This document shows, in pieces, positions 1 through 64,000 of a stretch of 64,000 nucleotides of DNA. The DNA is from an uncultured Myxococcales bacterium. Its GTDB lineage: Bacteria; Myxococcota_A; UBA9042. The DNA lies in NCBI GenBank assembly GCA_903924465.1, contig CAIYBN010000082.1:1-64000 (forward strand), read 5' to 3'. The translations under genes and the position numbers were made by a program. How positions within the stretch are numbered: the stretch's first letter is position 1; each line of letters begins with the position of its first letter. Under the pieces are notes generated by a model. That model made no database searches and was not told the origin of the DNA. It worked only from the letters and a program-made list of their open reading frames with translations.

Positions 1-192
1 ACAACGGGTGCGGTCACAACGGGCGCGGTCACAACGGGTGCGGTCACAACGGGTGCGGTCACAACGGGCGCGGTCACAACGGGCGCGGTCACAACGGGCG
101 CGGTCACAACGGGCGCGGTCACAACGGGCGCGGTCACAACGGGCGCGGTCACAACGGGTGCGGTCACACCGGGCGCGACCACAACGGGCGCG
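1..192 (+). repeat. 15-bp minisatellite, unit acaacgggYgcggtc, 12 full copies plus a partial copy, extends beyond window
   Basis: Direct reading: units at 1,16,31,...,166 with only C/T variation until the last, degenerate copy. Confidence 0.97.
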
Positions 193-393
193 ATGAATCG
201 CGCCCCTACGGCGTTGGGCGACATCGTGCGTGCGTTCAAGGCGCGTGTGACGTTGGCGATTCGTCGGGAAACGGGGATGCCGGATCTGCGGGTCTGGCAG
301 AGGAACTACCACGAACACATTGTCCGCGATGTGGCATCGCTGGAGCGCATTCGCGGGTACATTGCGAGCAATCCGGCAAATTGGGCGCGATGA
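1..393 (+). CDS. C-terminal part of REP-associated tyrosine transposase (RAYT / Y1_Tnp-like), 5' end outside window; contains in-frame (TTGAV)n pentapeptide repeat
   Basis: Frame 1 is open from base 1 to the TGA at 391-393. C-terminus LGDIVRAFKARVTLAIRRETG...VWQRNYHEHIVRDVASLERIRGYIASNPANW matches the RAYT C-terminal signature. The ORF track only shows 193..393 because the repeat has no ATG. Confidence 0.75.
   Translation, partial: TTGAVTTGAVTTGAVTTGAVTTGAVTTGAVTTGAVTTGAVTTGAVTTGAVTTGAVTPGATTTGAMNRAPTALGDIVRAFKARVTLAIRRETGMPDLRVWQRNYHEHIVRDVASLERIRGYIASNPANWAR
186..205. repeat. REP-like palindrome GGGCGCGAT-GA-ATCGCGCCC
   Basis: Perfect 9-bp inverted repeat, inside the RAYT reading frame. 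Confidence 0.8.
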
Positions 394-403
394 ATCGCGT
401 CCC
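383..403. repeat. REP-like palindrome, second copy (GGGCGCGATGAATCGCGTCCC), overlaps RAYT stop codon
   Basis: Near identical to 186-205 with one inserted base. Confidence 0.75.
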
Positions 404-413
404 GACCAGTTCC

Positions 414-1472
414 TCAATACCGCGCCGACAACGCCAAGAACAACTGACTGCTCTGCCGCCAAAACAGGTACGTGTGGGCAATGCCGTCGTGCAAGCTGGA
501 CGTGTAGCCCAGCGTCGGATCGCCTTGCGCCGCGGCAAGCGTGACGTCGGAACGGAGGCCGTTCAGGTTGGGCAGCCGATAGCGGACGTAGACCTGCCCG
601 CCGTAGGTCCCTTGCACCGGTTGGCCGTCGTACTGCGCGTCAGCCGTCGCACCCAGCGCCGTCGGTTGCGCGCCGCCACCGCCGGCATCGCGCAGCCAGG
701 TGCGGTGCACCGTGACCATCGCGCCGACCGTCAGCGGCTGGCTCAGGCTGTCCAGCAGCGGCAGCCGGTAGGACACGTCCAGATAGCTCGCGACGTGCAG
801 CCACGGATTGGGATTGCCGCCTTCCATCTGCCTGAATTTGGTGATGAACGTCTCGCCGTAGAACAGCAGCGCCGCGGCCCACGGCCCATGGTGGTACGAA
901 CCTTCCACGCCGATGCGCGGCGCCGTGTAGAGGCTCATCAGCTGGCTGTAGAACGAGGTTGGCGCGGAGATATTGGCGTAGGTACGGATGCCCCAATCCT
1001 CCGGCAGGCCCTTCCAGCGATGCGAATAGTGCAGCACCGTGTCTTCCATGCGCAGACCAGTCTCGCCCGGATCGACCAGCAAACGCTCGATGACGTAGCC
1101 GCGCAGCTCGATGCCGTCGAACTTGCCAAAGTCCCAGCGCGCGAACAGGTGCAGGTAGTTGACCAGCTTGTCGTTGCCATACCCTTGCAGGTCGTTCTGG
1201 ATGAACAGGCGGTGCGTCTCGAACACGCCGCCGACTTCCCACGGCTTGTCGACGACATCGCGCTCGTGAGCGTCTTCCGCGTCGCCGTGGACCGCGGACG
1301 CGTTGCCTTCCGAGCTGCCGCTGGACGTGCCGCCGGGTCCGGCTGGCGAACTGCTGGCGCCAGCCTTGTCGTGCCCGCCAGCGTACGCGTACGCGGGCGC
1401 GAGCAAGCTCACGCACAAGGCGAACGTCGCGCAGGCGCGCAAGGTGCTAGTTGTACTGTGTAAACGCATCAA
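414..1472 (-). CDS. Putative outer-membrane beta-barrel protein with signal peptide
   Basis: ORF 352 aa; N-terminal signal sequence, Gly/Ser-rich linker, alternating amphipathic strands ending in aromatic (ALSARY). Confidence 0.6.
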   Translation of the reverse strand: MMRLHSTTSTLRACATFALCVSLLAPAYAYAGGHDKAGASSSPAGPGGTSSGSSEGNASAVHGDAEDAHERDVVDKPWEVGGVFETHRLFIQNDLQGYGNDKLVNYLHLFARWDFGKFDGIELRGYVIERLLVDPGETGLRMEDTVLHYSHRWKGLPEDWGIRTYANISAPTSFYSQLMSLYTAPRIGVEGSYHHGPWAAALLFYGETFITKFRQMEGGNPNPWLHVASYLDVSYRLPLLDSLSQPLTVGAMVTVHRTWLRDAGGGGAQPTALGATADAQYDGQPVQGTYGGQVYVRYRLPNLNGLRSDVTLAAAQGDPTLGYTSSLHDGIAHTYLFWRQSSQLFLALSARY

Positions 1473-4400
1473 GGAAATACTTCAGCTCCAATTCGTCGCC
1501 GTACGCGCCACCGGGGAAATTGCCGTCATCTTGCTGATTGACGATGTCCTGGTTGTACTGGCGAATGATCACGTAACTCGCGATGTTGCGGTCGCGGTCC
1601 ACGGCAATCCACTGGTTGCGCGACGCGATGTACGCCCACGACCAGCGCCGCAAATCCGGGCCGATGAACTCGTTGAACGTGTCCGAGTGATACACGTCGC
1701 CGGTGCCCTGCTGCGGCAGTTGCGGATCGTAGGTGCAGTGCGCCAGTGTGTCGCACGTATCATTGGGATACGCGTGCGCCACGGCCAGACCGCGGAAGTA
1801 ATTGAGAAAATCCTCCTGCCGATTGAACACGTGCCCGCCAATCCAGTCGCGGACCTGCACCAAGCCGCCAAAGTACGGGTCGTGCGTGTCCTGGGCGAAT
1901 TGCGAGACCGCCAGCGGCCGGAAGTACGTGTACACGTCGTATTGGCCGCCGATCATCGAGTTGACGACGTCCTCCGCCAGCGTGTTGAACGATGTGTCAC
2001 CCAGGCCTTCGTACGACGCAAAGTACGCGCCCGCTTGGTTCTGGTCGTAGATGCTGCCCGTCGGCCACAGCGCGACCCAGGATTGCATGGCGAACAGCTT
2101 GTCCAGGATGATGCCTTGCTGGGTCACGTCGCCATAGTACTTGTCATAGGTCGTCTTGAACGGCCGCTCGCCCGATGTCTGCTGGATGACCGCCTTGTGG
2201 AACGCCGCAACCATCATGTTGGCACGCGACATTTCCGCATTGAATTTGTTGGTCAATTGCACGTAGTAATCTGCATCTGAGCCGTTCGGATCCGGATTCT
2301 TGAAGCCCTGGCGGCGCAGCGAATCGGTCAAGTCCGCGGTGTCCCAGTCGAAGTACCACATCGGAATGAAGCGCTTGGAGTCGGTGATGAGACCAGACGG
2401 AATGTTCGCGTAATTGCTGACGTTCCAGAACTTGCGGTACGTGCGGAAGTTGTTCCACTGGTACTGCCACTCGTACTTGTCCAGGTCGTTGGCGATGATT
2501 TCGCTCGGCGTCGTGCCCGCGTCGCCTTGACGGCACAGCGGCGTGAACGCCAGATGCTGGTGCGAGCAGAACAAGTATTGGATTTCCTTGCCGTTGGCAA
2601 AACCGTTCGGGTCGTTCCACGGCACGGTCGCGGACGCTTGGCCAGAGACCGAATCCCCCGCAGTGCCGTTCGGCTTGTTGTTGGCGTAAATCCAGGCGAT
2701 CGCTCCGGCGTCGTACGGCGCCCAGTCGGCGGTCCAAAACACCCGATCCGGCCCAGCGTTGTACTCCATCACCGACGACGAATAGAGGCCAACCGCGCCT
2801 GTCGTCGGATCCTTCAGGAAGTTGTTGGCATCGACCGAGCCCATGAAATTGTGTTCCAGCCCCATGACGTGGCCGAATTCGTGCCACATCACCTGGCTCC
2901 AGTAGGTGTGGATCAGCTCCGCAGTCCACTGCTCCTTGGTCTGCCACTTGCCGCCTTCGCAACGCCGCGCATCTTTGGCCATCATCCGCTCGAAGGTGAA
3001 CGCTTCCGGCGCGTCCTTCATCAGGTACGGCCGCGCGACATCCAGCATCCGCGGCAGCTTCTGGTGGCTCAGCGTCAGCTGACGCAGCTGGTTGGCGTAC
3101 GCCGTCGCTTGCTTCAAGCCATCTGCGCCCGCAACCTCAAACGGCGACAGCCCGTGGTCGATGTCCGCTGCCAGCTTCTGGAACGCCGCTTCGTCCGCCA
3201 GCAGCTGCCACAGCGCGCCGGGACCGCTGACGCCGCCTTGGCCTTCCGGCATCACGAACGCGTTCATCGCCGGGTCGGCGTAGATGTAGTACGGCATCAG
3301 GGCAAAGTACGCGTTCAGGAAGTCCTGATCCTGTTTTTGGATGAAATCCTTGGGCCCCAACGGTCCGTACGTCGCGACTGGCTTCTGCAGGTATTCCTGC
3401 ATCTTGCCAAAGACCGGCGACGAAGCGTTGTGCACCGCGACCACGGTCGCATCGACGATCGGCGCGGTCGTGCCATCGGTGCAGGTGCCGACGATACCCG
3501 GCGCGCCCGTGTCCGCGTACTTGCACCGCGGCGTGTGGTTGGCGTCACAATCGATGGGCGAGTCGTTGTTCGACGAATAGCAGCGCGGCACCGTGCCATC
3601 CGGACACAAATCCGGCCACGCGACCGTACCGTTCACCCCGACGCTGGCGCCGACGGTCTGCAGGTAGAAGTCCAGGCGCTGGACGTAGTAGTCCTTGATC
3701 GCAAAATCATTGATGTTGATCGATGCCGACAGCGTCTCGCCGGTGCGCGGATCCGTGACAAACTGCGCGATGCCCGCGAACGAATCTTCCGTGTCCTTGT
3801 CGCTCAACCAGCGCACGAAGTTGAAGCGCACATCGCCATAGCGCCGGCCGTTGACCAGTTCCGGCGGGCGATTGCTCGGATCCGGATCCAGGTCCGCGTC
3901 GAATTCTTTGAACGAAACCCGCGCCGCAGCGCCCGCCGTCGTCAGGATCGCGTTGGTCCGCTCCGCGACGCCGCCCGGGCCGTTGAAGACCGGCTTGTAC
4001 TCGGCCGGAAAGCCATCGGCGAAGTACCACACGATCGGCTTGGTCGGGTCAAAGCGCATGACCAGTTGCTTGGCAGCCAACAGGCCGGAATTCTCGTCCC
4101 GCCCGACTTTGATGTATTGCAACGGTCCGTACTTGTGCAGGATCGGGTCTTTCTCCGCCACTTCCAGCGGCACATAGGCCGGCGCCGGATCTGCGCGCAT
4201 CAGTGAGTACATCACCCGAAACGTCACGTCGTAGCGGCCCATCGACTGCGCGACGTCGCCCATGGGGCCAAACGCGGTCACGCACGCAGCGTCGTCCCAC
4301 TTGATCGCGACCGTGATTTCATTGGTCCACGTCATGTAGTTCGTGTCGCTGTTGACGATGAACGACTCCGGAACCAACGTCACCGACGACGCCGATGCGT

Positions 4401-4962
4401 CCGTGCACTTCGCCAGGCCATAGGTCGTGTACGGGCCAAACGCCGTGACATCACTCAGGTCGTTCTTGTCAAACTGCAACTTCACCCACTGCCGCTGCTC
4501 CCACGGCAACTCCTGATTTTCCTCGTAAAAGTTGGTCGTCTCGCCGTCCAGATTGATGCGGTACTTCAGGTCGACATTGGTCACCGGCCAGCCGTCGAGC
4601 ACGCTCTGCGTCTTGCCCACCGAAGCGTTGTCCGCCAGCTCGCGCTGGTCGAGCATCTGCAGCTTGTCCTGGGTGATGCGGAACCGCACCAACTGCCCGC
4701 CGCTCTCCATGCCCGGAAAAATGCTCACCGCGTCGCCGCCCAGCGGGTTCGGCGAAGACGTCTGCACGACCGTGGCCTTCAAGAACCAGCCCGGATCGGC
4801 CGTCGCCGTCACATCCGCGCCCGGATCGCTGCCCGAGCGGATGAGGAAATCCTTGCGGACATACTGGTTCTCGTTGAACACGCCGTTGCGCGCCGGGCGG
4901 TCCTGCACGCACGCCGGCAGCAGCACGGTCATGAGGGCGATCAGCCAGAGGGTCAGTTTCAT
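1447..4962 (-). CDS. Zinc-dependent metalloprotease lipoprotein (metzincin-type)
   Basis: ORF 1171 aa; lipobox LLPAC; HEFGHVMGLEHNF (HExxHxxGxxH) followed by SSVMEYN Met-turn. Confidence 0.8.
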   Translation of the reverse strand: MKLTLWLIALMTVLLPACVQDRPARNGVFNENQYVRKDFLIRSGSDPGADVTATADPGWFLKATVVQTSSPNPLGGDAVSIFPGMESGGQLVRFRITQDKLQMLDQRELADNASVGKTQSVLDGWPVTNVDLKYRINLDGETTNFYEENQELPWEQRQWVKLQFDKNDLSDVTAFGPYTTYGLAKCTDASASSVTLVPESFIVNSDTNYMTWTNEITVAIKWDDAACVTAFGPMGDVAQSMGRYDVTFRVMYSLMRADPAPAYVPLEVAEKDPILHKYGPLQYIKVGRDENSGLLAAKQLVMRFDPTKPIVWYFADGFPAEYKPVFNGPGGVAERTNAILTTAGAAARVSFKEFDADLDPDPSNRPPELVNGRRYGDVRFNFVRWLSDKDTEDSFAGIAQFVTDPRTGETLSASININDFAIKDYYVQRLDFYLQTVGASVGVNGTVAWPDLCPDGTVPRCYSSNNDSPIDCDANHTPRCKYADTGAPGIVGTCTDGTTAPIVDATVVAVHNASSPVFGKMQEYLQKPVATYGPLGPKDFIQKQDQDFLNAYFALMPYYIYADPAMNAFVMPEGQGGVSGPGALWQLLADEAAFQKLAADIDHGLSPFEVAGADGLKQATAYANQLRQLTLSHQKLPRMLDVARPYLMKDAPEAFTFERMMAKDARRCEGGKWQTKEQWTAELIHTYWSQVMWHEFGHVMGLEHNFMGSVDANNFLKDPTTGAVGLYSSSVMEYNAGPDRVFWTADWAPYDAGAIAWIYANNKPNGTAGDSVSGQASATVPWNDPNGFANGKEIQYLFCSHQHLAFTPLCRQGDAGTTPSEIIANDLDKYEWQYQWNNFRTYRKFWNVSNYANIPSGLITDSKRFIPMWYFDWDTADLTDSLRRQGFKNPDPNGSDADYYVQLTNKFNAEMSRANMMVAAFHKAVIQQTSGERPFKTTYDKYYGDVTQQGIILDKLFAMQSWVALWPTGSIYDQNQAGAYFASYEGLGDTSFNTLAEDVVNSMIGGQYDVYTYFRPLAVSQFAQDTHDPYFGGLVQVRDWIGGHVFNRQEDFLNYFRGLAVAHAYPNDTCDTLAHCTYDPQLPQQGTGDVYHSDTFNEFIGPDLRRWSWAYIASRNQWIAVDRDRNIASYVIIRQYNQDIVNQQDDGNFPGGAYGDELELKYFLDAFTQYN

Positions 4963-5023
4963 GGGCTACCTTCTCGTTCGATGAACAAAATTGCGCAGAA
5001 AGTTCAGGGCTTCGTCGCTGGGC

Positions 5024-8000
5024 TCAGTAATCGCCCGGTGTGTAGAGGACGGCGTCGACGACGCGGCCGTAGCCACCGCCCTGGGTGACCGAGACGATGA
5101 CGCCGTTGGTCCGTGAAATGACGTAGTCCGGGAAGTTGTTGTACGGGCTGTACCGCACCAACAAGCCACACGCGTCGTAGACGCCCGGGTGGTTGTCAAT
5201 CCAGTCCATCATCGTCTGCACCGAGCCGTACATGCGCGTGCGCAGCAGGTCGCCGGTCGCCGGGTCCTGGCACAGGAAAACGTCGCCCAGGAAGTTCGCA
5301 GTTTCCACCGCTTGCACCGTCATCGTGCCGGAATCCGCCAGTTGGTAGGAGATGTTCGCGCTGGTCGTGATCCCCGAGAAGTCGGCGTTGTGCGCCTCCA
5401 CCAGCTTGTCCACTTGCGCGTCCACCGGCCACAGCCAGCCAACGCTGGGCTGCTTCGGCACCCACGGCTCCACCAGCACGTCCAGCATCTCCGCCACGCC
5501 CGAGGTCGGGTCGTAAGGATCCGTAAAACGCGGCACCTGCACGTGCGCCGCCTGGTAGGCCGGGAACGTCTGGACCAGGTGCAAGTTCGCCGAGCCCAGC
5601 GTGAACGGTGTACCGTGACCGGCAAAGGCAGCCGGATAGCGCGCCAGGATCGGCACGCTGGTTTCGCGCAGCGGGATGACCGGTGGCGCGGTCGGATTGG
5701 TCGGATCCGGCACATAGGTCGGATCCAGCGGCGGCAACTGGCCCTCGCAGTCCTTTTGGATCTGGGTGAATTCCGCCAGTGTCTTCCAATCCGCCGCGCC
5801 GCACTGGTAAGCCGTACGGTTCGGGTGGTCGCTGTACGCCGCCGCCAGCACCGGACTGCCGAACAGGTTGGTCAGCGCGACCAGATTCTCCTTGCCCAGC
5901 GGGTCCCCCTGATTCGTGCGCATCACCTGGTAGATCGCCTTTTCGTCGCGGTAGAAAAAGCGCGTAAATTCATAGGAAAACAACGTGCCATTGAGAATAT
6001 CCGCTGTCACCACAAAATCCGTTGGCGGCTGCGTCGCCGTGACAAAGCGGCGATCCACGTAGTCGGCGAACTCGTATTGCCCGGCGCCTTGAGCGTCAAA
6101 GAACAGGTCGTCGACGTCGATCGGCACCGTCGACAAGTCGGGCACCGGGTTCTGCGTCGCCACGGTCAGGTACTTCAGCAGCGCGATGACGTATTGCTTG
6201 AAGAAGAACCGGCGATCGCGGATTTCCGGCGGCAGATTCTCGACTTTGCCGTGGCCGAGCATCATCTTGACGCGCTGGAAGGAGGTGTCCCACATCGCGC
6301 CCTGCATGCCGTACGGGTCGCCGCCGCCGCAGTAGTTGTAGCCGGTGTTCAAGTCGCCGGTGGCGTCCATGCAGAACGCGACCACCGGCTTGCCGGGCTT
6401 CATGCCCAGCGAACCGATGACGAGTGCGGCGTTGGGACCGAGGCGCACGCGGTCGGCGTCGGTCGGTGTCGGGCTGCCGGACGGCGGCGCGGCGGTGACA
6501 AAGCCTTCAAAGCCGGTGCAGTTGGCGTCCGGGACGAACGTCGCTGGGTCGTAGCCGTTGTTCGGGCTGTCCGGCCACAAGCACGCTGCGTCGCCCAAGC
6601 CGTGCGTCGTGGCGGCCGGATTCTGCGCCTTCAGCGCCTTGTTGATGCCTTCCTGCACCAGACGGGCATACTCATAATAGACCGCGCCGGAGCCATGCAA
6701 GTCCTGCGTCAGGCCGTCGTCGCTCCAGTCATTCTTGAAATGTCCCAGCGTGTTGGCATCAAACGTCACTTCCACGGCAGGATCCGGGTCCACCGGCCGC
6801 GCTGCGTCCAACACCACGCCGTAGGGCTGCAGCGTCGTCGATTTGAAGTTGAGATCCACGCCCGAGGTGTCAAACAGGAACAGCTCCGCGTCGTGGGTAA
6901 TGTTGCCGGTCAGCTTGTTGTAGGTGATCTGGTCCTTGGCGGCGTCGCCCGTCGTCTTCACGCAATTGCCCAGGAAATCTGACCACACCATGCCCAGCTT
7001 CAGGTCACAGACCTTCTTGCCGTCCGGACCGAGCTTGTCGATGATCGTCGTCGGCCCATCGGCGTCCAGCTTCAGCAACGGCGCGCCCAGCGTGTACGGC
7101 ATGACGCGCGGCAGGCGCAGGTCAATGCGATTCGGAATCGACGGTGTCGGCTGTGCCGCGAGCGGGCTGCTGACCCAAATGTGCAGTCCCAACGGGTAGA
7201 TACGCAGCGCGCCGACGTCGGAGAACTTGGTCTGCGTGCAGTGCCCCGACGCGATGCAGGAGTTCGTGCCGACCGTCTCCGCTGGCAGCTCCGGCGCGAA
7301 AGTGGCAAACAGCGCGTCCGCCAACTCGGTGGCTTGCAAACCAAATTGCGTGTCATCTTGCCAATTCAGCTCGTACTTTTTGCCGTTCTTGGTGATTTGC
7401 GTGCCGAGGTGGATCTGGAACGTGTCTTTGCCGTCGCGGCTCTTGAAGTCCATCGTGCCTTCGTAGCCGATATTGACCGTAATCCACTGAATTTTGTTGT
7501 GATTCGTGATGTCGTATTTGACCCAGACCTCGCCGTTGTCGCCCCACTGGTTGACCAGCGTGCCGTCGCCGAACAGGTCGCCGTCGCTGGTGCTCTGGCA
7601 GTTGATTTGCTCAGCGGCCTCGACCGTCAAGCCGGCCCAGCTCGGTCCGCCAACGCCATCGATGCCCGCGGCCTGGGTCGGCGGGATGATCGGCTCAGTC
7701 ACCATCTTCGCCCAGCGCGCCTTGCGCTGCTCACCGGTGCAGATTTCCTGCTTGTTCGTGCCGCCGGCAAAATCGGACTGGAAGCCCTGCGTTGGCGAAT
7801 TTTCCGTCGGAATCGGCGTCGCGCCGTCGTTCCACAGCTGCCCGGCGCCGGATGAGGCGGCCTTGAACGTCTGGGTGGGACCGTCCTCGCAGGCCGGCAA
7901 GGCACCGAGGCCAAGCGTGCAGAGCAGGGCAGTTAGGGCTCGTGCAAGAACAACTCGATCAAGTCCCAGCCGTGTGTCGCCGGGCGTATCGCGCAGCGGG

Positions 8001-8158
8001 CGCACTTGGCGACCCAGCGACAAGCGTCCCACACGACGGGTTATTGCTGCACGGCGCCTTACGGCGGTGACGTTGAGCGATGGGCGCAAAAACGCAGAGA
8101 ATTTCGAGACGCGCATGGGACTCCAGCGGCGGGTTCGGCAGTATCGCCGACACGGCAA
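5024..8158 (-). CDS. Large lipoprotein of unknown function (true start probably downstream of ORF start)
   Basis: ORF up to 1044 aa; lipobox LGALPAC preceded by hydrophobic stretch around residue 85. Confidence 0.65.
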   Translation of the reverse strand: MPCRRYCRTRRWSPMRVSKFSAFLRPSLNVTAVRRRAAITRRVGRLSLGRQVRPLRDTPGDTRLGLDRVVLARALTALLCTLGLGALPACEDGPTQTFKAASSGAGQLWNDGATPIPTENSPTQGFQSDFAGGTNKQEICTGEQRKARWAKMVTEPIIPPTQAAGIDGVGGPSWAGLTVEAAEQINCQSTSDGDLFGDGTLVNQWGDNGEVWVKYDITNHNKIQWITVNIGYEGTMDFKSRDGKDTFQIHLGTQITKNGKKYELNWQDDTQFGLQATELADALFATFAPELPAETVGTNSCIASGHCTQTKFSDVGALRIYPLGLHIWVSSPLAAQPTPSIPNRIDLRLPRVMPYTLGAPLLKLDADGPTTIIDKLGPDGKKVCDLKLGMVWSDFLGNCVKTTGDAAKDQITYNKLTGNITHDAELFLFDTSGVDLNFKSTTLQPYGVVLDAARPVDPDPAVEVTFDANTLGHFKNDWSDDGLTQDLHGSGAVYYEYARLVQEGINKALKAQNPAATTHGLGDAACLWPDSPNNGYDPATFVPDANCTGFEGFVTAAPPSGSPTPTDADRVRLGPNAALVIGSLGMKPGKPVVAFCMDATGDLNTGYNYCGGGDPYGMQGAMWDTSFQRVKMMLGHGKVENLPPEIRDRRFFFKQYVIALLKYLTVATQNPVPDLSTVPIDVDDLFFDAQGAGQYEFADYVDRRFVTATQPPTDFVVTADILNGTLFSYEFTRFFYRDEKAIYQVMRTNQGDPLGKENLVALTNLFGSPVLAAAYSDHPNRTAYQCGAADWKTLAEFTQIQKDCEGQLPPLDPTYVPDPTNPTAPPVIPLRETSVPILARYPAAFAGHGTPFTLGSANLHLVQTFPAYQAAHVQVPRFTDPYDPTSGVAEMLDVLVEPWVPKQPSVGWLWPVDAQVDKLVEAHNADFSGITTSANISYQLADSGTMTVQAVETANFLGDVFLCQDPATGDLLRTRMYGSVQTMMDWIDNHPGVYDACGLLVRYSPYNNFPDYVISRTNGVIVSVTQGGGYGRVVDAVLYTPGDY

Positions 8159-8308
8159 TCGACCCTGATGGACCGAAGCTGCTGATTAGGGGCTGAACCC
8201 GACGCCGGTGCAAGAACGCAATGGTAAGAATGGCATGCGTCTATTGAATAGGTTTGTTTCTTTTGTGTTTCTGAAGCGAAGCGGCGGCCCTTGTCGCCCC
8301 CCAGCGGA

Positions 8309-11122
8309 TCAGTCCGTCGCGTCCAAATTCGGTCCGGCGCCACGCTTGCCTTCAAAGGTGCACAGCGCGTCGGACTTGCGCACCCAAAGTTCCATTTCCA
8401 GATCTTTCCAGTGCTTCAGCTTGGAGTCGGTGTAGAGTCGTTCTTGCTGAAAATGCTGCATAATCGTCGCGCGCTTGGGCAGTTGTGCCACGGCAAAGTA
8501 GCTCATCGGCGCCACGACGATGTATTTCAAGTTGTCCTTGCACACCGCGTCCCAGAAGTCCTCCAGCCGCACGGCGCCGGTGTCGAAGACTTTGGAATTG
8601 GTGTCCACCTGATCGCCTGCCAGCCGCCGCCCGGAGAGCAACGCGAGCAGCGGCGCATAATCGCTGGCGCCAGTGATCGTCTCATTCGGCTTGGTATGGT
8701 CGCGGATCCACGCAGCCATCTCGTCAGCGGTCGAATACCAACGCTTTTTGTTCCACAAATAGTGGTGCACGCCGCTTTCGATGTTGCCGCGCAGGCGCGT
8801 CTCGCCCCAGAACACCGCACGGGTCAGCTGACCCAACCACGGCGGGCCAGGCGGATCCAGCCATTCGAATCCCAGCTGTTCGCCCACGCCCTTGGAATCG
8901 TTGACCGGCTTGAATTCAGACGGGTAAGCCTTCAAATTTGCGGCATTGTTGATGGGAATCGCGAAAATCGCCATGAACGCGAGCGCGATCGCCAGAATGC
9001 CCGCCGCCTTTGCGTGTGGGTCCAACCGCGGCTGATGCGCGCGGATCGCGATCGCTCCGAATTCCGCGAGTGTCTCCAGCGTCCCGGCGGCGCAGACGGA
9101 CAGCAGCGGCAGGATCAGCGCCCAATAGAAATCATAACGCTCCTTGAACTGGCCGAACTCGCCGATGAGCGCCAGCGCGGCGATGAAAAGCACCATGCGA
9201 TGGCCCAGTTCCGGCGACTGCCACCACGTGCGCGGATGCCACAGGACGCGCCACGGTGACGGCTCGTTGGCCTTGCGGGGCGGATGTCGTGTTCGCGTAC
9301 CGAGCCACACGCGCAAAACCACCGCAAGCGGCGCCAGCAGCGCCAACCACAGGTGCACGGCGTGGTAGTACAGGACGATGTTGAAATCCTTGGCGCCCAA
9401 CATCAGGAACAGGTTGTTGAACCACGCGGGCGGCCCGCCGGAAATCGCCATGAAGCCTTCGACCTTGGCTTTCTTGGCAAAATGGTAGGTGAAGACCTGC
9501 GTGAGGTAGTGATCGCCAGCCAGCAGCACACCCAGCAGCGTGATCGAGCCCCAGACCGCCAGAAAACCGAGCAGCACGCGGATGGCCGGTTGGGCCAGCC
9601 AGCGCTGCCAGACGACTTTCTGCGTACCGAGCGGCAGGAACGCGAGCAGGGCGACCATGGCCAGCGTCATACCCAGCGCGTAGAACCCGGTCGCCGCCGC
9701 TGCGCCCAGGAGCGCGCCGCCGAGGAGCCAGCGGCCGCCCAGAATGGCCCAGACGCCCCACATCATCCAGCAGGTCGTCAGATTGACGCCCGTGAGGTTG
9801 GTGGACGCCTGCAGGACTTCCGCGGCAAACAGGTTCAGCACCAGCGTCAGCAGCCCCGCGGGCACGCCCAGGAGCCGTCGGGCGATGCGCCAGGTGGCGA
9901 TCGCGGCACCAAGTGCTGCCAGCACGGAAAGCCATTTGCCGACAAGGAAGTCATAGCCAAACAGCTTGTAGGCGAGCGCCGGCACCGCGATGTGCAACGG
10001 CGGATGGCTAAAGAAGAAGTCGCGGTACGGCCACTTGCCTTCGGTCCAGAGCCGCGCGGCGTAGTAGTACAGCGCCTCGTCGGTCGTGGAGTAGCGCGTG
10101 CCGTTGGCTTTGAGCACCAGCCACATGGCCAGCAGAACCAGCACGGCGACGATTTCCACGCCTGGCCACTGCGTTTTCCAATCCTGCGACACCTTTCCGA
10201 CCGGCGCGACCCGGACGATGGCTTGTCCCAGCGCACCGCCGGCCAGGAGCAAGGCGCCCAAAGCCGCGCACGCGTGCGCGAGGTTGCCGCTCATCAGCGC
10301 CTGCGCCGAAACGAACAGCACAAGCCCGGCGACCAGCGCCAACCAAACGACGCGCGGCAACGCCTTTTGCAGCAGGGCCCACACTGCGATCCCAGCGAGT
10401 AGCGCGCCCGCCAGCAGCACGCCGCCCCCGGCCAGACTCGCGACTTGGATGTGCACTGCGTCCGCCGACGTTGTCGGCACCCTCAGCCCGACCAGCGCGG
10501 CCCACAGCGGCACTTCGGACTGACCGAGCCAGCCTTGAGGCACCAACAGGACCGCTGCGAGCAGCGCTGTCCCCAAACCCAGCCACGCGCGCGCGATTCG
10601 GGCGTTGGGCGTCGTCAGCGCGAGCGCTCCACCCAGGGCGATCGCCGCGCCGATCGGCAAGGTCAGCCCCTGCAAGGACGTTCGCAGCGGTTCCGTTGCT
10701 TGCACGGACAACAGCGGAAACGCGCATTCTCGCAGGCGAAAAGCCACCAGCGCGAGACACGCCGCGGCCATCAAGCTGCCGACCGAGGCCGTGCGTTGCG
10801 TCGGCTTCAGCCCCAGCACGAGCCCAATCACCGCCGAAGCGACGGCGAGCAGCCCCAGTCCGTCGGCCATCCGCGCCACCAGCGGAAAATTCGTCGCGGC
10901 ATGCGGCAGCAGGCAGCCGGCCGTCAGCAGCACGGCGCCCAGCAACGCGGGCAGCAACGTCCACAGGTGCACCGGCGCCGGTTCCTCAGGTTCCGCGTCG
11001 CCTGGCTCCGGCTCCGGTTGCGGCTCCGGCTCAACCATTTCCGCCGGGTTCTGGCGTTCAACGGGCGGTTGGACCTGCGCATGAACGCTCGGCTTCGGCG
11101 GCTTGACAGTACGACGCGCCAT
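8309..11122 (-). CDS. Multi-pass membrane glycosyltransferase, GT39/ArnT-PMT-like
   Basis: TDEALYYYAARLWTEGKWPYRDFFFSHPPLHIAVPALAYKLFG motif plus many hydrophobic helices. Confidence 0.75.
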   Translation of the reverse strand: MARRTVKPPKPSVHAQVQPPVERQNPAEMVEPEPQPEPEPGDAEPEEPAPVHLWTLLPALLGAVLLTAGCLLPHAATNFPLVARMADGLGLLAVASAVIGLVLGLKPTQRTASVGSLMAAACLALVAFRLRECAFPLLSVQATEPLRTSLQGLTLPIGAAIALGGALALTTPNARIARAWLGLGTALLAAVLLVPQGWLGQSEVPLWAALVGLRVPTTSADAVHIQVASLAGGGVLLAGALLAGIAVWALLQKALPRVVWLALVAGLVLFVSAQALMSGNLAHACAALGALLLAGGALGQAIVRVAPVGKVSQDWKTQWPGVEIVAVLVLLAMWLVLKANGTRYSTTDEALYYYAARLWTEGKWPYRDFFFSHPPLHIAVPALAYKLFGYDFLVGKWLSVLAALGAAIATWRIARRLLGVPAGLLTLVLNLFAAEVLQASTNLTGVNLTTCWMMWGVWAILGGRWLLGGALLGAAAATGFYALGMTLAMVALLAFLPLGTQKVVWQRWLAQPAIRVLLGFLAVWGSITLLGVLLAGDHYLTQVFTYHFAKKAKVEGFMAISGGPPAWFNNLFLMLGAKDFNIVLYYHAVHLWLALLAPLAVVLRVWLGTRTRHPPRKANEPSPWRVLWHPRTWWQSPELGHRMVLFIAALALIGEFGQFKERYDFYWALILPLLSVCAAGTLETLAEFGAIAIRAHQPRLDPHAKAAGILAIALAFMAIFAIPINNAANLKAYPSEFKPVNDSKGVGEQLGFEWLDPPGPPWLGQLTRAVFWGETRLRGNIESGVHHYLWNKKRWYSTADEMAAWIRDHTKPNETITGASDYAPLLALLSGRRLAGDQVDTNSKVFDTGAVRLEDFWDAVCKDNLKYIVVAPMSYFAVAQLPKRATIMQHFQQERLYTDSKLKHWKDLEMELWVRKSDALCTFEGKRGAGPNLDATD

Positions 11123-11137
11123 GGATCCTCTCGCTGT

Positions 11138-12115
11138 CTACGACAGCATCTGCCGGTCTTGCGGCAACGTCTGGGCCAAGGCGGTTCGCGCTGCCAGGTA
11201 CGGGTCCACGCGTCTCGCGGTCACCTCCGCCACCAGCAGTCGCCCCTCTGCCGTTTGTCGCAGCCACGTGTCTACGTTACGCCACACAGACTCGCGCACC
11301 AGCCCGCTGATGGCAAAGGCCGCGCGATTCTGCGCTCGCTGCTGGCTCGTCGGGCTCGTGATCAGGAACGTCCCGTGGGTCGCGATCGCTTGCGCCAGCT
11401 CGTCCACGCCCTCATTGCGCGCCGCGACCGTGCGCACGATCGGCGGCAGCCAGTCCGGCATTTCGCCCATCAACGTCTGCAAGCCGCGCAGATCGCCAAC
11501 GGTCCGGTCGGCACCATCCAGATCGGCCTTGTTGACGACAAAAATGTCGGCAATTTCCAGAATTCCCGCCTTGATCGCCTGAATATCGTCGCCCAGCCCG
11601 GGCACCAGCACCACGACCGTCGTGTCGGCGGTTCGCACGATGTCGATCTCGTCCTGGCCCACGCCAACGGTCTCGATGATCACGATGTCGTGGCCCATGG
11701 CGTCCAGCACGTGGACGATGTCATTGGTCGAGCGCGACAGCCCGCCCAGCGCCCCGCGCGTCGCCAAGCTGCGAATGAATACCTGAGGATCGTTGGCGAA
11801 TTCCATCATCCGAATGCGATCGCCCAAGATGGCACCGCCGGAAAAGGGGCTGGACGGATCCACGGCCAGGACGCCGACGCGCAATCCTTGCTTGCGGTAA
11901 AAGCCGATGAGTCGGGCGGTCAATGTCGACTTGCCGGAACCGGGATTGCCTGTGATGCCGATGACTTTGGCGCGGCCGGTGTGCGGATAGAGCAGGCGCA
12001 GGATTTCGGTCGCGCCGTCGATCCGGTCATCAAGCATGCGCATCAAGCGGGCAGCGGCGCGCACGTTGCCGGCGAGAATGGCATCGGCGGCTGCTTGAGA
12101 ACTGGCGAATCGCAT
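11138..12115 (-). CDS. meaB: Methylmalonyl-CoA mutase-associated GTPase MeaB/ArgK family
   Basis: ITGNPGSGKSTLTARLIGFYRKQG..VLAVDPSSPFSGGAILGDRIRM; start chosen at MRFASSQAA rather than ORF start 12280. Confidence 0.88.
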   Translation of the reverse strand: MRFASSQAAADAILAGNVRAAARLMRMLDDRIDGATEILRLLYPHTGRAKVIGITGNPGSGKSTLTARLIGFYRKQGLRVGVLAVDPSSPFSGGAILGDRIRMMEFANDPQVFIRSLATRGALGGLSRSTNDIVHVLDAMGHDIVIIETVGVGQDEIDIVRTADTTVVVLVPGLGDDIQAIKAGILEIADIFVVNKADLDGADRTVGDLRGLQTLMGEMPDWLPPIVRTVAARNEGVDELAQAIATHGTFLITSPTSQQRAQNRAAFAISGLVRESVWRNVDTWLRQTAEGRLLVAEVTARRVDPYLAARTALAQTLPQDRQMLS

Positions 12116-12192
12116 GGGCAGGAGCGGCCTTGTCGTTCTCGGGTCGGCCTGTTCAGGCCAAGGCTGGCATACCCGGCTGGTGCTGATCGATA

Positions 12193-12289
12193 CACTCCGA
12201 CCGAAGTTCGAGATCAAACGCTTTTTGATCCGCGGCGTGCCACCGGAGGTGCACGCTCGCGGTCCCAGTCCGAAATGCAACAGGTCTGA
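12193..12289 (-). repeat. ~97-bp dispersed structured element, copy 1
   Basis: Nearly identical to reverse complement of 26689-26784 apart from an 8-9 nt variable loop. Confidence 0.9.
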
Positions 12290-12325
12290 GCGACGAGATT
12301 TGGTGTTGGAATAAGGTCGTCATGT

Positions 12326-13219
12326 TTAGAACGATACGCCGATCTTGCCGGTGACCATGCTCAGGCTTTCACTGAAGGAGCGCATGAACTCGGCGCCGAT
12401 TTGCACGCGGGTGACGATGACGCGAAAGCCGATGGTGGCGCGCTGGCTGATGGCGTCGGCAATGTGTGAAGCGTCGCCCAACGGCGCGAGCTGCGCGACG
12501 ATCGGCCGGATCGACTTGTCGGTCGGGTACAGGCTGACCAGGTGCGTGTTGACGTGCGTGAACGACGGCGAGTAGGCGATCCACGGCTGAATGGCGACGA
12601 CGCCGCCGATCCCGAAGGATTTTGACGCGGCGAGGTCCAGACCGACGATGAACATGTCGATCTGCGAATTGCCGAGCACGGTGTGAATCGAGGGACGCAC
12701 GAGGATGTCCGGAATGTTCTTGTAGCCGTCCGTGATGCTGACGCCGAGCTCGATGCCGATCGCCGTGAGGCTGGAATTGCTGAGTCCGGTCACGACGCCG
12801 CCGACCTGCATGCTGTACGGCAAGCCCTTGCGCACGCGAACCTGCTGCGTGGTGACGATCGACTGTGGCGAGCCGGCCGCCTTGGTCCAGTAGTCGGCTG
12901 TGGAATTGGTGCCCACGCCGCTGATTTCGTAGGACGCTTCGACGCCGAGCGAACCGCCCGAAGCCGCTGGACCGGCCATGCGTGGTCCCATGGCCATACC
13001 GACTTCGCGCATCAGCTGCTTGTACGACGTGTTCTCAATCGGCGTGTTCGGCGTGGCCGTTGCCGGGTCGATGAACCGCTCAAAGTGCAAATCCAAGCCG
13101 GCAGCGGCAGCCTGACCCGGCACGGTGAGCGCCGCCGTCGCGCACAGAAGGGCGAAAACGATGCCGCGCCGCGCGGAAGCGGGCGTCAGCAGGGGAAATT
13201 GCAGCCTCGTTGCGGACAT
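12326..13219 (-). CDS. Secreted/outer-membrane hypothetical protein
   Basis: Start MSATRLQF; signal peptide ending AAAAG. Confidence 0.6.
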   Translation of the reverse strand: MSATRLQFPLLTPASARRGIVFALLCATAALTVPGQAAAAGLDLHFERFIDPATATPNTPIENTSYKQLMREVGMAMGPRMAGPAASGGSLGVEASYEISGVGTNSTADYWTKAAGSPQSIVTTQQVRVRKGLPYSMQVGGVVTGLSNSSLTAIGIELGVSITDGYKNIPDILVRPSIHTVLGNSQIDMFIVGLDLAASKSFGIGGVVAIQPWIAYSPSFTHVNTHLVSLYPTDKSIRPIVAQLAPLGDASHIADAISQRATIGFRVIVTRVQIGAEFMRSFSESLSMVTGKIGVSF

Positions 13220-13322
13220 CAGCGTCTCCGAAAATCGATTGCCTTCGCGCGTCACGCGCACGTCGGGCTCGTGCACCGATTCTGCTGGACCGTGGCCAGA
13301 TTGGCAAGCTTACGCCACTTTG

Positions 13323-14702
13323 CTAGCGCAAACCGCCCACAGCTCGCGCTTTTGCCGCCGCGTCTGCCTTCATCTGTTCGCGTGCAACCGGGTCTGCCCA
13401 GCGGGCCCGCACATCCGGCGCAAGCCCGGCGATCGGATCGAAGAAGAAAAACAAGCGGTCCGGGTCAACATTTGGGCTGCGGTAGACGGCGATGCCGGTC
13501 TCGCGGTCGTAGAAATCGTAGCTGTGCACATCGCGCTTGCCGCCGCCGCCCAGCGTGTCGACGACGAAAGTCGGCGTGTTGAATCCCGCCGTCGCGCCGC
13601 GTACGCCTTTTTCGATGTCGATCGCGACCTGCGCAGTCGTGCGCAGATCCTCCACGCCTTTGACCAGATCGTGCACGTAGACGTAGTACGGATGCACACC
13701 GACCATGCCCAGCCGCTTGATCAACTGCTGCATCGACGCGACCGAGTCGTTGACGCCGCGTTGCAAAACCGTTTGATTGCGAACATGTACGCCTGATTCG
13801 ACGAGTTGCCCAATGGCTTCGCGGGTGATCCAGGTCACCTCATTGGCGTGGTTGAAATGCGTGTGCAGCACCACGTCCTTGCGCAGCGATCGCCCCAACT
13901 GCACCACATGCACCAGCGCTTCGCGCCATTCGCGATCCGTCAGCAGCTTCTGCGGCATCACCGCCGGTCCCTTGGTGGCATAACGAATGCGCCGAATGTT
14001 CGGCAAGCCCAGCAAACGCTCGCCAATCAGCCGGATGTGCCGCGCCGGCAGGTTGTACACGTCGCCACCGGACAGCACGATGTCTTCCAACTCCGGCCGC
14101 GTCGCGATGTAGGCAAAGATCTGCTCCCACCGGGCCGTGTCGGCATTCAGGTGCACCTTATCGACAAGATCGGTGTTCAATCCGACTGCGTAAGATCGCG
14201 TGCAGAAACGGCAATACACCGGGCACGTGTCCAGAGCGAGAAACAGCGCCTTGTCCGGATAGCGGTGCGTCAAGCCCGGCACCGGCATGTCTTCCTGCTC
14301 GTGCAGGCTGTCCAGCGTCAGCTCGGGATGGTCCGGCAGCACTTGGGACGCCAGCGGGATGAACTGCCGGCGAATCGGGTCATCGTATGGATTCTGCCAA
14401 TCGATGAGGCTCAGCAAGTACGGCGTAACGCGCACGCTCATGGGCGCCAAATGGAAACCGCGGCCTGCGTCTTCGATGAAATCCCGCGGCGCGATGCCCT
14501 CGATCGCCGCGAGGAGTTTTTCCGTGCTCGTGATCGAGTGGCGGCCTTGCCAGCGGAAATCGAGAAATGTCGCTTCGTCCACGTCCCGCCAGGCGGGAAT
14601 TTCCTGCCAAAATGGCCCCTCCCGCAGATCGCGGTGGCTGAGCGCCTGTGACGGCACGGCGGGCTTCACAAAACCGGCCTGGTGCCTGCTGGGATCGTTC
14701 AC
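13323..14702 (-). CDS. KamA family radical SAM protein (lysine 2,3-aminomutase-like)
   Basis: CPVYCRFCTR radical SAM motif, LSGGDVYNLP, HTHFNHANEVT. Confidence 0.88.
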   Translation of the reverse strand: MNDPSRHQAGFVKPAVPSQALSHRDLREGPFWQEIPAWRDVDEATFLDFRWQGRHSITSTEKLLAAIEGIAPRDFIEDAGRGFHLAPMSVRVTPYLLSLIDWQNPYDDPIRRQFIPLASQVLPDHPELTLDSLHEQEDMPVPGLTHRYPDKALFLALDTCPVYCRFCTRSYAVGLNTDLVDKVHLNADTARWEQIFAYIATRPELEDIVLSGGDVYNLPARHIRLIGERLLGLPNIRRIRYATKGPAVMPQKLLTDREWREALVHVVQLGRSLRKDVVLHTHFNHANEVTWITREAIGQLVESGVHVRNQTVLQRGVNDSVASMQQLIKRLGMVGVHPYYVYVHDLVKGVEDLRTTAQVAIDIEKGVRGATAGFNTPTFVVDTLGGGGKRDVHSYDFYDRETGIAVYRSPNVDPDRLFFFFDPIAGLAPDVRARWADPVAREQMKADAAAKARAVGGLR

Positions 14703-14756
14703 GGACGGACTCCTGACGTGCGCCGGATCGGGCTCATGCCCCTGTTTGGCGGGCAG

Positions 14757-15995
14757 TCAGCCTAGCACGGCGAGGCGATCAGCGTCGAGATCCTGCGCTC
14801 CAGCGATCTCCGCACCCAACGAAGCGAGTTCCGCAATTGTGTGAATGTCGCCATCGCGTTGGACGACCACGGCGCACACGCGATCGGGGCCCGCGAGGTG
14901 TTGGAGCGATTGGACGTGCTGAGCGTCCGCGTCAGCCAGTCGCTGCAGATCCTGTGCGGATTCCAGCACCTCGACGGCAGCGTCTTCGGCGCGCATGGGG
15001 GACAGACCTGCGGCTTCCAGCGCCGCGGCGATCGCGGGAATTTGCGCGGCATCAGGCGGCGGCTGCGCGGCGACCAGGACCCGATTGACGACGAAACCGG
15101 CGAACGGCATCGCCTGTTCCATCAGTTCCGCATGCAGGTGTCGGGCTTCGCGCAAGCAGGTCTCGCCGGGCGCCGTCACAATGAGAAAACGCGTATCCGG
15201 CGCCCGCAGCATCCGATCGGTCGCTTGGGTGCGATCGCGCAACTTCGGCAGGACGTCCTGGAATGCGCCAAAGAACTGCGCGATGTCGGGCAGAGCGTCC
15301 CGACCAAAAAGTCGCCCAAGTACGGACATCGCCATGGAATTGCCGGCGCCCAGGATGGAAAAGCCGCGCTTTTCGCCGGGCAGTGGAATCTTGGAGAACC
15401 ACTTGAGCACGCGATCGTTGATGAAGCTCGACAGCGTGTTGGACGCGTGCAGCAGGTCGATCGCGTTGTGCATCGGCGGCGTGTCCAGCACCATCAAATC
15501 AAACTGGCCTTTTTCGCGCAGCGTGTAGATCAGCTCCAGGGCAAAATACTCCGGGGACGCGGCGAGCGTTGGCAGGAACGCCCGATACACGCGGTTCTGC
15601 ACCACGCGCTGCCGGTTCGCCGCGTCGCCCAGGAGGCGCTCCACCATTTGCTCGGCCGCCACCGACGCATCCAGCATCATGGCGTGCAGCGACGCGCCGG
15701 GCGGCAGTGGCTTCGGCAACTGGCTCGCCAGCCGCGGCAGCACTTCCAGCGGCGTATTGGGCAGTTGCGGCGGACCGTCCCCTAGCACGGTCTTCAAGCC
15801 GAGCGCCTGCATCAGCCGCTGGGCCGGATCGATGGTCAGCACGAGCACGCGCCGACCCGCCATCGCCGCTTGCAGGGCCAGCGCGGCGGACGTCGTCGTT
15901 TTGCCCACGCCACCTGAACCGCAGGCGACGATCAACCGCGCGCGGCGAAGGACGTCAGCGACGGGAAGTTGCGCAATCGGATGCGGCGTCTTCAC
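14757..15995 (-). CDS. ArsA-family ATPase, paralogue 1
   Basis: IVACGSGGVGKTTTSAALALQAA...VLVLTIDPAQRL. Confidence 0.82.
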   Translation of the reverse strand: MKTPHPIAQLPVADVLRRARLIVACGSGGVGKTTTSAALALQAAMAGRRVLVLTIDPAQRLMQALGLKTVLGDGPPQLPNTPLEVLPRLASQLPKPLPPGASLHAMMLDASVAAEQMVERLLGDAANRQRVVQNRVYRAFLPTLAASPEYFALELIYTLREKGQFDLMVLDTPPMHNAIDLLHASNTLSSFINDRVLKWFSKIPLPGEKRGFSILGAGNSMAMSVLGRLFGRDALPDIAQFFGAFQDVLPKLRDRTQATDRMLRAPDTRFLIVTAPGETCLREARHLHAELMEQAMPFAGFVVNRVLVAAQPPPDAAQIPAIAAALEAAGLSPMRAEDAAVEVLESAQDLQRLADADAQHVQSLQHLAGPDRVCAVVVQRDGDIHTIAELASLGAEIAGAQDLDADRLAVLG

Positions 15996-17041
15996 GCGAC
16001 CCCCTTGCGCAGCGCCAGCGCCAACTCGTCGATCGCCTGCAGGTTCAACTCGCGCTCAAATCGCCAAGGCAGCGTGATGAGCGTGTTCGGCGGCAGCATT
16101 TCCCGCAGGCGGCGCGCGGCGGAGAGCGCTTTGGCGCGGCGGTTGGCGATGCGCTCGGCCGTGATGCGCCACGGGCCAAGCAGACCGGGATCGCGATCGG
16201 CCGCGCGATCGAGCGCGTCCAGGACATCGACATCGTGAGAGCGCGGCATCACCGCGTTCAGGATTACCGCGGCGGCGTCCACACCGTGACGTTCCAGCAG
16301 CAGCGCACGCAACTCCAGGGTCTCGACGACCGGCATGTCTTCGGGCAGCGTCACCAGCGTCAGGCCGGTGCGCGCCGGATCGCGCAGGAGCGCGCGCATG
16401 CCTTCCGCATACGTGGCGACCGGTCCGGTGCGAAAAACGCCAGACAGCATGTTGGGAATCGCATACATCCCGGCGACAAAGCCGGAAGTCGGCAGATCGC
16501 AGATCACCAGGTTCCAGTGGTGATCGCCTTTCGGCCCGTGCTCTTCGACGGTCGTCCAGAGTTGGTAGAGGAACAACGCGGGGCGCACGGCCGGCGACGC
16601 GCGGAAAAATCCCTCCACCGCCTTGTTGCGTAGCGCCAGGTGCACGAGCGCGGGGACTTTGAGCTGGCGAATCGCAAAATACCGCAGCGAATCCATGGCC
16701 GACAAGCTCTGCGCCCAAATGTGCGGAGCGACCTGTCGCGGCTCCGGGCCGATCACGTGCGAGCCGAACAGCGGCGCGGCGCGGGAAATGGACTCAAACT
16801 CCACGAGCAGGACCTTCTTGCCTTGTTCCGCGGCTGCGCGGGCCAGGACTGCCGCGACGGTCGATTTGCCGACGCCGCCTTTGCCCGTCACCAACAGCAA
16901 CTCGCGGTCGAGGAGCGCGTTGACGTTGCGGTTTGGGTCATCGGGTAGTGGCGGCGGGGCGTGTTGCGACATCATGCGAGCCACAGCATAGCTGCAACCG
17001 CGTTTCGCGCAATCGCCCGGCCCTCGATCACGTTTCCTCAC
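15992..17041 (-). CDS. ArsA-family ATPase, paralogue 2 (start likely at internal MMSQHAPPP)
   Basis: LLLVTGKGGVGKSTVAAVLARAAAEQGKKVLLVEFES; 4-bp overlap with downstream ArsA gene. Confidence 0.82.
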   Translation of the reverse strand: MRKRDRGPGDCAKRGCSYAVARMMSQHAPPPLPDDPNRNVNALLDRELLLVTGKGGVGKSTVAAVLARAAAEQGKKVLLVEFESISRAAPLFGSHVIGPEPRQVAPHIWAQSLSAMDSLRYFAIRQLKVPALVHLALRNKAVEGFFRASPAVRPALFLYQLWTTVEEHGPKGDHHWNLVICDLPTSGFVAGMYAIPNMLSGVFRTGPVATYAEGMRALLRDPARTGLTLVTLPEDMPVVETLELRALLLERHGVDAAAVILNAVMPRSHDVDVLDALDRAADRDPGLLGPWRITAERIANRRAKALSAARRLREMLPPNTLITLPWRFERELNLQAIDELALALRKGVA

Positions 17042-17723
17042 ACGCCGGGACCAACCAACAGGCGGCCTTGGCGTGCTGCAACAGCGGCAGGTCCCAGCGA
17101 CTATCGCCCAGCGCCAGATCGGGTCGGGGCAAGTGGCGGGCCGTCAGGACTTGCGGCTTGCCGAAACCGACCGGGATCGGCTCGGCAAACTGCGGGCCGG
17201 GCGTCAAAGTGCATTCCAGGGCGATGACTTGCGCGTTGGAGAGGCCAGCGAGTTGCAGACCGAGCTGCACGGCGGGCAACGGCGACGCCGAAATGACCAA
17301 CAGGTGGACGCCTCGCGCCATGGCGGCTTGCAGCGCGTCGATGAGCCAACGCCGGGGCACGATGCGGCTCAGCATGGCTTCGCGCAGCCTCGGGTGCGCG
17401 TCTGCGGCGGGAACGCGCGCAAGCAACTCCGCCGAAAAACGGCAACCGTCGGCGTAGGAATGGTCCATCAGGTCCAGGTACTGCGCGAAGCTGACTGCAC
17501 CCGCCTGCCAGGGATGATAGGGCGGCGTCGACGCCACGCGCACGACCTCATCGCCGACATCGCCGGACCACAGCGTGTTGTCCGCATCGGCGGCGATCCA
17601 CGCGTCGGTGGGCAATTGTGCAATCGCTGCAAGTACTTCTTCACGGCCTGCGCGATGCAGGCGGGGGAGAGCGTCGATGTCCGGCACGGCAACCTCGGGA
17701 GAAACCGGCGCGGATGCTGCCAC
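17028..17723 (-). CDS. HAD-superfamily phosphatase-like protein
   Basis: WIAADADNTLWSGDVGDEV (DxD motif); GDSRWDLPLLQHAKAACWLV near C-terminus. Confidence 0.7.
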   Translation of the reverse strand: MAASAPVSPEVAVPDIDALPRLHRAGREEVLAAIAQLPTDAWIAADADNTLWSGDVGDEVVRVASTPPYHPWQAGAVSFAQYLDLMDHSYADGCRFSAELLARVPAADAHPRLREAMLSRIVPRRWLIDALQAAMARGVHLLVISASPLPAVQLGLQLAGLSNAQVIALECTLTPGPQFAEPIPVGFGKPQVLTARHLPRPDLALGDSRWDLPLLQHAKAACWLVPACEET

Positions 17724-17834
17724 GAGAACGCGCCGCTGTCAGGCACCTTGGGAACAGTTTCGTGGAGGCTTGGGGAACAATCGGGTACACTGCGCGCGTT
17801 GTTTTCTCACCAGAGCGGGCAACTGTGGAGGAAC

Positions 17835-18911
17835 ATGGCAGAAGGACCGATGAGCGTTGGCGGCCAGGCGATTCTGGAAGGTGTGATGATGCGCTCGCCG
17901 CACTCGCTGGCGATCGCGCTGCGCCGACACACTGGCGAAATCGTGGTGAAAGAGGACGCCTGGCACTCGATTTGGGAGCGCGCGAAATTTCTGCGCAAAC
18001 CGTTCCTGCGTGGTGCCGTGGTGCTCTTTGAGTCGATGCACAACGGCGTCAAAGCGCTGACGTTTTCCGCCAACGAAGCGGCGAAATTTGCTGAGGATGA
18101 GCACGGCAAGCCGCAGCAGGTCGAAGAGAGCAAGGCATCCGAATGGGTCATCGTCGGCACGATTCTTGCCTCGGTCGCGTTTGGTTTCACGCTCTTTGCC
18201 GCGCTGCCGCACTTCATCACGTGGATGATGGGCGTGACGACCGGCAACAAGGCGCTGGCGTCCGGCAAGGATTTCGGCTTTCAGGTCGTCGACGGCTTCA
18301 TCAAGATCGCTTTCTTGATCGGCTACTTGGCGCTGATTTCGCGGATGAAGGACATCCAGCGCGTGTTTCAGTACCACGGCGCTGAGCACAAGAGCATCTT
18401 CTGCTACGAGGACGGCAAGGCGTTGACCGTTGAGAATGCGCGCAAATACACGACGTTGCATCCGCGTTGCGGCACGAGTTTCCTGCTCATCACGTTCGTC
18501 GTTTCGATCCTCTTGTTTTCGGTGGTCATGCCGTTCCTGCCGGAGATCTCCTCGGTCAAGGCCTTGAATCAACTGGCGTATGTTTGCATCAAGCTGCCGC
18601 TCATGTTTCCGGTCGCTGGCATTGCCTACGAAGCGACGCGGCTGTCGGCGCGGTTTCCCAGGAATCCCTTGGTCAAGGCGTTTACGTGGCCGGGCTTGAT
18701 GCTCCAGCACATCACGACGCGCGAACCCGACGATCAGCAGCTGGAGATCGCGCTTGCGGCGCTGCAAATGACGTTGTGGCGCGAAGGCCGTGTTCAGGCT
18801 GGTGAAGTCCAGCAGGGCACCCAGGCGGAGGCCGAGCCCGCCGTCTACGGCAACTTCGGCGATTTCGAGGCGCATCTTGGCCCGATCGCGCCGGTTCCGG
18901 TTGCAGCCTAA
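17835..18911 (+). CDS. DUF1385 domain-containing membrane protein
   Basis: MSVGGQAILEGVMMRSP...YHGAEHKSIFCYE..HPRCGTSFLL. Confidence 0.88.
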   Translation: MAEGPMSVGGQAILEGVMMRSPHSLAIALRRHTGEIVVKEDAWHSIWERAKFLRKPFLRGAVVLFESMHNGVKALTFSANEAAKFAEDEHGKPQQVEESKASEWVIVGTILASVAFGFTLFAALPHFITWMMGVTTGNKALASGKDFGFQVVDGFIKIAFLIGYLALISRMKDIQRVFQYHGAEHKSIFCYEDGKALTVENARKYTTLHPRCGTSFLLITFVVSILLFSVVMPFLPEISSVKALNQLAYVCIKLPLMFPVAGIAYEATRLSARFPRNPLVKAFTWPGLMLQHITTREPDDQQLEIALAALQMTLWREGRVQAGEVQQGTQAEAEPAVYGNFGDFEAHLGPIAPVPVAA

Positions 18912-18980
18912 GCCGTCCTGACGCACCATCTTGGCCCCTGCGCGGCCGTGAGCCCGCGCAAGCGACGACCTTGAGGCCTG

Positions 18981-20054
18981 ATGTACGAGCGTTTTGAAAG
19001 TTTGGTGGCCCGCTACGACGAACTCAGCGATGCTTTGGCGACCAACGAAATTGCCATGGATCCCGAACGGTCGCTCAAGCTGTTGCGCGAGCGCGCGTCG
19101 CTGGAAGAGACCGTCAACGCCTATCGCCTGTGGAAGCATCTGGACGCACAAGTGGCTGAAGTCACAACGATGCTGCATGATGAAAGCGACGCCGAACTGC
19201 GGGCGATGGCGCGCGAAGAACTGACGGATCTGAAGCAGCGGTTCGACGTCGCCGATGCCGCCATGCGCGATCTGATGGTCCCGCGCGATCCGCGCGATGC
19301 GGCCAACGTCGTCGTGGAAATTCGCGCCGGTACCGGTGGCGAAGAAGCCGCACTCTTCGCCGGGGACCTGCTGCGGATGTACACGCGGTACGCTGAGAAA
19401 AAAGGCTTCAAGGTCGAGTTGCTCTCGGAATCCGAGGCGAGCCAGGGTGGGCTCAAGGAAGTCGTGATCCACATCAGCGGCTTTGGTGCGTGGTCGATCT
19501 TCAAGCACGAATCGGGCACGCACCGGGTCCAGCGGATTCCCACGACCGAATCGCAAGGTCGCATCCACACGTCGGCGGTCACCGTCGCGGTGTTGCCGGA
19601 AGTGGAAGACACGGAACTGGAAATTCGCGAACCGGATCTGCGCATCGATACCTATCGGGCCGGCGGCGCGGGCGGTCAGCACGTCAACAAGACCGATTCT
19701 GCGGTGCGGATCACGCACTTGCCGACGGGCACGGTCGTGCAATGTCAGGACGAGCGCAGTCAGCACAAGAACAAGGCCAAGGCGATGATGCAGTTGCGCG
19801 CCAAGCTGTACGACTTGCAGCAGCAGCAGCGGGCGCAGACGGAAGCGGCGTCGCGCAAGGACCAGGTGGGTTCAGGCGACCGGTCGGAGCGGATTCGCAC
19901 CTACAATTTTCCGCAGAATCGCCTGACCGATCACCGCATTGGCTTGACCGTGCATTCGCTGGACCTGTGCATGGAAGGCGATATCGAGCCGGTCGTGCAG
20001 GCGATGCAGGCGGCGGAGCGGGCTCGGCTGCTGGCGCAGGAAACGCCGAATTGA
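18981..20054 (+). CDS. prfA: Peptide chain release factor 1
   Basis: GGQ motif (RAGGAGGQHVNKTDSAVRITHLPTG); RF-1 length; neighbour of DUF1385 as in many genomes. Confidence 0.95.
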   Translation: MYERFESLVARYDELSDALATNEIAMDPERSLKLLRERASLEETVNAYRLWKHLDAQVAEVTTMLHDESDAELRAMAREELTDLKQRFDVADAAMRDLMVPRDPRDAANVVVEIRAGTGGEEAALFAGDLLRMYTRYAEKKGFKVELLSESEASQGGLKEVVIHISGFGAWSIFKHESGTHRVQRIPTTESQGRIHTSAVTVAVLPEVEDTELEIREPDLRIDTYRAGGAGGQHVNKTDSAVRITHLPTGTVVQCQDERSQHKNKAKAMMQLRAKLYDLQQQQRAQTEAASRKDQVGSGDRSERIRTYNFPQNRLTDHRIGLTVHSLDLCMEGDIEPVVQAMQAAERARLLAQETPN

Positions 20055-20057
20055 TGG

Positions 20058-20606
20058 CTACGGCCGCGCAGCGTTCAACACGGCCGCGATGACCAACAAC
20101 GCGACTTCCGCGTCGCCTTGCGCCTCCCGACAGAGCAGATCACCTGCGCTGGTCTGGAGCGCCAGCGACTCGGCTTTGCGCAACTGATTGAGCTGCAATG
20201 CGATGCGCTCGGCCAAGTGTTCGGCGCGTTCGGCCCTTGCGAGGTGCTGATCGGGAGCCGTGTACGTGCCGGTCGGCGTCCACCACAGTGGCCGTAGGTC
20301 CCAGTCCATGCGCACCGTGACTCCCGTGTCTGTCCCGCTCATCAGGCGCTCGGACAGGCTGGTCGCGCCCATGTAGTAGCCGGTCTGGTCGAACGTGCCG
20401 TCGCGCACACTGACCGACAGCCGGGTTGGCAGCAGGCCGCGATAACGGGACGGCGGCGAGACAACACGCGGCGGTGGCGCATGCGCGAGGGTCCCCAGCG
20501 CGTGCTCAATCTGCGTGGTCGGCGCCTCAGGCAGCACACAGGGCTCGGCGCTGACGCGCGCGGACACAAGCAGTAGACACCCCATGCAAACCAAGCGCCA
20601 CACCAT
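20058..20606 (-). CDS. Secreted hypothetical protein
   Basis: Start MVWRLVCMGCLLLVSARVSA with signal peptide. Confidence 0.5.
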   Translation of the reverse strand: MVWRLVCMGCLLLVSARVSAEPCVLPEAPTTQIEHALGTLAHAPPPRVVSPPSRYRGLLPTRLSVSVRDGTFDQTGYYMGATSLSERLMSGTDTGVTVRMDWDLRPLWWTPTGTYTAPDQHLARAERAEHLAERIALQLNQLRKAESLALQTSAGDLLCREAQGDAEVALLVIAAVLNAARP

Positions 20607-20795
20607 CACGGCCTCCATCCGGCAAACACTGCCATGCCGATAGAACTGCAAAGGACGTGCCAAAGCAGACGTTGGGCGGATTCCTGTGTATTCAAATAGT
20701 TGCGTGCGACGTCGTGACGCCGACTGGCGGTGGACCGGTCTCACCACGGGTATCGAGACCAGTATCGGGACCGGCAACGAGACCGCTCGCCGCCG

Positions 20796-22097
20796 CTATT
20801 TCGTCGGGCAGCCTGGCAGCGGCGGCGTCGTTCGGCAGAGAGGATGGCGCTGATCCAGCGGATCCCCCGCGGCTTGTGTGACCAGAACGTGCCGTTCCAG
20901 CCATGACGTGCCATTGCGGCCATCGCGCACGACGATCCAGAGCTTCAGCGGCACCGGCTTGCCGTCCGGATTCAGGTTGGGCGCGGTGAACACGTTCTCC
21001 GGGTACTCGTCGTAAGATCGGTCCTTGGCCCAACTGCCGCCGCTTGTGAACCAGGAGAAAAGCAGCGTTTCATAGACAGGCGGCGCAGTTGGATCGGCCG
21101 ACTTGCCAACGTATTCCTTGGCTTCCGCCGGCCAGATCGGCAGCAGCTCAAACGAGTCGCCCGGATGCACGACGATCGTCACGTCTTCTGGCCACGAAAC
21201 GAGACCTGCGTATTGCGGATCGGTCGCGTAGGTCCGCGTGTCGCTTTGCAGTGTGCCGAGTGCCTGCAGCGTACCGTCGTTGAGCGGCCAGTAGACGAAA
21301 ACGCCTGTAAGCGGCGGATTCTGGTCGGGACAGGCGCCGTCCGAACGTTTGCTGACTTTGGCGGTTACCCGATCACATTCGGTGTCGTAGGTTCGGCCGT
21401 CACAACCACAGACGGGGTGAGTATCGCACGGATCCGCGACACCGCAGTTCTTGTCCGTTGTCGCGTCAAAGGCCGGACATGCGGTTGGCGTTGCCGCAAA
21501 AATGCCCAAGCGTTTGAAACCTTGCAGACATTTGTCGCGATCGGCACACGCGGTGGCGAGCGCCGTTTTCACGTCGGGGCACGTGCCGCCAAAGAGGTCA
21601 GCCTGAGCGACCTGGAACAAAATGTAGCTGTCCGGCAGTGAAGCGCTGGCCAGCGGATTGCCACCACTCGTCGCTGGTTTGCAGGCGTCAGACGTCGTGT
21701 CGCTGCCGGTCGAGGGCAGCTGCAAGCCCAGCTTGGCAAAGACATCCTGGACATGCGCAAGGGACGAAAATACATCCGCGATGCCGACCTGTGCGGTCGA
21801 TGCTACGCCCAAGGGCACGAGCAACGTGTCATCGACGCAACCGAAGGTGCCGTTCTGGGTCCACGTGTACGGGCAGTAGGCCCACGCGTAGCAAATCGTC
21901 GCGTCTTCCGGCGCGCCAGCGGCCAGGACCGTCATCGTCGTTTCAGTCGTCAGCGTGATCGCCGCCGGTTCCGCGCGCACACCCAGGACGCGCACCTTAC
22001 CGGGCACGATCAACGACGGCGGATCGTAGTTGGCGCCACACGCCGCAAGCAGCGTGGTCAGGACCAACAGAGCGCGGGCGGTCAGGAGGTGATTCAT
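20796..22097 (-). CDS. Lipoprotein with Kazal-like domain
   Basis: Lipobox LLAAC; CDTHPVCGCDGRTYDTECDRVTAKVSKRSDGAC resembles Kazal-type inhibitor. Confidence 0.7.
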   Translation of the reverse strand: MNHLLTARALLVLTTLLAACGANYDPPSLIVPGKVRVLGVRAEPAAITLTTETTMTVLAAGAPEDATICYAWAYCPYTWTQNGTFGCVDDTLLVPLGVASTAQVGIADVFSSLAHVQDVFAKLGLQLPSTGSDTTSDACKPATSGGNPLASASLPDSYILFQVAQADLFGGTCPDVKTALATACADRDKCLQGFKRLGIFAATPTACPAFDATTDKNCGVADPCDTHPVCGCDGRTYDTECDRVTAKVSKRSDGACPDQNPPLTGVFVYWPLNDGTLQALGTLQSDTRTYATDPQYAGLVSWPEDVTIVVHPGDSFELLPIWPAEAKEYVGKSADPTAPPVYETLLFSWFTSGGSWAKDRSYDEYPENVFTAPNLNPDGKPVPLKLWIVVRDGRNGTSWLERHVLVTQAAGDPLDQRHPLCRTTPPLPGCPTK

Positions 22098-22120
22098 GGC
22101 GACGTTCCACAACACGGGCT

Positions 22121-22909
22121 TCACCGCGAAGGCTTGAATTCTACTGCAAACGAAATGCGATCGCGAAACGCTTTGCCGTCGCGCGTGCCGGCGTTGAACG
22201 TGCACTGGCGGATGGCGGCGATCGCTGCGTCGTCAAAAGGGTCGCCGGCGCCGCGCAAAATGCGGATCTTGTCGATGGCGCCGTCCACGCCAATCTCCAA
22301 CGACAAGGTCACTTCGACCATCCGCCCCGCGGCTTCTGCGCCATCGGGCCATTCAACTCGGCATCGTGACTTTGGCACCGCGTGGACAATGTCCACCTTC
22401 CGCGCCGATTCCCCTTCGCTGTCGCCACCGTCGTCGCCCTTGATCGGTGCCTCAACCTTGGGCACAAACCGCTGCCGCGTGTTCCGCTCGTTCGGATCCA
22501 CGTTCGGATCGCCCAAGCTATCGTCCTTGCCGGCGTTCACCGCCACGCCCGAGCCATCGCTCGCGCCATACGTCTTGGACAGCACCAGCGGCGCAGGCTC
22601 ACTCGGCTTCTGCGCGATCTGCTGCGGCTTGGGCGCCTCGTTCCGGGCCTTGGTCGCCGGTTTCGCCACAGGCTCGGGCGTTTCGCTCGGCGCCTGCGCG
22701 CTCGGCTCCGGCTTGGGCAACTCCAGCTTCGGTGGCTCCGGTGGCAGCTGCTTTTTGGGCATGACGATTTGCTCGTTCACCGTCCGCACCAACTTCTTCG
22801 GCTCCGGCAACGGCAGTTGGTGCGCTGGCTGGAGCGTCGACGCCCAGTACGCCAGCAGCCCGTGCAGCAGCAGTGAAATCGCTGTCCCAATGGCCAAATC
22901 GCGATTCAC
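22121..22909 (-). CDS. TonB-family energy transducer
   Basis: N-terminal TM, Pro/Lys-rich linker, C-terminal VTLSLEIGVDGAIDKIRILRGAGDPFDDAAIAAIRQCTF. Confidence 0.75.
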   Translation of the reverse strand: MNRDLAIGTAISLLLHGLLAYWASTLQPAHQLPLPEPKKLVRTVNEQIVMPKKQLPPEPPKLELPKPEPSAQAPSETPEPVAKPATKARNEAPKPQQIAQKPSEPAPLVLSKTYGASDGSGVAVNAGKDDSLGDPNVDPNERNTRQRFVPKVEAPIKGDDGGDSEGESARKVDIVHAVPKSRCRVEWPDGAEAAGRMVEVTLSLEIGVDGAIDKIRILRGAGDPFDDAAIAAIRQCTFNAGTRDGKAFRDRISFAVEFKPSR

Positions 22910-23337
22910 GGCGCCTCGATGTCCTGTTCCTTGGTGTTGATCGCAACGTGTTCCACGCCCTGCAGGCGCACCGCGTCGATGGTCCGCACCACCGTCCCGT
23001 GCATCACGCGCCGATCCGCACTGACCACCGCTTCGATGCCCGGCGTCTCTGCCACCGCCGCCTTCACGCGCGCCACCAGCGCCGTCTCGTTGACTGCGTC
23101 GCCGTTCACAAACAGTGAATTATCCTTGGTGATCACGATGCTCAACGGCTTCTGCGGTTCTTTCTGCGCGCTCGTCGCCTTGGGCAGATCGACCTCGATC
23201 ACCGGCTTTTTCATCTTCTCCGTCACCTCTTCGTTGGTGAGCATGAAAATAATGAGCAAAACCAACATGATGTCGACAAGCGGCGTCACGTTGATGTCGG
23301 CGATTACGTCGTCGTCATTGCCGATTTTGCCTGCCAT
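22906..23337 (-). CDS. exbD: ExbD/TolR biopolymer transport protein
   Basis: IADINVTPLVDIMLVLLIIFMLT. Confidence 0.9.
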   Translation of the reverse strand: MAGKIGNDDDVIADINVTPLVDIMLVLLIIFMLTNEEVTEKMKKPVIEVDLPKATSAQKEPQKPLSIVITKDNSLFVNGDAVNETALVARVKAAVAETPGIEAVVSADRRVMHGTVVRTIDAVRLQGVEHVAINTKEQDIEAP

Positions 23338-23346
23338 CGCCGTCTC

Positions 23347-23988
23347 CTACGCGTCCGTCTTCGTCGTTTTCAGGTGCGCCAGCAGGATCGCCGACAGCGC
23401 GTCCGTGTTGGCCTGCGTGCGTTTGACGATCGTGCGCAGCTGGTTGTAGGCGACGACCGCCGGAATCGCGACGAAAAGGCCGATCGCAGTGGCGACGAGC
23501 GCCTCAGAAATGCTGCCCATGATCATCGCTTGGCGGCTCGCGCCGGTTTGGCCTACTTGTTCCTTCAGGTCGGCAAACGCGCCGAGAATGCCAATCACCG
23601 TGCCGAGCAGTCCGATGAACGGCGAGTTGGCCCCCACGGAACTGAGAAAATTCAGGAACTTCTCGTAGCGCTGTTTCTCGACGGCTTCCTTGGCGGCCAT
23701 GATCTCCGCCACGGCTTCCGCGCCGCGGTGCATCTCGCGCACGCCAGCGAGCACAACCTGCGCTTCCATGCCCTTGTAACTACTTAGCAAATCCTCGGTA
23801 GCCTTTTGGCTCTGGGCCAAGCAGGCCAGCACCTTCGGCTGCAATTCCGCCACCGGCACGCGGTTCTGCCAGAGAAACAGGATCCGTGCGATCGTCACGG
23901 CGACGGAACAAATGCCAAGCACGATGAGCAAATCGAGCACCCAGATTACGCCGATTTCATGAAACAAATTGGATAGTTGCTGAGTCAT
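23347..23988 (-). CDS. exbB: ExbB/TolQ/MotA family proton channel
   Basis: GLLGTVIGILGAFADLKEQ...ISEALVATAIGLFVAIPAVVAYN; start MTQQLSN. Confidence 0.9.
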   Translation of the reverse strand: MTQQLSNLFHEIGVIWVLDLLIVLGICSVAVTIARILFLWQNRVPVAELQPKVLACLAQSQKATEDLLSSYKGMEAQVVLAGVREMHRGAEAVAEIMAAKEAVEKQRYEKFLNFLSSVGANSPFIGLLGTVIGILGAFADLKEQVGQTGASRQAMIMGSISEALVATAIGLFVAIPAVVAYNQLRTIVKRTQANTDALSAILLAHLKTTKTDA

Positions 23989-24369
23989 TTCGAGTCCTGC
24001 TCCACAAACACGTGCTCCGAGCACCCGCCGCCGGTTCGCCTTATGCTTGTCCCGGCCATTCCCCAAGATAGGTCACGGATTGCCCGCCAATTCTGGCTCC
24101 AACCGCCGCCTTGCCCTATCTTGCATACAGTGCCGCCGCCGTGGGGGCGTCCGCATCCGTCGGGGTCAACATTGAACGACCAGCTCGGTTCATTCAACAG
24201 CAATCTGGCGGGGCAAATGGCGTTACCGACAGCGAACAACGCGGCAAAATGGTGACAGCCGCACCGACATTATGCAAGCTCAAGCAGGGGACGGCGTGCA
24301 CTGGACGGGTTCCGGTGCGTGAAGAACAAGCGCAACTCGTGGCATTTGCGACGAGATGGACGTGACGTG

Positions 24370-26652
24370 ATGGCGACGAATCCACAGACGCAACCGGCAG
24401 GCCAGCGCATCAGCGCCGTGACGCCGTCGTCTGCAATGGAGCCGGCGCCGGTCGAAACGGCGTGGACCGGCGATCCGCTGGAGGCGCCCATCACCATCGA
24501 AGGTGTGCCGCCGGTCGAAGAGCTGCTGGCGACGATGCGCAGCTACCTGCCGGACTGCGACCAGGACATTGTGCGTCGCGCCTACGCTTTTGCCGCGCGC
24601 AGCCACGATGGCCAGATTCGCAAGAGCGGCGAGGCTTACTTTGGCCATCCCGTTGACGTGGCGTTTCTGCTGACGCGCCTGCGCCTGGATTCTGCCAGCA
24701 TTTGCGCGGGCTTGCTGCACGACGTCGTGGAAGATACGACGGTTTCGGTCGAAGAAATCAGCAAGCGCTTCTCCCGCGAGATCGCCGAGATCGTCGACGG
24801 CGTGACCAAGCTGGACAAGATCAAGTTCAGTAGCCGCGAGCAGAAACAGGCGGAAAACTTTCGCAAAATGCTCGTGGCGATGTCCAAGGACATCCGCGTG
24901 CTGCTGATCAAGCTGGCCGATCGCCTGCACAACATGCGCACGCTTGAGCACATGAAGCCGGATGCGCAGCGGCGGATTGCTCAGGAAACCTTGGAAATCT
25001 ATGCGCCTTTGGCGAATCGTCTCGGCGTCGGCTGGATGAAGAGCCAATTGGAGGATCTTTGTTTTCGCCATCTGTACACCGATGACTTTGAAAAGCTGAA
25101 CCAGGAAGTCGGGCGGCGCCAGTCGGAGCGTCAGGCTTATGTCGCTGAAGTCGTGGATATTTTGCGCGACATCATGACGCAGGATGGCTTGCCGCATGCG
25201 TCCGTTTACGGCCGGCCCAAGCACCTGTACGGCATCTGGCGCAAAATGCAGCAGAGCAAGCTGCCGTACGACCAGATCTACGATGCCCAAGGTTTCCGCA
25301 TTCTGGTGGACGATGTCCGCGAATGTTATCAGGCGCTTGGCGCGATTCACACCCACTTCAAGCCGATCCCCGGTCGCTTCAAGGACTACATCGCGCTGCC
25401 GAAGCCGAATCGCTACCAGTCGCTGCACACCTCGGTGATCGGTCCGGGCGCGGAACGGATTGAAGTGCAAATTCGCACGACGCAGATGCACCGGCAGGCC
25501 GAGGAAGGCGTGGCGGCGCATTGGAAATACAAGGAGCGCGGCGATTCGCTGAAGGTGCGGGACGAAGAGCGGTTCGCGTGGCTGAAGCAGCTGCTGGAAG
25601 TGCACGTCGGCGTGAAGGATACGGACGAGTTCCTGGATTCGATGAAGATCGACCTGTTCTCGGACGAGGTCTACACGTTCACGCCGCGCGGCGACTTGAA
25701 AGTGCTGCCGCGCGGTTCCACGCCGGTCGATTTTGCCTACTCGGTGCACTCGGCGATCGGCGATCACATCGTCGGCGCGCGGGTGGACGGTCACATCGTC
25801 ACGCTGCGGCATCAGCTGCGCAACGGCGCGATCGTCGAGATCCTCACACGCACGGACGCGCATCCGTCGTCGGACTGGCTGGAATTCGTGGTGACGGCGC
25901 GCGCCAAGACGCGCATCCGCAATTACGTGCACGCCGAGCAGCGAGAGCGCGCGCTGGAAGTCGGCGCAGATCTGCTGGAAAAGGCATTTCGGCGCGTCAA
26001 GTTCAGCGTGGCCCGCGCACAGGCGCACGAGCGTTTTGCCAAGATGATTGCGCATTTCCGGCAGACTTCCTGGGAAGAACTGGTTGTCGCGGTTGGCTAC
26101 GGCAAGGTCGATGCCGCGCACGTGGTCGAGCACCTGCTGCCGGATCTCAAGCCGGAAGAGCAGAAGGAAGAGCCGAAGGAAGCGAAGCGGGTGCGCAAGC
26201 CGACGCCGGGCGGACCGGCGATTTCGGTGTCAGGCTTCGACGACGTGATGGTGCGGATGGGCAATTGCTGCGCGCCGGTGCCGGGCGAGCCGATTGTCGG
26301 CGTGGTCACGCGCGGTCGTGGCGTGACGGTGCATCGCCGCGGCTGCCACTTCGTGCTCGATGCGGATCCGATGCGGCGGCTGGATTGCGAGTGGAATTCA
26401 GAATCGCGGACTGGCACGACGGTGGGTGTGCGCGTCTATTCGGAGAACGAGACGGGGCTGCTCGCGGCGATGTCGGCCAAGTTCACGGAGGCGGGCTTGA
26501 GCATCCTGACCGCGAACTGCCGCGTCATCGACGGCCACCGGGCGCTGAACGACTTTGAAGTCGTGGTGCACAATCTCGCGCAGCTGCAGGGCATTCTCGC
26601 GTCGCTGGGACGGATCCGCGGCGTCACCCGGGTCGAGCGCGTCCGGTCTTGA
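24370..26652 (+). CDS. rsh: RelA/SpoT-family (p)ppGpp synthetase/hydrolase (HD, synthetase, TGS, ACT)
   Basis: LLHDVVEDTTVS (HD), YDAQGFRILVDD/KPNRYQSLHTSV (synthetase), TPRGDLKVLPRGSTPVDFAYSVHSAIGD (TGS). Confidence 0.95.
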   Translation: MATNPQTQPAGQRISAVTPSSAMEPAPVETAWTGDPLEAPITIEGVPPVEELLATMRSYLPDCDQDIVRRAYAFAARSHDGQIRKSGEAYFGHPVDVAFLLTRLRLDSASICAGLLHDVVEDTTVSVEEISKRFSREIAEIVDGVTKLDKIKFSSREQKQAENFRKMLVAMSKDIRVLLIKLADRLHNMRTLEHMKPDAQRRIAQETLEIYAPLANRLGVGWMKSQLEDLCFRHLYTDDFEKLNQEVGRRQSERQAYVAEVVDILRDIMTQDGLPHASVYGRPKHLYGIWRKMQQSKLPYDQIYDAQGFRILVDDVRECYQALGAIHTHFKPIPGRFKDYIALPKPNRYQSLHTSVIGPGAERIEVQIRTTQMHRQAEEGVAAHWKYKERGDSLKVRDEERFAWLKQLLEVHVGVKDTDEFLDSMKIDLFSDEVYTFTPRGDLKVLPRGSTPVDFAYSVHSAIGDHIVGARVDGHIVTLRHQLRNGAIVEILTRTDAHPSSDWLEFVVTARAKTRIRNYVHAEQRERALEVGADLLEKAFRRVKFSVARAQAHERFAKMIAHFRQTSWEELVVAVGYGKVDAAHVVEHLLPDLKPEEQKEEPKEAKRVRKPTPGGPAISVSGFDDVMVRMGNCCAPVPGEPIVGVVTRGRGVTVHRRGCHFVLDADPMRRLDCEWNSESRTGTTVGVRVYSENETGLLAAMSAKFTEAGLSILTANCRVIDGHRALNDFEVVVHNLAQLQGILASLGRIRGVTRVERVRS

Positions 26653-26688
26653 ACACGCTGGCCTAGGTTGGACGCCAAACTTGCCTCA

Positions 26689-26784
26689 TCGGACCTGTTG
26701 CATTTCGGACTGGGACCGCGAGCGTGCACCTCCGGTGGTACGCCGCGGATCGAGGACGATTGATCTCGAACTTCGGTCGGAGTG
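26689..26784 (+). repeat. ~97-bp dispersed structured element, copy 2
   Basis: See copy 1 at 12193-12289; 36 nt after rsh stop codon. Confidence 0.9.
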
Positions 26785-26796
26785 GTTAGCCGCCGT

Positions 26797-27879
26797 CTAC
26801 TCCGGCTGTTGTGGCTGAGCAAACCGCGACGTATTGCGCGGCAGACGTCGATAGACGCCCGGACCCAAGTGCGCCTCCACCGCGGGCCGATCCCAACGCA
26901 ACACTGCGGCGCGCAGCAAACCTTCCCGCCACTCCTGCCGTTGTTTCTTGGCCATTTCCAGGCACGCACTGGCATTGAGGCGCGCCATGATCGTCGGGTC
27001 AGCCTTGCCTGACCGCGTTGGCTCCCGCGCCGCCAGCAGCGCCACGGAGTAGCCCCACACGGTCTCCAGCGGCTCAGACACGTCGCCCAAACGCGCGGTC
27101 TCGACCCACTTGGCGATGGTCGGCTCACCGGGTCGAAAACGCCCTTCGTTGAATCCAGGCTCGCCCGTGCGGAAGAAATCGTACCGCCGCAATTGCAGCC
27201 GAACGTCGTGAGGCGACAGCGCGGCCACTGCGATCTCGAACGCATCCGTCCGCGCGCCTTTCACCGGCGAATGCTCGACGGTCACGTCCGTCGCATCCGC
27301 AGCCAGTCCCATCGGTGGTAACGCTTGCCACTGCGCCTCCAGACGGTGCGCCAATTCCTGCATGATCGGCAGCGTCGCCGTGCGGCAGGCCGCAAGCTCA
27401 GCGGGCGTGCACGTGCCCGGGCAGCACTGCATCTGCGCGTCCCAGACTGCAAATTTCGCCGGGTGTTTGTACCGGGCCAGTTGCTGCAAATAGAGCAGTT
27501 TCACGTCACCCGGATCTGCTTCGCACGTCGGCTCGCCGCGCCAGACGTCGGCGGCAAATCGCTCAGCGGACTGCCACGGCCGCTCGTCGGGGAGTTCCGG
27601 CTGCTTGAGCACGTGCATCTCGCGCACCGCAAGCAAATCCTCGGCCGCCAGCACGGTCGCCTGGAGCGCGGCGTCGTCGGCAGTCAGCGTCGGTGGCAGG
27701 CGCGCAAGGCGATCGCGGACGTGCGACAAGCGCAGGTCAAATTGGTCAATCTTGCCCAGCGCGGGATCGTCGGGCGCCACGGCCGCAGGAGTCGGCGCTT
27801 GGGCCGGTGCCAGGGGCGCAACGCTGGCCTTGCCACAAGCGACAAAAGCAACTGCGGCGACAAGCCAACGGGTGCTCAA
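26797..27879 (-). CDS. Lipoprotein of unknown function
   Basis: MSTRWLVAAVAFVACGK lipobox. Confidence 0.65.
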   Translation of the reverse strand: MSTRWLVAAVAFVACGKASVAPLAPAQAPTPAAVAPDDPALGKIDQFDLRLSHVRDRLARLPPTLTADDAALQATVLAAEDLLAVREMHVLKQPELPDERPWQSAERFAADVWRGEPTCEADPGDVKLLYLQQLARYKHPAKFAVWDAQMQCCPGTCTPAELAACRTATLPIMQELAHRLEAQWQALPPMGLAADATDVTVEHSPVKGARTDAFEIAVAALSPHDVRLQLRRYDFFRTGEPGFNEGRFRPGEPTIAKWVETARLGDVSEPLETVWGYSVALLAAREPTRSGKADPTIMARLNASACLEMAKKQRQEWREGLLRAAVLRWDRPAVEAHLGPGVYRRLPRNTSRFAQPQQPE

Positions 27880-28820
27880 TGCTTGGCCATCAGCGTCACG
27901 AGAATCGCTTTTTGGATGTGCAGGCGGTTCTCCGCTTCGTCAAAGATGAGGGAGCGCGGGCCGTCGCACACTTCCGCGCTCACTTCTTCGCCGCGGTGCG
28001 CCGGCAGGCAATGCATGAACACGCAGCCGGAATGGGCGCGCTGCATCATCGCCTCGTCGACCATGAAGCCGGCAAAGTCGCGCACGCGCTTGTCGTGCTC
28101 TTCTTCCTGGCCCATCGATGCCCAGACGTCGGTGTAGATGCAATCCGCGCCGCGTACGCCGTTCAGCACGTCCGTCGTGACGACAATTTTCGCGCCGGTT
28201 TCCCGGCCAAGCTGCTCGCAGCGCGCGACGATCTTCGGATCCGGCCAGTAGCCCTGGGGCGCCACGATCGTGACGTTCATGCCGGTCGCCGCGCCAACGT
28301 CCAACAGCGAATGCGCCATGTTGTTGCCGTCGCCGACGTAGCACAGCGTCTTGCCGCGCAGCACCGCCGGATCAAACGTCCCCTTCGGGCTCCAGTGCTC
28401 GATCAGCGTCTGCGCGTCACACATCGTCTGGCACGGATGTTCCAGATCGGACAGGCCATTGATGATCGGCACCGTCGCGAATTGCGCGAGTTCCTCGACG
28501 ATTTCATGACCATACACGCGCGCCATGATGCCATTGCAGTAGCGGCTGATGACCTGCGCGGTGTCGGCAATCGTTTCGCCGCGGCCAATCTGGATGTCCG
28601 CCGAGCTGAGAAACAGCGCGTGGCCGCCCAATTGGTACATGCCCACTTCAAACGACACGCGCGTGCGCGTCGACTTCTTCTGGAAAATCATCGCCAGCGT
28701 CTGGCCCGCCAGCGTCTGCCGGTAATTCTCCGGATGCAGCTTGATGTCGTTGGCGAGGAGCAGGCAATCGCGCACTTGCGCGGGCGAAAAGTCCATCACG
28801 GAAAGAAAATGGCGGGGCAT
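27876..28820 (-). CDS. argF: Ornithine carbamoyltransferase
   Basis: FQKKSTRTRVSFEVGMYQLGG, HPCQTMCD, HCLPAHRGEEV; start MPRHFLSV. Confidence 0.93.
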   Translation of the reverse strand: MPRHFLSVMDFSPAQVRDCLLLANDIKLHPENYRQTLAGQTLAMIFQKKSTRTRVSFEVGMYQLGGHALFLSSADIQIGRGETIADTAQVISRYCNGIMARVYGHEIVEELAQFATVPIINGLSDLEHPCQTMCDAQTLIEHWSPKGTFDPAVLRGKTLCYVGDGNNMAHSLLDVGAATGMNVTIVAPQGYWPDPKIVARCEQLGRETGAKIVVTTDVLNGVRGADCIYTDVWASMGQEEEHDKRVRDFAGFMVDEAMMQRAHSGCVFMHCLPAHRGEEVSAEVCDGPRSLIFDEAENRLHIQKAILVTLMAKH

Positions 28821-28936
28821 GGCAAGCTCCAAGTCGGCCGAATGCGGCGACGGCGGGAGTGTAGCGGTTCGGCGGACTGGCGTCACGACGTCTGGAGCCA
28901 CGGTAGCGGCCCAGAACAATGCGCTCGTGGATTTGA

Positions 28937-29884
28937 CTAAGGCACCACGCGGGTACCTGAACGCCCCGACGCCATGCGGCCCAAATGCGCCACGTCGCCA
29001 ATGATCGCGGGATGGCCGGTCGCGCGGGCGAACTGCAGCGCAGCGTGCACTTTCGGCCCCATCGACCCGGCTGGAAACTGTCCATCCGTCAGAAACTGCT
29101 CTGCTTGCGCGATGGTCATCTGCTCGAGCAGCCGCTCCGTCGGCTTGCCAAAATCGAGCCAAACGTGATCCACGGCTGTGACGATCAGCAAAGCTGCCGC
29201 GCCGAGCACTTGCCCCAGCAGCGCCGCGGTCCGGTCTTTGTCGATCACCGCTTCCACGCCCACGGTCTTGCCGCCAGCAGCGCGCACCACCGGCACGCCT
29301 CCGCCGCCGCCCGCGATGACCACGTCCATGCGCGACACCATTGCGTCGATCGCCTCCACGTTGAGAATGCCGATCGGCAGCGGCGATGCGACGACCTTGC
29401 GCCAGCCGCGTCCTGCGTCTTCCACCATCTGCCATTTCTGCTTGCGTTTCAGCTCACTGGCGCGGTGGCCGGCAAAAAAAGGTCCGACCGGCTTGGTCGC
29501 TTTGCCAAACGCCGGATCCTGGCCGTCGACCTCCACCAACGTGAGCACCGTGCCAATGCGCAGCGCGTGGCTTTGGTTGTACAGCGCCAGTTCCAGCAAA
29601 TAGCCCATCGTTCCCTGGGTCGACGCGACGCACGCATCCAGCGGCGCAATCGGCAGCTTGGTCGACGCTTCTTCGTTGCGGATCAGTTCCTGACCCACCT
29701 GCGGACCGTTGCCATGTACGCACAGCACGCGAAAACCGCGGCGCGTCAGCTGGTGAATGGCCTTGGCCGCCTGTTCAGCGCGCTTCAATTGCTGGGTAAA
29801 GCTGCCGTCGTCCTGCGGCTGCAGCAGGGCATTGCCGCCAAAAGCGACGACGACGAGCGGTCTTCCCGAGCCGAATTGCCGCAT
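28937..29884 (-). CDS. arcC: Carbamate kinase
   Basis: VVVAFGGNALLQP..VHGNGPQVGQELIRNE..GAGG-type VIAGGGGGVPVV..MGPKVHAALQF. Confidence 0.93.
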   Translation of the reverse strand: MRQFGSGRPLVVVAFGGNALLQPQDDGSFTQQLKRAEQAAKAIHQLTRRGFRVLCVHGNGPQVGQELIRNEEASTKLPIAPLDACVASTQGTMGYLLELALYNQSHALRIGTVLTLVEVDGQDPAFGKATKPVGPFFAGHRASELKRKQKWQMVEDAGRGWRKVVASPLPIGILNVEAIDAMVSRMDVVIAGGGGGVPVVRAAGGKTVGVEAVIDKDRTAALLGQVLGAAALLIVTAVDHVWLDFGKPTERLLEQMTIAQAEQFLTDGQFPAGSMGPKVHAALQFARATGHPAIIGDVAHLGRMASGRSGTRVVP

Positions 29885-29920
29885 CGGGGCACCAGGCAGG
29901 CTGTGGAACTGAGGACTGGA

Positions 29921-30439
29921 CTAGAACTTGTGCGGCAACTCGCCGGACGAGCGCGACGGATCCGTGGTGAACACGCCGCTCTGGCGAACGGGCGAGGACG
30001 TGATCGTCGGCACCGGCTGGCTCTGCGACATCGCCGCGGCCATCGGCGCAGCGCCCATCGGAATCGGCCGCGGAGCCGGAGCCGGACGAGCCGGAGCGCC
30101 CGCGCGATCGTCTTTGGGCGTAGTCATCTGGCAAGCGCCGTCAAAGAACACGCCCTTGTCGATGTGCAGCGCGGGCGAGGCGATATTGCCGCGCAAAGAC
30201 GCCGGCGCATGCAATTCCACGCCGTCGTTGGCCGTCACGTTGCCGGTCACGTTGCCGTAAATTTGCACCGTGCCCACGTGGATTTCCGCCTGCACTTGCG
30301 CGCCTTCGCCGATGATCAGGTGACCGTCCGTCAGGATCTCGCCCGTGAAACGGCCGTCGATTCGCACGCTGCCTTCGAACGTCAATTTGCCTTGAAAATC
30401 GCTGCCTTTTCCCAACAGCGCGTTCAATTCGTTTGCCAT
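29921..30439 (-). CDS. Bactofilin family protein
   Basis: GSDFQGKLTFEGSVRIDGRFTGEILTDGHLIIGEGAQVQAEI. Confidence 0.9.
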   Translation of the reverse strand: MANELNALLGKGSDFQGKLTFEGSVRIDGRFTGEILTDGHLIIGEGAQVQAEIHVGTVQIYGNVTGNVTANDGVELHAPASLRGNIASPALHIDKGVFFDGACQMTTPKDDRAGAPARPAPAPRPIPMGAAPMAAAMSQSQPVPTITSSPVRQSGVFTTDPSRSSGELPHKF

Positions 30440-30565
30440 GGTTGCCTCGTTGCTTCTTGCCAAGATGGGGTTGACGTTCGGGTTTGCGCGGCGCGAGCGC
30501 GGTCACGTGCGCAGCCGGTCCAGTCTAGGCCAAAAGGCCGCGACTGACCATACCCGAGTTGCGAA

Positions 30566-31324
30566 TCAGCGGGCCGGAGGTGTCATCTGCCGCTTGTTGA
30601 GGCGCAGCTTCCACACGTTGACCACAGCCTCGCGGACGATGCTGCCGTTCATCTTGGACTCGCCGCGGGTGCGATCCGGAAACTGAATCGGCACTTCGCC
30701 CACGCTGAACCCGGCGAGGACCGACCGCCAGGTCAGCTCGATCTGAAAGACATAGCCGCTGCCGAGAATTTCCGTCAAAGGCAGTGCTTCCAAGACCTTG
30801 CGGTGAAAACATTTGAAGCCGCCGGTCAGGTCCTTGAACGGCAGGCCGAGAATGAGCCGCGCGTACGTGTTGCCGCTCTTGGAGATCGCCCGACGCCGCC
30901 AGTCCCAGTCCTCGGTGCCGCCACCGGGAATGTAACGCGAGCCGAGCACAAGGTCGAAGCTCTCAGCTTTCTTGATGAATTCCGGCAAGAAGCGCGGCTG
31001 GTGCGAAAAGTCGCAGTCCATCTCAAAGACGAGTTCGTAGTCGCGGGCGAGCGCCCATTGGAATCCGGCGATGTACGCCCGGCCCAACCCTTGCTTGCCA
31101 GCGCGATGCAGCACGTGAACATGCGGGTTTTTGCTGGAAATTTCGTCGGCAATCTGACCGGTTCCGTCGGGGCTGTTGTCGTCGATTACCAGGATCTCGA
31201 CCTGCGGCACTTCGGCGAAGATCGCGTCGATCAGCAGCGGCAAGTTCTCGCGCTCGTTGTAAGTCGGCACGCAGATAAGCGTTTTTGGCTGGTTCACGGG
31301 TCGTACGCCTCTTGGCTGTGCCAA
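30566..31324 (-). CDS. Polyprenol monophosphomannose synthase-like GT2
   Basis: LICVPTYNERENLPLLIDAIF..VIDDNSPDGTGQIAD..EMDCDFSHQP. Confidence 0.88.
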   Translation of the reverse strand: MAQPRGVRPVNQPKTLICVPTYNERENLPLLIDAIFAEVPQVEILVIDDNSPDGTGQIADEISSKNPHVHVLHRAGKQGLGRAYIAGFQWALARDYELVFEMDCDFSHQPRFLPEFIKKAESFDLVLGSRYIPGGGTEDWDWRRRAISKSGNTYARLILGLPFKDLTGGFKCFHRKVLEALPLTEILGSGYVFQIELTWRSVLAGFSVGEVPIQFPDRTRGESKMNGSIVREAVVNVWKLRLNKRQMTPPAR

Positions 31325-33226
31325 TTAGTAGTGTTCGCTGTAGAAAGAGTCCAGCAAGTCCTGATACTTGCGCGTCACTTCTTTGCGCCGCATCTTGAGC
31401 GAAGGGGTCAGATCGCCGTCTTCGACGGTCAGGTCGCGTTCCAGAATCGCAAACTTCTTGATCGTCTCGTAACTGGCCAGCGTCCGGTTCTTTTCCTGCA
31501 CGATGCCGTCGATCAGCTTGTACACTTCCGCGTTCTGCGTCAGTTCCGCCGTCGTGGCATAGCGAATTCCACGTTGATCAGCCCACTTGCGAATCGCGTC
31601 CTCCTCCAGCGTCACCAACGCGGTGAGGAACTTGCGGTTGTCGCCGTACACCATCACCTGACTGAGGAACGGCGCGTTCTTGATGTGCGCTTCGATGTTT
31701 TGCGGCGCGACGTTCTTGCCGCCTGCGGTCACGATGATGTCCTTCTTGCGGTCCGTGATGCGCAGGAAACCGTCGGCATCCACTTCGCCCACATCGCCCG
31801 TGTGCAGCCAGCCGTCGGTAAGTGCTTCGGCCGTCGCTTCGGGATTGCGCCAGTATTCGCGCATCACGTTTCGCCCTTTGATGAGAACCTCGCCGTCGTC
31901 GGCGATCTGGATCTGTACGCCGGGGATCGGAATGCCGACAGTGCCAAACTTGAAGTGATCCAAGCGGTTGACGGTCGCCGCGGCGCAGTTTTCGGTCATC
32001 CCATAGCCTTCCAGAATCAGCAGGCCGACCGCGTGGAAGAACTCGGACAAATCGCGGGACAGCGGTGCTGCGCCTGAAATGAAGCCGCGCACACGGCCGC
32101 CAAAAGCCGCGTGAATTTTGGTAAACACGAGGCGATTGGCGATCTCGTAGCGAACCTTGAGCACGCCGGTCGGTTCCTTGCCGCGCTGCCGCAACTGCGA
32201 GACTTCGCGGCCGATCCCCAGCGCCCACTCAAAAATCTTCTTCTTGACCGGCCCACCTGCTTCCACGCCCGCCATGATCTTGGCGTGCGCTTTCTCAAAG
32301 ATTCGCGGCACTGCGGGCATGACTGTCGGCTGCGCTTCGGCCATGTCCTGCAGGACCGTGGCGATCGAGCGTGGGATCAGCATTTCGCAGCGCACGTTGA
32401 CGCAGACGATGTAGACCAACTTCGCGAACGCGTGCGCCAAGGGCAGAAACAGCAGCAGGCCGTCATCGTCGTGCACATCCAGGGAGGATTCGCACGACTG
32501 CGTTTCGAACACGAACGTATCGTGCGTCAAAACCACGCCTTTGGGCCGACCAGTCGTGCCAGACGTGTAGACGATGGTCGCGGGCTGTTCGGCCTGAATC
32601 TGATCGCGACGATCGCTCAGCAGGCCTTCACCGATGCTTCGGCCCAGCTCAGCGAGCTGTTGCACGGAGAGTAGCCACGGATCGTCCGGCGCCAGGACCT
32701 CGTCCAGCCGCACGCGCAGGCGCCCTTGCGCGTCAGGTCGTTCCAATACCGCAACATCTTGAATGTAAATGACCTTTTCCAGTCGCGGCAACTCTGAACG
32801 GTGGCGTACCAACTTTTCCAGCTGCGCCGGGTCTTCGACAAAAACGAAGCGCGCTTCGCTGTTCTCCAGGACGAACTGCGCTTCTTCCGCCATCGCCGAG
32901 GGATAGACCGGCACTGTCACGCCGCCGGCCATCAGGATCCCCATGTCGGCGAACAACCATTCGCGGCGGGTCACCGAAACCAAGCCGACGCGATCGCCCA
33001 ATTCCAAGCCAAGCGCGCAGAGTCCGCGGGCCCAGATGCCGGACGTGTCGCGCCAGGCTGCAAACGTGGTCGGATGCCACGTGTCGCCGATCTTGCTGCG
33101 CAGGATCTGCTTGCCAGGTCCGGCTTGCACGGCACGTTCAAACAGGTCGACAACCGTGCGGATGCCGTCGTCGCGCGGTGGAACCGACCCTGCCAGCGCC
33201 GCACTGTGACTGAAATTGCCCTCCAC
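31325..33226 (-). CDS. AMP-dependent long-chain acyl-CoA synthetase (GTG start proposed; ORF opens at 33508)
   Basis: VYTSGTTGRPKGVVLTHD, GYGMTENCAA, GWLHTGDVGEVDADGFLRITDRKKDIIVTAGGKNVAP. Confidence 0.88.
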   Translation of the reverse strand: MEGNFSHSAALAGSVPPRDDGIRTVVDLFERAVQAGPGKQILRSKIGDTWHPTTFAAWRDTSGIWARGLCALGLELGDRVGLVSVTRREWLFADMGILMAGGVTVPVYPSAMAEEAQFVLENSEARFVFVEDPAQLEKLVRHRSELPRLEKVIYIQDVAVLERPDAQGRLRVRLDEVLAPDDPWLLSVQQLAELGRSIGEGLLSDRRDQIQAEQPATIVYTSGTTGRPKGVVLTHDTFVFETQSCESSLDVHDDDGLLLFLPLAHAFAKLVYIVCVNVRCEMLIPRSIATVLQDMAEAQPTVMPAVPRIFEKAHAKIMAGVEAGGPVKKKIFEWALGIGREVSQLRQRGKEPTGVLKVRYEIANRLVFTKIHAAFGGRVRGFISGAAPLSRDLSEFFHAVGLLILEGYGMTENCAAATVNRLDHFKFGTVGIPIPGVQIQIADDGEVLIKGRNVMREYWRNPEATAEALTDGWLHTGDVGEVDADGFLRITDRKKDIIVTAGGKNVAPQNIEAHIKNAPFLSQVMVYGDNRKFLTALVTLEEDAIRKWADQRGIRYATTAELTQNAEVYKLIDGIVQEKNRTLASYETIKKFAILERDLTVEDGDLTPSLKMRRKEVTRKYQDLLDSFYSEHY

Positions 33227-33448
33227 AACCGCCTCACGTCGCGCGGCAATGGTGTCGCCCCGCAGCCCGACAGTGTCGGATGGACCGGGCTGCGAGCGCA
33301 AGGGGCGCCTGGACCGCGCACGATGCCAACGCCGTTTGGTGCCATTTGGCCCGGCCCTACCTACCGCGACTTGCCCGTTGCGCACGAGACACTTACACTG
33401 CTCCAGATCCCGGTGCTCAATTGCGCCCTCGGAGCTATTGCAGTGACG

Positions 33449-33892
33449 ATGGAGTTGGTCAAAATCTGCAGTCCAAAACGCGCGTTTTCGGGCCAGTTTG
33501 TCACGCAAGGCGGGCCAAAAGCCCGTGCTGGATTGCTGGGTTGCATGCTCATGGCGGCACTGGCGGCGTCAGCCTGTTCCAGCCCCGGTGCCCGGGCGGA
33601 AGGGTTTGACGACGTCGGCGAAGAAGATCGCCTGACTGTCGACGTTGCGACCAATCGTCAAATGCAGATTGGCTATCAGATTCAATCTGTTTCCGCGTCA
33701 GACAACGCTCTCGATCTGTGCTTTGAGATGTGCAACCGCTCCTCAGAAAGCTGCCATCTGGCCAACAGCGTGTGCAATATTGCCAAACGTTATCCGAAGG
33801 TTACGGCGCTTTCCGCGCGCTGTGACGTGACGCGGGAGCGTTGCCGGTCGCACCGCACCAAGGTGCCTCGCCAATGTCCGTGTGAGCAGTAA
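33449..33892 (+). CDS. Secreted/lipoprotein, Cys-rich hypothetical
   Basis: ORF with ASACSSPG lipobox-like motif and 8 C-terminal-half cysteines. Confidence 0.5.
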   Translation: MELVKICSPKRAFSGQFVTQGGPKARAGLLGCMLMAALAASACSSPGARAEGFDDVGEEDRLTVDVATNRQMQIGYQIQSVSASDNALDLCFEMCNRSSESCHLANSVCNIAKRYPKVTALSARCDVTRERCRSHRTKVPRQCPCEQ

Positions 33893-33963
33893 TCCCAAGC
33901 GGCCCGTGGCGGCTGGGTGAGTGCCTGGGACATGTTGTCGCGATACCGGAGGCCCCGTCCCGG

Positions 33964-34875
33964 CTATTTGTCCAAGGTCGGCCGTGACGAAGCCGAACGG
34001 TGCGACAGCGCGTGGATCAACGCGGCGGGTGCGCCCACTTCCACGAGTCTGCCGCGGCCGCCGTACGGCTTGCCGGTGATCAGGACGAGCGACAGCAGTG
34101 CGCACACGATCAGGCTTCCCGCGGTCAACGTGATGGCTTTGCGTTGGTCCCAGAATTCAGCCAAGGACTGGGTGATCTCCAGATCGCAGCCCATGGCGTA
34201 GCGCCCGATCGCAGTTGCTGCAACGGCAATCGTCGCGGCGCCAAAGACGGGGCCGGAGACCAGCAAGTCCGGTTCGCGGATCACCGTCAACCAGAAATCC
34301 TGATCAGGCTGGCGGTGGACCATCGCGCTTTGCACGACGTCCAGGATGCGAAACAGCGTCGAAGCGAAGAACAGCAGAAACACAAAACGCTTGACGAATT
34401 TGACGTAGGCGTGGCCCAAATCGGCATTCGCAGTCGTCGCAACCAACGTCAGGCGAGCCGCAGAAAATGCGAGTTGGACCAGGACCAGATCGGCGACAAG
34501 GCCTGAGATCAACGCGATCGGCTGGCTGTTGGGCCCCGTCAGTTCCTCGCGGGCGAAAACGGCGGTCACGCGCCAAGCCCACCACATGGCGGCCGTCATC
34601 AGCACCCAGGAACTGGGCGCAGCGAGGCCAAGGGTGCGCACGATCGGGGAGACCGAGGCCGCCGCCTGTCGCGAAAACGCGTCGGAGTCTCCGCGCGCAG
34701 GCGTGCGTTCCGCGGCAACGCGGATCGCGTCAGAAGTGTTCGCCGGATTTTGTACCGGACTTGGGCGGTCCCAGTGCACGAATGCCTCCAAAGCGGGTGA
34801 CTCAGGGATTGTCACCCAATGAGTTGAGCGGTTGCCAATTTGTCTTGCCGTGCACATCGGCGCGGGCTGGCGCAC
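33964..34875 (-). CDS. Hypothetical multi-pass membrane protein (start uncertain)
   Basis: Hydrophobic helices, e.g. TAGSLIVCALLSLVLIT. Confidence 0.5.
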   Translation of the reverse strand: MRQPAPMCTARQIGNRSTHWVTIPESPALEAFVHWDRPSPVQNPANTSDAIRVAAERTPARGDSDAFSRQAAASVSPIVRTLGLAAPSSWVLMTAAMWWAWRVTAVFAREELTGPNSQPIALISGLVADLVLVQLAFSAARLTLVATTANADLGHAYVKFVKRFVFLLFFASTLFRILDVVQSAMVHRQPDQDFWLTVIREPDLLVSGPVFGAATIAVAATAIGRYAMGCDLEITQSLAEFWDQRKAITLTAGSLIVCALLSLVLITGKPYGGRGRLVEVGAPAALIHALSHRSASSRPTLDK

Positions 34876-34917
34876 TTGGCGACCCAGCCAAAAGCCAAGA
34901 AAATTCTGTCATGGACG

Positions 34918-35916
34918 CTATGTGTCCCACAGGCGCGTGGAAAAATAGCGCTCACCAATATCGCACAGCATCGTCACGATCACACCTGTCTCGCCACGCT
35001 GACTCAGGTTTTTGGCGACGCGCAGCGCGCTGGCGACGCATACGCCGGAACTCTGACCGGCGAACAGACCTGCTTTGGCCAGCGCCTGACTGACGTGCCA
35101 AGCCTTGTCGGCATCCACGTCCCAGGTGCGGTTGGCCAAGGTCGTGTCGTAGATTTCCGGTACGTGATCGCCAGGCGATCCCAAGGGTTTCAGCCCTTCC
35201 ACGCCGGGAAACGCATCTGGAATCAACAGCTCAATCGCGAGGTTGGGATTCAACTGCCGCAACCGCCGACCGATGCCGGTGATCGTCCCGCCGGTGCCGA
35301 CCCCGAAGACAAAATGGCTCACCCGACCTTCAGTCTGCTGCCAGATCTCGTTGGCCGTGGTGTCAAAATGCGCCTGCCAATTGCCGTCATTCGCATATTG
35401 ATCACAGTAGAAATACTTGTCCGGATCGGCCGCGACAATGCGGCGGACCGTGCGAATCGCTTCGTCATAGCCGTCCTGCGCGGACGTGTGCGTGATCTTC
35501 GCGCCGTGCGCCGCCAGCCGCTTCAACCGTTCCTTGGACGCGTTATCCGGAATCACGATTTCCACGCCATACCCCAACGCGCCGCCGATGAGGGCGTAGG
35601 CGATACCGGCATTGCCGCTGGAACTGTCGATGATCGTTTTGTCGGGCGTCAGGCGTCCGTCCGCGATCGCCTCCGCAAGCATGCGCAATACCGGACGATC
35701 CTTGAGCGATCCTCCGGGGTTGAAGTACTCGACTTTCGCATAGATTTCGACGCCAGGATGCTCGCTGGCAAAGCACGTGATCGGCACGAGCGGCGTGTTG
35801 CCAATCAGCCGCAGGGCGGGCACGCGATCCAGCAGCGGAAGGACCACGGCCGGCGGTTCAACGCGGATGTGCGGAACGTGGCGGGAAAGCGTTTGGGCAA
35901 GGGCCGACGGCGGCAT
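34918..35916 (-). CDS. PLP-dependent cysteine synthase/cystathionine beta-synthase family
   Basis: LIGNTPLVPI, AKVEYFNPGGSLKDRPVL, SSSGNAGIAYA, GVGTGGTITGIGR. Confidence 0.9.
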   Translation of the reverse strand: MPPSALAQTLSRHVPHIRVEPPAVVLPLLDRVPALRLIGNTPLVPITCFASEHPGVEIYAKVEYFNPGGSLKDRPVLRMLAEAIADGRLTPDKTIIDSSSGNAGIAYALIGGALGYGVEIVIPDNASKERLKRLAAHGAKITHTSAQDGYDEAIRTVRRIVAADPDKYFYCDQYANDGNWQAHFDTTANEIWQQTEGRVSHFVFGVGTGGTITGIGRRLRQLNPNLAIELLIPDAFPGVEGLKPLGSPGDHVPEIYDTTLANRTWDVDADKAWHVSQALAKAGLFAGQSSGVCVASALRVAKNLSQRGETGVIVTMLCDIGERYFSTRLWDT

Positions 35917-36159
35917 GGGGAGCGTCCTTGGGCACAGAGGATAGCGAAGCGGCGCGACGGCAACGGTCAGCAGTCGACGCGCAAGGTCGGACCGCGAACG
36001 TAGCTTCAACGGCGGTCCGGGCCGTGTCAACCGCTCAGGCGACAGGTGATGTGGAGGTGTGTGTGGACGCGATCGCCGCCAATCCACACGGCAAGTCGCG
36101 ACCCGGACTGGCGGTTTGCCCAGACTTTGCATCATGCTAGCGTTACTGGCGGGGGGCTG

Positions 36160-36879
36160 ATGGCGACGCGCAACAAGAGGCGACGACTGGAACCGGCGAA
36201 TGTGCCAGCGCCGGACGACGCCGACCAGGCCGGCGAGTTGGGTGTGGATTTGGCCCTGACGCGCCCGCAGGAGATGAGCACGGTGGTGGCGGATCGCTAC
36301 GCGGCGATCGGGGCGCAGTGGCTCGCCGATCCGCTCCCGACCCGGCTGGACCACGCCCTGATCGAACGGCTCGCGGGGCAAGGGTTTCGGCGCGAGCACC
36401 TGGCGGACATCCGGGTTCATCGCGGCACACGCGCGCACGCCGCTGCCGATGCGTTGGATGCGCGCGCGTTTGCCGTCGGCGGTGGCGATGTGTTCTTTGC
36501 GCCAGGGCAATACGATCCGTCAACGCCGGAAGGTCGAGCGGTGATCGCGCACGAGGTCGCGCACGTGGCGCCGCCAATTTCGCCGCCGGCGGGCGTCCAT
36601 TCCGGCGGGGCGCCATTGTGGAATGAACCCCGCCGCCGTGACGGCGATCAGCACAGTGAGGCAGAGGAACGGCGGGCCCGTCAGGCTGAAGCTTTCGTAT
36701 TTGCGCAGGAAAGACAGGGATCTGCGCCGGCCATGGCGCAAACGTCCATCAGCCCGGCGACCCAAGCGGCGCGGCTGGAGAAGCAGCATCGGCTCGATCC
36801 GCGCGCGCTGGAGGACAAGGTGATGGCGATCCTGAAGCGCCAACTACAGGCGGATCGCGAACGTTCCGGGCAGTTCTGA
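36160..36879 (+). CDS. DUF4157 domain-containing protein (HEVAH)
   Basis: LADIRVHRGTRAHAAADALDARAFAVGGGDVFFAPGQYDPSTPEGRAVIAHEVAHV matches the DUF4157 pattern. Confidence 0.8.
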   Translation: MATRNKRRRLEPANVPAPDDADQAGELGVDLALTRPQEMSTVVADRYAAIGAQWLADPLPTRLDHALIERLAGQGFRREHLADIRVHRGTRAHAAADALDARAFAVGGGDVFFAPGQYDPSTPEGRAVIAHEVAHVAPPISPPAGVHSGGAPLWNEPRRRDGDQHSEAEERRARQAEAFVFAQERQGSAPAMAQTSISPATQAARLEKQHRLDPRALEDKVMAILKRQLQADRERSGQF

Positions 36880-36890
36880 CGCCCTTCGCC

Positions 36891-38339
36891 TCAATCGTGC
36901 TGTTCGGCCAATTCGCTCAAGTCTGTGGTATCGCTGCGGTCTGGCCAACGTTGTGCTTCATAGGCGCGGAAGTGTGCGTCCAGCGCCCGCATTTCTTCAA
37001 ACAGCCCGGCGCCCGTTGCGGTCGGCTCTGCGTGGCCGAGAACGGTGTCTGCGCCGGCGCGGTTGATCTGGATAATCTTGCGAAATCGTTCGTTCCAAAA
37101 GTCATTCGTCGCTTCTGGCCTTCCGGCGCTCGCCATTGCCTCGTACAGCCGCGCGATAGGCTGAAACGCGTGGACCGCGAGCAGGACGCCATGCAACGGT
37201 CGCGGATCCGGCCGCACCGGCGACGGGTACAACGGCGACCAAGCATTGTGCAGCAGCGGGTCGAGCCGAAACGCCGCATTCAGCTTGTTATGCTGAAACT
37301 CGTGAACCACTGCCTCGGTCATGGTCATTTGCTGCGGGTGGAGCGTCAGGTACACCAGGCCAATCGCTTCCTGAAAACTCGCCGACAGATGCTTCTCCGC
37401 GTCGTAGCCGACCGGCACCACCAGGCGCAAGCACAGGCGCAACTCTTCGCCGATCAAGGGCAAATGCGCGTCGATATCGGCGATTGACTGACGCAACGAC
37501 GCGACCCACTCGCTCGCCTCGTGCTGGCCCAAGTCCAGATGATTGCCGTTCTTGTCCGGGTGCGCGTCAAAGTGGGCCAGCGGATTGTTGTCCGTCAGCG
37601 CGAGCAGGATCCCGGGCACAACGGTCAGATACGGATGCTCCACTTCCGCCGGCAGGCCAAATTCCTGCTTGTGATCGAGCCACTTGCCGTCGGGACGCAG
37701 CGGCAGCGCGCAGGTTTGCATGCCTTCGTGCAGCGTCAGCGCGTGCGGGCGGAACTTGAGCGCGGTGACGACTTCATGCGGGCGCAGCAGCAGGTTGGCA
37801 GTAGGCGATCGCAGCACGGGGAACCGACCGTCCGGATCGCGGCCGATCGTCACACCCGCCGGCGGAAGTTCACCCAACGTCGCCAGTTCCAGCAGCACGA
37901 GCGCGCACAGCTCGCGCAGCCAGGCGTTGAGCACCGTCGGATCCGGTGTGCCCTCGAGTTGGTGCTGGATGCACGCGACCAGCACGGAGACTGTTGGCTG
38001 GCGAACAACGTGGAGCGACTTGCGCGGATCGCGTTGGGTCGCCGCGCGCAGCGCCTGACACGTCCGGTCGTAGAGCGCGCGGTTGTGGCTCGCCACCGCC
38101 GCCAGCGGAACCCGCGCCAGATCGCGAAGGACATGCGCCCAATACGCACTCAGCACACGGCGCAACGTGCGGGTATCCGCCTGGGGCACCGTCAAATCGT
38201 TCAGTTCCAGCCCCTGGGGACGATTGGCCTGCGTCGGATCACCCGCCATCCACACCTCCAGCTGCAAATCTAGCAGCAGACTGGCCAACTGCAACGCAAC
38301 TTTGTCAAGGCTGACGGGCTTGCATTGCGCAGCGGCCAT
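36891..38339 (-). CDS. HEXXH-motif protein, putative aKG-HExxH-type peptide beta-hydroxylase (TIGR04267-like)
   Basis: MTEAVVHEFQHNKLNAAFRLDPLLHNAWSPLYPSPVRPDPRPLHGVLLAVHAF resembles the mod_HExxH family core. Confidence 0.6.
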   Translation of the reverse strand: MAAAQCKPVSLDKVALQLASLLLDLQLEVWMAGDPTQANRPQGLELNDLTVPQADTRTLRRVLSAYWAHVLRDLARVPLAAVASHNRALYDRTCQALRAATQRDPRKSLHVVRQPTVSVLVACIQHQLEGTPDPTVLNAWLRELCALVLLELATLGELPPAGVTIGRDPDGRFPVLRSPTANLLLRPHEVVTALKFRPHALTLHEGMQTCALPLRPDGKWLDHKQEFGLPAEVEHPYLTVVPGILLALTDNNPLAHFDAHPDKNGNHLDLGQHEASEWVASLRQSIADIDAHLPLIGEELRLCLRLVVPVGYDAEKHLSASFQEAIGLVYLTLHPQQMTMTEAVVHEFQHNKLNAAFRLDPLLHNAWSPLYPSPVRPDPRPLHGVLLAVHAFQPIARLYEAMASAGRPEATNDFWNERFRKIIQINRAGADTVLGHAEPTATGAGLFEEMRALDAHFRAYEAQRWPDRSDTTDLSELAEQHD

Positions 38340-38368
38340 CGCTACGGTGCACGCTGGGCAGGCAGGGA

Positions 38369-39391
38369 GTGGCAGTGTACCGAATCCTCAGCAAAACTTG
38401 GGGCTTTCTTGGCCTTGGCTTGATCGTCGCGGTTTGGCCTTCGTTGGCGCACGGCGCCGACCCCACGTTGAATCCCACGGTCAGCTTGGACGGCTGCGAT
38501 TGCCAACGCGCGCCGAGTGGACTTTGCCGCCGTTGGCTGCGCAACGATTTGAGTTGGCAACTGTTTTCGCCCGAGCCGGCGAGCGACGGCTTGGACAACG
38601 ACGCGCTGGAGCGCGCGATTCTGGAGTCTTTTGCCAGCTGGCAGGCCGTGAATTGCCAAGTCTGCACAACGACGGGCACGCTGCCGCCTTTGCCTGCCGA
38701 CGTCACCGATGCCAGCGCCGCGCGCCCCAACGGCGACACGGGCTGCATCGCGATTCCGTGCGACAGCAATCCGCTCGGCCTGCAATTCGACTACGGCGGA
38801 ATCAATCCGACGCCGCTGTTGGCCTCGGACTGCTGGAGTGCGACTGGGCCTTGTGACGGTTCAGAGGAAAATACCAGCCAGATTGCGTTCCTGCGCACCG
38901 ATGCCCGTTGGCCGATGTCGAAGTTGACCGTGACGACAACGTTCCTGACGACGGCCCAGGACGGCCACATCGTCGACGCGGACATTCTGCTGCGCGACAC
39001 GACGCACGTATTTTGTTATAGCAAATGCGATGTTGCGCAATGGGACGTGCGGGCGGCGCTGGTCCTGGAACTGGGCGACGCGATTGGCCTTGGGAGCCAA
39101 GCGACGCAAGCAACGGGCCCGATCAAGCCAACTGACGCGTTGCCGACGTACGTCGCGCCAGACCTGGCGACGTGCGGCTGTCTGGCCTATCGCTACGCGA
39201 CGAATTTGGACCAGTGCGTGGCGCCGGCCGCGTCCAATGGTTGCGATGCGGGTCCGCAGAAGCCCTTGCCGCCTGCGCCTGCGCGCTGGCCTTGGCCGCT
39301 CGGTGCAACGGTCCTCGCCGCTTGCTTGCTGATCGTGCGGCGGCGTCAGCGAAAAGGCGTCAGTTCATCTGCGCCCCATCGACGGGCGTAG
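38369..39391 (+). CDS. Matrixin-like secreted protein with lost catalytic residues; C-terminal TM plus RRR tail (MYXO-CTERM-like)
   Basis: DADILLRD...WDVRAALVLELGDAIGLGSQ aligns with HELGHxxGLGHS but lacks all three His; C-term WPLGATVLAACLLIVRRRQRK; GTG start. Confidence 0.6.
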   Translation: MAVYRILSKTWGFLGLGLIVAVWPSLAHGADPTLNPTVSLDGCDCQRAPSGLCRRWLRNDLSWQLFSPEPASDGLDNDALERAILESFASWQAVNCQVCTTTGTLPPLPADVTDASAARPNGDTGCIAIPCDSNPLGLQFDYGGINPTPLLASDCWSATGPCDGSEENTSQIAFLRTDARWPMSKLTVTTTFLTTAQDGHIVDADILLRDTTHVFCYSKCDVAQWDVRAALVLELGDAIGLGSQATQATGPIKPTDALPTYVAPDLATCGCLAYRYATNLDQCVAPAASNGCDAGPQKPLPPAPARWPWPLGATVLAACLLIVRRRQRKGVSSSAPHRRA

Positions 39392-40320
39392 GCCTCGCTG
39401 ACGCCGGAACAGGTGTCAAAAGCCTGGCACGTGCGGCAGGTTTCCGCATAACAGCCCAATTCCGCTTCGATGTGGGTGATCGGGTACAAGCGGTCACCGC
39501 TCACGTCGTCGAGGTAGTGCGTCTCGCCAAAGCCCGAGCGACTCATGTTGCGGGCGCGCGGGTCGTCGATGGCGCAGAGCGGAAACGATTCCAGATGCCA
39601 GGTCAGGTTGATGGCCTCGCACGCCGCCACGAAAGCCTGAACGCCTGATGCCACGTCGCGGTAGCGCAGGTCGATGCCGGGCCATGCGCCGCCGCGGCCT
39701 ACGGTCGTGGGAAAACAGATCTTCAGTTCGATGTCATGGCCCCAACGCGCAACCGTCCAGTCCAAATAGTCAAGCAATGTTGCATGGTTGATCGTGCTGA
39801 GCACAAGATTGAGCATCACCGGCACGCCGGCGGCGACGAGCGCGTCGATGCCAGCGAGGATTTCGCTATGACCCTTGGCCGTCACACCGCTCATCTCTTG
39901 CGACACGGCCGGAATGTGGCTGTGCATGGAAATGATCGCGCGCTGCAAACCCTCTTCGACCGCGCGATCGGCGAATCCGACCTGGGCGAACGTGCGGCCG
40001 TTGCTGTTGATGTCCCACACCATGCTGCGATCGTTGAGCCGCTGAATGACGGCCCAAAAAGCCGGGTGGCTCGTTGGCTCGCCACCGGTGACGACGACGC
40101 GTTTCAGGCCCTGATCGGCCAGCCAGTCGACGCGGCGCAGCAATTCCTCCTGCGGCGTCAGCCACGCTTCCGGTCGGCCGGAGTTGGAGCACATGGGGCA
40201 GTGGTTGTTGCAGGCCTCGCCCAGGCGAAACAGCGCGATGCTGCGCGCGGTAACAGGCAACGACGGCGGCGTGCGGCGGCGCATCAAACGGGTGCGGGAC
40301 TGGTGGACGGGCAACGTCAT
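39346..40320 (-). CDS. Radical SAM protein with C-terminal Cys-rich (SPASM/twitch-like) region
   Basis: GEACNNHCPMCSNSGRP (CX3CX2C), VVTGGEPTSHP, C-terminal CYAETCRTCQAFDTCSGV. Confidence 0.85.
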   Translation of the reverse strand: MTLPVHQSRTRLMRRRTPPSLPVTARSIALFRLGEACNNHCPMCSNSGRPEAWLTPQEELLRRVDWLADQGLKRVVVTGGEPTSHPAFWAVIQRLNDRSMVWDINSNGRTFAQVGFADRAVEEGLQRAIISMHSHIPAVSQEMSGVTAKGHSEILAGIDALVAAGVPVMLNLVLSTINHATLLDYLDWTVARWGHDIELKICFPTTVGRGGAWPGIDLRYRDVASGVQAFVAACEAINLTWHLESFPLCAIDDPRARNMSRSGFGETHYLDDVSGDRLYPITHIEAELGCYAETCRTCQAFDTCSGVSEAYARRWGADELTPFR

Positions 40321-40409
40321 CGCCCACAGCATGCCGCAGCGGCCGGCCAGTCGCCAGCCCAAACGCGATCTGCTAAACTTCGCGCCGCACCCTGCAACGA
40401 AGAGGCATC

Positions 40410-40850
40410 ATGGCGAACCTGCAAGAAACCCTGCTCACCGCGGTCAATCGTCCCAAACTCGTGCGCGACTGCGCGGGCCTGATCGACGAAGAGGTCGGCA
40501 AGAAAGGCGGACTGTCCGGGCTCGCCATCAAAGGCGCATTCGCGACGGTCAAGGCGATCAAGCCCGGGTTCATCGACGGCGTGATCACGATCTTGCTGGA
40601 CGAGTGGGTCGCGAAGCTGGAAGGCTATTTCACGCGCTGGACCGACGGCGGCAAGGTGGGCTCCTTTGGCGCGACTTGCAGCAAGGACGCCAGCGGCGTT
40701 GCGGAAAAGCTGCTGGAAGTGACCGATGGCCGGGCCAAGAAGGCGGATCCGAAGATCGCGTCGCTGTACAACCGGCTGCGTCCGAATGCCAAGGAGCACG
40801 TGGTCAGCGCGGTGCCCGGTTTGGGTCGCATCGTTGACAAATACCTGTAG
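40410..40850 (+). CDS. DUF6918-like protein
   Basis: MANLQETLLTAVNRPKLVRDCAGLIDEEVGKKGGLSGLAIKGAFATVKAIKPG. Confidence 0.6.
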   Translation: MANLQETLLTAVNRPKLVRDCAGLIDEEVGKKGGLSGLAIKGAFATVKAIKPGFIDGVITILLDEWVAKLEGYFTRWTDGGKVGSFGATCSKDASGVAEKLLEVTDGRAKKADPKIASLYNRLRPNAKEHVVSAVPGLGRIVDKYL

Positions 40851-41423
40851 CTACTGCGGTTTGTCGGGAATCGCGGCATCCGGCGGCAGGCACAGCGCGA
40901 TTTCCTGGGCAAAGACGTCGCGGATCCGCCGCTGGGTCGGACCGCCTTGCTGGCAGTCGCCCTCCGGATGATGCCGCGCGCTCTCGTCGTCGACCTGGAC
41001 CATGCCGTCAGAGCGCAAGATCGGATAGGTCGCGCAATCGAACGGCTTGAGTCCAGGCCAAGGCAGGCTGAGCGCGTCCGAAGCCATGTGCAGCGCGCAC
41101 TTGTGGTCGGCACGGACAAACACGCAGCCTTGACGGCCGGAGCCATCTGCCCGCGGCCCGACTGCGGTCGGCAGGCCAATTCCGCTCGGAAAATCAGCTG
41201 TTTCCAGCGTCTCGTCGCCAAACCAGCGATCCTCTTCGTCGGCGTAGGCCGGTGCCATCAACGGGCGGACGTGAACCGCGGCGTCGAGGATGCGCTGGAC
41301 GTGTCTCAGATCGACCCAAATGCCGTTGACGCAGCAAGCGCCTCCGCACCTGTCCAGCGTGCAACGCTCACCGCGGGCGGTGCGCCAAAGGCTTTTGTGC
41401 AGCGTCGGTGACGGTTCGGCCAT
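40851..41423 (-). CDS. YkgJ-like Cys-cluster protein
   Basis: CTLDRCGGACCVNGIWVDL...C...C..Y....C.... Confidence 0.6.
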   Translation of the reverse strand: MAEPSPTLHKSLWRTARGERCTLDRCGGACCVNGIWVDLRHVQRILDAAVHVRPLMAPAYADEEDRWFGDETLETADFPSGIGLPTAVGPRADGSGRQGCVFVRADHKCALHMASDALSLPWPGLKPFDCATYPILRSDGMVQVDDESARHHPEGDCQQGGPTQRRIRDVFAQEIALCLPPDAAIPDKPQ

Positions 41424-41572
41424 GGCGACAGTGTGCCGGCAACGGTGGCGGATGAGAAGCAGCGGAGTTCGGCTTGCATCGATCGCGCAAAACGGCTAGT
41501 TCGCAACGGGATCATTTGGGGCGCCGCAGGACGCGCGCCGCATCACGATGGCGTCAACATGGACAAAATAGC

Positions 41573-42736
41573 ATGATTTTGCTGAAGAACGCAGAAGTCT
41601 TCGCGCCGCAGCGCTTGGGGCATCGCGACGTCCTGGTGGCGGGTGGCAAAGTGGTGGCCATGGCCGCACACCTGGACGTGCCGCCGTCCTGGTCTGTTGA
41701 AGTGCTGGATGTGCAAGGACAAAGGCTGATTCCCGGTTTGATCGATGGCCATACCCATCTGGCCGGCGGTGGCGGAGAAGCAGGTGCAGCGACGCGGGTG
41801 CCGTCCGTGTCGCTGACCCAGCTGACCCTGGCGGGTGTGACGACCGCCATCGGCCTCCTGGGCACGGACGCGCGGACGCGGACGATCGCGGAACTGCTGG
41901 CGTGCGCGCGCGGGTTGAGCGACTTGGGCTTCAACGCGCTCTGCTACACCGGCAGCTATGAAGTGCCGCCGACCACGTTGACTGGCTCCGTCCGCGGCGA
42001 CATCGTGCACATCGACCGAATCATCGCCTGCGGTGAACTGGCGCTGTCCGATCACCGATCGTCGCAACCGACTTTTGACGAGTTCGTCAAGATCGCCGCT
42101 GATTGTCACGTCGCCGGCATGATGACCGGCAAAGCGGGCCTGCTGCACCTGCACATGGGCGACGGCAAGCGCGGCTTGTCGCTCATCCAGCGCGCGCTCG
42201 ACGAGACCGAACTGCCGCCGCGCACCTTTCACCCGACCCACGTGAACCGGCAAAAGTGGCTCTGGCAGGACGCCAAGGCACTGGCGCGCCGCGGCTGTGT
42301 CGTGGATGCGACGGCGTTTCCGGCGGACGAAGACGGGCTTTCCGCGGCCGCAGCGATGGCCGATTGGCTCGACAGCGATCTACCGCGCGAGCGGTTGACG
42401 GTCAGCTCCGACGGTGGCGGTTGCCTGCCGACCTTCGATCGTGACGGCGTGCTGCTGCACATGGACGTGGGACGCAGTGCGGCGCTGCTCGACGAAATCC
42501 GCGTGCTGGTCCACGACGGCCGATCGCTGGAGGACGTGCTGCCGTTTGTGACCAGTCATGTCGCCAAGCATTTTCGCCTGCCGGGCAAAGGACGCATTGC
42601 GGTCGATGCGGACGCCGACCTGGTCGTGCTCTCGGAATCGCTGGCCGTCCACCACGTGATCATCGGCGGTCAGTGGTTTGTGCGCAACGGTGTGCCCGTT
42701 CGGCGCGGTCTATTCGAGACGGTTGAGACATTGTGA
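41573..42736 (+). CDS. iadA: Isoaspartyl dipeptidase-like amidohydrolase
   Basis: VLDVQGQRLIPGLIDGHTHLAGGGGEAG, TFHPTHVNR, LTVSSDGGGCLPTF. Confidence 0.88.
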   Translation: MILLKNAEVFAPQRLGHRDVLVAGGKVVAMAAHLDVPPSWSVEVLDVQGQRLIPGLIDGHTHLAGGGGEAGAATRVPSVSLTQLTLAGVTTAIGLLGTDARTRTIAELLACARGLSDLGFNALCYTGSYEVPPTTLTGSVRGDIVHIDRIIACGELALSDHRSSQPTFDEFVKIAADCHVAGMMTGKAGLLHLHMGDGKRGLSLIQRALDETELPPRTFHPTHVNRQKWLWQDAKALARRGCVVDATAFPADEDGLSAAAAMADWLDSDLPRERLTVSSDGGGCLPTFDRDGVLLHMDVGRSAALLDEIRVLVHDGRSLEDVLPFVTSHVAKHFRLPGKGRIAVDADADLVVLSESLAVHHVIIGGQWFVRNGVPVRRGLFETVETL

Positions 42737-42780
42737 GACATGGTGAGGCAATCAAGAGACGTTGTGAGACAGGTTGAGTC
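42725..42780. repeat. Helically phased GAGAC-type pentamer repeats (6 copies)
   Basis: GAGAC/GAGGC/GAGTC starts at 42725, 42735, 42745, 42756, 42766, 42776 (10,10,11,10,10 bp). Confidence 0.75.
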
Positions 42781-42857
42781 TTGGCCGGCCTGGCGCGCTC
42801 GAGCCGAATCCGTGAATTTACGCGCTGGAACGAAGGAAATTGAAGATTGCGCAAGGC

Positions 42858-42873
42858 TGGCACGCACTGTGCA
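42858..42873 (+). promoter_or_regulatory. Candidate sigma54 promoter TGGCACG-CACT-GTGCA
   Basis: GG (42859-42860), N10, GC (42871-42872); 11/12 match to TGGCACG-N4-TTGCA; predicted TSS ~42884. Confidence 0.55.
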
Positions 42874-42883
42874 TTGGATTGTC

Positions 42884-43064
42884 ACGTGGCACGCGCCCCA
42901 CCGTGTGCCAGTCTCGGTCGATGCACCGCTCCTTTGTTCGAGTGTGCGCGACCCCGCGCTACGTGCCCCGATCACGTAGCGGAGTGACCTGCCCCACACG
43001 GTCACTCTGCGGTGAAGCGCCGGTCAGTCCCCACACTGGCCGGCGCTTCACCACACGATTTTCG
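42884..43064 (+). ncRNA. Candidate structured sRNA: five hairpins, four with CCCC(A/G) loops, terminating in an 18-bp stem
   Basis: Inverted repeats 42887-42910, 42916-42953, 42957-42981, 42982-43007, 43011-43052 read directly. Confidence 0.5.
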
Positions 43065-43142
43065 CCTCCGATGTCCTCCAGTCACGCTTGTCCAGCGCGC
43101 GGGAATCCGTGACAATCCCGCCGTCTGACCGAGGTGCGCGAC

Positions 43143-44585
43143 ATGAGTGCGATGAAGCTGGTGTCTCTGGGAATTCTGCTCGCACTGTTGGGCTGCGGCG
43201 AAACGGCGTCCAACGTCGACACAGGCGACGGCGACGTCACGAGCGCGGACGATGGCGCGACCGGATCGGATGTGCATGTACCGAATTGTCATGGCAATTT
43301 CGACTGCGACGACAAGAATCCATGCACCACGGATCACTGCTCGGCGGCGTTTGAGTGCGTCCATGAGTTGAATTTCAACCCGTGCGACGACGGCAAAGTC
43401 TGCACAGAGTCAGATAGTTGCGATCACGGCGTGTGCAAAGGCACGAGCCTGGCATGCGTTGATGGCAATCCGTGCACCGACGACGATTGCGGCCCGGGCG
43501 GCTGCATCAACCTCGCCAACGCCGCGACGTGCGACGACGGCGACGGCTGCACGGTGGGCGATCTGTGCACCAAGGGCAGCTGCTTGAGCGGCAAGCCGAT
43601 GGTTTGCGGCGATGGCAATCCGTGCTCGACCGGGGCCTGCAGCGGCGGCACCTGTGTGGCCGCCAATCCCGGCGCGGCGTGTGAGGACGGCTCGGCTTGC
43701 ACTGAAGGCGATCACTGCGTCGGCGCCAAGTGCGTGGGCACCGCGATCGTCTGCAACGACGGCGATCCATGCACCAACGACGCATGCGTCGCCGGCAGTT
43801 GCACCTACACCGTTCATACCGGCGCGTGCGACGACGGGGACCCGTGTACGGGCGGCGATGTGTGCACCTTGGGTAAATGCGCCGGCAAGGCGCTCACCTG
43901 CGACGATGCGAATGCGTGCACGACGGACTCCTGCAGCGGCGGTTGCGTGCACGAAAACAACGACAACGCTTGCAGTGATGGCTTGAGCTGCACGAAGGAA
44001 GATTACTGCCAGAACGGGGCATGCGGCGCCGGGTGGATCGATTGCGACGACGGCAACGCGTGCACGACGGACGCGTGTTTGCCCGGCGGCTGCGTCCACA
44101 CGCCGTTCCTCGCGCCCACGTGCGACGACGACGACGCCTGTACGCTGAACGACACCTGCGCGGCCGGCAAGTGCGTGGGTGCCAGCATGAACTGCACTGA
44201 CAACCAGCCGTGCACCACCGACTCGTGCGACAACGGCGCGTGCATTCACGAGAATAACGACAACGCCTGCGACGATGGCATTGCCTGCACCAAGGAAGAC
44301 TACTGCCAAGGCGGCCTGTGCGGCCCCGGCTGGACCAACTGCGATGACAACAACGCGTGTACGACGGACGCGTGCCTGCCCGCCGGCTGCACACATACGC
44401 CGCTCGCCGGATCTTGCGACGACTTTGACCCCTGCACCGGCGATGGCACGTGCAGCGGAGTGGGTGTCTGCCAGCCGGGCACGCCTTTGCCCGCCGGCAC
44501 CGCGTGCGACGATGGCAACGTTTGCACCAGCAACGACGTCTGCACGGCGAACGGAATCTGCGCCGGTGTGACAAGCTGCCCCTGA
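43143..44585 (+). CDS. Cys-rich repeat lipoprotein (DGNxCTxDxC repeats)
   Basis: Lipobox LLGCGE; repeated CDDGNACTTDACLPGGC-type modules throughout. Confidence 0.8.
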   Translation: MSAMKLVSLGILLALLGCGETASNVDTGDGDVTSADDGATGSDVHVPNCHGNFDCDDKNPCTTDHCSAAFECVHELNFNPCDDGKVCTESDSCDHGVCKGTSLACVDGNPCTDDDCGPGGCINLANAATCDDGDGCTVGDLCTKGSCLSGKPMVCGDGNPCSTGACSGGTCVAANPGAACEDGSACTEGDHCVGAKCVGTAIVCNDGDPCTNDACVAGSCTYTVHTGACDDGDPCTGGDVCTLGKCAGKALTCDDANACTTDSCSGGCVHENNDNACSDGLSCTKEDYCQNGACGAGWIDCDDGNACTTDACLPGGCVHTPFLAPTCDDDDACTLNDTCAAGKCVGASMNCTDNQPCTTDSCDNGACIHENNDNACDDGIACTKEDYCQGGLCGPGWTNCDDNNACTTDACLPAGCTHTPLAGSCDDFDPCTGDGTCSGVGVCQPGTPLPAGTACDDGNVCTSNDVCTANGICAGVTSCP

Positions 44586-44656
44586 CGCTACCGCAGCTGC
44601 CGGCTTTCGCGCTACACTCCCGCGCACTGTCGGCGCCGGTCCGACTGCAGGACGCC

Positions 44657-45397
44657 ATGTCTTCTCACGCCACGATTCTCCGCGAAGTCCGCAGTGTCGA
44701 TCCGGATGCCTGTGCGCGTGGCCTGCGGCGGGTCACCCAGCTCTTGGCGACCGATTCCGTCCACGGCAAGCGACCGGAGGACTGGCAGGCGCAGCGCGAT
44801 CGGCTGATCGAGCTCGAACCGCGGTTCCTCGAGTTGGCGCAGTCACCGGACGACGTGCTGCGCGAACTCGTTGCGGACCTGCTGGGCGCGTGGCTGGGCG
44901 ACGCAGCCTTGGCGGCGTTGCTGATTCTGGCGCGCGATGAGACCGAGCGCGTGCGGGCTTCCGCGGTCGGTGCGCTCGAGTCGTGGCCGCAAAGTGCCGA
45001 GGCGAAGGAAGCCGTGCTGGACGCGGCGCAATCGAACAAGTGGACCATTCGCATGCGCGCCGTGCGGGCCCTGCACGCGTTTGAAGGACCTGAAGTGACC
45101 GATGCGCTCTTTGCCGGTCTCGTCGATGACGACAGCTACGTGCGGCAGGGCTCGGCGGACAGCCTGGCACGTCGGCCGTTGCCGGAATTCCACGCGCGGC
45201 TGCGGCGGCTGGCCGACTATCCTGCGCCCCACATGCTGGACGCCGCCATGGACCTGTTTGGCACGATTGGCACACCCGAAGACGCGGTATTCCTCGCCAA
45301 GACCGGATCGTGGCTTAACTTGTCGCAGCCGAGTTTTGTTCGCGCGTGGGCACGCAAGGCGGCCAAGCGCATACGCGAGCGCAGCGCAGCCCGCTGA
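44657..45397 (+). CDS. HEAT-repeat-like protein
   Basis: Repeated helical motifs (LRELVADLLGAWLGDAALAALLILARDETERVRASAVGALESW). Confidence 0.65.
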   Translation: MSSHATILREVRSVDPDACARGLRRVTQLLATDSVHGKRPEDWQAQRDRLIELEPRFLELAQSPDDVLRELVADLLGAWLGDAALAALLILARDETERVRASAVGALESWPQSAEAKEAVLDAAQSNKWTIRMRAVRALHAFEGPEVTDALFAGLVDDDSYVRQGSADSLARRPLPEFHARLRRLADYPAPHMLDAAMDLFGTIGTPEDAVFLAKTGSWLNLSQPSFVRAWARKAAKRIRERSAAR

Positions 45398-45413
45398 ACG
45401 GCAAAGGCTCTCC

Positions 45414-46115
45414 ATGGAACACGTTCTCATCGGCTTGCGCGACTGGTTGACCGCCTTTGACGGCCTGACCATCTACGGCGTGTGTTTTGGCGTGTTGCTG
45501 CTCTGCGGCTTCGGCTTGCCGGTGCCGGAAGATGTGACGCTGCTCATCTGCGGTTACCTCACCTACCGGCCGATGCCCGATGGCACGCCGCGGCCGCATG
45601 TGCACATCATCGCTTCGCTGCTCATCGGTCTTGCGGGCGTGCTGATCGGCGACTCGACGATGTTCATGCTCGGCCGACGCTTTGGCGAGCGCCTGCGCAA
45701 CGTGCGGCCGTTCTCGTACATCCTCGGCCACGGTCGTCTGGAGCACACAGAAGAATTCCTCAAGAGCCACGGGCCCAAAGTGCTGTTCACCGCGCGGTTC
45801 ACGCCCGGCTTACGCAGCGTGGTGTTCTTCTCCAGCGGCGTGCTGCAAATTCCGTTTCGCACGTTCGTGTTCTACGACGGCCTGGCAGCGCTGCTGAGCG
45901 TGCCGGCGCTGGTCCTGTCGTCCTGGTATTGGGGCGCGCAGTTCGACAATGTGCTGGAGAAAGCGCGGCGTGCGGAAAACGGCGTGCTGTTGACGTTGCT
46001 TGCGCTGGGCGCGCTGCTGGTGGGGCGCTGGGCTTGGAAACGTCGCAAGAAGGCCAAAGCCGCGGCGCTGGCTAGCGCTTCAGCCGTTCCGGATACGCCG
46101 CCAGCGCCGCGGTGA
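45414..46115 (+). CDS. DedA family membrane protein
   Basis: FGLPVPEDVTLLICGYL..LIGDSTMFMLGRRFGERL..RFTPGLRSVVFFSSG. Confidence 0.85.
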   Translation: MEHVLIGLRDWLTAFDGLTIYGVCFGVLLLCGFGLPVPEDVTLLICGYLTYRPMPDGTPRPHVHIIASLLIGLAGVLIGDSTMFMLGRRFGERLRNVRPFSYILGHGRLEHTEEFLKSHGPKVLFTARFTPGLRSVVFFSSGVLQIPFRTFVFYDGLAALLSVPALVLSSWYWGAQFDNVLEKARRAENGVLLTLLALGALLVGRWAWKRRKKAKAAALASASAVPDTPPAPR

Positions 46116-47292
46116 GCACTTGGCACGCCCGCTGCAATTTCGGCACCTCCAGGACATACGCTGCGCGCACCTGATTCTTGCCCAGACCAGGTGTGGCGTA
46201 GAAACCATCCGCTGGCGCGAACATCACGGTCTCTCCGTCCACCGCGAAATTCTCCAGCAACCAAATGCAGAATTTTTCGGCATCCGGCACCGGTAGTTCC
46301 ACGATGAGATAGAACGCGCCTGCCGGCGTCTGGGCGCGCACACCCGGAATCGCGCACAGCCCCGCAACCAGCGCGTCCCGGCGACGTTTGTAATCGGCAA
46401 TGTGCGCATCGGTCTCGGATTGCGGCGTGTCCAAGGCGGCGAGTGCGGCAAACTGGTCGATGACCGGCGGCGACAGGCGCGTCTGGGCAAATTTCAGTGC
46501 GGCGGCGTAGATCTCCCGGTTGCGCGTGACCAGACAGCCGACGCGCGCGCCACATGCGGAATAGCGCTTGGACACCGAGTCGATGAGAATCGCGCAGTCG
46601 TCCAGGCCCTCGCGCCACAGCACGGATGGCGCTCGGCCGCTGCCGTCGTAGACGAAGTCGCGGTAGACCTCGTCGCTGACCAGGAAAATACCCGCATCGC
46701 GGCAGACGTTACCGATTTCCTGTAAATTCGCGGCGTTGATCACCGCGCCGGTGGGGTTGCCGGGACTGGAAATGATCAGTGCGCGTGTCTTGGGGCCGAT
46801 CGCCGCGCGAACCTGTTCAGCGGAGAGGGCGAATCCGTTGGCCGCGGACGTGGTGATGGCGCGCGTTGTGACGCCGAGAATCTGGGCAAAGCCCTTGTAA
46901 TTTGGATAGTACGGCTCGGCGACGAGAATTTCTTCGCCCAAGTCGCACGTCGCCGCGATGGCAAATTGCAGCGCTTCAGAACCGCCGACCGTGACGAGCA
47001 CCTGCGTCGGCTGTACGGGCGCGTGCGTCGTGTCGGATGTCAAGCTGTTGAAATATTTTGCCAATGCCGTGCGATAGGGCGCGCTGCCCTCTGACGCGCC
47101 GTAGGCCAGCACCTTGTCGTCAAAATGGCGGTAGGCCTCCAGCATCCGCGGCGGCGTGGGAATGTCGGGCTGGCCGATGTTGAGGTGCAAAACCTGCACA
47201 CCGCGCGCTTTCGCGGCATCCGCATAGGGAGAAAGACGGCGAATTGGGGAGGCTTGGGCGTTCTGGCCGCGAAGGGAAGGGTGAAAAGCCAT
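46072..47292 (-). CDS. Class I/II PLP-dependent aminotransferase
   Basis: GQPDIPTPP, EPYYPNYKGF, SSPGNPTGAVI, SVSKRYSACGARVG; convergent 44-bp overlap with DedA gene. Confidence 0.9.
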   Translation of the reverse strand: MAFHPSLRGQNAQASPIRRLSPYADAAKARGVQVLHLNIGQPDIPTPPRMLEAYRHFDDKVLAYGASEGSAPYRTALAKYFNSLTSDTTHAPVQPTQVLVTVGGSEALQFAIAATCDLGEEILVAEPYYPNYKGFAQILGVTTRAITTSAANGFALSAEQVRAAIGPKTRALIISSPGNPTGAVINAANLQEIGNVCRDAGIFLVSDEVYRDFVYDGSGRAPSVLWREGLDDCAILIDSVSKRYSACGARVGCLVTRNREIYAAALKFAQTRLSPPVIDQFAALAALDTPQSETDAHIADYKRRRDALVAGLCAIPGVRAQTPAGAFYLIVELPVPDAEKFCIWLLENFAVDGETVMFAPADGFYATPGLGKNQVRAAYVLEVPKLQRACQVLTAALAAYPERLKR

Positions 47293-47373
47293 GGCTCAAT
47301 CCAGCATGCCGGACGGGGGGCCGGGAGCCCGAGACTGCCGCAAATGGGAAATTCCGGCAACCCCGCGGCGGAC

Positions 47374-47817
47374 TCACTCGTCGCGCTGACGTTCCAAACT
47401 CTGCAAAAACGCGACGAAATCCCTTCGCAAGTCAAAATGCAGGCTGACCATTGCGATGGCGCGTTCGCCCTCATGCACGGTCCCCCACAGCGTCGTGGCG
47501 GTGTAGAGCGGCCGCAGCAGGCTTGGATGCTTGGCTCCGCGAAAAAGCAGCGGTTGGCCGTCGTTGGTCAGAAACGTGAACTGGTAGTCCACGCGCCGCG
47601 GTCGAATCCACCGCATACGCAGCGACCCGTCGATCGGCACCTGATTGGCCAGTTGGTCGAATGTAGCGCTGCCGGTCATCTCGGCTTCGAACTCGTGCAC
47701 ACGACCCTTCGGACGCGGCAGACGCACGTTGATGGATACCTCGCACGCGCGCACGTCGTCTGGCGTCTCGACCAGGAAGTAGCTGCCGCGCAGGGTCTCA
47801 GTGTAATGAAGGCTCAT
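47374..47817 (-). CDS. Hypothetical protein
   Basis: ORF with start MSLHYTETLRGSYF, no confident family. Confidence 0.5.
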   Translation of the reverse strand: MSLHYTETLRGSYFLVETPDDVRACEVSINVRLPRPKGRVHEFEAEMTGSATFDQLANQVPIDGSLRMRWIRPRRVDYQFTFLTNDGQPLLFRGAKHPSLLRPLYTATTLWGTVHEGERAIAMVSLHFDLRRDFVAFLQSLERQRDE

Positions 47818-47827
47818 GGATGGAGGC

Positions 47828-49720
47828 TCATGGCTGGCAATCCGCGGGCGCAGACGGCTGGGAGGGATTGTCCCTGACGAAGCGCACTGCGCGCTCCAAC
47901 CGGGCTTCATCGAGCGGACCTTGGTACGGGCGGGCGCCCACAAAAATCACGGGCTCATCCTGCATGTCCACCTGTTGTCGGGCATGCCAGACGCTGTGCA
48001 GTGCATCTTGAGTGTCGGCCGAGGCCATCGCTTTCTGCAAGGTTGCCGGGTCGAGTTTGCATTTCTTCAACACGGCGTTCAGCGTCGCCGCATCGTCGGG
48101 CTTGTCGACGTTGAACAGCGCTTCGGCGAGTTCCAGCCCGCGGCCCAAACGCGCCGCGGCCAGAATCGCTGCGCCAGACGGCGTCATGCCCGGTTCGGCG
48201 CCACGGGGAATGACTGCCAGCGTCAGGGCAATCGGCAGGTCCGTGGAACGAACCAGGCGACGCAGCATGTAGAAAGCCGCGCGCGAGTGGGGGCTGCGAA
48301 AATCCACGAACAGGTGAACCGGCAGACCGGACTTGCTCAGAGTCGGCAACACAGGCAGGGAAGCCAGCGGTTCCGGCGCGGCCAGGTCGAGTTCGGCGTC
48401 TTGCAAATACCTGCCTGGCGCGACGAGACTGGCGTAGACCTGCGCGGGTTTGCCCGACAGCGCTTTGCCTTCCGCCCGCAGTTCCGCCAGCGCCGCCGCC
48501 AGGCCATCGTCGCCCGCGTGGCCCAGCCAACGCCGGCCATTGAGGAACAGAGCGCCCGGTGCCGCCTCCGTCCGATTCGCCAGATCCGCGGCGAGCTGGA
48601 GCCAAGCCGTTGTCGCGGGTGCATCCGCAGCCTTGCGCAATTTTGCGACGTCGAGGCCCAGGGCGGCCACACGCGCTTCCACCTCCACCCGCTTGGGCGC
48701 TTGGCTGGTCAAATCACGCAGGAAAGTCAGAGCTTTGGGCGGCGCTGCCAGCACCGCAGCGGCCAGCCACAGCGTCAACGGCGGGCTTGGCGATTTCCAC
48801 GCCTGACGGGATTCGGGCAGCAGCAACTTGGCCACGACGCGAATGTCGGCACGACCGGCTTGCGCCTCGGCCAGTTGCAGCTGGAGCAGGGTCGCCAATT
48901 CGTGCAACTGCCAAGGGTTGGTCGGATCGAGGAACAGCACGGCCGTCAGCGGCGCGTCCGGGCCAAAGACGAGATCGTTCTCGGAGACGAGCACGCGCCA
49001 GCGCGGGCCCAAACAGCCGTGCAGCGGCGGATTCACCACAATGGACTGAAGTGCGCGCCCTTGTCGCAAGGCATCGAGCGCGGTCACGAATTCCGGCGCG
49101 TGCCGCAGCATGCCGACGCGTTCGACGTCCAGTGTGGGTCCGACATCGGCCAGATCCCGCTGCGCCCGCGTGCGCGCCGCGTGCAGGGCGCGTTGCAGCG
49201 TGGCGACTTGTGGCACGCCGCCCAATCCGCGGCCATTGACCAACGCGGAAGGCGTCGTACGGATGCCCATCGCCAGTCCGGCCTGCTGCTCCCGAACAAC
49301 CTGTGCGGCAACGGCGGGATCGGCGCGCGTCTGCGCGAACGCCGCCAGATTCAAGCCCGCCGCCGTCGCTGCGCGCCCGATCGCGTCGTCGTCCGGCATC
49401 GTCTCGTGCATCAAGGCATCGACAAAGGCCAACTCCTTGTCCTGGGCGCGAGCCGCCACCGCCGCGATGGCGGCCGGCATGGCCAGCGGATGCACGCTGA
49501 GCGGCAAATGCTGCACCACGAATGCGACGTCGGGCATTCGCGCCAGCGTCTGTCGGTAGATGTGCCACGCCTGACGCGAATAGGAACACTGCAGGTCGAC
49601 AAACAGCCGCAGCGTAACCAGCGTCCGGGCCTGGGCTTCAGCCGCCAAAGGCGTCTGACCCAAGGTCACCTCGGCGGGAAACAGCAAGACCATCAGCAGC
49701 GCAAGAAGCCGCAGTTTCAT
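47828..49720 (-). CDS. Exported protein with about three DsbA/thioredoxin-like domains, active sites degenerate
   Basis: LRLFVDLQCSYSRQAWHIY, TAVLFLDPTNPWQLHEL, LPVHLFVDFRSPHSRAAFYML; signal peptide. Confidence 0.7.
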   Translation of the reverse strand: MKLRLLALLMVLLFPAEVTLGQTPLAAEAQARTLVTLRLFVDLQCSYSRQAWHIYRQTLARMPDVAFVVQHLPLSVHPLAMPAAIAAVAARAQDKELAFVDALMHETMPDDDAIGRAATAAGLNLAAFAQTRADPAVAAQVVREQQAGLAMGIRTTPSALVNGRGLGGVPQVATLQRALHAARTRAQRDLADVGPTLDVERVGMLRHAPEFVTALDALRQGRALQSIVVNPPLHGCLGPRWRVLVSENDLVFGPDAPLTAVLFLDPTNPWQLHELATLLQLQLAEAQAGRADIRVVAKLLLPESRQAWKSPSPPLTLWLAAAVLAAPPKALTFLRDLTSQAPKRVEVEARVAALGLDVAKLRKAADAPATTAWLQLAADLANRTEAAPGALFLNGRRWLGHAGDDGLAAALAELRAEGKALSGKPAQVYASLVAPGRYLQDAELDLAAPEPLASLPVLPTLSKSGLPVHLFVDFRSPHSRAAFYMLRRLVRSTDLPIALTLAVIPRGAEPGMTPSGAAILAAARLGRGLELAEALFNVDKPDDAATLNAVLKKCKLDPATLQKAMASADTQDALHSVWHARQQVDMQDEPVIFVGARPYQGPLDEARLERAVRFVRDNPSQPSAPADCQP

Positions 49721-49728
49721 CGGCCCCC

Positions 49729-51723
49729 TCAGTGCGTGCCGAGCAGTTGGCGAATGGCTGGCCGCAGCGTATCGGCAGAAATGCCGTTGGTCGGCTGGAA
49801 CAGGTGGCCGTCCAGAAAGACCGTGGGCGTCCCGCGCACGCCCGCTTGCTCGCCTTGCGCGCGCTCCGCCTGCACGGCTTGGGTCCACTGATGCTTGGCG
49901 AGCGCTTGCTGCAACGGCCGGTCCTTCAGGCCCGCCTCATGCGCCGCCTGCCAAAGCGATCGATCATCCAGCAAATCGACCCGTCTTGCCAGTGTCTCCA
50001 CAAAAGACCAAAACTTACCTTGGCGCCGCGCTTCCTGCCCCCATTCGGCCGCCTTCTCTGCCAAAGGATGGATGGCAGTCTGCGGGAAATCCAGCCAGGC
50101 AATCTTCAGGCGTCCGGGCATTTCCTCGTCCAACTTGCGCAAATGTGGCCAGATTCTGGCGGTAAACGGACATTGAAAGTCGCCAAATACGACGATTTGC
50201 ACGGCTGCCCCGGGGAGGCCTTGCACCGCTGCATGGTTCAGATCAAACAGGTGAGCCTCCGGCGCCAGAGCGTCGAGCAGCTTGCCGTGTTCGGTCAGCG
50301 TCTCGTAGATCGCCGCCCGTGCCGTTCCGCGTCGTGCCAAGTTGGCCGCGACCTTGGCCTGGGCGTCCAGTGTGGTCTGAACCGCCGACTCGCTCAGTTG
50401 CGGTACCGGCACGCCGTTGATGTAGAGCGCAGCAAAGCCCCGCACGCCCAGCGCGGCGGCCTGGTCGATGTCCGCCTCGATCCGCGGCCCGCCACTGTGT
50501 GCCGCCAGCGCCGAGTTGAATCGCGCCGGGTCGAGCCCAACTTGCGTGCTTGCCGACAGCAGCGCGGCCTGTGTGAGCGGCTGTGGCGCGTCCACAAGCT
50601 TCTGCAGCAGCGGCAGAAAAAGATTCTGCTCCCGCGCAGCCTCGAGCGCTTCCGCGGCTGATCGGGCTAGCGGGTGGATTGGCCTTGGCAAATGCTTGAT
50701 CACGAGGCGAATTTGCTCTGGATGCTGGATCGGCAGTTGCAACAGCCAGGGCAGAAGCAGCGCAGTCTCCTGGGCGAACAGGTCGAGAAATAGCACGGCC
50801 GTCACGGGCGCATCGCGCTTGCCCATTTGCGGATCATCGGGCCGAACGACGACGCGCCAGACCGTTGCCTCGCTCGTGGTCGTCTGGTCCGGCAGCATCA
50901 GCGCGCGTTGACCGCCAAACGACGCATCGAGCGCCGCTGGGTGGATTTGCGCATCCACGACACCCGTTCTGTGCGTCACAACCGGCACCGGCTGCTGCGG
51001 CGCCAACAGGCCCCGTTCCACATAGCGATCGTAGTTTACCAACAATTCTGGCGTATTTTGCGCCACACGGGCATGAATCAGCCGACCTTTCTCGGCACCC
51101 GCCGCCTGCAAAATCGCCGTCTCGTCCAGCTCGTGCTGTACGCCTGCGGCCAGCGCCGCCAAGGATTGCTGCCCGGTCAGCAGCTTGCCGTTGAGCAGGA
51201 AACTTGGCGTGCCCGTCACGTTCAGCGCGTGACCGATGGCCACGTCGCGGGCCACACGCGCTTGCGTTCGCGGGTCCTCCATTACCCGGACGAAGCGCTT
51301 GGCATCCAACCCCGCCTCGACAGCCCAGGTGATGAGTGCTTCCCGCGACAAGCTTGCGTCCGGCTGCAGCCATTTCTGCCAGAAAGTCGGAAAAGCCTGT
51401 TGTTCAGACGCCGCCACAGCCGCGCGTGCGGCCAGCAGGCTGTGCGGATGCAGGTCCAGCGGCCAGTACAACACGCGCACCTGAAGTTGGGTTGGAAAAT
51501 GCGCCACGAGGTCGCGCAACGCCGCGCCTTCCTGCCGGCTGAACGGGCACTCCCAATCGATAAATGTCAGCAGCTCGACCTGCGGGCTTGCCGCACCGAA
51601 GGTCGGTGTCTCAAGCGCTGGCGTAGAGGGCGCCGACGGCGCAGCGCGGCAAGCCACGCCCGCGAGCAACAACACGAGCACAGGCGCCAGCCAGGAGGTT
51701 CGATCGGTGCACACTCGGTCCAT
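49729..51723 (-). CDS. Lipoprotein with about three DsbA/thioredoxin-like domains (CPFS, lost, CPFT)
   Basis: VELLTFIDWECPFSRQEG, VTAVLFLDLFAQETAL, VQIVVFGDFQCPFTARIWPHL; lipobox LLAGVAC. Confidence 0.78.
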   Translation of the reverse strand: MDRVCTDRTSWLAPVLVLLLAGVACRAAPSAPSTPALETPTFGAASPQVELLTFIDWECPFSRQEGAALRDLVAHFPTQLQVRVLYWPLDLHPHSLLAARAAVAASEQQAFPTFWQKWLQPDASLSREALITWAVEAGLDAKRFVRVMEDPRTQARVARDVAIGHALNVTGTPSFLLNGKLLTGQQSLAALAAGVQHELDETAILQAAGAEKGRLIHARVAQNTPELLVNYDRYVERGLLAPQQPVPVVTHRTGVVDAQIHPAALDASFGGQRALMLPDQTTTSEATVWRVVVRPDDPQMGKRDAPVTAVLFLDLFAQETALLLPWLLQLPIQHPEQIRLVIKHLPRPIHPLARSAAEALEAAREQNLFLPLLQKLVDAPQPLTQAALLSASTQVGLDPARFNSALAAHSGGPRIEADIDQAAALGVRGFAALYINGVPVPQLSESAVQTTLDAQAKVAANLARRGTARAAIYETLTEHGKLLDALAPEAHLFDLNHAAVQGLPGAAVQIVVFGDFQCPFTARIWPHLRKLDEEMPGRLKIAWLDFPQTAIHPLAEKAAEWGQEARRQGKFWSFVETLARRVDLLDDRSLWQAAHEAGLKDRPLQQALAKHQWTQAVQAERAQGEQAGVRGTPTVFLDGHLFQPTNGISADTLRPAIRQLLGTH

Positions 51724-51888
51724 CGTCCTTTCGCCGCGCGCGGCGTCGGCCAACACGCAGAATATCCGCCCGCACGGTCGGCCCTTGCCGGGCAGGGTAC
51801 GGTTGGCGTTGCGGTATGGTCAAGGTGAAGCGGCGCGCACGCCGCGTTTGGCGCTATTTCGTCACAGACTCGCGCAAGTGCGCGGTGA

Positions 51889-53247
51889 TTAGCCCGCGTC
51901 GTCGTCGCCGCGCAATTTGCGCCACGTGGCCAGACGGTCGGCGATGCGCGCCTCGGCGCCGTTGCGGGTCGGCTGAAAGAAATGGCGTCCCCGCAGCGCT
52001 TCCGGCAGGTAGTGCTCCGCTACCCAGCCGCCTTGGGCATGCGGGTCCTGATAGTCGCTACCCCAGCCGAGCTTGCGTCCCACCGAGGACGACGGATTTC
52101 GCAACGCGTTGGGCACAGGCAGGCTGCCGGTCTGCTCGACGACAGCCAGCGCCTCGGCCAGTCCCAGATAGCTCGCTTTGGATTTCGGCGCGCAAGCCAG
52201 ATAGGTCGCGGCATGCGCGAGCGCGATCCGCGATTCCGGCAAGCCACACAATTCATGCGTCTGCGCCGCGGCCATGGCCAGCGGCAATGCATGGGGATCG
52301 GCGTTGGACACGTCTTCCGCGGCGAATATGACGAGCCGTCGCGCGATGAATCGGCCATCCTCGCCGGCTGCGAGGAGGCGAGCCAACCAGTAGAGCGCGG
52401 CATCGGGATCAGAGCCCCGCAGCGACTTGATGAACGCGGAAATCACCTGGAAGTGTTGGTCGCCGTCCCGATCATGACGCGGACCTTGCGCCAGCGGCGC
52501 GCGATCGAGCGAAGCCAGGTCCAGATGCGGCACAACCTGCGGGTCGCGTGCCGATTCTGCCAGCTCGAGTTCCGCCACGGATTCCAACGCATTCAGCGCC
52601 CGTCGCGCATCGCCATCTGCTGCTTGGGCCAGCCGTTGCAGCGCGTCATCGTCCGCAGTCAGGCCACTGCCCAAAAAGCCGCGCGCATCGTCCAGTGCAC
52701 GGCAGAGCAACGTCACCAAGTCGGCCCGGGCAATCGGTTCCAGCGTCAGCAGCTGGCAGCGGCTCAGCAACGCCGCGTTCAGCGCGAAGCCCGGATTCTC
52801 GGTCGTTGCGCCGATCAGCGTCACCGTGCCAGCTTCCACATGCGGCAGCAGCGCGTCCTGCTGACCTTTGCCCCAGCGATGAATTTCGTCCACGAACAGG
52901 ATCGTCCGTTCGCCACGCCGTTGCGCATCGGCCGCTTGCGCCACGACGTCGCGAAGCGCTTGGACCCCGTCCAGTACTGCGGAAATCGGCGCAAATCTCG
53001 CCTGGATTTGCCGCGCCACCAGACGCGCCAACGTGGTCTTGCCAGTGCCGGGCGGGCCCCAAAGAATCAGCGACGGCAGCCGGTCATTTTCCAGAGCTTT
53101 GCGGAGAAAGCCTTGCGGTCCAAGCCACTGCGGCTGACCGACCAACTCGTCCAACGTCCGCGGTCGCATGCGTTCCGCGAGCGGCGCGCGCGCGGACGGG
53201 CCGGCGTCAAAGAGGTCCAGATTCGGTGCGGCAGGTTGGCGTTTCAA
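51889..53247 (-). CDS. rarA: Replication-associated recombination protein A (RarA/MgsA AAA ATPase)
   Basis: LAERMRPRTLDELVGQPQWLG..ILWGPPGTGKTTLARL..FVDEIHRW. Confidence 0.92.
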   Translation of the reverse strand: MKRQPAAPNLDLFDAGPSARAPLAERMRPRTLDELVGQPQWLGPQGFLRKALENDRLPSLILWGPPGTGKTTLARLVARQIQARFAPISAVLDGVQALRDVVAQAADAQRRGERTILFVDEIHRWGKGQQDALLPHVEAGTVTLIGATTENPGFALNAALLSRCQLLTLEPIARADLVTLLCRALDDARGFLGSGLTADDDALQRLAQAADGDARRALNALESVAELELAESARDPQVVPHLDLASLDRAPLAQGPRHDRDGDQHFQVISAFIKSLRGSDPDAALYWLARLLAAGEDGRFIARRLVIFAAEDVSNADPHALPLAMAAAQTHELCGLPESRIALAHAATYLACAPKSKASYLGLAEALAVVEQTGSLPVPNALRNPSSSVGRKLGWGSDYQDPHAQGGWVAEHYLPEALRGRHFFQPTRNGAEARIADRLATWRKLRGDDDAG

Positions 53248-53265
53248 GTGGAAAATGTGCCCGCT

Positions 53266-54186
53266 TTACGCGTTGGCGCGCCAGCCGTGCTTGACGGTGA
53301 GCACCGGGCAACGGGCGTTTTTGATCACATGCTCGGCGACGCTGCCCAGCAGCGTGTTGCGCACGGCGTCCTGACCGATGGACGGCAGCACGATCAGGTC
53401 GGCGTTCTGCCGGTCCGCGTAGAGCATCACGCCGGAGCCGGGCTTGTTGTCCTCGACCAACTGCCAACGCGCCGGAACGCGCTGAATCGTGTGGGCCATG
53501 TCCGACAGCCGCGCTTTGAGCTTTGCGCGAATTTGGTAGCGCAAGTCTTTGGGCAGCAGGATTTCGCCTTCCGGCGTGCGCAGGATTTGCTCTTTGATGG
53601 GTTCGATCACATGGACAACGTCCACAACGCCGCCCATTTCCGCAGCAAAATCCTCAGCCGCGCGCAGGCTTTCCGGCGGCACGCCTTCCAAATCCACCGG
53701 GTGTACGATCCGCCGGAAATCCGTCCACGGCTCCGGCCGCTGTCCGCACCGTTCGTTGACCGTCAGCACCGGCACGTCCGTGTCGCGCATCACCCGCGCG
53801 ACCGTGGAACCCAGCACGCGACCGGTAAATTCGTGTTGACCTTGCGTCGGAATCACGCACAGGTCGGCCTTCAGTTCGCGCAGCACGTCGACGGTAATGT
53901 CAAAAAAACTGCCCACGCGGGTCACAATTTCCGACTCCACGCCCAGCGCCCGCAGTGCCGCTTGTGTGCCCAGCAGCGACGGCATGGCCCGGTCGCGATC
54001 CGCCTGATCAATCATCACGCGCAGTTTGGCGGCTTCGCCTTCGAGATAGAAGAGCTCGCTCGAGCCACGCACGGCGTGAAAAATCCAAACTTTTGACTGA
54101 AACGTCGTGGCCATGCGGGCGACCGGTTCGTAGGCCTCGCGCGTGACGTCGGCCAGATCGGTCAGGAGCACGATTCGCTCAAACAT
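53266..54186 (-). CDS. Tandem universal stress protein
   Basis: MFERIVLLTDLADVTREAYEPV; two UspA-like halves; GSTVARVMRDTDVPVLTV and LGSVAEHVIKNARCPVLTVK. Confidence 0.85.
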   Translation of the reverse strand: MFERIVLLTDLADVTREAYEPVARMATTFQSKVWIFHAVRGSSELFYLEGEAAKLRVMIDQADRDRAMPSLLGTQAALRALGVESEIVTRVGSFFDITVDVLRELKADLCVIPTQGQHEFTGRVLGSTVARVMRDTDVPVLTVNERCGQRPEPWTDFRRIVHPVDLEGVPPESLRAAEDFAAEMGGVVDVVHVIEPIKEQILRTPEGEILLPKDLRYQIRAKLKARLSDMAHTIQRVPARWQLVEDNKPGSGVMLYADRQNADLIVLPSIGQDAVRNTLLGSVAEHVIKNARCPVLTVKHGWRANA

Positions 54187-54254
54187 CTCGATTTTCCTGC
54201 GCGGAATCGAACCGCTGGGCGAGTGTAACTGGCCAAGGCGTCTTTGCAAAGGTT

Positions 54255-54284
54255 GACAGATAACACCATTTCCGGCTACCAAGC
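54255..54284 (+). promoter_or_regulatory. Possible sigma70-type promoter, TTGACA -35 with weak -10 (TACCAA)
   Basis: Perfect TTGACA at 54255-54260, upstream of 54405 gene. Confidence 0.35.
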
Positions 54285-54404
54285 AGTTCGTTCGGCGTAG
54301 GCGGCCTGCCTTGGGCTCGCGCACCGGACGAGACTTCACGGACGGCGGGCGGCCTTGGCGGTCGTGACGTTTGTGCACTGAATCAAAATCACCCGGAGAA
54401 TCTC

Positions 54405-54641
54405 ATGTTCCAACGCTCCCTCTTTGCTTGCGTTTCCCTCGCCGTCGTTTGCGCTTTGAGCGCCTGCAGCCATGGACAAGCGAAAGCTGACCCGGCTCCG
54501 GAAGCCCCGGCTCCTGCGCCCGCCCCGGTTGTCGCGCCAGCTCCGGCTCCGGCACCCGCTCCTGCTCCCGCCCCGGGCACCTGCGCGACCGACGCGGATT
54601 GTCACGGTCAGGGCCGTTGCATGCACGGCACGTGTCGCTAG
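54405..54641 (+). CDS. Small Pro-Ala-rich lipoprotein with C-terminal Cys module
   Basis: Lipobox LSACSHG; (PA)n; CATDADCHGQGRCMHGTC. Confidence 0.65.
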   Translation: MFQRSLFACVSLAVVCALSACSHGQAKADPAPEAPAPAPAPVVAPAPAPAPAPAPAPGTCATDADCHGQGRCMHGTCR

Positions 54642-54861
54642 GGCGCACGGCGTTCATTTGTGACGATCTGTGAATATTCGTCGGCCGTCGTGCGTTGCAC
54701 CTATCTTTGGGGAGCGCGCGACGGTCAACGAGGATCGTCGCACGCCGTTGTACGTCGCTGTGGGGCCGCGATTCCGTCCGCAACCCGCAGTGTCAACTCG
54801 TGTGGACGAGTCTGAGTCCAACGATTCGGACGCAGCCGGTCATGGCCGGTGGAGGTTTGTG

Positions 54862-55689
54862 ATGCCAATGCAGCGTTTCAGTCATCTTGTTGGGGCTTTT
54901 TTCGGATCATCCGCGCTCGCGCTCGCGACCCTCGCGTTGCTCGTTAGCGGCTGCGGTCCCGCGTACCCCAACTGCGAGACGGACAGCCATTGCAAAGCCA
55001 AAGGCGAATACTGCGTGGACAGCAAATGCGCTCAGTGCCGTCTCGACAGCCACTGCCCGGGTGCCGGAACCGACATCTGCGTGGCGTGCGTCGCCGGCGC
55101 GTGCGGTCGCAAGCCGGACTGCTGCACGTCCAAACTCGACTGCGGTACGGGCAAGCAGTGCCAGGGCAACAAGTGCTTGCCGGAATGCACGGGTGACGTC
55201 CAATGTCCCGCCGGCCAGAAGTGCTTGGCTGGCACCTGCACGCTGCCGGAAGGTGCCGCTGATGGCGCCTCCTGCACCGGCGACCGGGACTGCAAGAGCG
55301 GCAGCTGCGTCAAGGGCAAATGCGTTGGCGGCGCGGCCGCGGGGCAGGTCGACTGCTCCAAGCTCGACCCCGCGTACTTTGACTTCAACGAGTACTCGCT
55401 GTCGTCCACCGCGCAGAACACCGTCAGCGCGTCAGCGAAGTGCCTGAAAGAACGTAACGTTTCGACCGTCACGATCGAAGGCCATTGCGACGAGCGCGGC
55501 ACCGATGCGTACAACATGGAATTGGGCAATCGCCGCGCCAAGGCCGTGCGCGAGTACCTGAAGACGGTCGCGCCCAAGGTCAACGCCAAGACCATCTCCT
55601 ATGGCAAGACCAAGCCGGTATGCCACGACGAGAACGAGTCGTGCTGGAGCCAAAACCGTCGCGCCGAATTCCGCGCCAAGGGCAAGTAG
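54862..55689 (+). CDS. Pal/OmpA-family lipoprotein with N-terminal Cys-rich modules
   Basis: Lipobox VSGCGP; FDFNEYSL..VTIEGHCDERGTDAYNMELGNRRAKAVREYL. Confidence 0.85.
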   Translation: MPMQRFSHLVGAFFGSSALALATLALLVSGCGPAYPNCETDSHCKAKGEYCVDSKCAQCRLDSHCPGAGTDICVACVAGACGRKPDCCTSKLDCGTGKQCQGNKCLPECTGDVQCPAGQKCLAGTCTLPEGAADGASCTGDRDCKSGSCVKGKCVGGAAAGQVDCSKLDPAYFDFNEYSLSSTAQNTVSASAKCLKERNVSTVTIEGHCDERGTDAYNMELGNRRAKAVREYLKTVAPKVNAKTISYGKTKPVCHDENESCWSQNRRAEFRAKGK

Positions 55690-55694
55690 GTCTC

Positions 55695-56843
55695 GTGGCC
55701 AAGACTTCACCGCTGCTGTTGTTGGCCCTCACGGGCTGTATCGCGACGACGACGGATGTCGATCGGGTCTCGCAGCGCGTGGCTGAACTGGAGCGCGTCA
55801 ATTCCAGCGTGATGGCTGAGGCGGGCGCCGAAACCAAGCGATTGCAGAATTTGTCCTCCCAGGTGGAAGACGCCAACAACCAGTTGCGCGAGACGTTGGC
55901 GAAGGCTGGGGCGAAGATTGCCGACAGTGATCGGGCGTTGCAGAAGTTGCGCGGCGAGCTGGAAGTCATCGTGCACCGGCTGGAGGCGTTGGAGCGGATC
56001 GGCACGTCGGGCCAGCAGTCGCTGACCGAAGTTCGCGGGCGGCTCAATCAGCTCATCGCTGATCTGCGGGATCGGGCGGGCATTGCGATCCTCGCGTTGC
56101 CGACGGATTTGCCAACCGATTCGGATGGTTTCGTGAAAGCGTCGGACAAGGCCCTGGCCGATGGCGACGTGCGGCTCGCGGCGGCGCTGGCGTCGGAATG
56201 CCAGAAACGCTATCCGGGAAGTGAGGCGTGGGGGCAGTGCGGGCTGGTTGTTGGCCGCATCGCCGCGCAGGAACAACGGTACGTGGATGCGCTGAAGCAG
56301 TTCCAGGCGGTGCACGATGGCCTCGGCGGCAAGCCGTCGGTGGCGGTGGCGCAGTCGCTGATGGAAGTGGCGAAGATTCTGGAAATCGAAGGCAAGTGCG
56401 CAAAGGCCGTGCAGGTCTTGACGTATTTGGGCACAGAAATGCCCAAAGTGCCGCAGGCGAAGCTGGCCAAGGCGGAGTCGGCGGCGATTGCCAAGCGTTG
56501 CAAAGAAGGCGTTGGCGTTTCAGACAAGGCGGCCGCGGGCGACAAAGCCCCGGCGGGAGAAAAAACGGAAGCAGGCACGACGGCTGTTCCGGCGAACCCG
56601 GTGGATGCGCCGGCGGAGATTCCTGCAGCGGTGACCGCAGACAAGGCGACACCTGTGGGCAAGGCGCCGACTGCGGCTGACAAGTCGGCCGATGCCAAAA
56701 AGCCGATCAAGCCGGTCACACAGCCAGTTGCAGCCAAACCGGCGGCTGCGCCAGGCGCGCCCAAATCCGCCCTGCCTGCCGCGGCCAAGCCAGTCAAACC
56801 AGCGGACAAGTCCGCACCGACCGCGAAGCCTGAAGCGAAGTGA
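55695..56843 (+). CDS. YbgF/CpoB-like coiled-coil + TPR lipoprotein, KPA-rich tail (GTG start)
   Basis: LTGCIAT lipobox, coiled coil, TPR-like region; adjacent to Pal. Confidence 0.6.
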   Translation: MAKTSPLLLLALTGCIATTTDVDRVSQRVAELERVNSSVMAEAGAETKRLQNLSSQVEDANNQLRETLAKAGAKIADSDRALQKLRGELEVIVHRLEALERIGTSGQQSLTEVRGRLNQLIADLRDRAGIAILALPTDLPTDSDGFVKASDKALADGDVRLAAALASECQKRYPGSEAWGQCGLVVGRIAAQEQRYVDALKQFQAVHDGLGGKPSVAVAQSLMEVAKILEIEGKCAKAVQVLTYLGTEMPKVPQAKLAKAESAAIAKRCKEGVGVSDKAAAGDKAPAGEKTEAGTTAVPANPVDAPAEIPAAVTADKATPVGKAPTAADKSADAKKPIKPVTQPVAAKPAAAPGAPKSALPAAAKPVKPADKSAPTAKPEAK

Positions 56844-58837
56844 GTGCCCGCGCCCCCGTGACGGGCACCGAAGCCCCGCCCACCATGCCGGAAGCTGCCG
56901 CCGCATCGAACCCGCTGCACTATGCCGGACCGTGGCGTGCGATCGTCGTCGGCGGCGGTCATGCGGGCTGCGAGGCGGCACTGGCACTGGCGCGCGGTGG
57001 CGTAGCGACCTTGCTGCTGAGCCAAAATGTCGACCGTATCGCCTGGATGAGCTGCAACCCGGCGATTGGCGGCATCGGCAAGTCGCATCTCGTCGCGGAA
57101 ATTGACGCGCTGGGTGGCGAAATGGCGCGCGCAGCCGACAAGTCGGGCGTGCACTACAAGGTGCTGAACGCTTCCAAAGGCCCGGCGGTGCGCGCGTTGC
57201 GGGTCCAATGTGACAAGCTGGCGTATGCGACCGCCATGCGCCGCACGCTGGAACAGACGCCGGGGCTGAGCATCAAACAAGGCGATGTTCGGCGCTTGTG
57301 CTTGGAAGCGGGCCGCTTGGCAGGTGTCGAAACGGCTGCCGGCGTGCGGTTTGCCGCGGAAGTCGTGGTGCTGACCGCGGGCACGTTCATTGGCGCCGTG
57401 TGCCATACCGGCGAGGCGCAAATCGTCGGTGGGCGCGCCGGTGATACGGCGACGCTGGCGCTTGGCGATCAACTCCGCTCCTTGGGCGTTCAGACGCTGC
57501 GCCACAAAACGGGCACCTGTCCGCGTTTGGATGGCCGGACGATTGACTGGTCGCGCGTGCAGGCGGATCCCGGGCTGGATCCGCCGCCCGCGATGGCGCG
57601 CGACGGCGTCGGGGCGATCCTGCCGCAGATGCCTTGCCACGTGACGCATAGCAACGCGGGGACGCACGACGTCATTCGTCGCAATGTGCACCGCTCACCC
57701 CTGTTCGGTGGCGCGATTTCAGGCGTCGGGCCGCGCTATTGTCCGTCGATTGAGGACAAGGTCATCCGTTTTCCCCAGCACGAGCAACATTACATTTTCC
57801 TGGAACGGGAAGGCTGGCAGACCGACGAAATCTACGTGAACGGCCTGTCCACCAGCCTGCCGGCGGACGTGCAACTGGCGATGGTGCGGTCGCTGCCGGG
57901 GCTGGAGAACGCGGAAATCGTGCGCTTTGGCTACGCGGTGGAGTACGACGCGATCGACTCCCGGCAGCTTGGCCGCGATCTGATGCTGCCGGCGCTGCCG
58001 GGGCTGTATTTCGCCGGGCAAGTCAACGGCACTTCGGGCTATGAGGAAGCCGCGGGCCAGGGCATCGTCGCAGGAATTCAAGCGTTGTTGCGCCTGCGCG
58101 GCGAGCCGGTGCTGGCGTTGTCGCGGACGGAAAGCTACCTCGGCGTGATGGTCGATGATCTGGTGTCGCACGGCGCCGCCGAGCCGTACCGGATGTTCAC
58201 CTCGCGTGCCGAGCACCGTCTGGTGCTGCGAACCAGCAATGCCGATCTGCGACTGACCGCCCTGGGCCGTTCGCTTGGCCTCGTGCGCGATCGCGCGTGG
58301 CAAGCCCTGCTGGACCGGCGCGCGCGTCTGGAAGCCATCGTGGCCGCCCTGCACACGATCATCGTCAAGCCGGACAAGGCGATCCTCGCGCTGGTCGAGT
58401 CCTGGAATGGCGGGACGCTGCTGCAACCGACGACGTTGGCGCAGTTGCTGTGCCGGCCGGAAGTGACGTTGGCGCATCTGGCGCAGTTTCTGCCGCATGA
58501 GATCGACCTGCGGGATCTGGACGCGGACGACGACGAAGAAGTGACGACGCAGGTGCGCTACGCCGGCTATGTTGAACGAGAAAGACAGCGGCAGGTCAAG
58601 GCGCAGCGGCTGGAAGCGCAGCAGTTTCCAGCGGATCTCGACTTCACGGAGATCTCCGGCTTGTCGCGCGAGGCGCTGGATTCGCTCCGGCGGGCGCGTC
58701 CGCAGACATTGGCGCAAGCCGCGCGTGTGCCGGGCGTGACCCCCGCGTCTGTGCAGGTGCTGAGTTTTTGGCTGGCCGGGCCACGGCGCCAGCGCGCATC
58801 TGCGGTTGGCGGTGCGAACTTGCCAAACGAAAGCTGA
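56840..58837 (+). CDS. mnmG: tRNA uridine-5-carboxymethylaminomethyl modification enzyme MnmG/GidA
   Basis: IVVGGGHAGCEAALALARGG, NPAIGGIGKSHLVAEIDALGG, GLYFAGQVNGTSGYEEAAGQG. Confidence 0.96.
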   Translation: MSARAPVTGTEAPPTMPEAAAASNPLHYAGPWRAIVVGGGHAGCEAALALARGGVATLLLSQNVDRIAWMSCNPAIGGIGKSHLVAEIDALGGEMARAADKSGVHYKVLNASKGPAVRALRVQCDKLAYATAMRRTLEQTPGLSIKQGDVRRLCLEAGRLAGVETAAGVRFAAEVVVLTAGTFIGAVCHTGEAQIVGGRAGDTATLALGDQLRSLGVQTLRHKTGTCPRLDGRTIDWSRVQADPGLDPPPAMARDGVGAILPQMPCHVTHSNAGTHDVIRRNVHRSPLFGGAISGVGPRYCPSIEDKVIRFPQHEQHYIFLEREGWQTDEIYVNGLSTSLPADVQLAMVRSLPGLENAEIVRFGYAVEYDAIDSRQLGRDLMLPALPGLYFAGQVNGTSGYEEAAGQGIVAGIQALLRLRGEPVLALSRTESYLGVMVDDLVSHGAAEPYRMFTSRAEHRLVLRTSNADLRLTALGRSLGLVRDRAWQALLDRRARLEAIVAALHTIIVKPDKAILALVESWNGGTLLQPTTLAQLLCRPEVTLAHLAQFLPHEIDLRDLDADDDEEVTTQVRYAGYVERERQRQVKAQRLEAQQFPADLDFTEISGLSREALDSLRRARPQTLAQAARVPGVTPASVQVLSFWLAGPRRQRASAVGGANLPNES

Positions 58838-58909
58838 TCCGGTACTTCCGCGGCAGCCGCTGGGACGCGCATTGTCCCGGCGAAGGCCACTTCATCAGGA
58901 GTTTTCACC

Positions 58910-59737
58910 ATGAGTCTGTTTGCCAAGTCCCTGTCGACCCGCCTCGGTGCCGTCGCGTTGTCGTTCGCCGTCCTGGCGACGGGTTGTGAGAAGAAGTCCG
59001 CCGCTCCGGCCGCCGCCGCACCCGAGACGCCGCCACCTGCCGCGCCTGCGGAAGCGCCCAAGGCACCTGAGGTGGCCAAGCCCGCCGAGCCCGCGGCTGC
59101 CGCGTCGCCCACCGCAGCTCCGGCCACCGCGCCTGCGGAAGCGCCGAAAGCGGGTGAACAGCACCCGGCGTTGCACGATCCCTCCAAGGCGACCGAAGTG
59201 GCGCCGCCGACGTTCAAGGTGAACTTCAAGACGACCAAGGGCGACATCGTCATTGAGGTCAAGAAGGAATGGTCGCCGCTTGGCGCTGACCGCTTCTTCA
59301 ATCTCGTCAAGATGGGCTACTTCAAGGATATCGCGTTTTTCCGCGTCGTTCCTGGCTTCATGGCGCAGTTCGGCATCCACGGCGATCCGACCGTCAATCA
59401 GGTGTGGAAGGATCTGGGTATTGCCGACGAGCCGGTCAAGCAGTCCAACAAGCGTGGCTGGCTGACATTTGCCAAGAAGGGCCTGCCGAATTCACGTTCG
59501 GTGCAGTTCTTCCTGAATTTGGTCGACAATCCGAACCTGGATGGCATGGGCTTCGCGCCGTTTGGCCAGATCGTCAAGGGTCAGGATGTGCTGGACAAGA
59601 TCAACGGCGAATATGGCGAAGGCGCGCCGCGTGGTCGCGGTCCGGACCAGATGCGTGTGCAGGCGGTGGGCAACGAATACCTGAAGAAGGAGTTCCCGAA
59701 CCTGGACTACATTCTGTCCGCGGAAATCGAGAAGTAA
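58910..59737 (+). CDS. Cyclophilin-type peptidyl-prolyl isomerase lipoprotein
   Basis: TTKGDIVIEVKKEWSPLGADRFFNLVKMGYF..FFRVVPGFMAQFG; lipobox ATGCEKK. Confidence 0.9.
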   Translation: MSLFAKSLSTRLGAVALSFAVLATGCEKKSAAPAAAAPETPPPAAPAEAPKAPEVAKPAEPAAAASPTAAPATAPAEAPKAGEQHPALHDPSKATEVAPPTFKVNFKTTKGDIVIEVKKEWSPLGADRFFNLVKMGYFKDIAFFRVVPGFMAQFGIHGDPTVNQVWKDLGIADEPVKQSNKRGWLTFAKKGLPNSRSVQFFLNLVDNPNLDGMGFAPFGQIVKGQDVLDKINGEYGEGAPRGRGPDQMRVQAVGNEYLKKEFPNLDYILSAEIEK

Positions 59738-60415
59738 GTGGCGTCGCGTTGCGCAACCGGCCTGCTGGTCCTGCTGGCCGGTTGCGTCTCGCAGCGGACG
59801 GCGCCTTGGGAGGACGCGACGTACGCAAAGGCCGTCGCGCTGGCGCAGTCGTGCACCGGCGATCCTGGGCTTGATCGGGCGATGCTGGCCGTCGCCTACC
59901 ACGGCGACTTTCGCAACGGCTGCACGGGCTTCGAGGCGGACTTCGGCTGGGCCGTCGTGCCAAGCGCCAGTTGCGTGTCCGGCTGCGCTGGCGACGACGC
60001 GCGCACGTGCCGCGGCCCCTACCAGATGGTCACGCACTGCGCGTTGTTCGACGCCAAGTGCACGATCGTCAACGGCAATGCGTCTTGTGTCGATACCAGC
60101 GGCGTGCTTCCATGCCCGGGCGGCGCCACGCCGATCTGCGTGGAGAACAGCTTGGTCGAGAGCTGCCCGGGCGATCCGGCGACGACATACGACTGCTCCC
60201 TCACCTTGGCCGGCAGCAGTTGCGCCGTCGGCCAGTGCGTCCTTGGTGCCGAATGCGTTCCCGGCAAGATCCTGGATGGCTTGGCCTGTGATGGAAAATC
60301 ATTGCGGGTTTGCGTCGCCGGCCGGATTGATCTGGTCGACTGCACCGCGCTAGGCTTCACCGGCTGCGACCCGTTCACGCGTGGCTGCAGCCCAAACCCA
60401 TTGTTGGCACCGTGA
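59738..60415 (+). CDS. Cys-rich lipoprotein (GTG start)
   Basis: LLVLLAGCVSQ lipobox, many Cys. Confidence 0.6.
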   Translation: MASRCATGLLVLLAGCVSQRTAPWEDATYAKAVALAQSCTGDPGLDRAMLAVAYHGDFRNGCTGFEADFGWAVVPSASCVSGCAGDDARTCRGPYQMVTHCALFDAKCTIVNGNASCVDTSGVLPCPGGATPICVENSLVESCPGDPATTYDCSLTLAGSSCAVGQCVLGAECVPGKILDGLACDGKSLRVCVAGRIDLVDCTALGFTGCDPFTRGCSPNPLLAP

Positions 60416-62001
60416 AAACACTCTACTTCCTGCTTCTGTTGCCGACGCTGGCGCTGGCCAACCCCAAGGTCAAGCCTGGGGTGTTGCCCCCTTTGCGGCC
60501 CTTTGTCGGCGCTGATCTGGTTTGGTCCATGCGTGGCCCGGCGGTGTTGGGGCCTGATTCCGGTTCGGCGATCGAGGCCGCGCTGACACAGCCGCCTGAA
60601 CTGACCCGGGATTGCCAACTGGGCGATCTGTCGGTGCGCGACGATCGCGTCGACATTCAGCTGACGTGCGGCGCGGCGAAGCACACCGTTGTGGCGCGGC
60701 TGCGACCGGGGACTTCGCCTCTGGGTATCGAAGCGATTGCGGGGGCGAGCGAAGCATTGGCGCAGGCGCAGACGGAGCTGCAGCGGCGTCTGGATGCCGG
60801 CGGTGCGCGAATTCCCCTGCAGCATCCCTCTGTGCGGGACGTTGCGGGCATGCCACAGCGCACGAGCGCACTCGAGTACTGGCAGCAGGCGACGCGCGCG
60901 CTGCTTGCGGCGGACCTGTCGGCGGCGATTACCGCGACGGATCTGGCGATTGCCCAAGGCCCCGCGACGTTGAATGCCGCCAACCGTGTCGACGCTGCGA
61001 TTGTGGCGACTGCGCTCGGGCGGTTTGCACGCGTCCAGGCGTGGCTCGGCGAGGTCAAGAAGGCGGCCCCAGAGGATGCGGACGCCATGGCGGTGCGGAC
61101 ACTGCTGGGCAAGCGCAAGGACGTGTTGGCGCTCGCGCAAAAGTGCGTGGCGCCGGAGGGGCGACCTGCGTGCGACATCGAGCCGCTGATTCGGGCGCTG
61201 ATTGCGCAACAAGCCTGGCGCGAGGCGGGCCAGTTGTTGGAGGTGCGGATCAACCACCGCGATCCGGCAGCGGACGATGTGCGGCTTGCGCTTGGTATGG
61301 CGCTGCTGACCGAAGACAAACCGGCCGCCTTGAAGTGGTCCTTGCTGCTGACGAAGCTCCGGCCCGATGACGCCGGCGGTTGGCAGTCCGCGGCGCGTGC
61401 GCTTGAGGCCAAAGACGATGTGGCGGAGGCGCTCCAGTTGCTGCTCCGCGCGCCAGAGGCAGTGGCGAAGCAAACGGAGACGCTCGAGCAGGTGGTGCAA
61501 TTGTTGGATACCCTTGAGGATCCGTTGTCGCCCCAAGCGCTGGACGCGACGGCGCGGCGCCAGATGGAAGCCCAAGTCGCCAGCTCGACGACGACTGCGG
61601 CACAGTTGGCCCGTGCCGTGCTGGAAGGCTGGCGCGGCGATCCGCGCACGGCCCAACATCTGGCGGCGCTGCCGGGCGCGGAGACTGAGCCGGTGCTGCT
61701 GGCACTGCGGGCGCTGGCGCTTCTCGGCACGCCCGCGCAGGCCCAGGCAGAGCTGCTGGTGGCGAAGGCGCTGCAACTGGGGCCGAACCAGCCGCAGGCG
61801 GCCGAAGCGCAATGGCAGTGGACGATCGTGCAGGACAAGCCGGACGATCAGGCGTTGGCGGCGTATGAGCGCGCCGTGCAGGCCGCGACCAATGGTCGTG
61901 CGGTCTACCGGGTCCGGCGTGCGCACGTGGCGGCGGATCTGCGCACGTGGGGCTTGGTGCCGCCGCCGCGTTGGCCCGCGTGGCCGGTCGGGCGGCCGTG
62001 A
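60412..62001 (+). CDS. Exported TPR-like helical repeat protein
   Basis: Signal peptide MKTLYFLLLLPTLALA; Ala-rich helical repeats. Confidence 0.55.
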   Translation: MKTLYFLLLLPTLALANPKVKPGVLPPLRPFVGADLVWSMRGPAVLGPDSGSAIEAALTQPPELTRDCQLGDLSVRDDRVDIQLTCGAAKHTVVARLRPGTSPLGIEAIAGASEALAQAQTELQRRLDAGGARIPLQHPSVRDVAGMPQRTSALEYWQQATRALLAADLSAAITATDLAIAQGPATLNAANRVDAAIVATALGRFARVQAWLGEVKKAAPEDADAMAVRTLLGKRKDVLALAQKCVAPEGRPACDIEPLIRALIAQQAWREAGQLLEVRINHRDPAADDVRLALGMALLTEDKPAALKWSLLLTKLRPDDAGGWQSAARALEAKDDVAEALQLLLRAPEAVAKQTETLEQVVQLLDTLEDPLSPQALDATARRQMEAQVASSTTTAAQLARAVLEGWRGDPRTAQHLAALPGAETEPVLLALRALALLGTPAQAQAELLVAKALQLGPNQPQAAEAQWQWTIVQDKPDDQALAAYERAVQAATNGRAVYRVRRAHVAADLRTWGLVPPPRWPAWPVGRP

Positions 62002-63347
62002 CAACGACTTCCCCGCGCTGGCTTTCCGGCGTCCTCGTCGGAATCGTCGCCCTCGTCTGGCTGTGGCTGCAAGCGCCGCACATGGCGCTGCTGCCGGGCG
62101 ACGAGCCGCTGTACCTCCTCGATGCGCAGCGGTTGCTTCACGGCGACCGGCTGTACCGCGACATCTTCCTGGCCCATCCGCCCGCGCGCGTGTGGCAGGC
62201 CGCGGCTGTTCTGGCGCTGGGCGCCCCGCTGGCCTGGGCCAAGATCTGGGCGCCGCTTGCGACCTTGACCACGGCGACCGTATTGTTCCAAGTGCTGCGG
62301 CGGCGGGCCAGCCCGATCGACGGCAGCCATGCGGTGTTCCTCTTTCTCCTCGCCAACGTGGTCCTGCTCAACGGTGCGCTGTTCGTCGGTGTTGAACAGG
62401 CCCTCTGCGTGGCGATGTTGGCGAGTGCGCTCGCACTTTCGAGTCGCTGGCTCCTTGCGGGCGTTTGCCTCGCGCTGGCGACCCAGTGGGCGCTGCACGT
62501 GGGCATTCTGGCTCTGCCGATGCTGGTCTGGGCCCATCGCGACGGCGGGCTCCGACGGTTTGTCTCGGGTCTGGCGCTGGGTTTGCTGCCGCTGGTCGCG
62601 GAACTCCTCTGGTTCGGTCAGCCGATGGTCGATCAGGTCTTTGGCTACCACCTGCGCAAAGTGACGCACATGGCGGCGCAAAAGGTCCCGGATCGCCTCT
62701 GGCCTTTCGTATCCTGGCAAGCGCCGCTGCTGTTCCTTGCGGCGCTCGGCACTTGGCGCGGCCCGTCGACGGCGCGACGGTTGGGGCTCTCGGGGTTTGC
62801 CGCCCTGGGCGTCCTGCTCCTCTGGCCGCGGCTGCAGCCGTACTACTTCCTGCTGCCGATGCCCTGGCTGGCCATGGCCGCGGCCTATGGCTGGAATGAG
62901 CCGGTGCGGCCGATTCGCTGGATCGCGCGCGCCGCGTGGCTGGTCGTGGCGCTGAGCGCGGTGCAGCACGCGGTCGCGAGTCGCGAGGAAGCGCAGATGG
63001 CGCAGGCGGAAATGACCCAACTTGCGGCCCAGGTCCACACCTTGGCGGCGGGTCGGCCAATTTGGGGCGACGGTGCGCTCGTGCCGCTGCTTTCGTTGCG
63101 AACGGGCCTGCCAGTGGCGATGGACGATACCGATCTGAATGCACAGCGTTTTCTCTCCGGCATGACGCCGCCCGTCTCCCACCTGACCCGTGTGCTGGCG
63201 CAAAAGCCTCTAATTGTGGTCGTGCCGCACCATGGCATCGACGCCGTGCCCGAATTGCACGAGGCACTGTTGCGCGACTGCGACATCGTCGGACATTTTG
63301 CCGCGCCGGCCGCAAACTTCGCCGGAGTGTTGCTTCGCCCCCGTTGA
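61998..63347 (+). CDS. Membrane glycosyltransferase, GT39-like (GTG start, GTGA overlap)
   Basis: [33 protein letters not shown] plus multiple TMs. Confidence 0.75.
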
Positions 63348-63408
63348 ATTGCAGCCGGGCGCTCGGCTACGCTTTCGCCCCCAAACAGCTGGGGTCAGGA
63401 TCATCGCC

Positions 63409-63891
63409 ATGGAACATCCGCAGGTCGGCATCATCATGGGCAGTCAGAGCGACTGGGAGACCATGCGCCACGCATCTGACGTGTTGACGGAACTCGGCGT
63501 CGTTCACGAATGCCGGGTTGTTTCCGCGCACCGCACGCCGGATTTGCTTTTTGAATATGCGGAGAGCGCCGCTCAGCGTGGCCTGTGCGTCATCATCGCC
63601 GGTGCCGGTGGCGCCGCACATTTGCCCGGCATGACCGCGGCGAAAACACTGCTGCCCGTGCTGGGCGTGCCGGTGCAGTCCAAAGCGCTGAACGGCCTGG
63701 ATTCCCTGCTCTCTATCGTGCAAATGCCCAAAGGTGTGCCGGTCGCGACGTTGGCCATCGGTGCGGCCGGTGCGGCGAACGCCGGCCTGCTTGCTGCACA
63801 AATTCTGGCTGTCAACGACGCTGCGCTGCGGGTGCGTTTGCAGGCGCGCCGCGACGAGGAAGAGCGTCGTGTGCGGGAGACGGAGCTGTGA
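63409..63891 (+). CDS. purE: N5-carboxyaminoimidazole ribonucleotide mutase
   Basis: [43 protein letters not shown]. Confidence 0.96.
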
Positions 63892-64000
63892 ACACACCGG
63901 CGATTGTCCCAGGCCAGACGCTCGGTATCCTGGGCGGCGGGCAACTCGGTAAAATGATTGCAATCGAGGCGCGGCGCATGGGCTATCGCGTCAAAGTCCT
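63888..64000 (+). CDS. purK: N5-carboxyaminoimidazole ribonucleotide synthase, 5' fragment
   Basis: GTG start overlapping purE stop; [28 protein letters not shown]. Confidence 0.9.

Follow-up and report, generated by a model that had tools for sequence, protein, structure and literature searches.

The window analysed here is the whole stretch of 64,000 nucleotides (64 kb) of DNA from an uncultured Myxococcales bacterium, and it contains, on the + strand between an iadA-like gene and a gene for a Cys-rich repeat protein, a cluster of five hairpins preceded by a promoter-like site and an array of short repeats. The features of the locus are as follows.

41564-42736, + strand: iadA-like amidohydrolase gene (Pfam Amidohydro_1)
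42716-42781, + strand: array of five to seven GAGACA-like units in 10-11 bp steps, overlapping the last iadA codons; proposed activator (upstream activating) sites
42858-42873, + strand: sigma-54 type -24/-12 promoter TGGCACG-N5-TGCA, with the correct GG/GC spacing (site sequence TGGCACGCACTGTGCA)
42884, + strand: predicted transcription start (+1), 12 nt past the -12 C of the sigma-54 site
42887-42910, + strand: hairpin A, 9 bp, loop CCCCAC
42916-42953, + strand: hairpin B, stem partly interrupted, loop CUUUGUUC here and CnCGUUC in relatives
42957-42981, + strand: hairpin C, 9 bp, loop CCCCGAU
42982-43007, + strand: hairpin D, loop region UGCCCCACA, which contains CCCC
43011-43052, + strand: hairpin E, 18 bp, loop CCCCAC; probable 3' end
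43134-44585, + strand: Cys-rich repeat protein gene (Pfam Dicty_CTDC), outside the RNA

The preliminary description of this DNA had drawn five inverted repeats between 42884 and 43064, with CCCC(A/G) in four of the five loops, and had proposed that they form an RNA. All five repeats are present at the coordinates listed above and each folds as drawn, and the loop motif is borne out in four of five cases, with UG preceding the C run in hairpin D. Folding of 42850-43080 gave -117.7 kcal/mol against a mean of -84.7 kcal/mol for dinucleotide shuffles (z -7.3), and none of 200 shuffles was as low; against shuffles, the five-hairpin RNA alone gives a z of about -8 and hairpin E by itself one of -8.3. 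A uniform rule (9 or more stem pairs without interruption, loop containing CCCC) finds three non-overlapping hairpins on the two strands of the 64 kb window (hairpin C overlaps D in this count), all of them here within 166 nt, and no other such hairpin on either strand. The five-hairpin cluster is not due to chance. The C runs of the loops are predicted to be unpaired, the low figure for hairpin D reflecting one paired C at the loop edge, and there is no GGGG inside the five-hairpin RNA, that is, nothing to mask the C runs.

The element is found after iadA, in the same place and as a single copy, in all five genomes of the genus. BLASTN against related genomes, which had been suggested as a check, matched the region in all four other genus genomes and gave no other convincing match in 53 relatives; the match spans the promoter to hairpin E at ~80% identity, with little identity before the promoter or after hairpin E. 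The matched records are Myxococcales MAGs, whose lake origin is judged from isolate names. Of 284 genomes of the phylum, a covariance model was positive in five, all of one genus, with one true copy in each; outside this genus it gave no convincing match, in a search whose first pass scored few candidates and would therefore miss diverged homologues. The model also matches the minus strand weakly at this place, which simply reflects the palindromic sequence. Across the class, a pattern search for a sigma-54 site together with GCCCCAC returned mostly chance matches.

Covariation across homologues, on which the proposal of an RNA had been made to depend, is present: in the five-way alignment, which comprises five related genomes, ten stem pairs are changed on both sides and pairing holds in 97.5% of cells. 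So many doubly changed pairs occurred in none of 500 shuffles, and when the partners were slid by 1-3 columns only 28-47% of cells were paired. The ten pairs fall in helices A, B and E (three each) and C (one); the cells of stems A, C and D are 100% paired and those of stem B 91%, and one pair of stem D occurs as UG, CG and UA. Because the wobble cells in the stems comprise 27 G-T and 1 A-C, the + strand is the RNA. A minus-strand RNA, with GUGGGG loops, is contradicted by this wobble pattern. Selection on exposed C-rich loops, which had been suggested from the window alone, is supported by the invariance of loops A (6/6 positions), C (7/7) and D (9/9) in all five species, with compensatory changes in the stems. 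Loop E retains CCCC in three genomes and only CCC in G001 and G003, and loop B varies and is without CCCC in the window genome, G002 and G003.

The preliminary description did not mention the sigma-54 promoter, the array upstream of it or the presence of the element in relatives. In all five genus genomes TGGCACG and TGCA are invariant, and the five internal bases and the flanks vary; the predicted start at 42884 sits 3 nt ahead of hairpin A. Each genus genome encodes RpoN (PF04552) and 20-26 sigma-54 activators (PF00158), and these, together with the conserved -24 GG / -12 GC element, are consistent with a sigma-54-dependent transcription unit. Further upstream, seven GAGACA-like units start at 42716, 42725, 42735, 42745, 42756, 42766 and 42776, that is, about 10.5 bp apart, and span about -168 to -108 from the inferred start. 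The five central units hold their position within 2 bp across all five genomes (-159/-149/-139/-128/-118 in the window genome and G004, -161/-151/-140/-129/-119 in G001-G003). Perfect paired GAGACA units are almost confined to this locus in these genomes; the two exceptions, at loci L032 and L033, have no sigma-54 site after them. Judged from its sequence, the array probably represents activator sites on one helix face.

The iadA-like gene is the constant upstream neighbour of the element (83-84% identical in the genus). On the downstream side, the window genome has the Cys-rich gene next, G001 has a transporter-like gene, and G002 and G004 have a HEAT-repeat gene; in these three relatives no Cys-rich gene lies between the element and the next gene. 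The contig of G003 stops inside hairpin E. Since the downstream gene differs between species, the RNA appears to stand alone, and a role as the leader of a particular gene is unlikely. Only in the window genome does the Cys-rich Dicty_CTDC-repeat gene sit at this position, between the RNA and the HEAT gene; related Cys-rich repeat genes in relatives lie on the opposite side of iadA. Structure, strand, conservation, promoter and independence from the downstream gene are supported by computation, and the comparative sequence evidence makes the RNA, its strand and its promoter very probable.

A comparable arrangement occurs in G007, a genome of the sister genus, where two GAGACA units and a perfect sigma-54 site follow iadA (65% identical), and the RNA there shares no sequence similarity with that of the genus. 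This RNA comprises CGTCGCGAA-CCCCCTAAA-TTCGCGGCG and then a final 17-bp hairpin with the loop CTTCCCCCCCTCCGAATC, and the last hairpin is followed by CTTTGTTTTTG, which makes it a U-tailed terminator. In the genus no U tract follows hairpin E, and the 3' end of the RNA is therefore uncertain there; by comparison with the terminator that closes the G007 RNA, the RNA of the genus probably likewise ends with hairpin E. G007 keeps C-rich loops of the CCCCC type on stems unrelated to those of the genus, and some of its loops contain CCCUCC or CCUCC, close to the anti-SD itself. A second sigma-54 site in G007 (contig C54) leads to hairpins with the loops TTCGCCCCTCCACCCTCC and CCCTTTCCCCCGAAGGC, and this second C-loop RNA and a PAS histidine kinase gene are arranged tail to tail, with a gene for a response-regulator sigma-54 activator nearby.

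A survey of 152 sigma-54 consensus sites in up to 18 family genomes, with hairpins sought within 260 nt downstream, found long C-loop hairpins after six sites, namely the four genus copies tested and the two in G007, each with at least two such hairpins. No C-loop hairpins were found in 132 upstream control stretches or after the twenty further sites of G021, and no GGGG-loop hairpins after the first 132 sites. As a separate observation, the activator, the histidine kinase and the second C-loop RNA of G007 are grouped together at locus L211 (1444-5360). Orthologues of this activator (64-65%) are present in four genomes of the genus (G000, G002, G003 and G004), and none was found in G001; near those in G000, G002 and G004 there is no C-loop RNA.

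That the RNA is undescribed, as had been claimed, agrees with the Rfam 15 search, which gave no match in the window at the gathering score; a lax search returned only sub-threshold hits on part of the RNA, to PtaRNA1 (25.3 vs 47 bits) and CC1840 (19.6 vs 50 bits). Staphylococcal UCCC-motif sRNAs such as RNAIII bring C-rich hairpin loops to the G-runs of SD sequences, but they differ in their UCCC motif, belong to low-GC Firmicutes and are unrelated to this RNA. CrcZ, Qrr and GlmY/GlmZ are sigma-54-dependent sRNAs; they resemble the present element as structured regulatory RNAs under sigma-54 and an activator, whereas motifs, hosts and structures differ. The earlier comparison with Cuckoo-type sRNAs holds at the level of architecture, in that alpha-r14 RNAs have three hairpins with a shared anti-SD motif on dissimilar stems (PMC10746234). 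In one of them, NfeR1 of Sinorhizobium meliloti, redundant SD-directed loop seeds have been demonstrated; its regulators are LsrB, an activator, and NtrC, a repressor, and no sigma-54 control is described there (PMC10746234). The likeness lies in the repeated pyrimidine-rich loop motif on dissimilar stems, and the differences in the number of hairpins (five here vs three), the motif (CCCC(A/G) here vs CCUCCUCCC), the phylum and the lack of an Rfam match; CCUCCUCCC does not occur in the loops here, which are CCCCAC, CUUUGUUC, CCCCGAU, UGCCCCACA and CCCCAC.

In mycobacteria, the C-run loops of B11/6C pair redundantly with G-rich RBSs (PMC10470900). Both this actinobacterial RNA and the one described here present C-run hairpin loops in a GC-rich bacterium, but 6C/B11 has two loops with longer C runs, as opposed to four hairpins with C runs of 4, and belongs to a different phylum, and its Rfam model gives no match here at the gathering score. 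We know of no sigma-54 promoter for 6C/B11. Pxr, an sRNA of Myxococcus xanthus, has several stem-loops and lies behind a predicted sigma-54 promoter, upstream of which is an enhancer-binding region (PMC5568312, PMC5684412). It is set apart here by description, that is, by size, hairpin count and gene neighbours: Pxr is ~108 nt long with three stem-loops and lies between nla19 and an NADH dehydrogenase gene, unlike the ~170 nt, five-hairpin RNA after iadA. The present RNA is thus outside every Rfam family and lacks the sequence-defining features of alpha-r14, 6C and Pxr, and by analogy its mode of working may be most like that of alpha-r14 and 6C.

Several other explanations of the hairpins have to be weighed. 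They might act in cis, as the 3' UTR or terminator of iadA or as a 5' leader (attenuator or riboswitch) of the next gene; the hairpins do lie ~150 nt past iadA on the same strand, and hairpin E is like a terminator stem. We nevertheless regard a cis-acting element as improbable, because a conserved sigma-54 site of its own separates the hairpins from iadA, the RNA stays constant while the next gene changes (Cys-rich, transporter, HEAT), the G007 RNA has its own terminator, and five hairpins are more than a terminator. Dense and near-perfect inverted repeats would also be expected of a palindromic element working at the DNA level, such as a mobile REP-like repeat or a set of protein-binding sites, without purposeful transcription; the single copy per genome, the bias of wobble cells toward G-T and the invariance of loops A, C and D make this very unlikely. 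The chance that the region encodes a small protein is close to nil: open frames of 79 and 90 codons do cross it, but the species differ by 1-nt indels in loop B and between the first two hairpins, which put them out of frame with one another, and the changes track base pairs.

A protein sponge is an unlikely, though more serious, alternative. The repeated C-rich loops would then titrate an RNA-binding protein, much as RsmY and RsmZ titrate CsrA/RsmA and as CrcZ, itself sigma-54-controlled, titrates Hfq/Crc. A single RNA with many similar exposed loops and a sigma-54 promoter fits this idea, as does the fact that the stems closing loops C and D are themselves constrained, being almost as conserved as the loops. 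On the other hand, the loops vary in size (5-9 nt) and in 3' context, there are only three to five sites per RNA, and the loops are without the GGA of CsrA sites or the A-rich motifs of Crc/Hfq sites; to our knowledge, there is no CCCC-loop-binding protein of the kind that such a sponge would titrate.

By analogy with alpha-r14/Cuckoo and 6C/B11, to which the element is unrelated in sequence, we consider it moderately probable that the element is a sigma-54-controlled trans-acting sRNA with redundant C loops that pair with G-rich ribosome-binding sites. An activator, probably bound to the helically phased GAGACA array, would turn on the sigma-54 promoter at 42858-42873, from which a stand-alone RNA of ~170 nt would be transcribed rightwards and fold into five hairpins, four of them exposing CCCC(A/G) loops. 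These loops would serve as short redundant seeds for the G-rich ribosome-binding sites of several mRNAs, and the pairing would block translation under whatever condition the activator senses. What we infer in this scheme is that the element is transcribed, that an activator drives it and that it base-pairs with target mRNAs. The assignment of the loops as seeds is suggested because redundant C-rich loops on unrelated stems are kept while the stems drift or turn over; the conservation of stems C and D counts against the scheme, since pairing through the loops alone does not require conserved stems, and so do the shortened C run of loop E in G001 and G003 and the lack of CCCC in loop B of three genomes.

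The regulatory RNAs known from Myxococcota are few, and the RNA bears on the open question of how sRNAs pair without obvious chaperones in GC-rich bacteria. With the promoter and the proposed activator sites lying beside it, both its regulation and the function of its loops are directly testable. Stem similarity has apparently been lost altogether between two genera in which loops and promoter are kept, so homology searches would miss such RNAs. It is possible, and we put this forward only tentatively, that the RNA represents a family-wide Myxococcota class of sigma-54-controlled sRNAs in which lasting selection acts only on the C-rich loops and the promoter, stems are replaced between genera, and the activator reads a phased repeat array rather than a palindrome; its members might act as multi-site titrators or multi-target silencers.

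Other structured stretches were seen after sigma-54 sites in the family. G012 carries at least six paralogous structured RNAs of ~200 nt (L102, L179, L180, L185, L189 and L191), each directly after a sigma-54 consensus site, with 86% mean column identity and 10 pairs changed on both sides; the two that were searched against Rfam had no match. At locus L171 of G005, taken whole, a G-rich RNA-like stretch that follows a sigma-54 site folds strongly (z -5.1) and may be a relative of the G012 set. Finally, at locus L212 of G012 (5194-7200), a sigma-54-activator-like gene whose N-terminal region appears to be FHA-like is directly followed by a sigma-54 site and then a folded C-rich RNA-like stretch (z -4.6).
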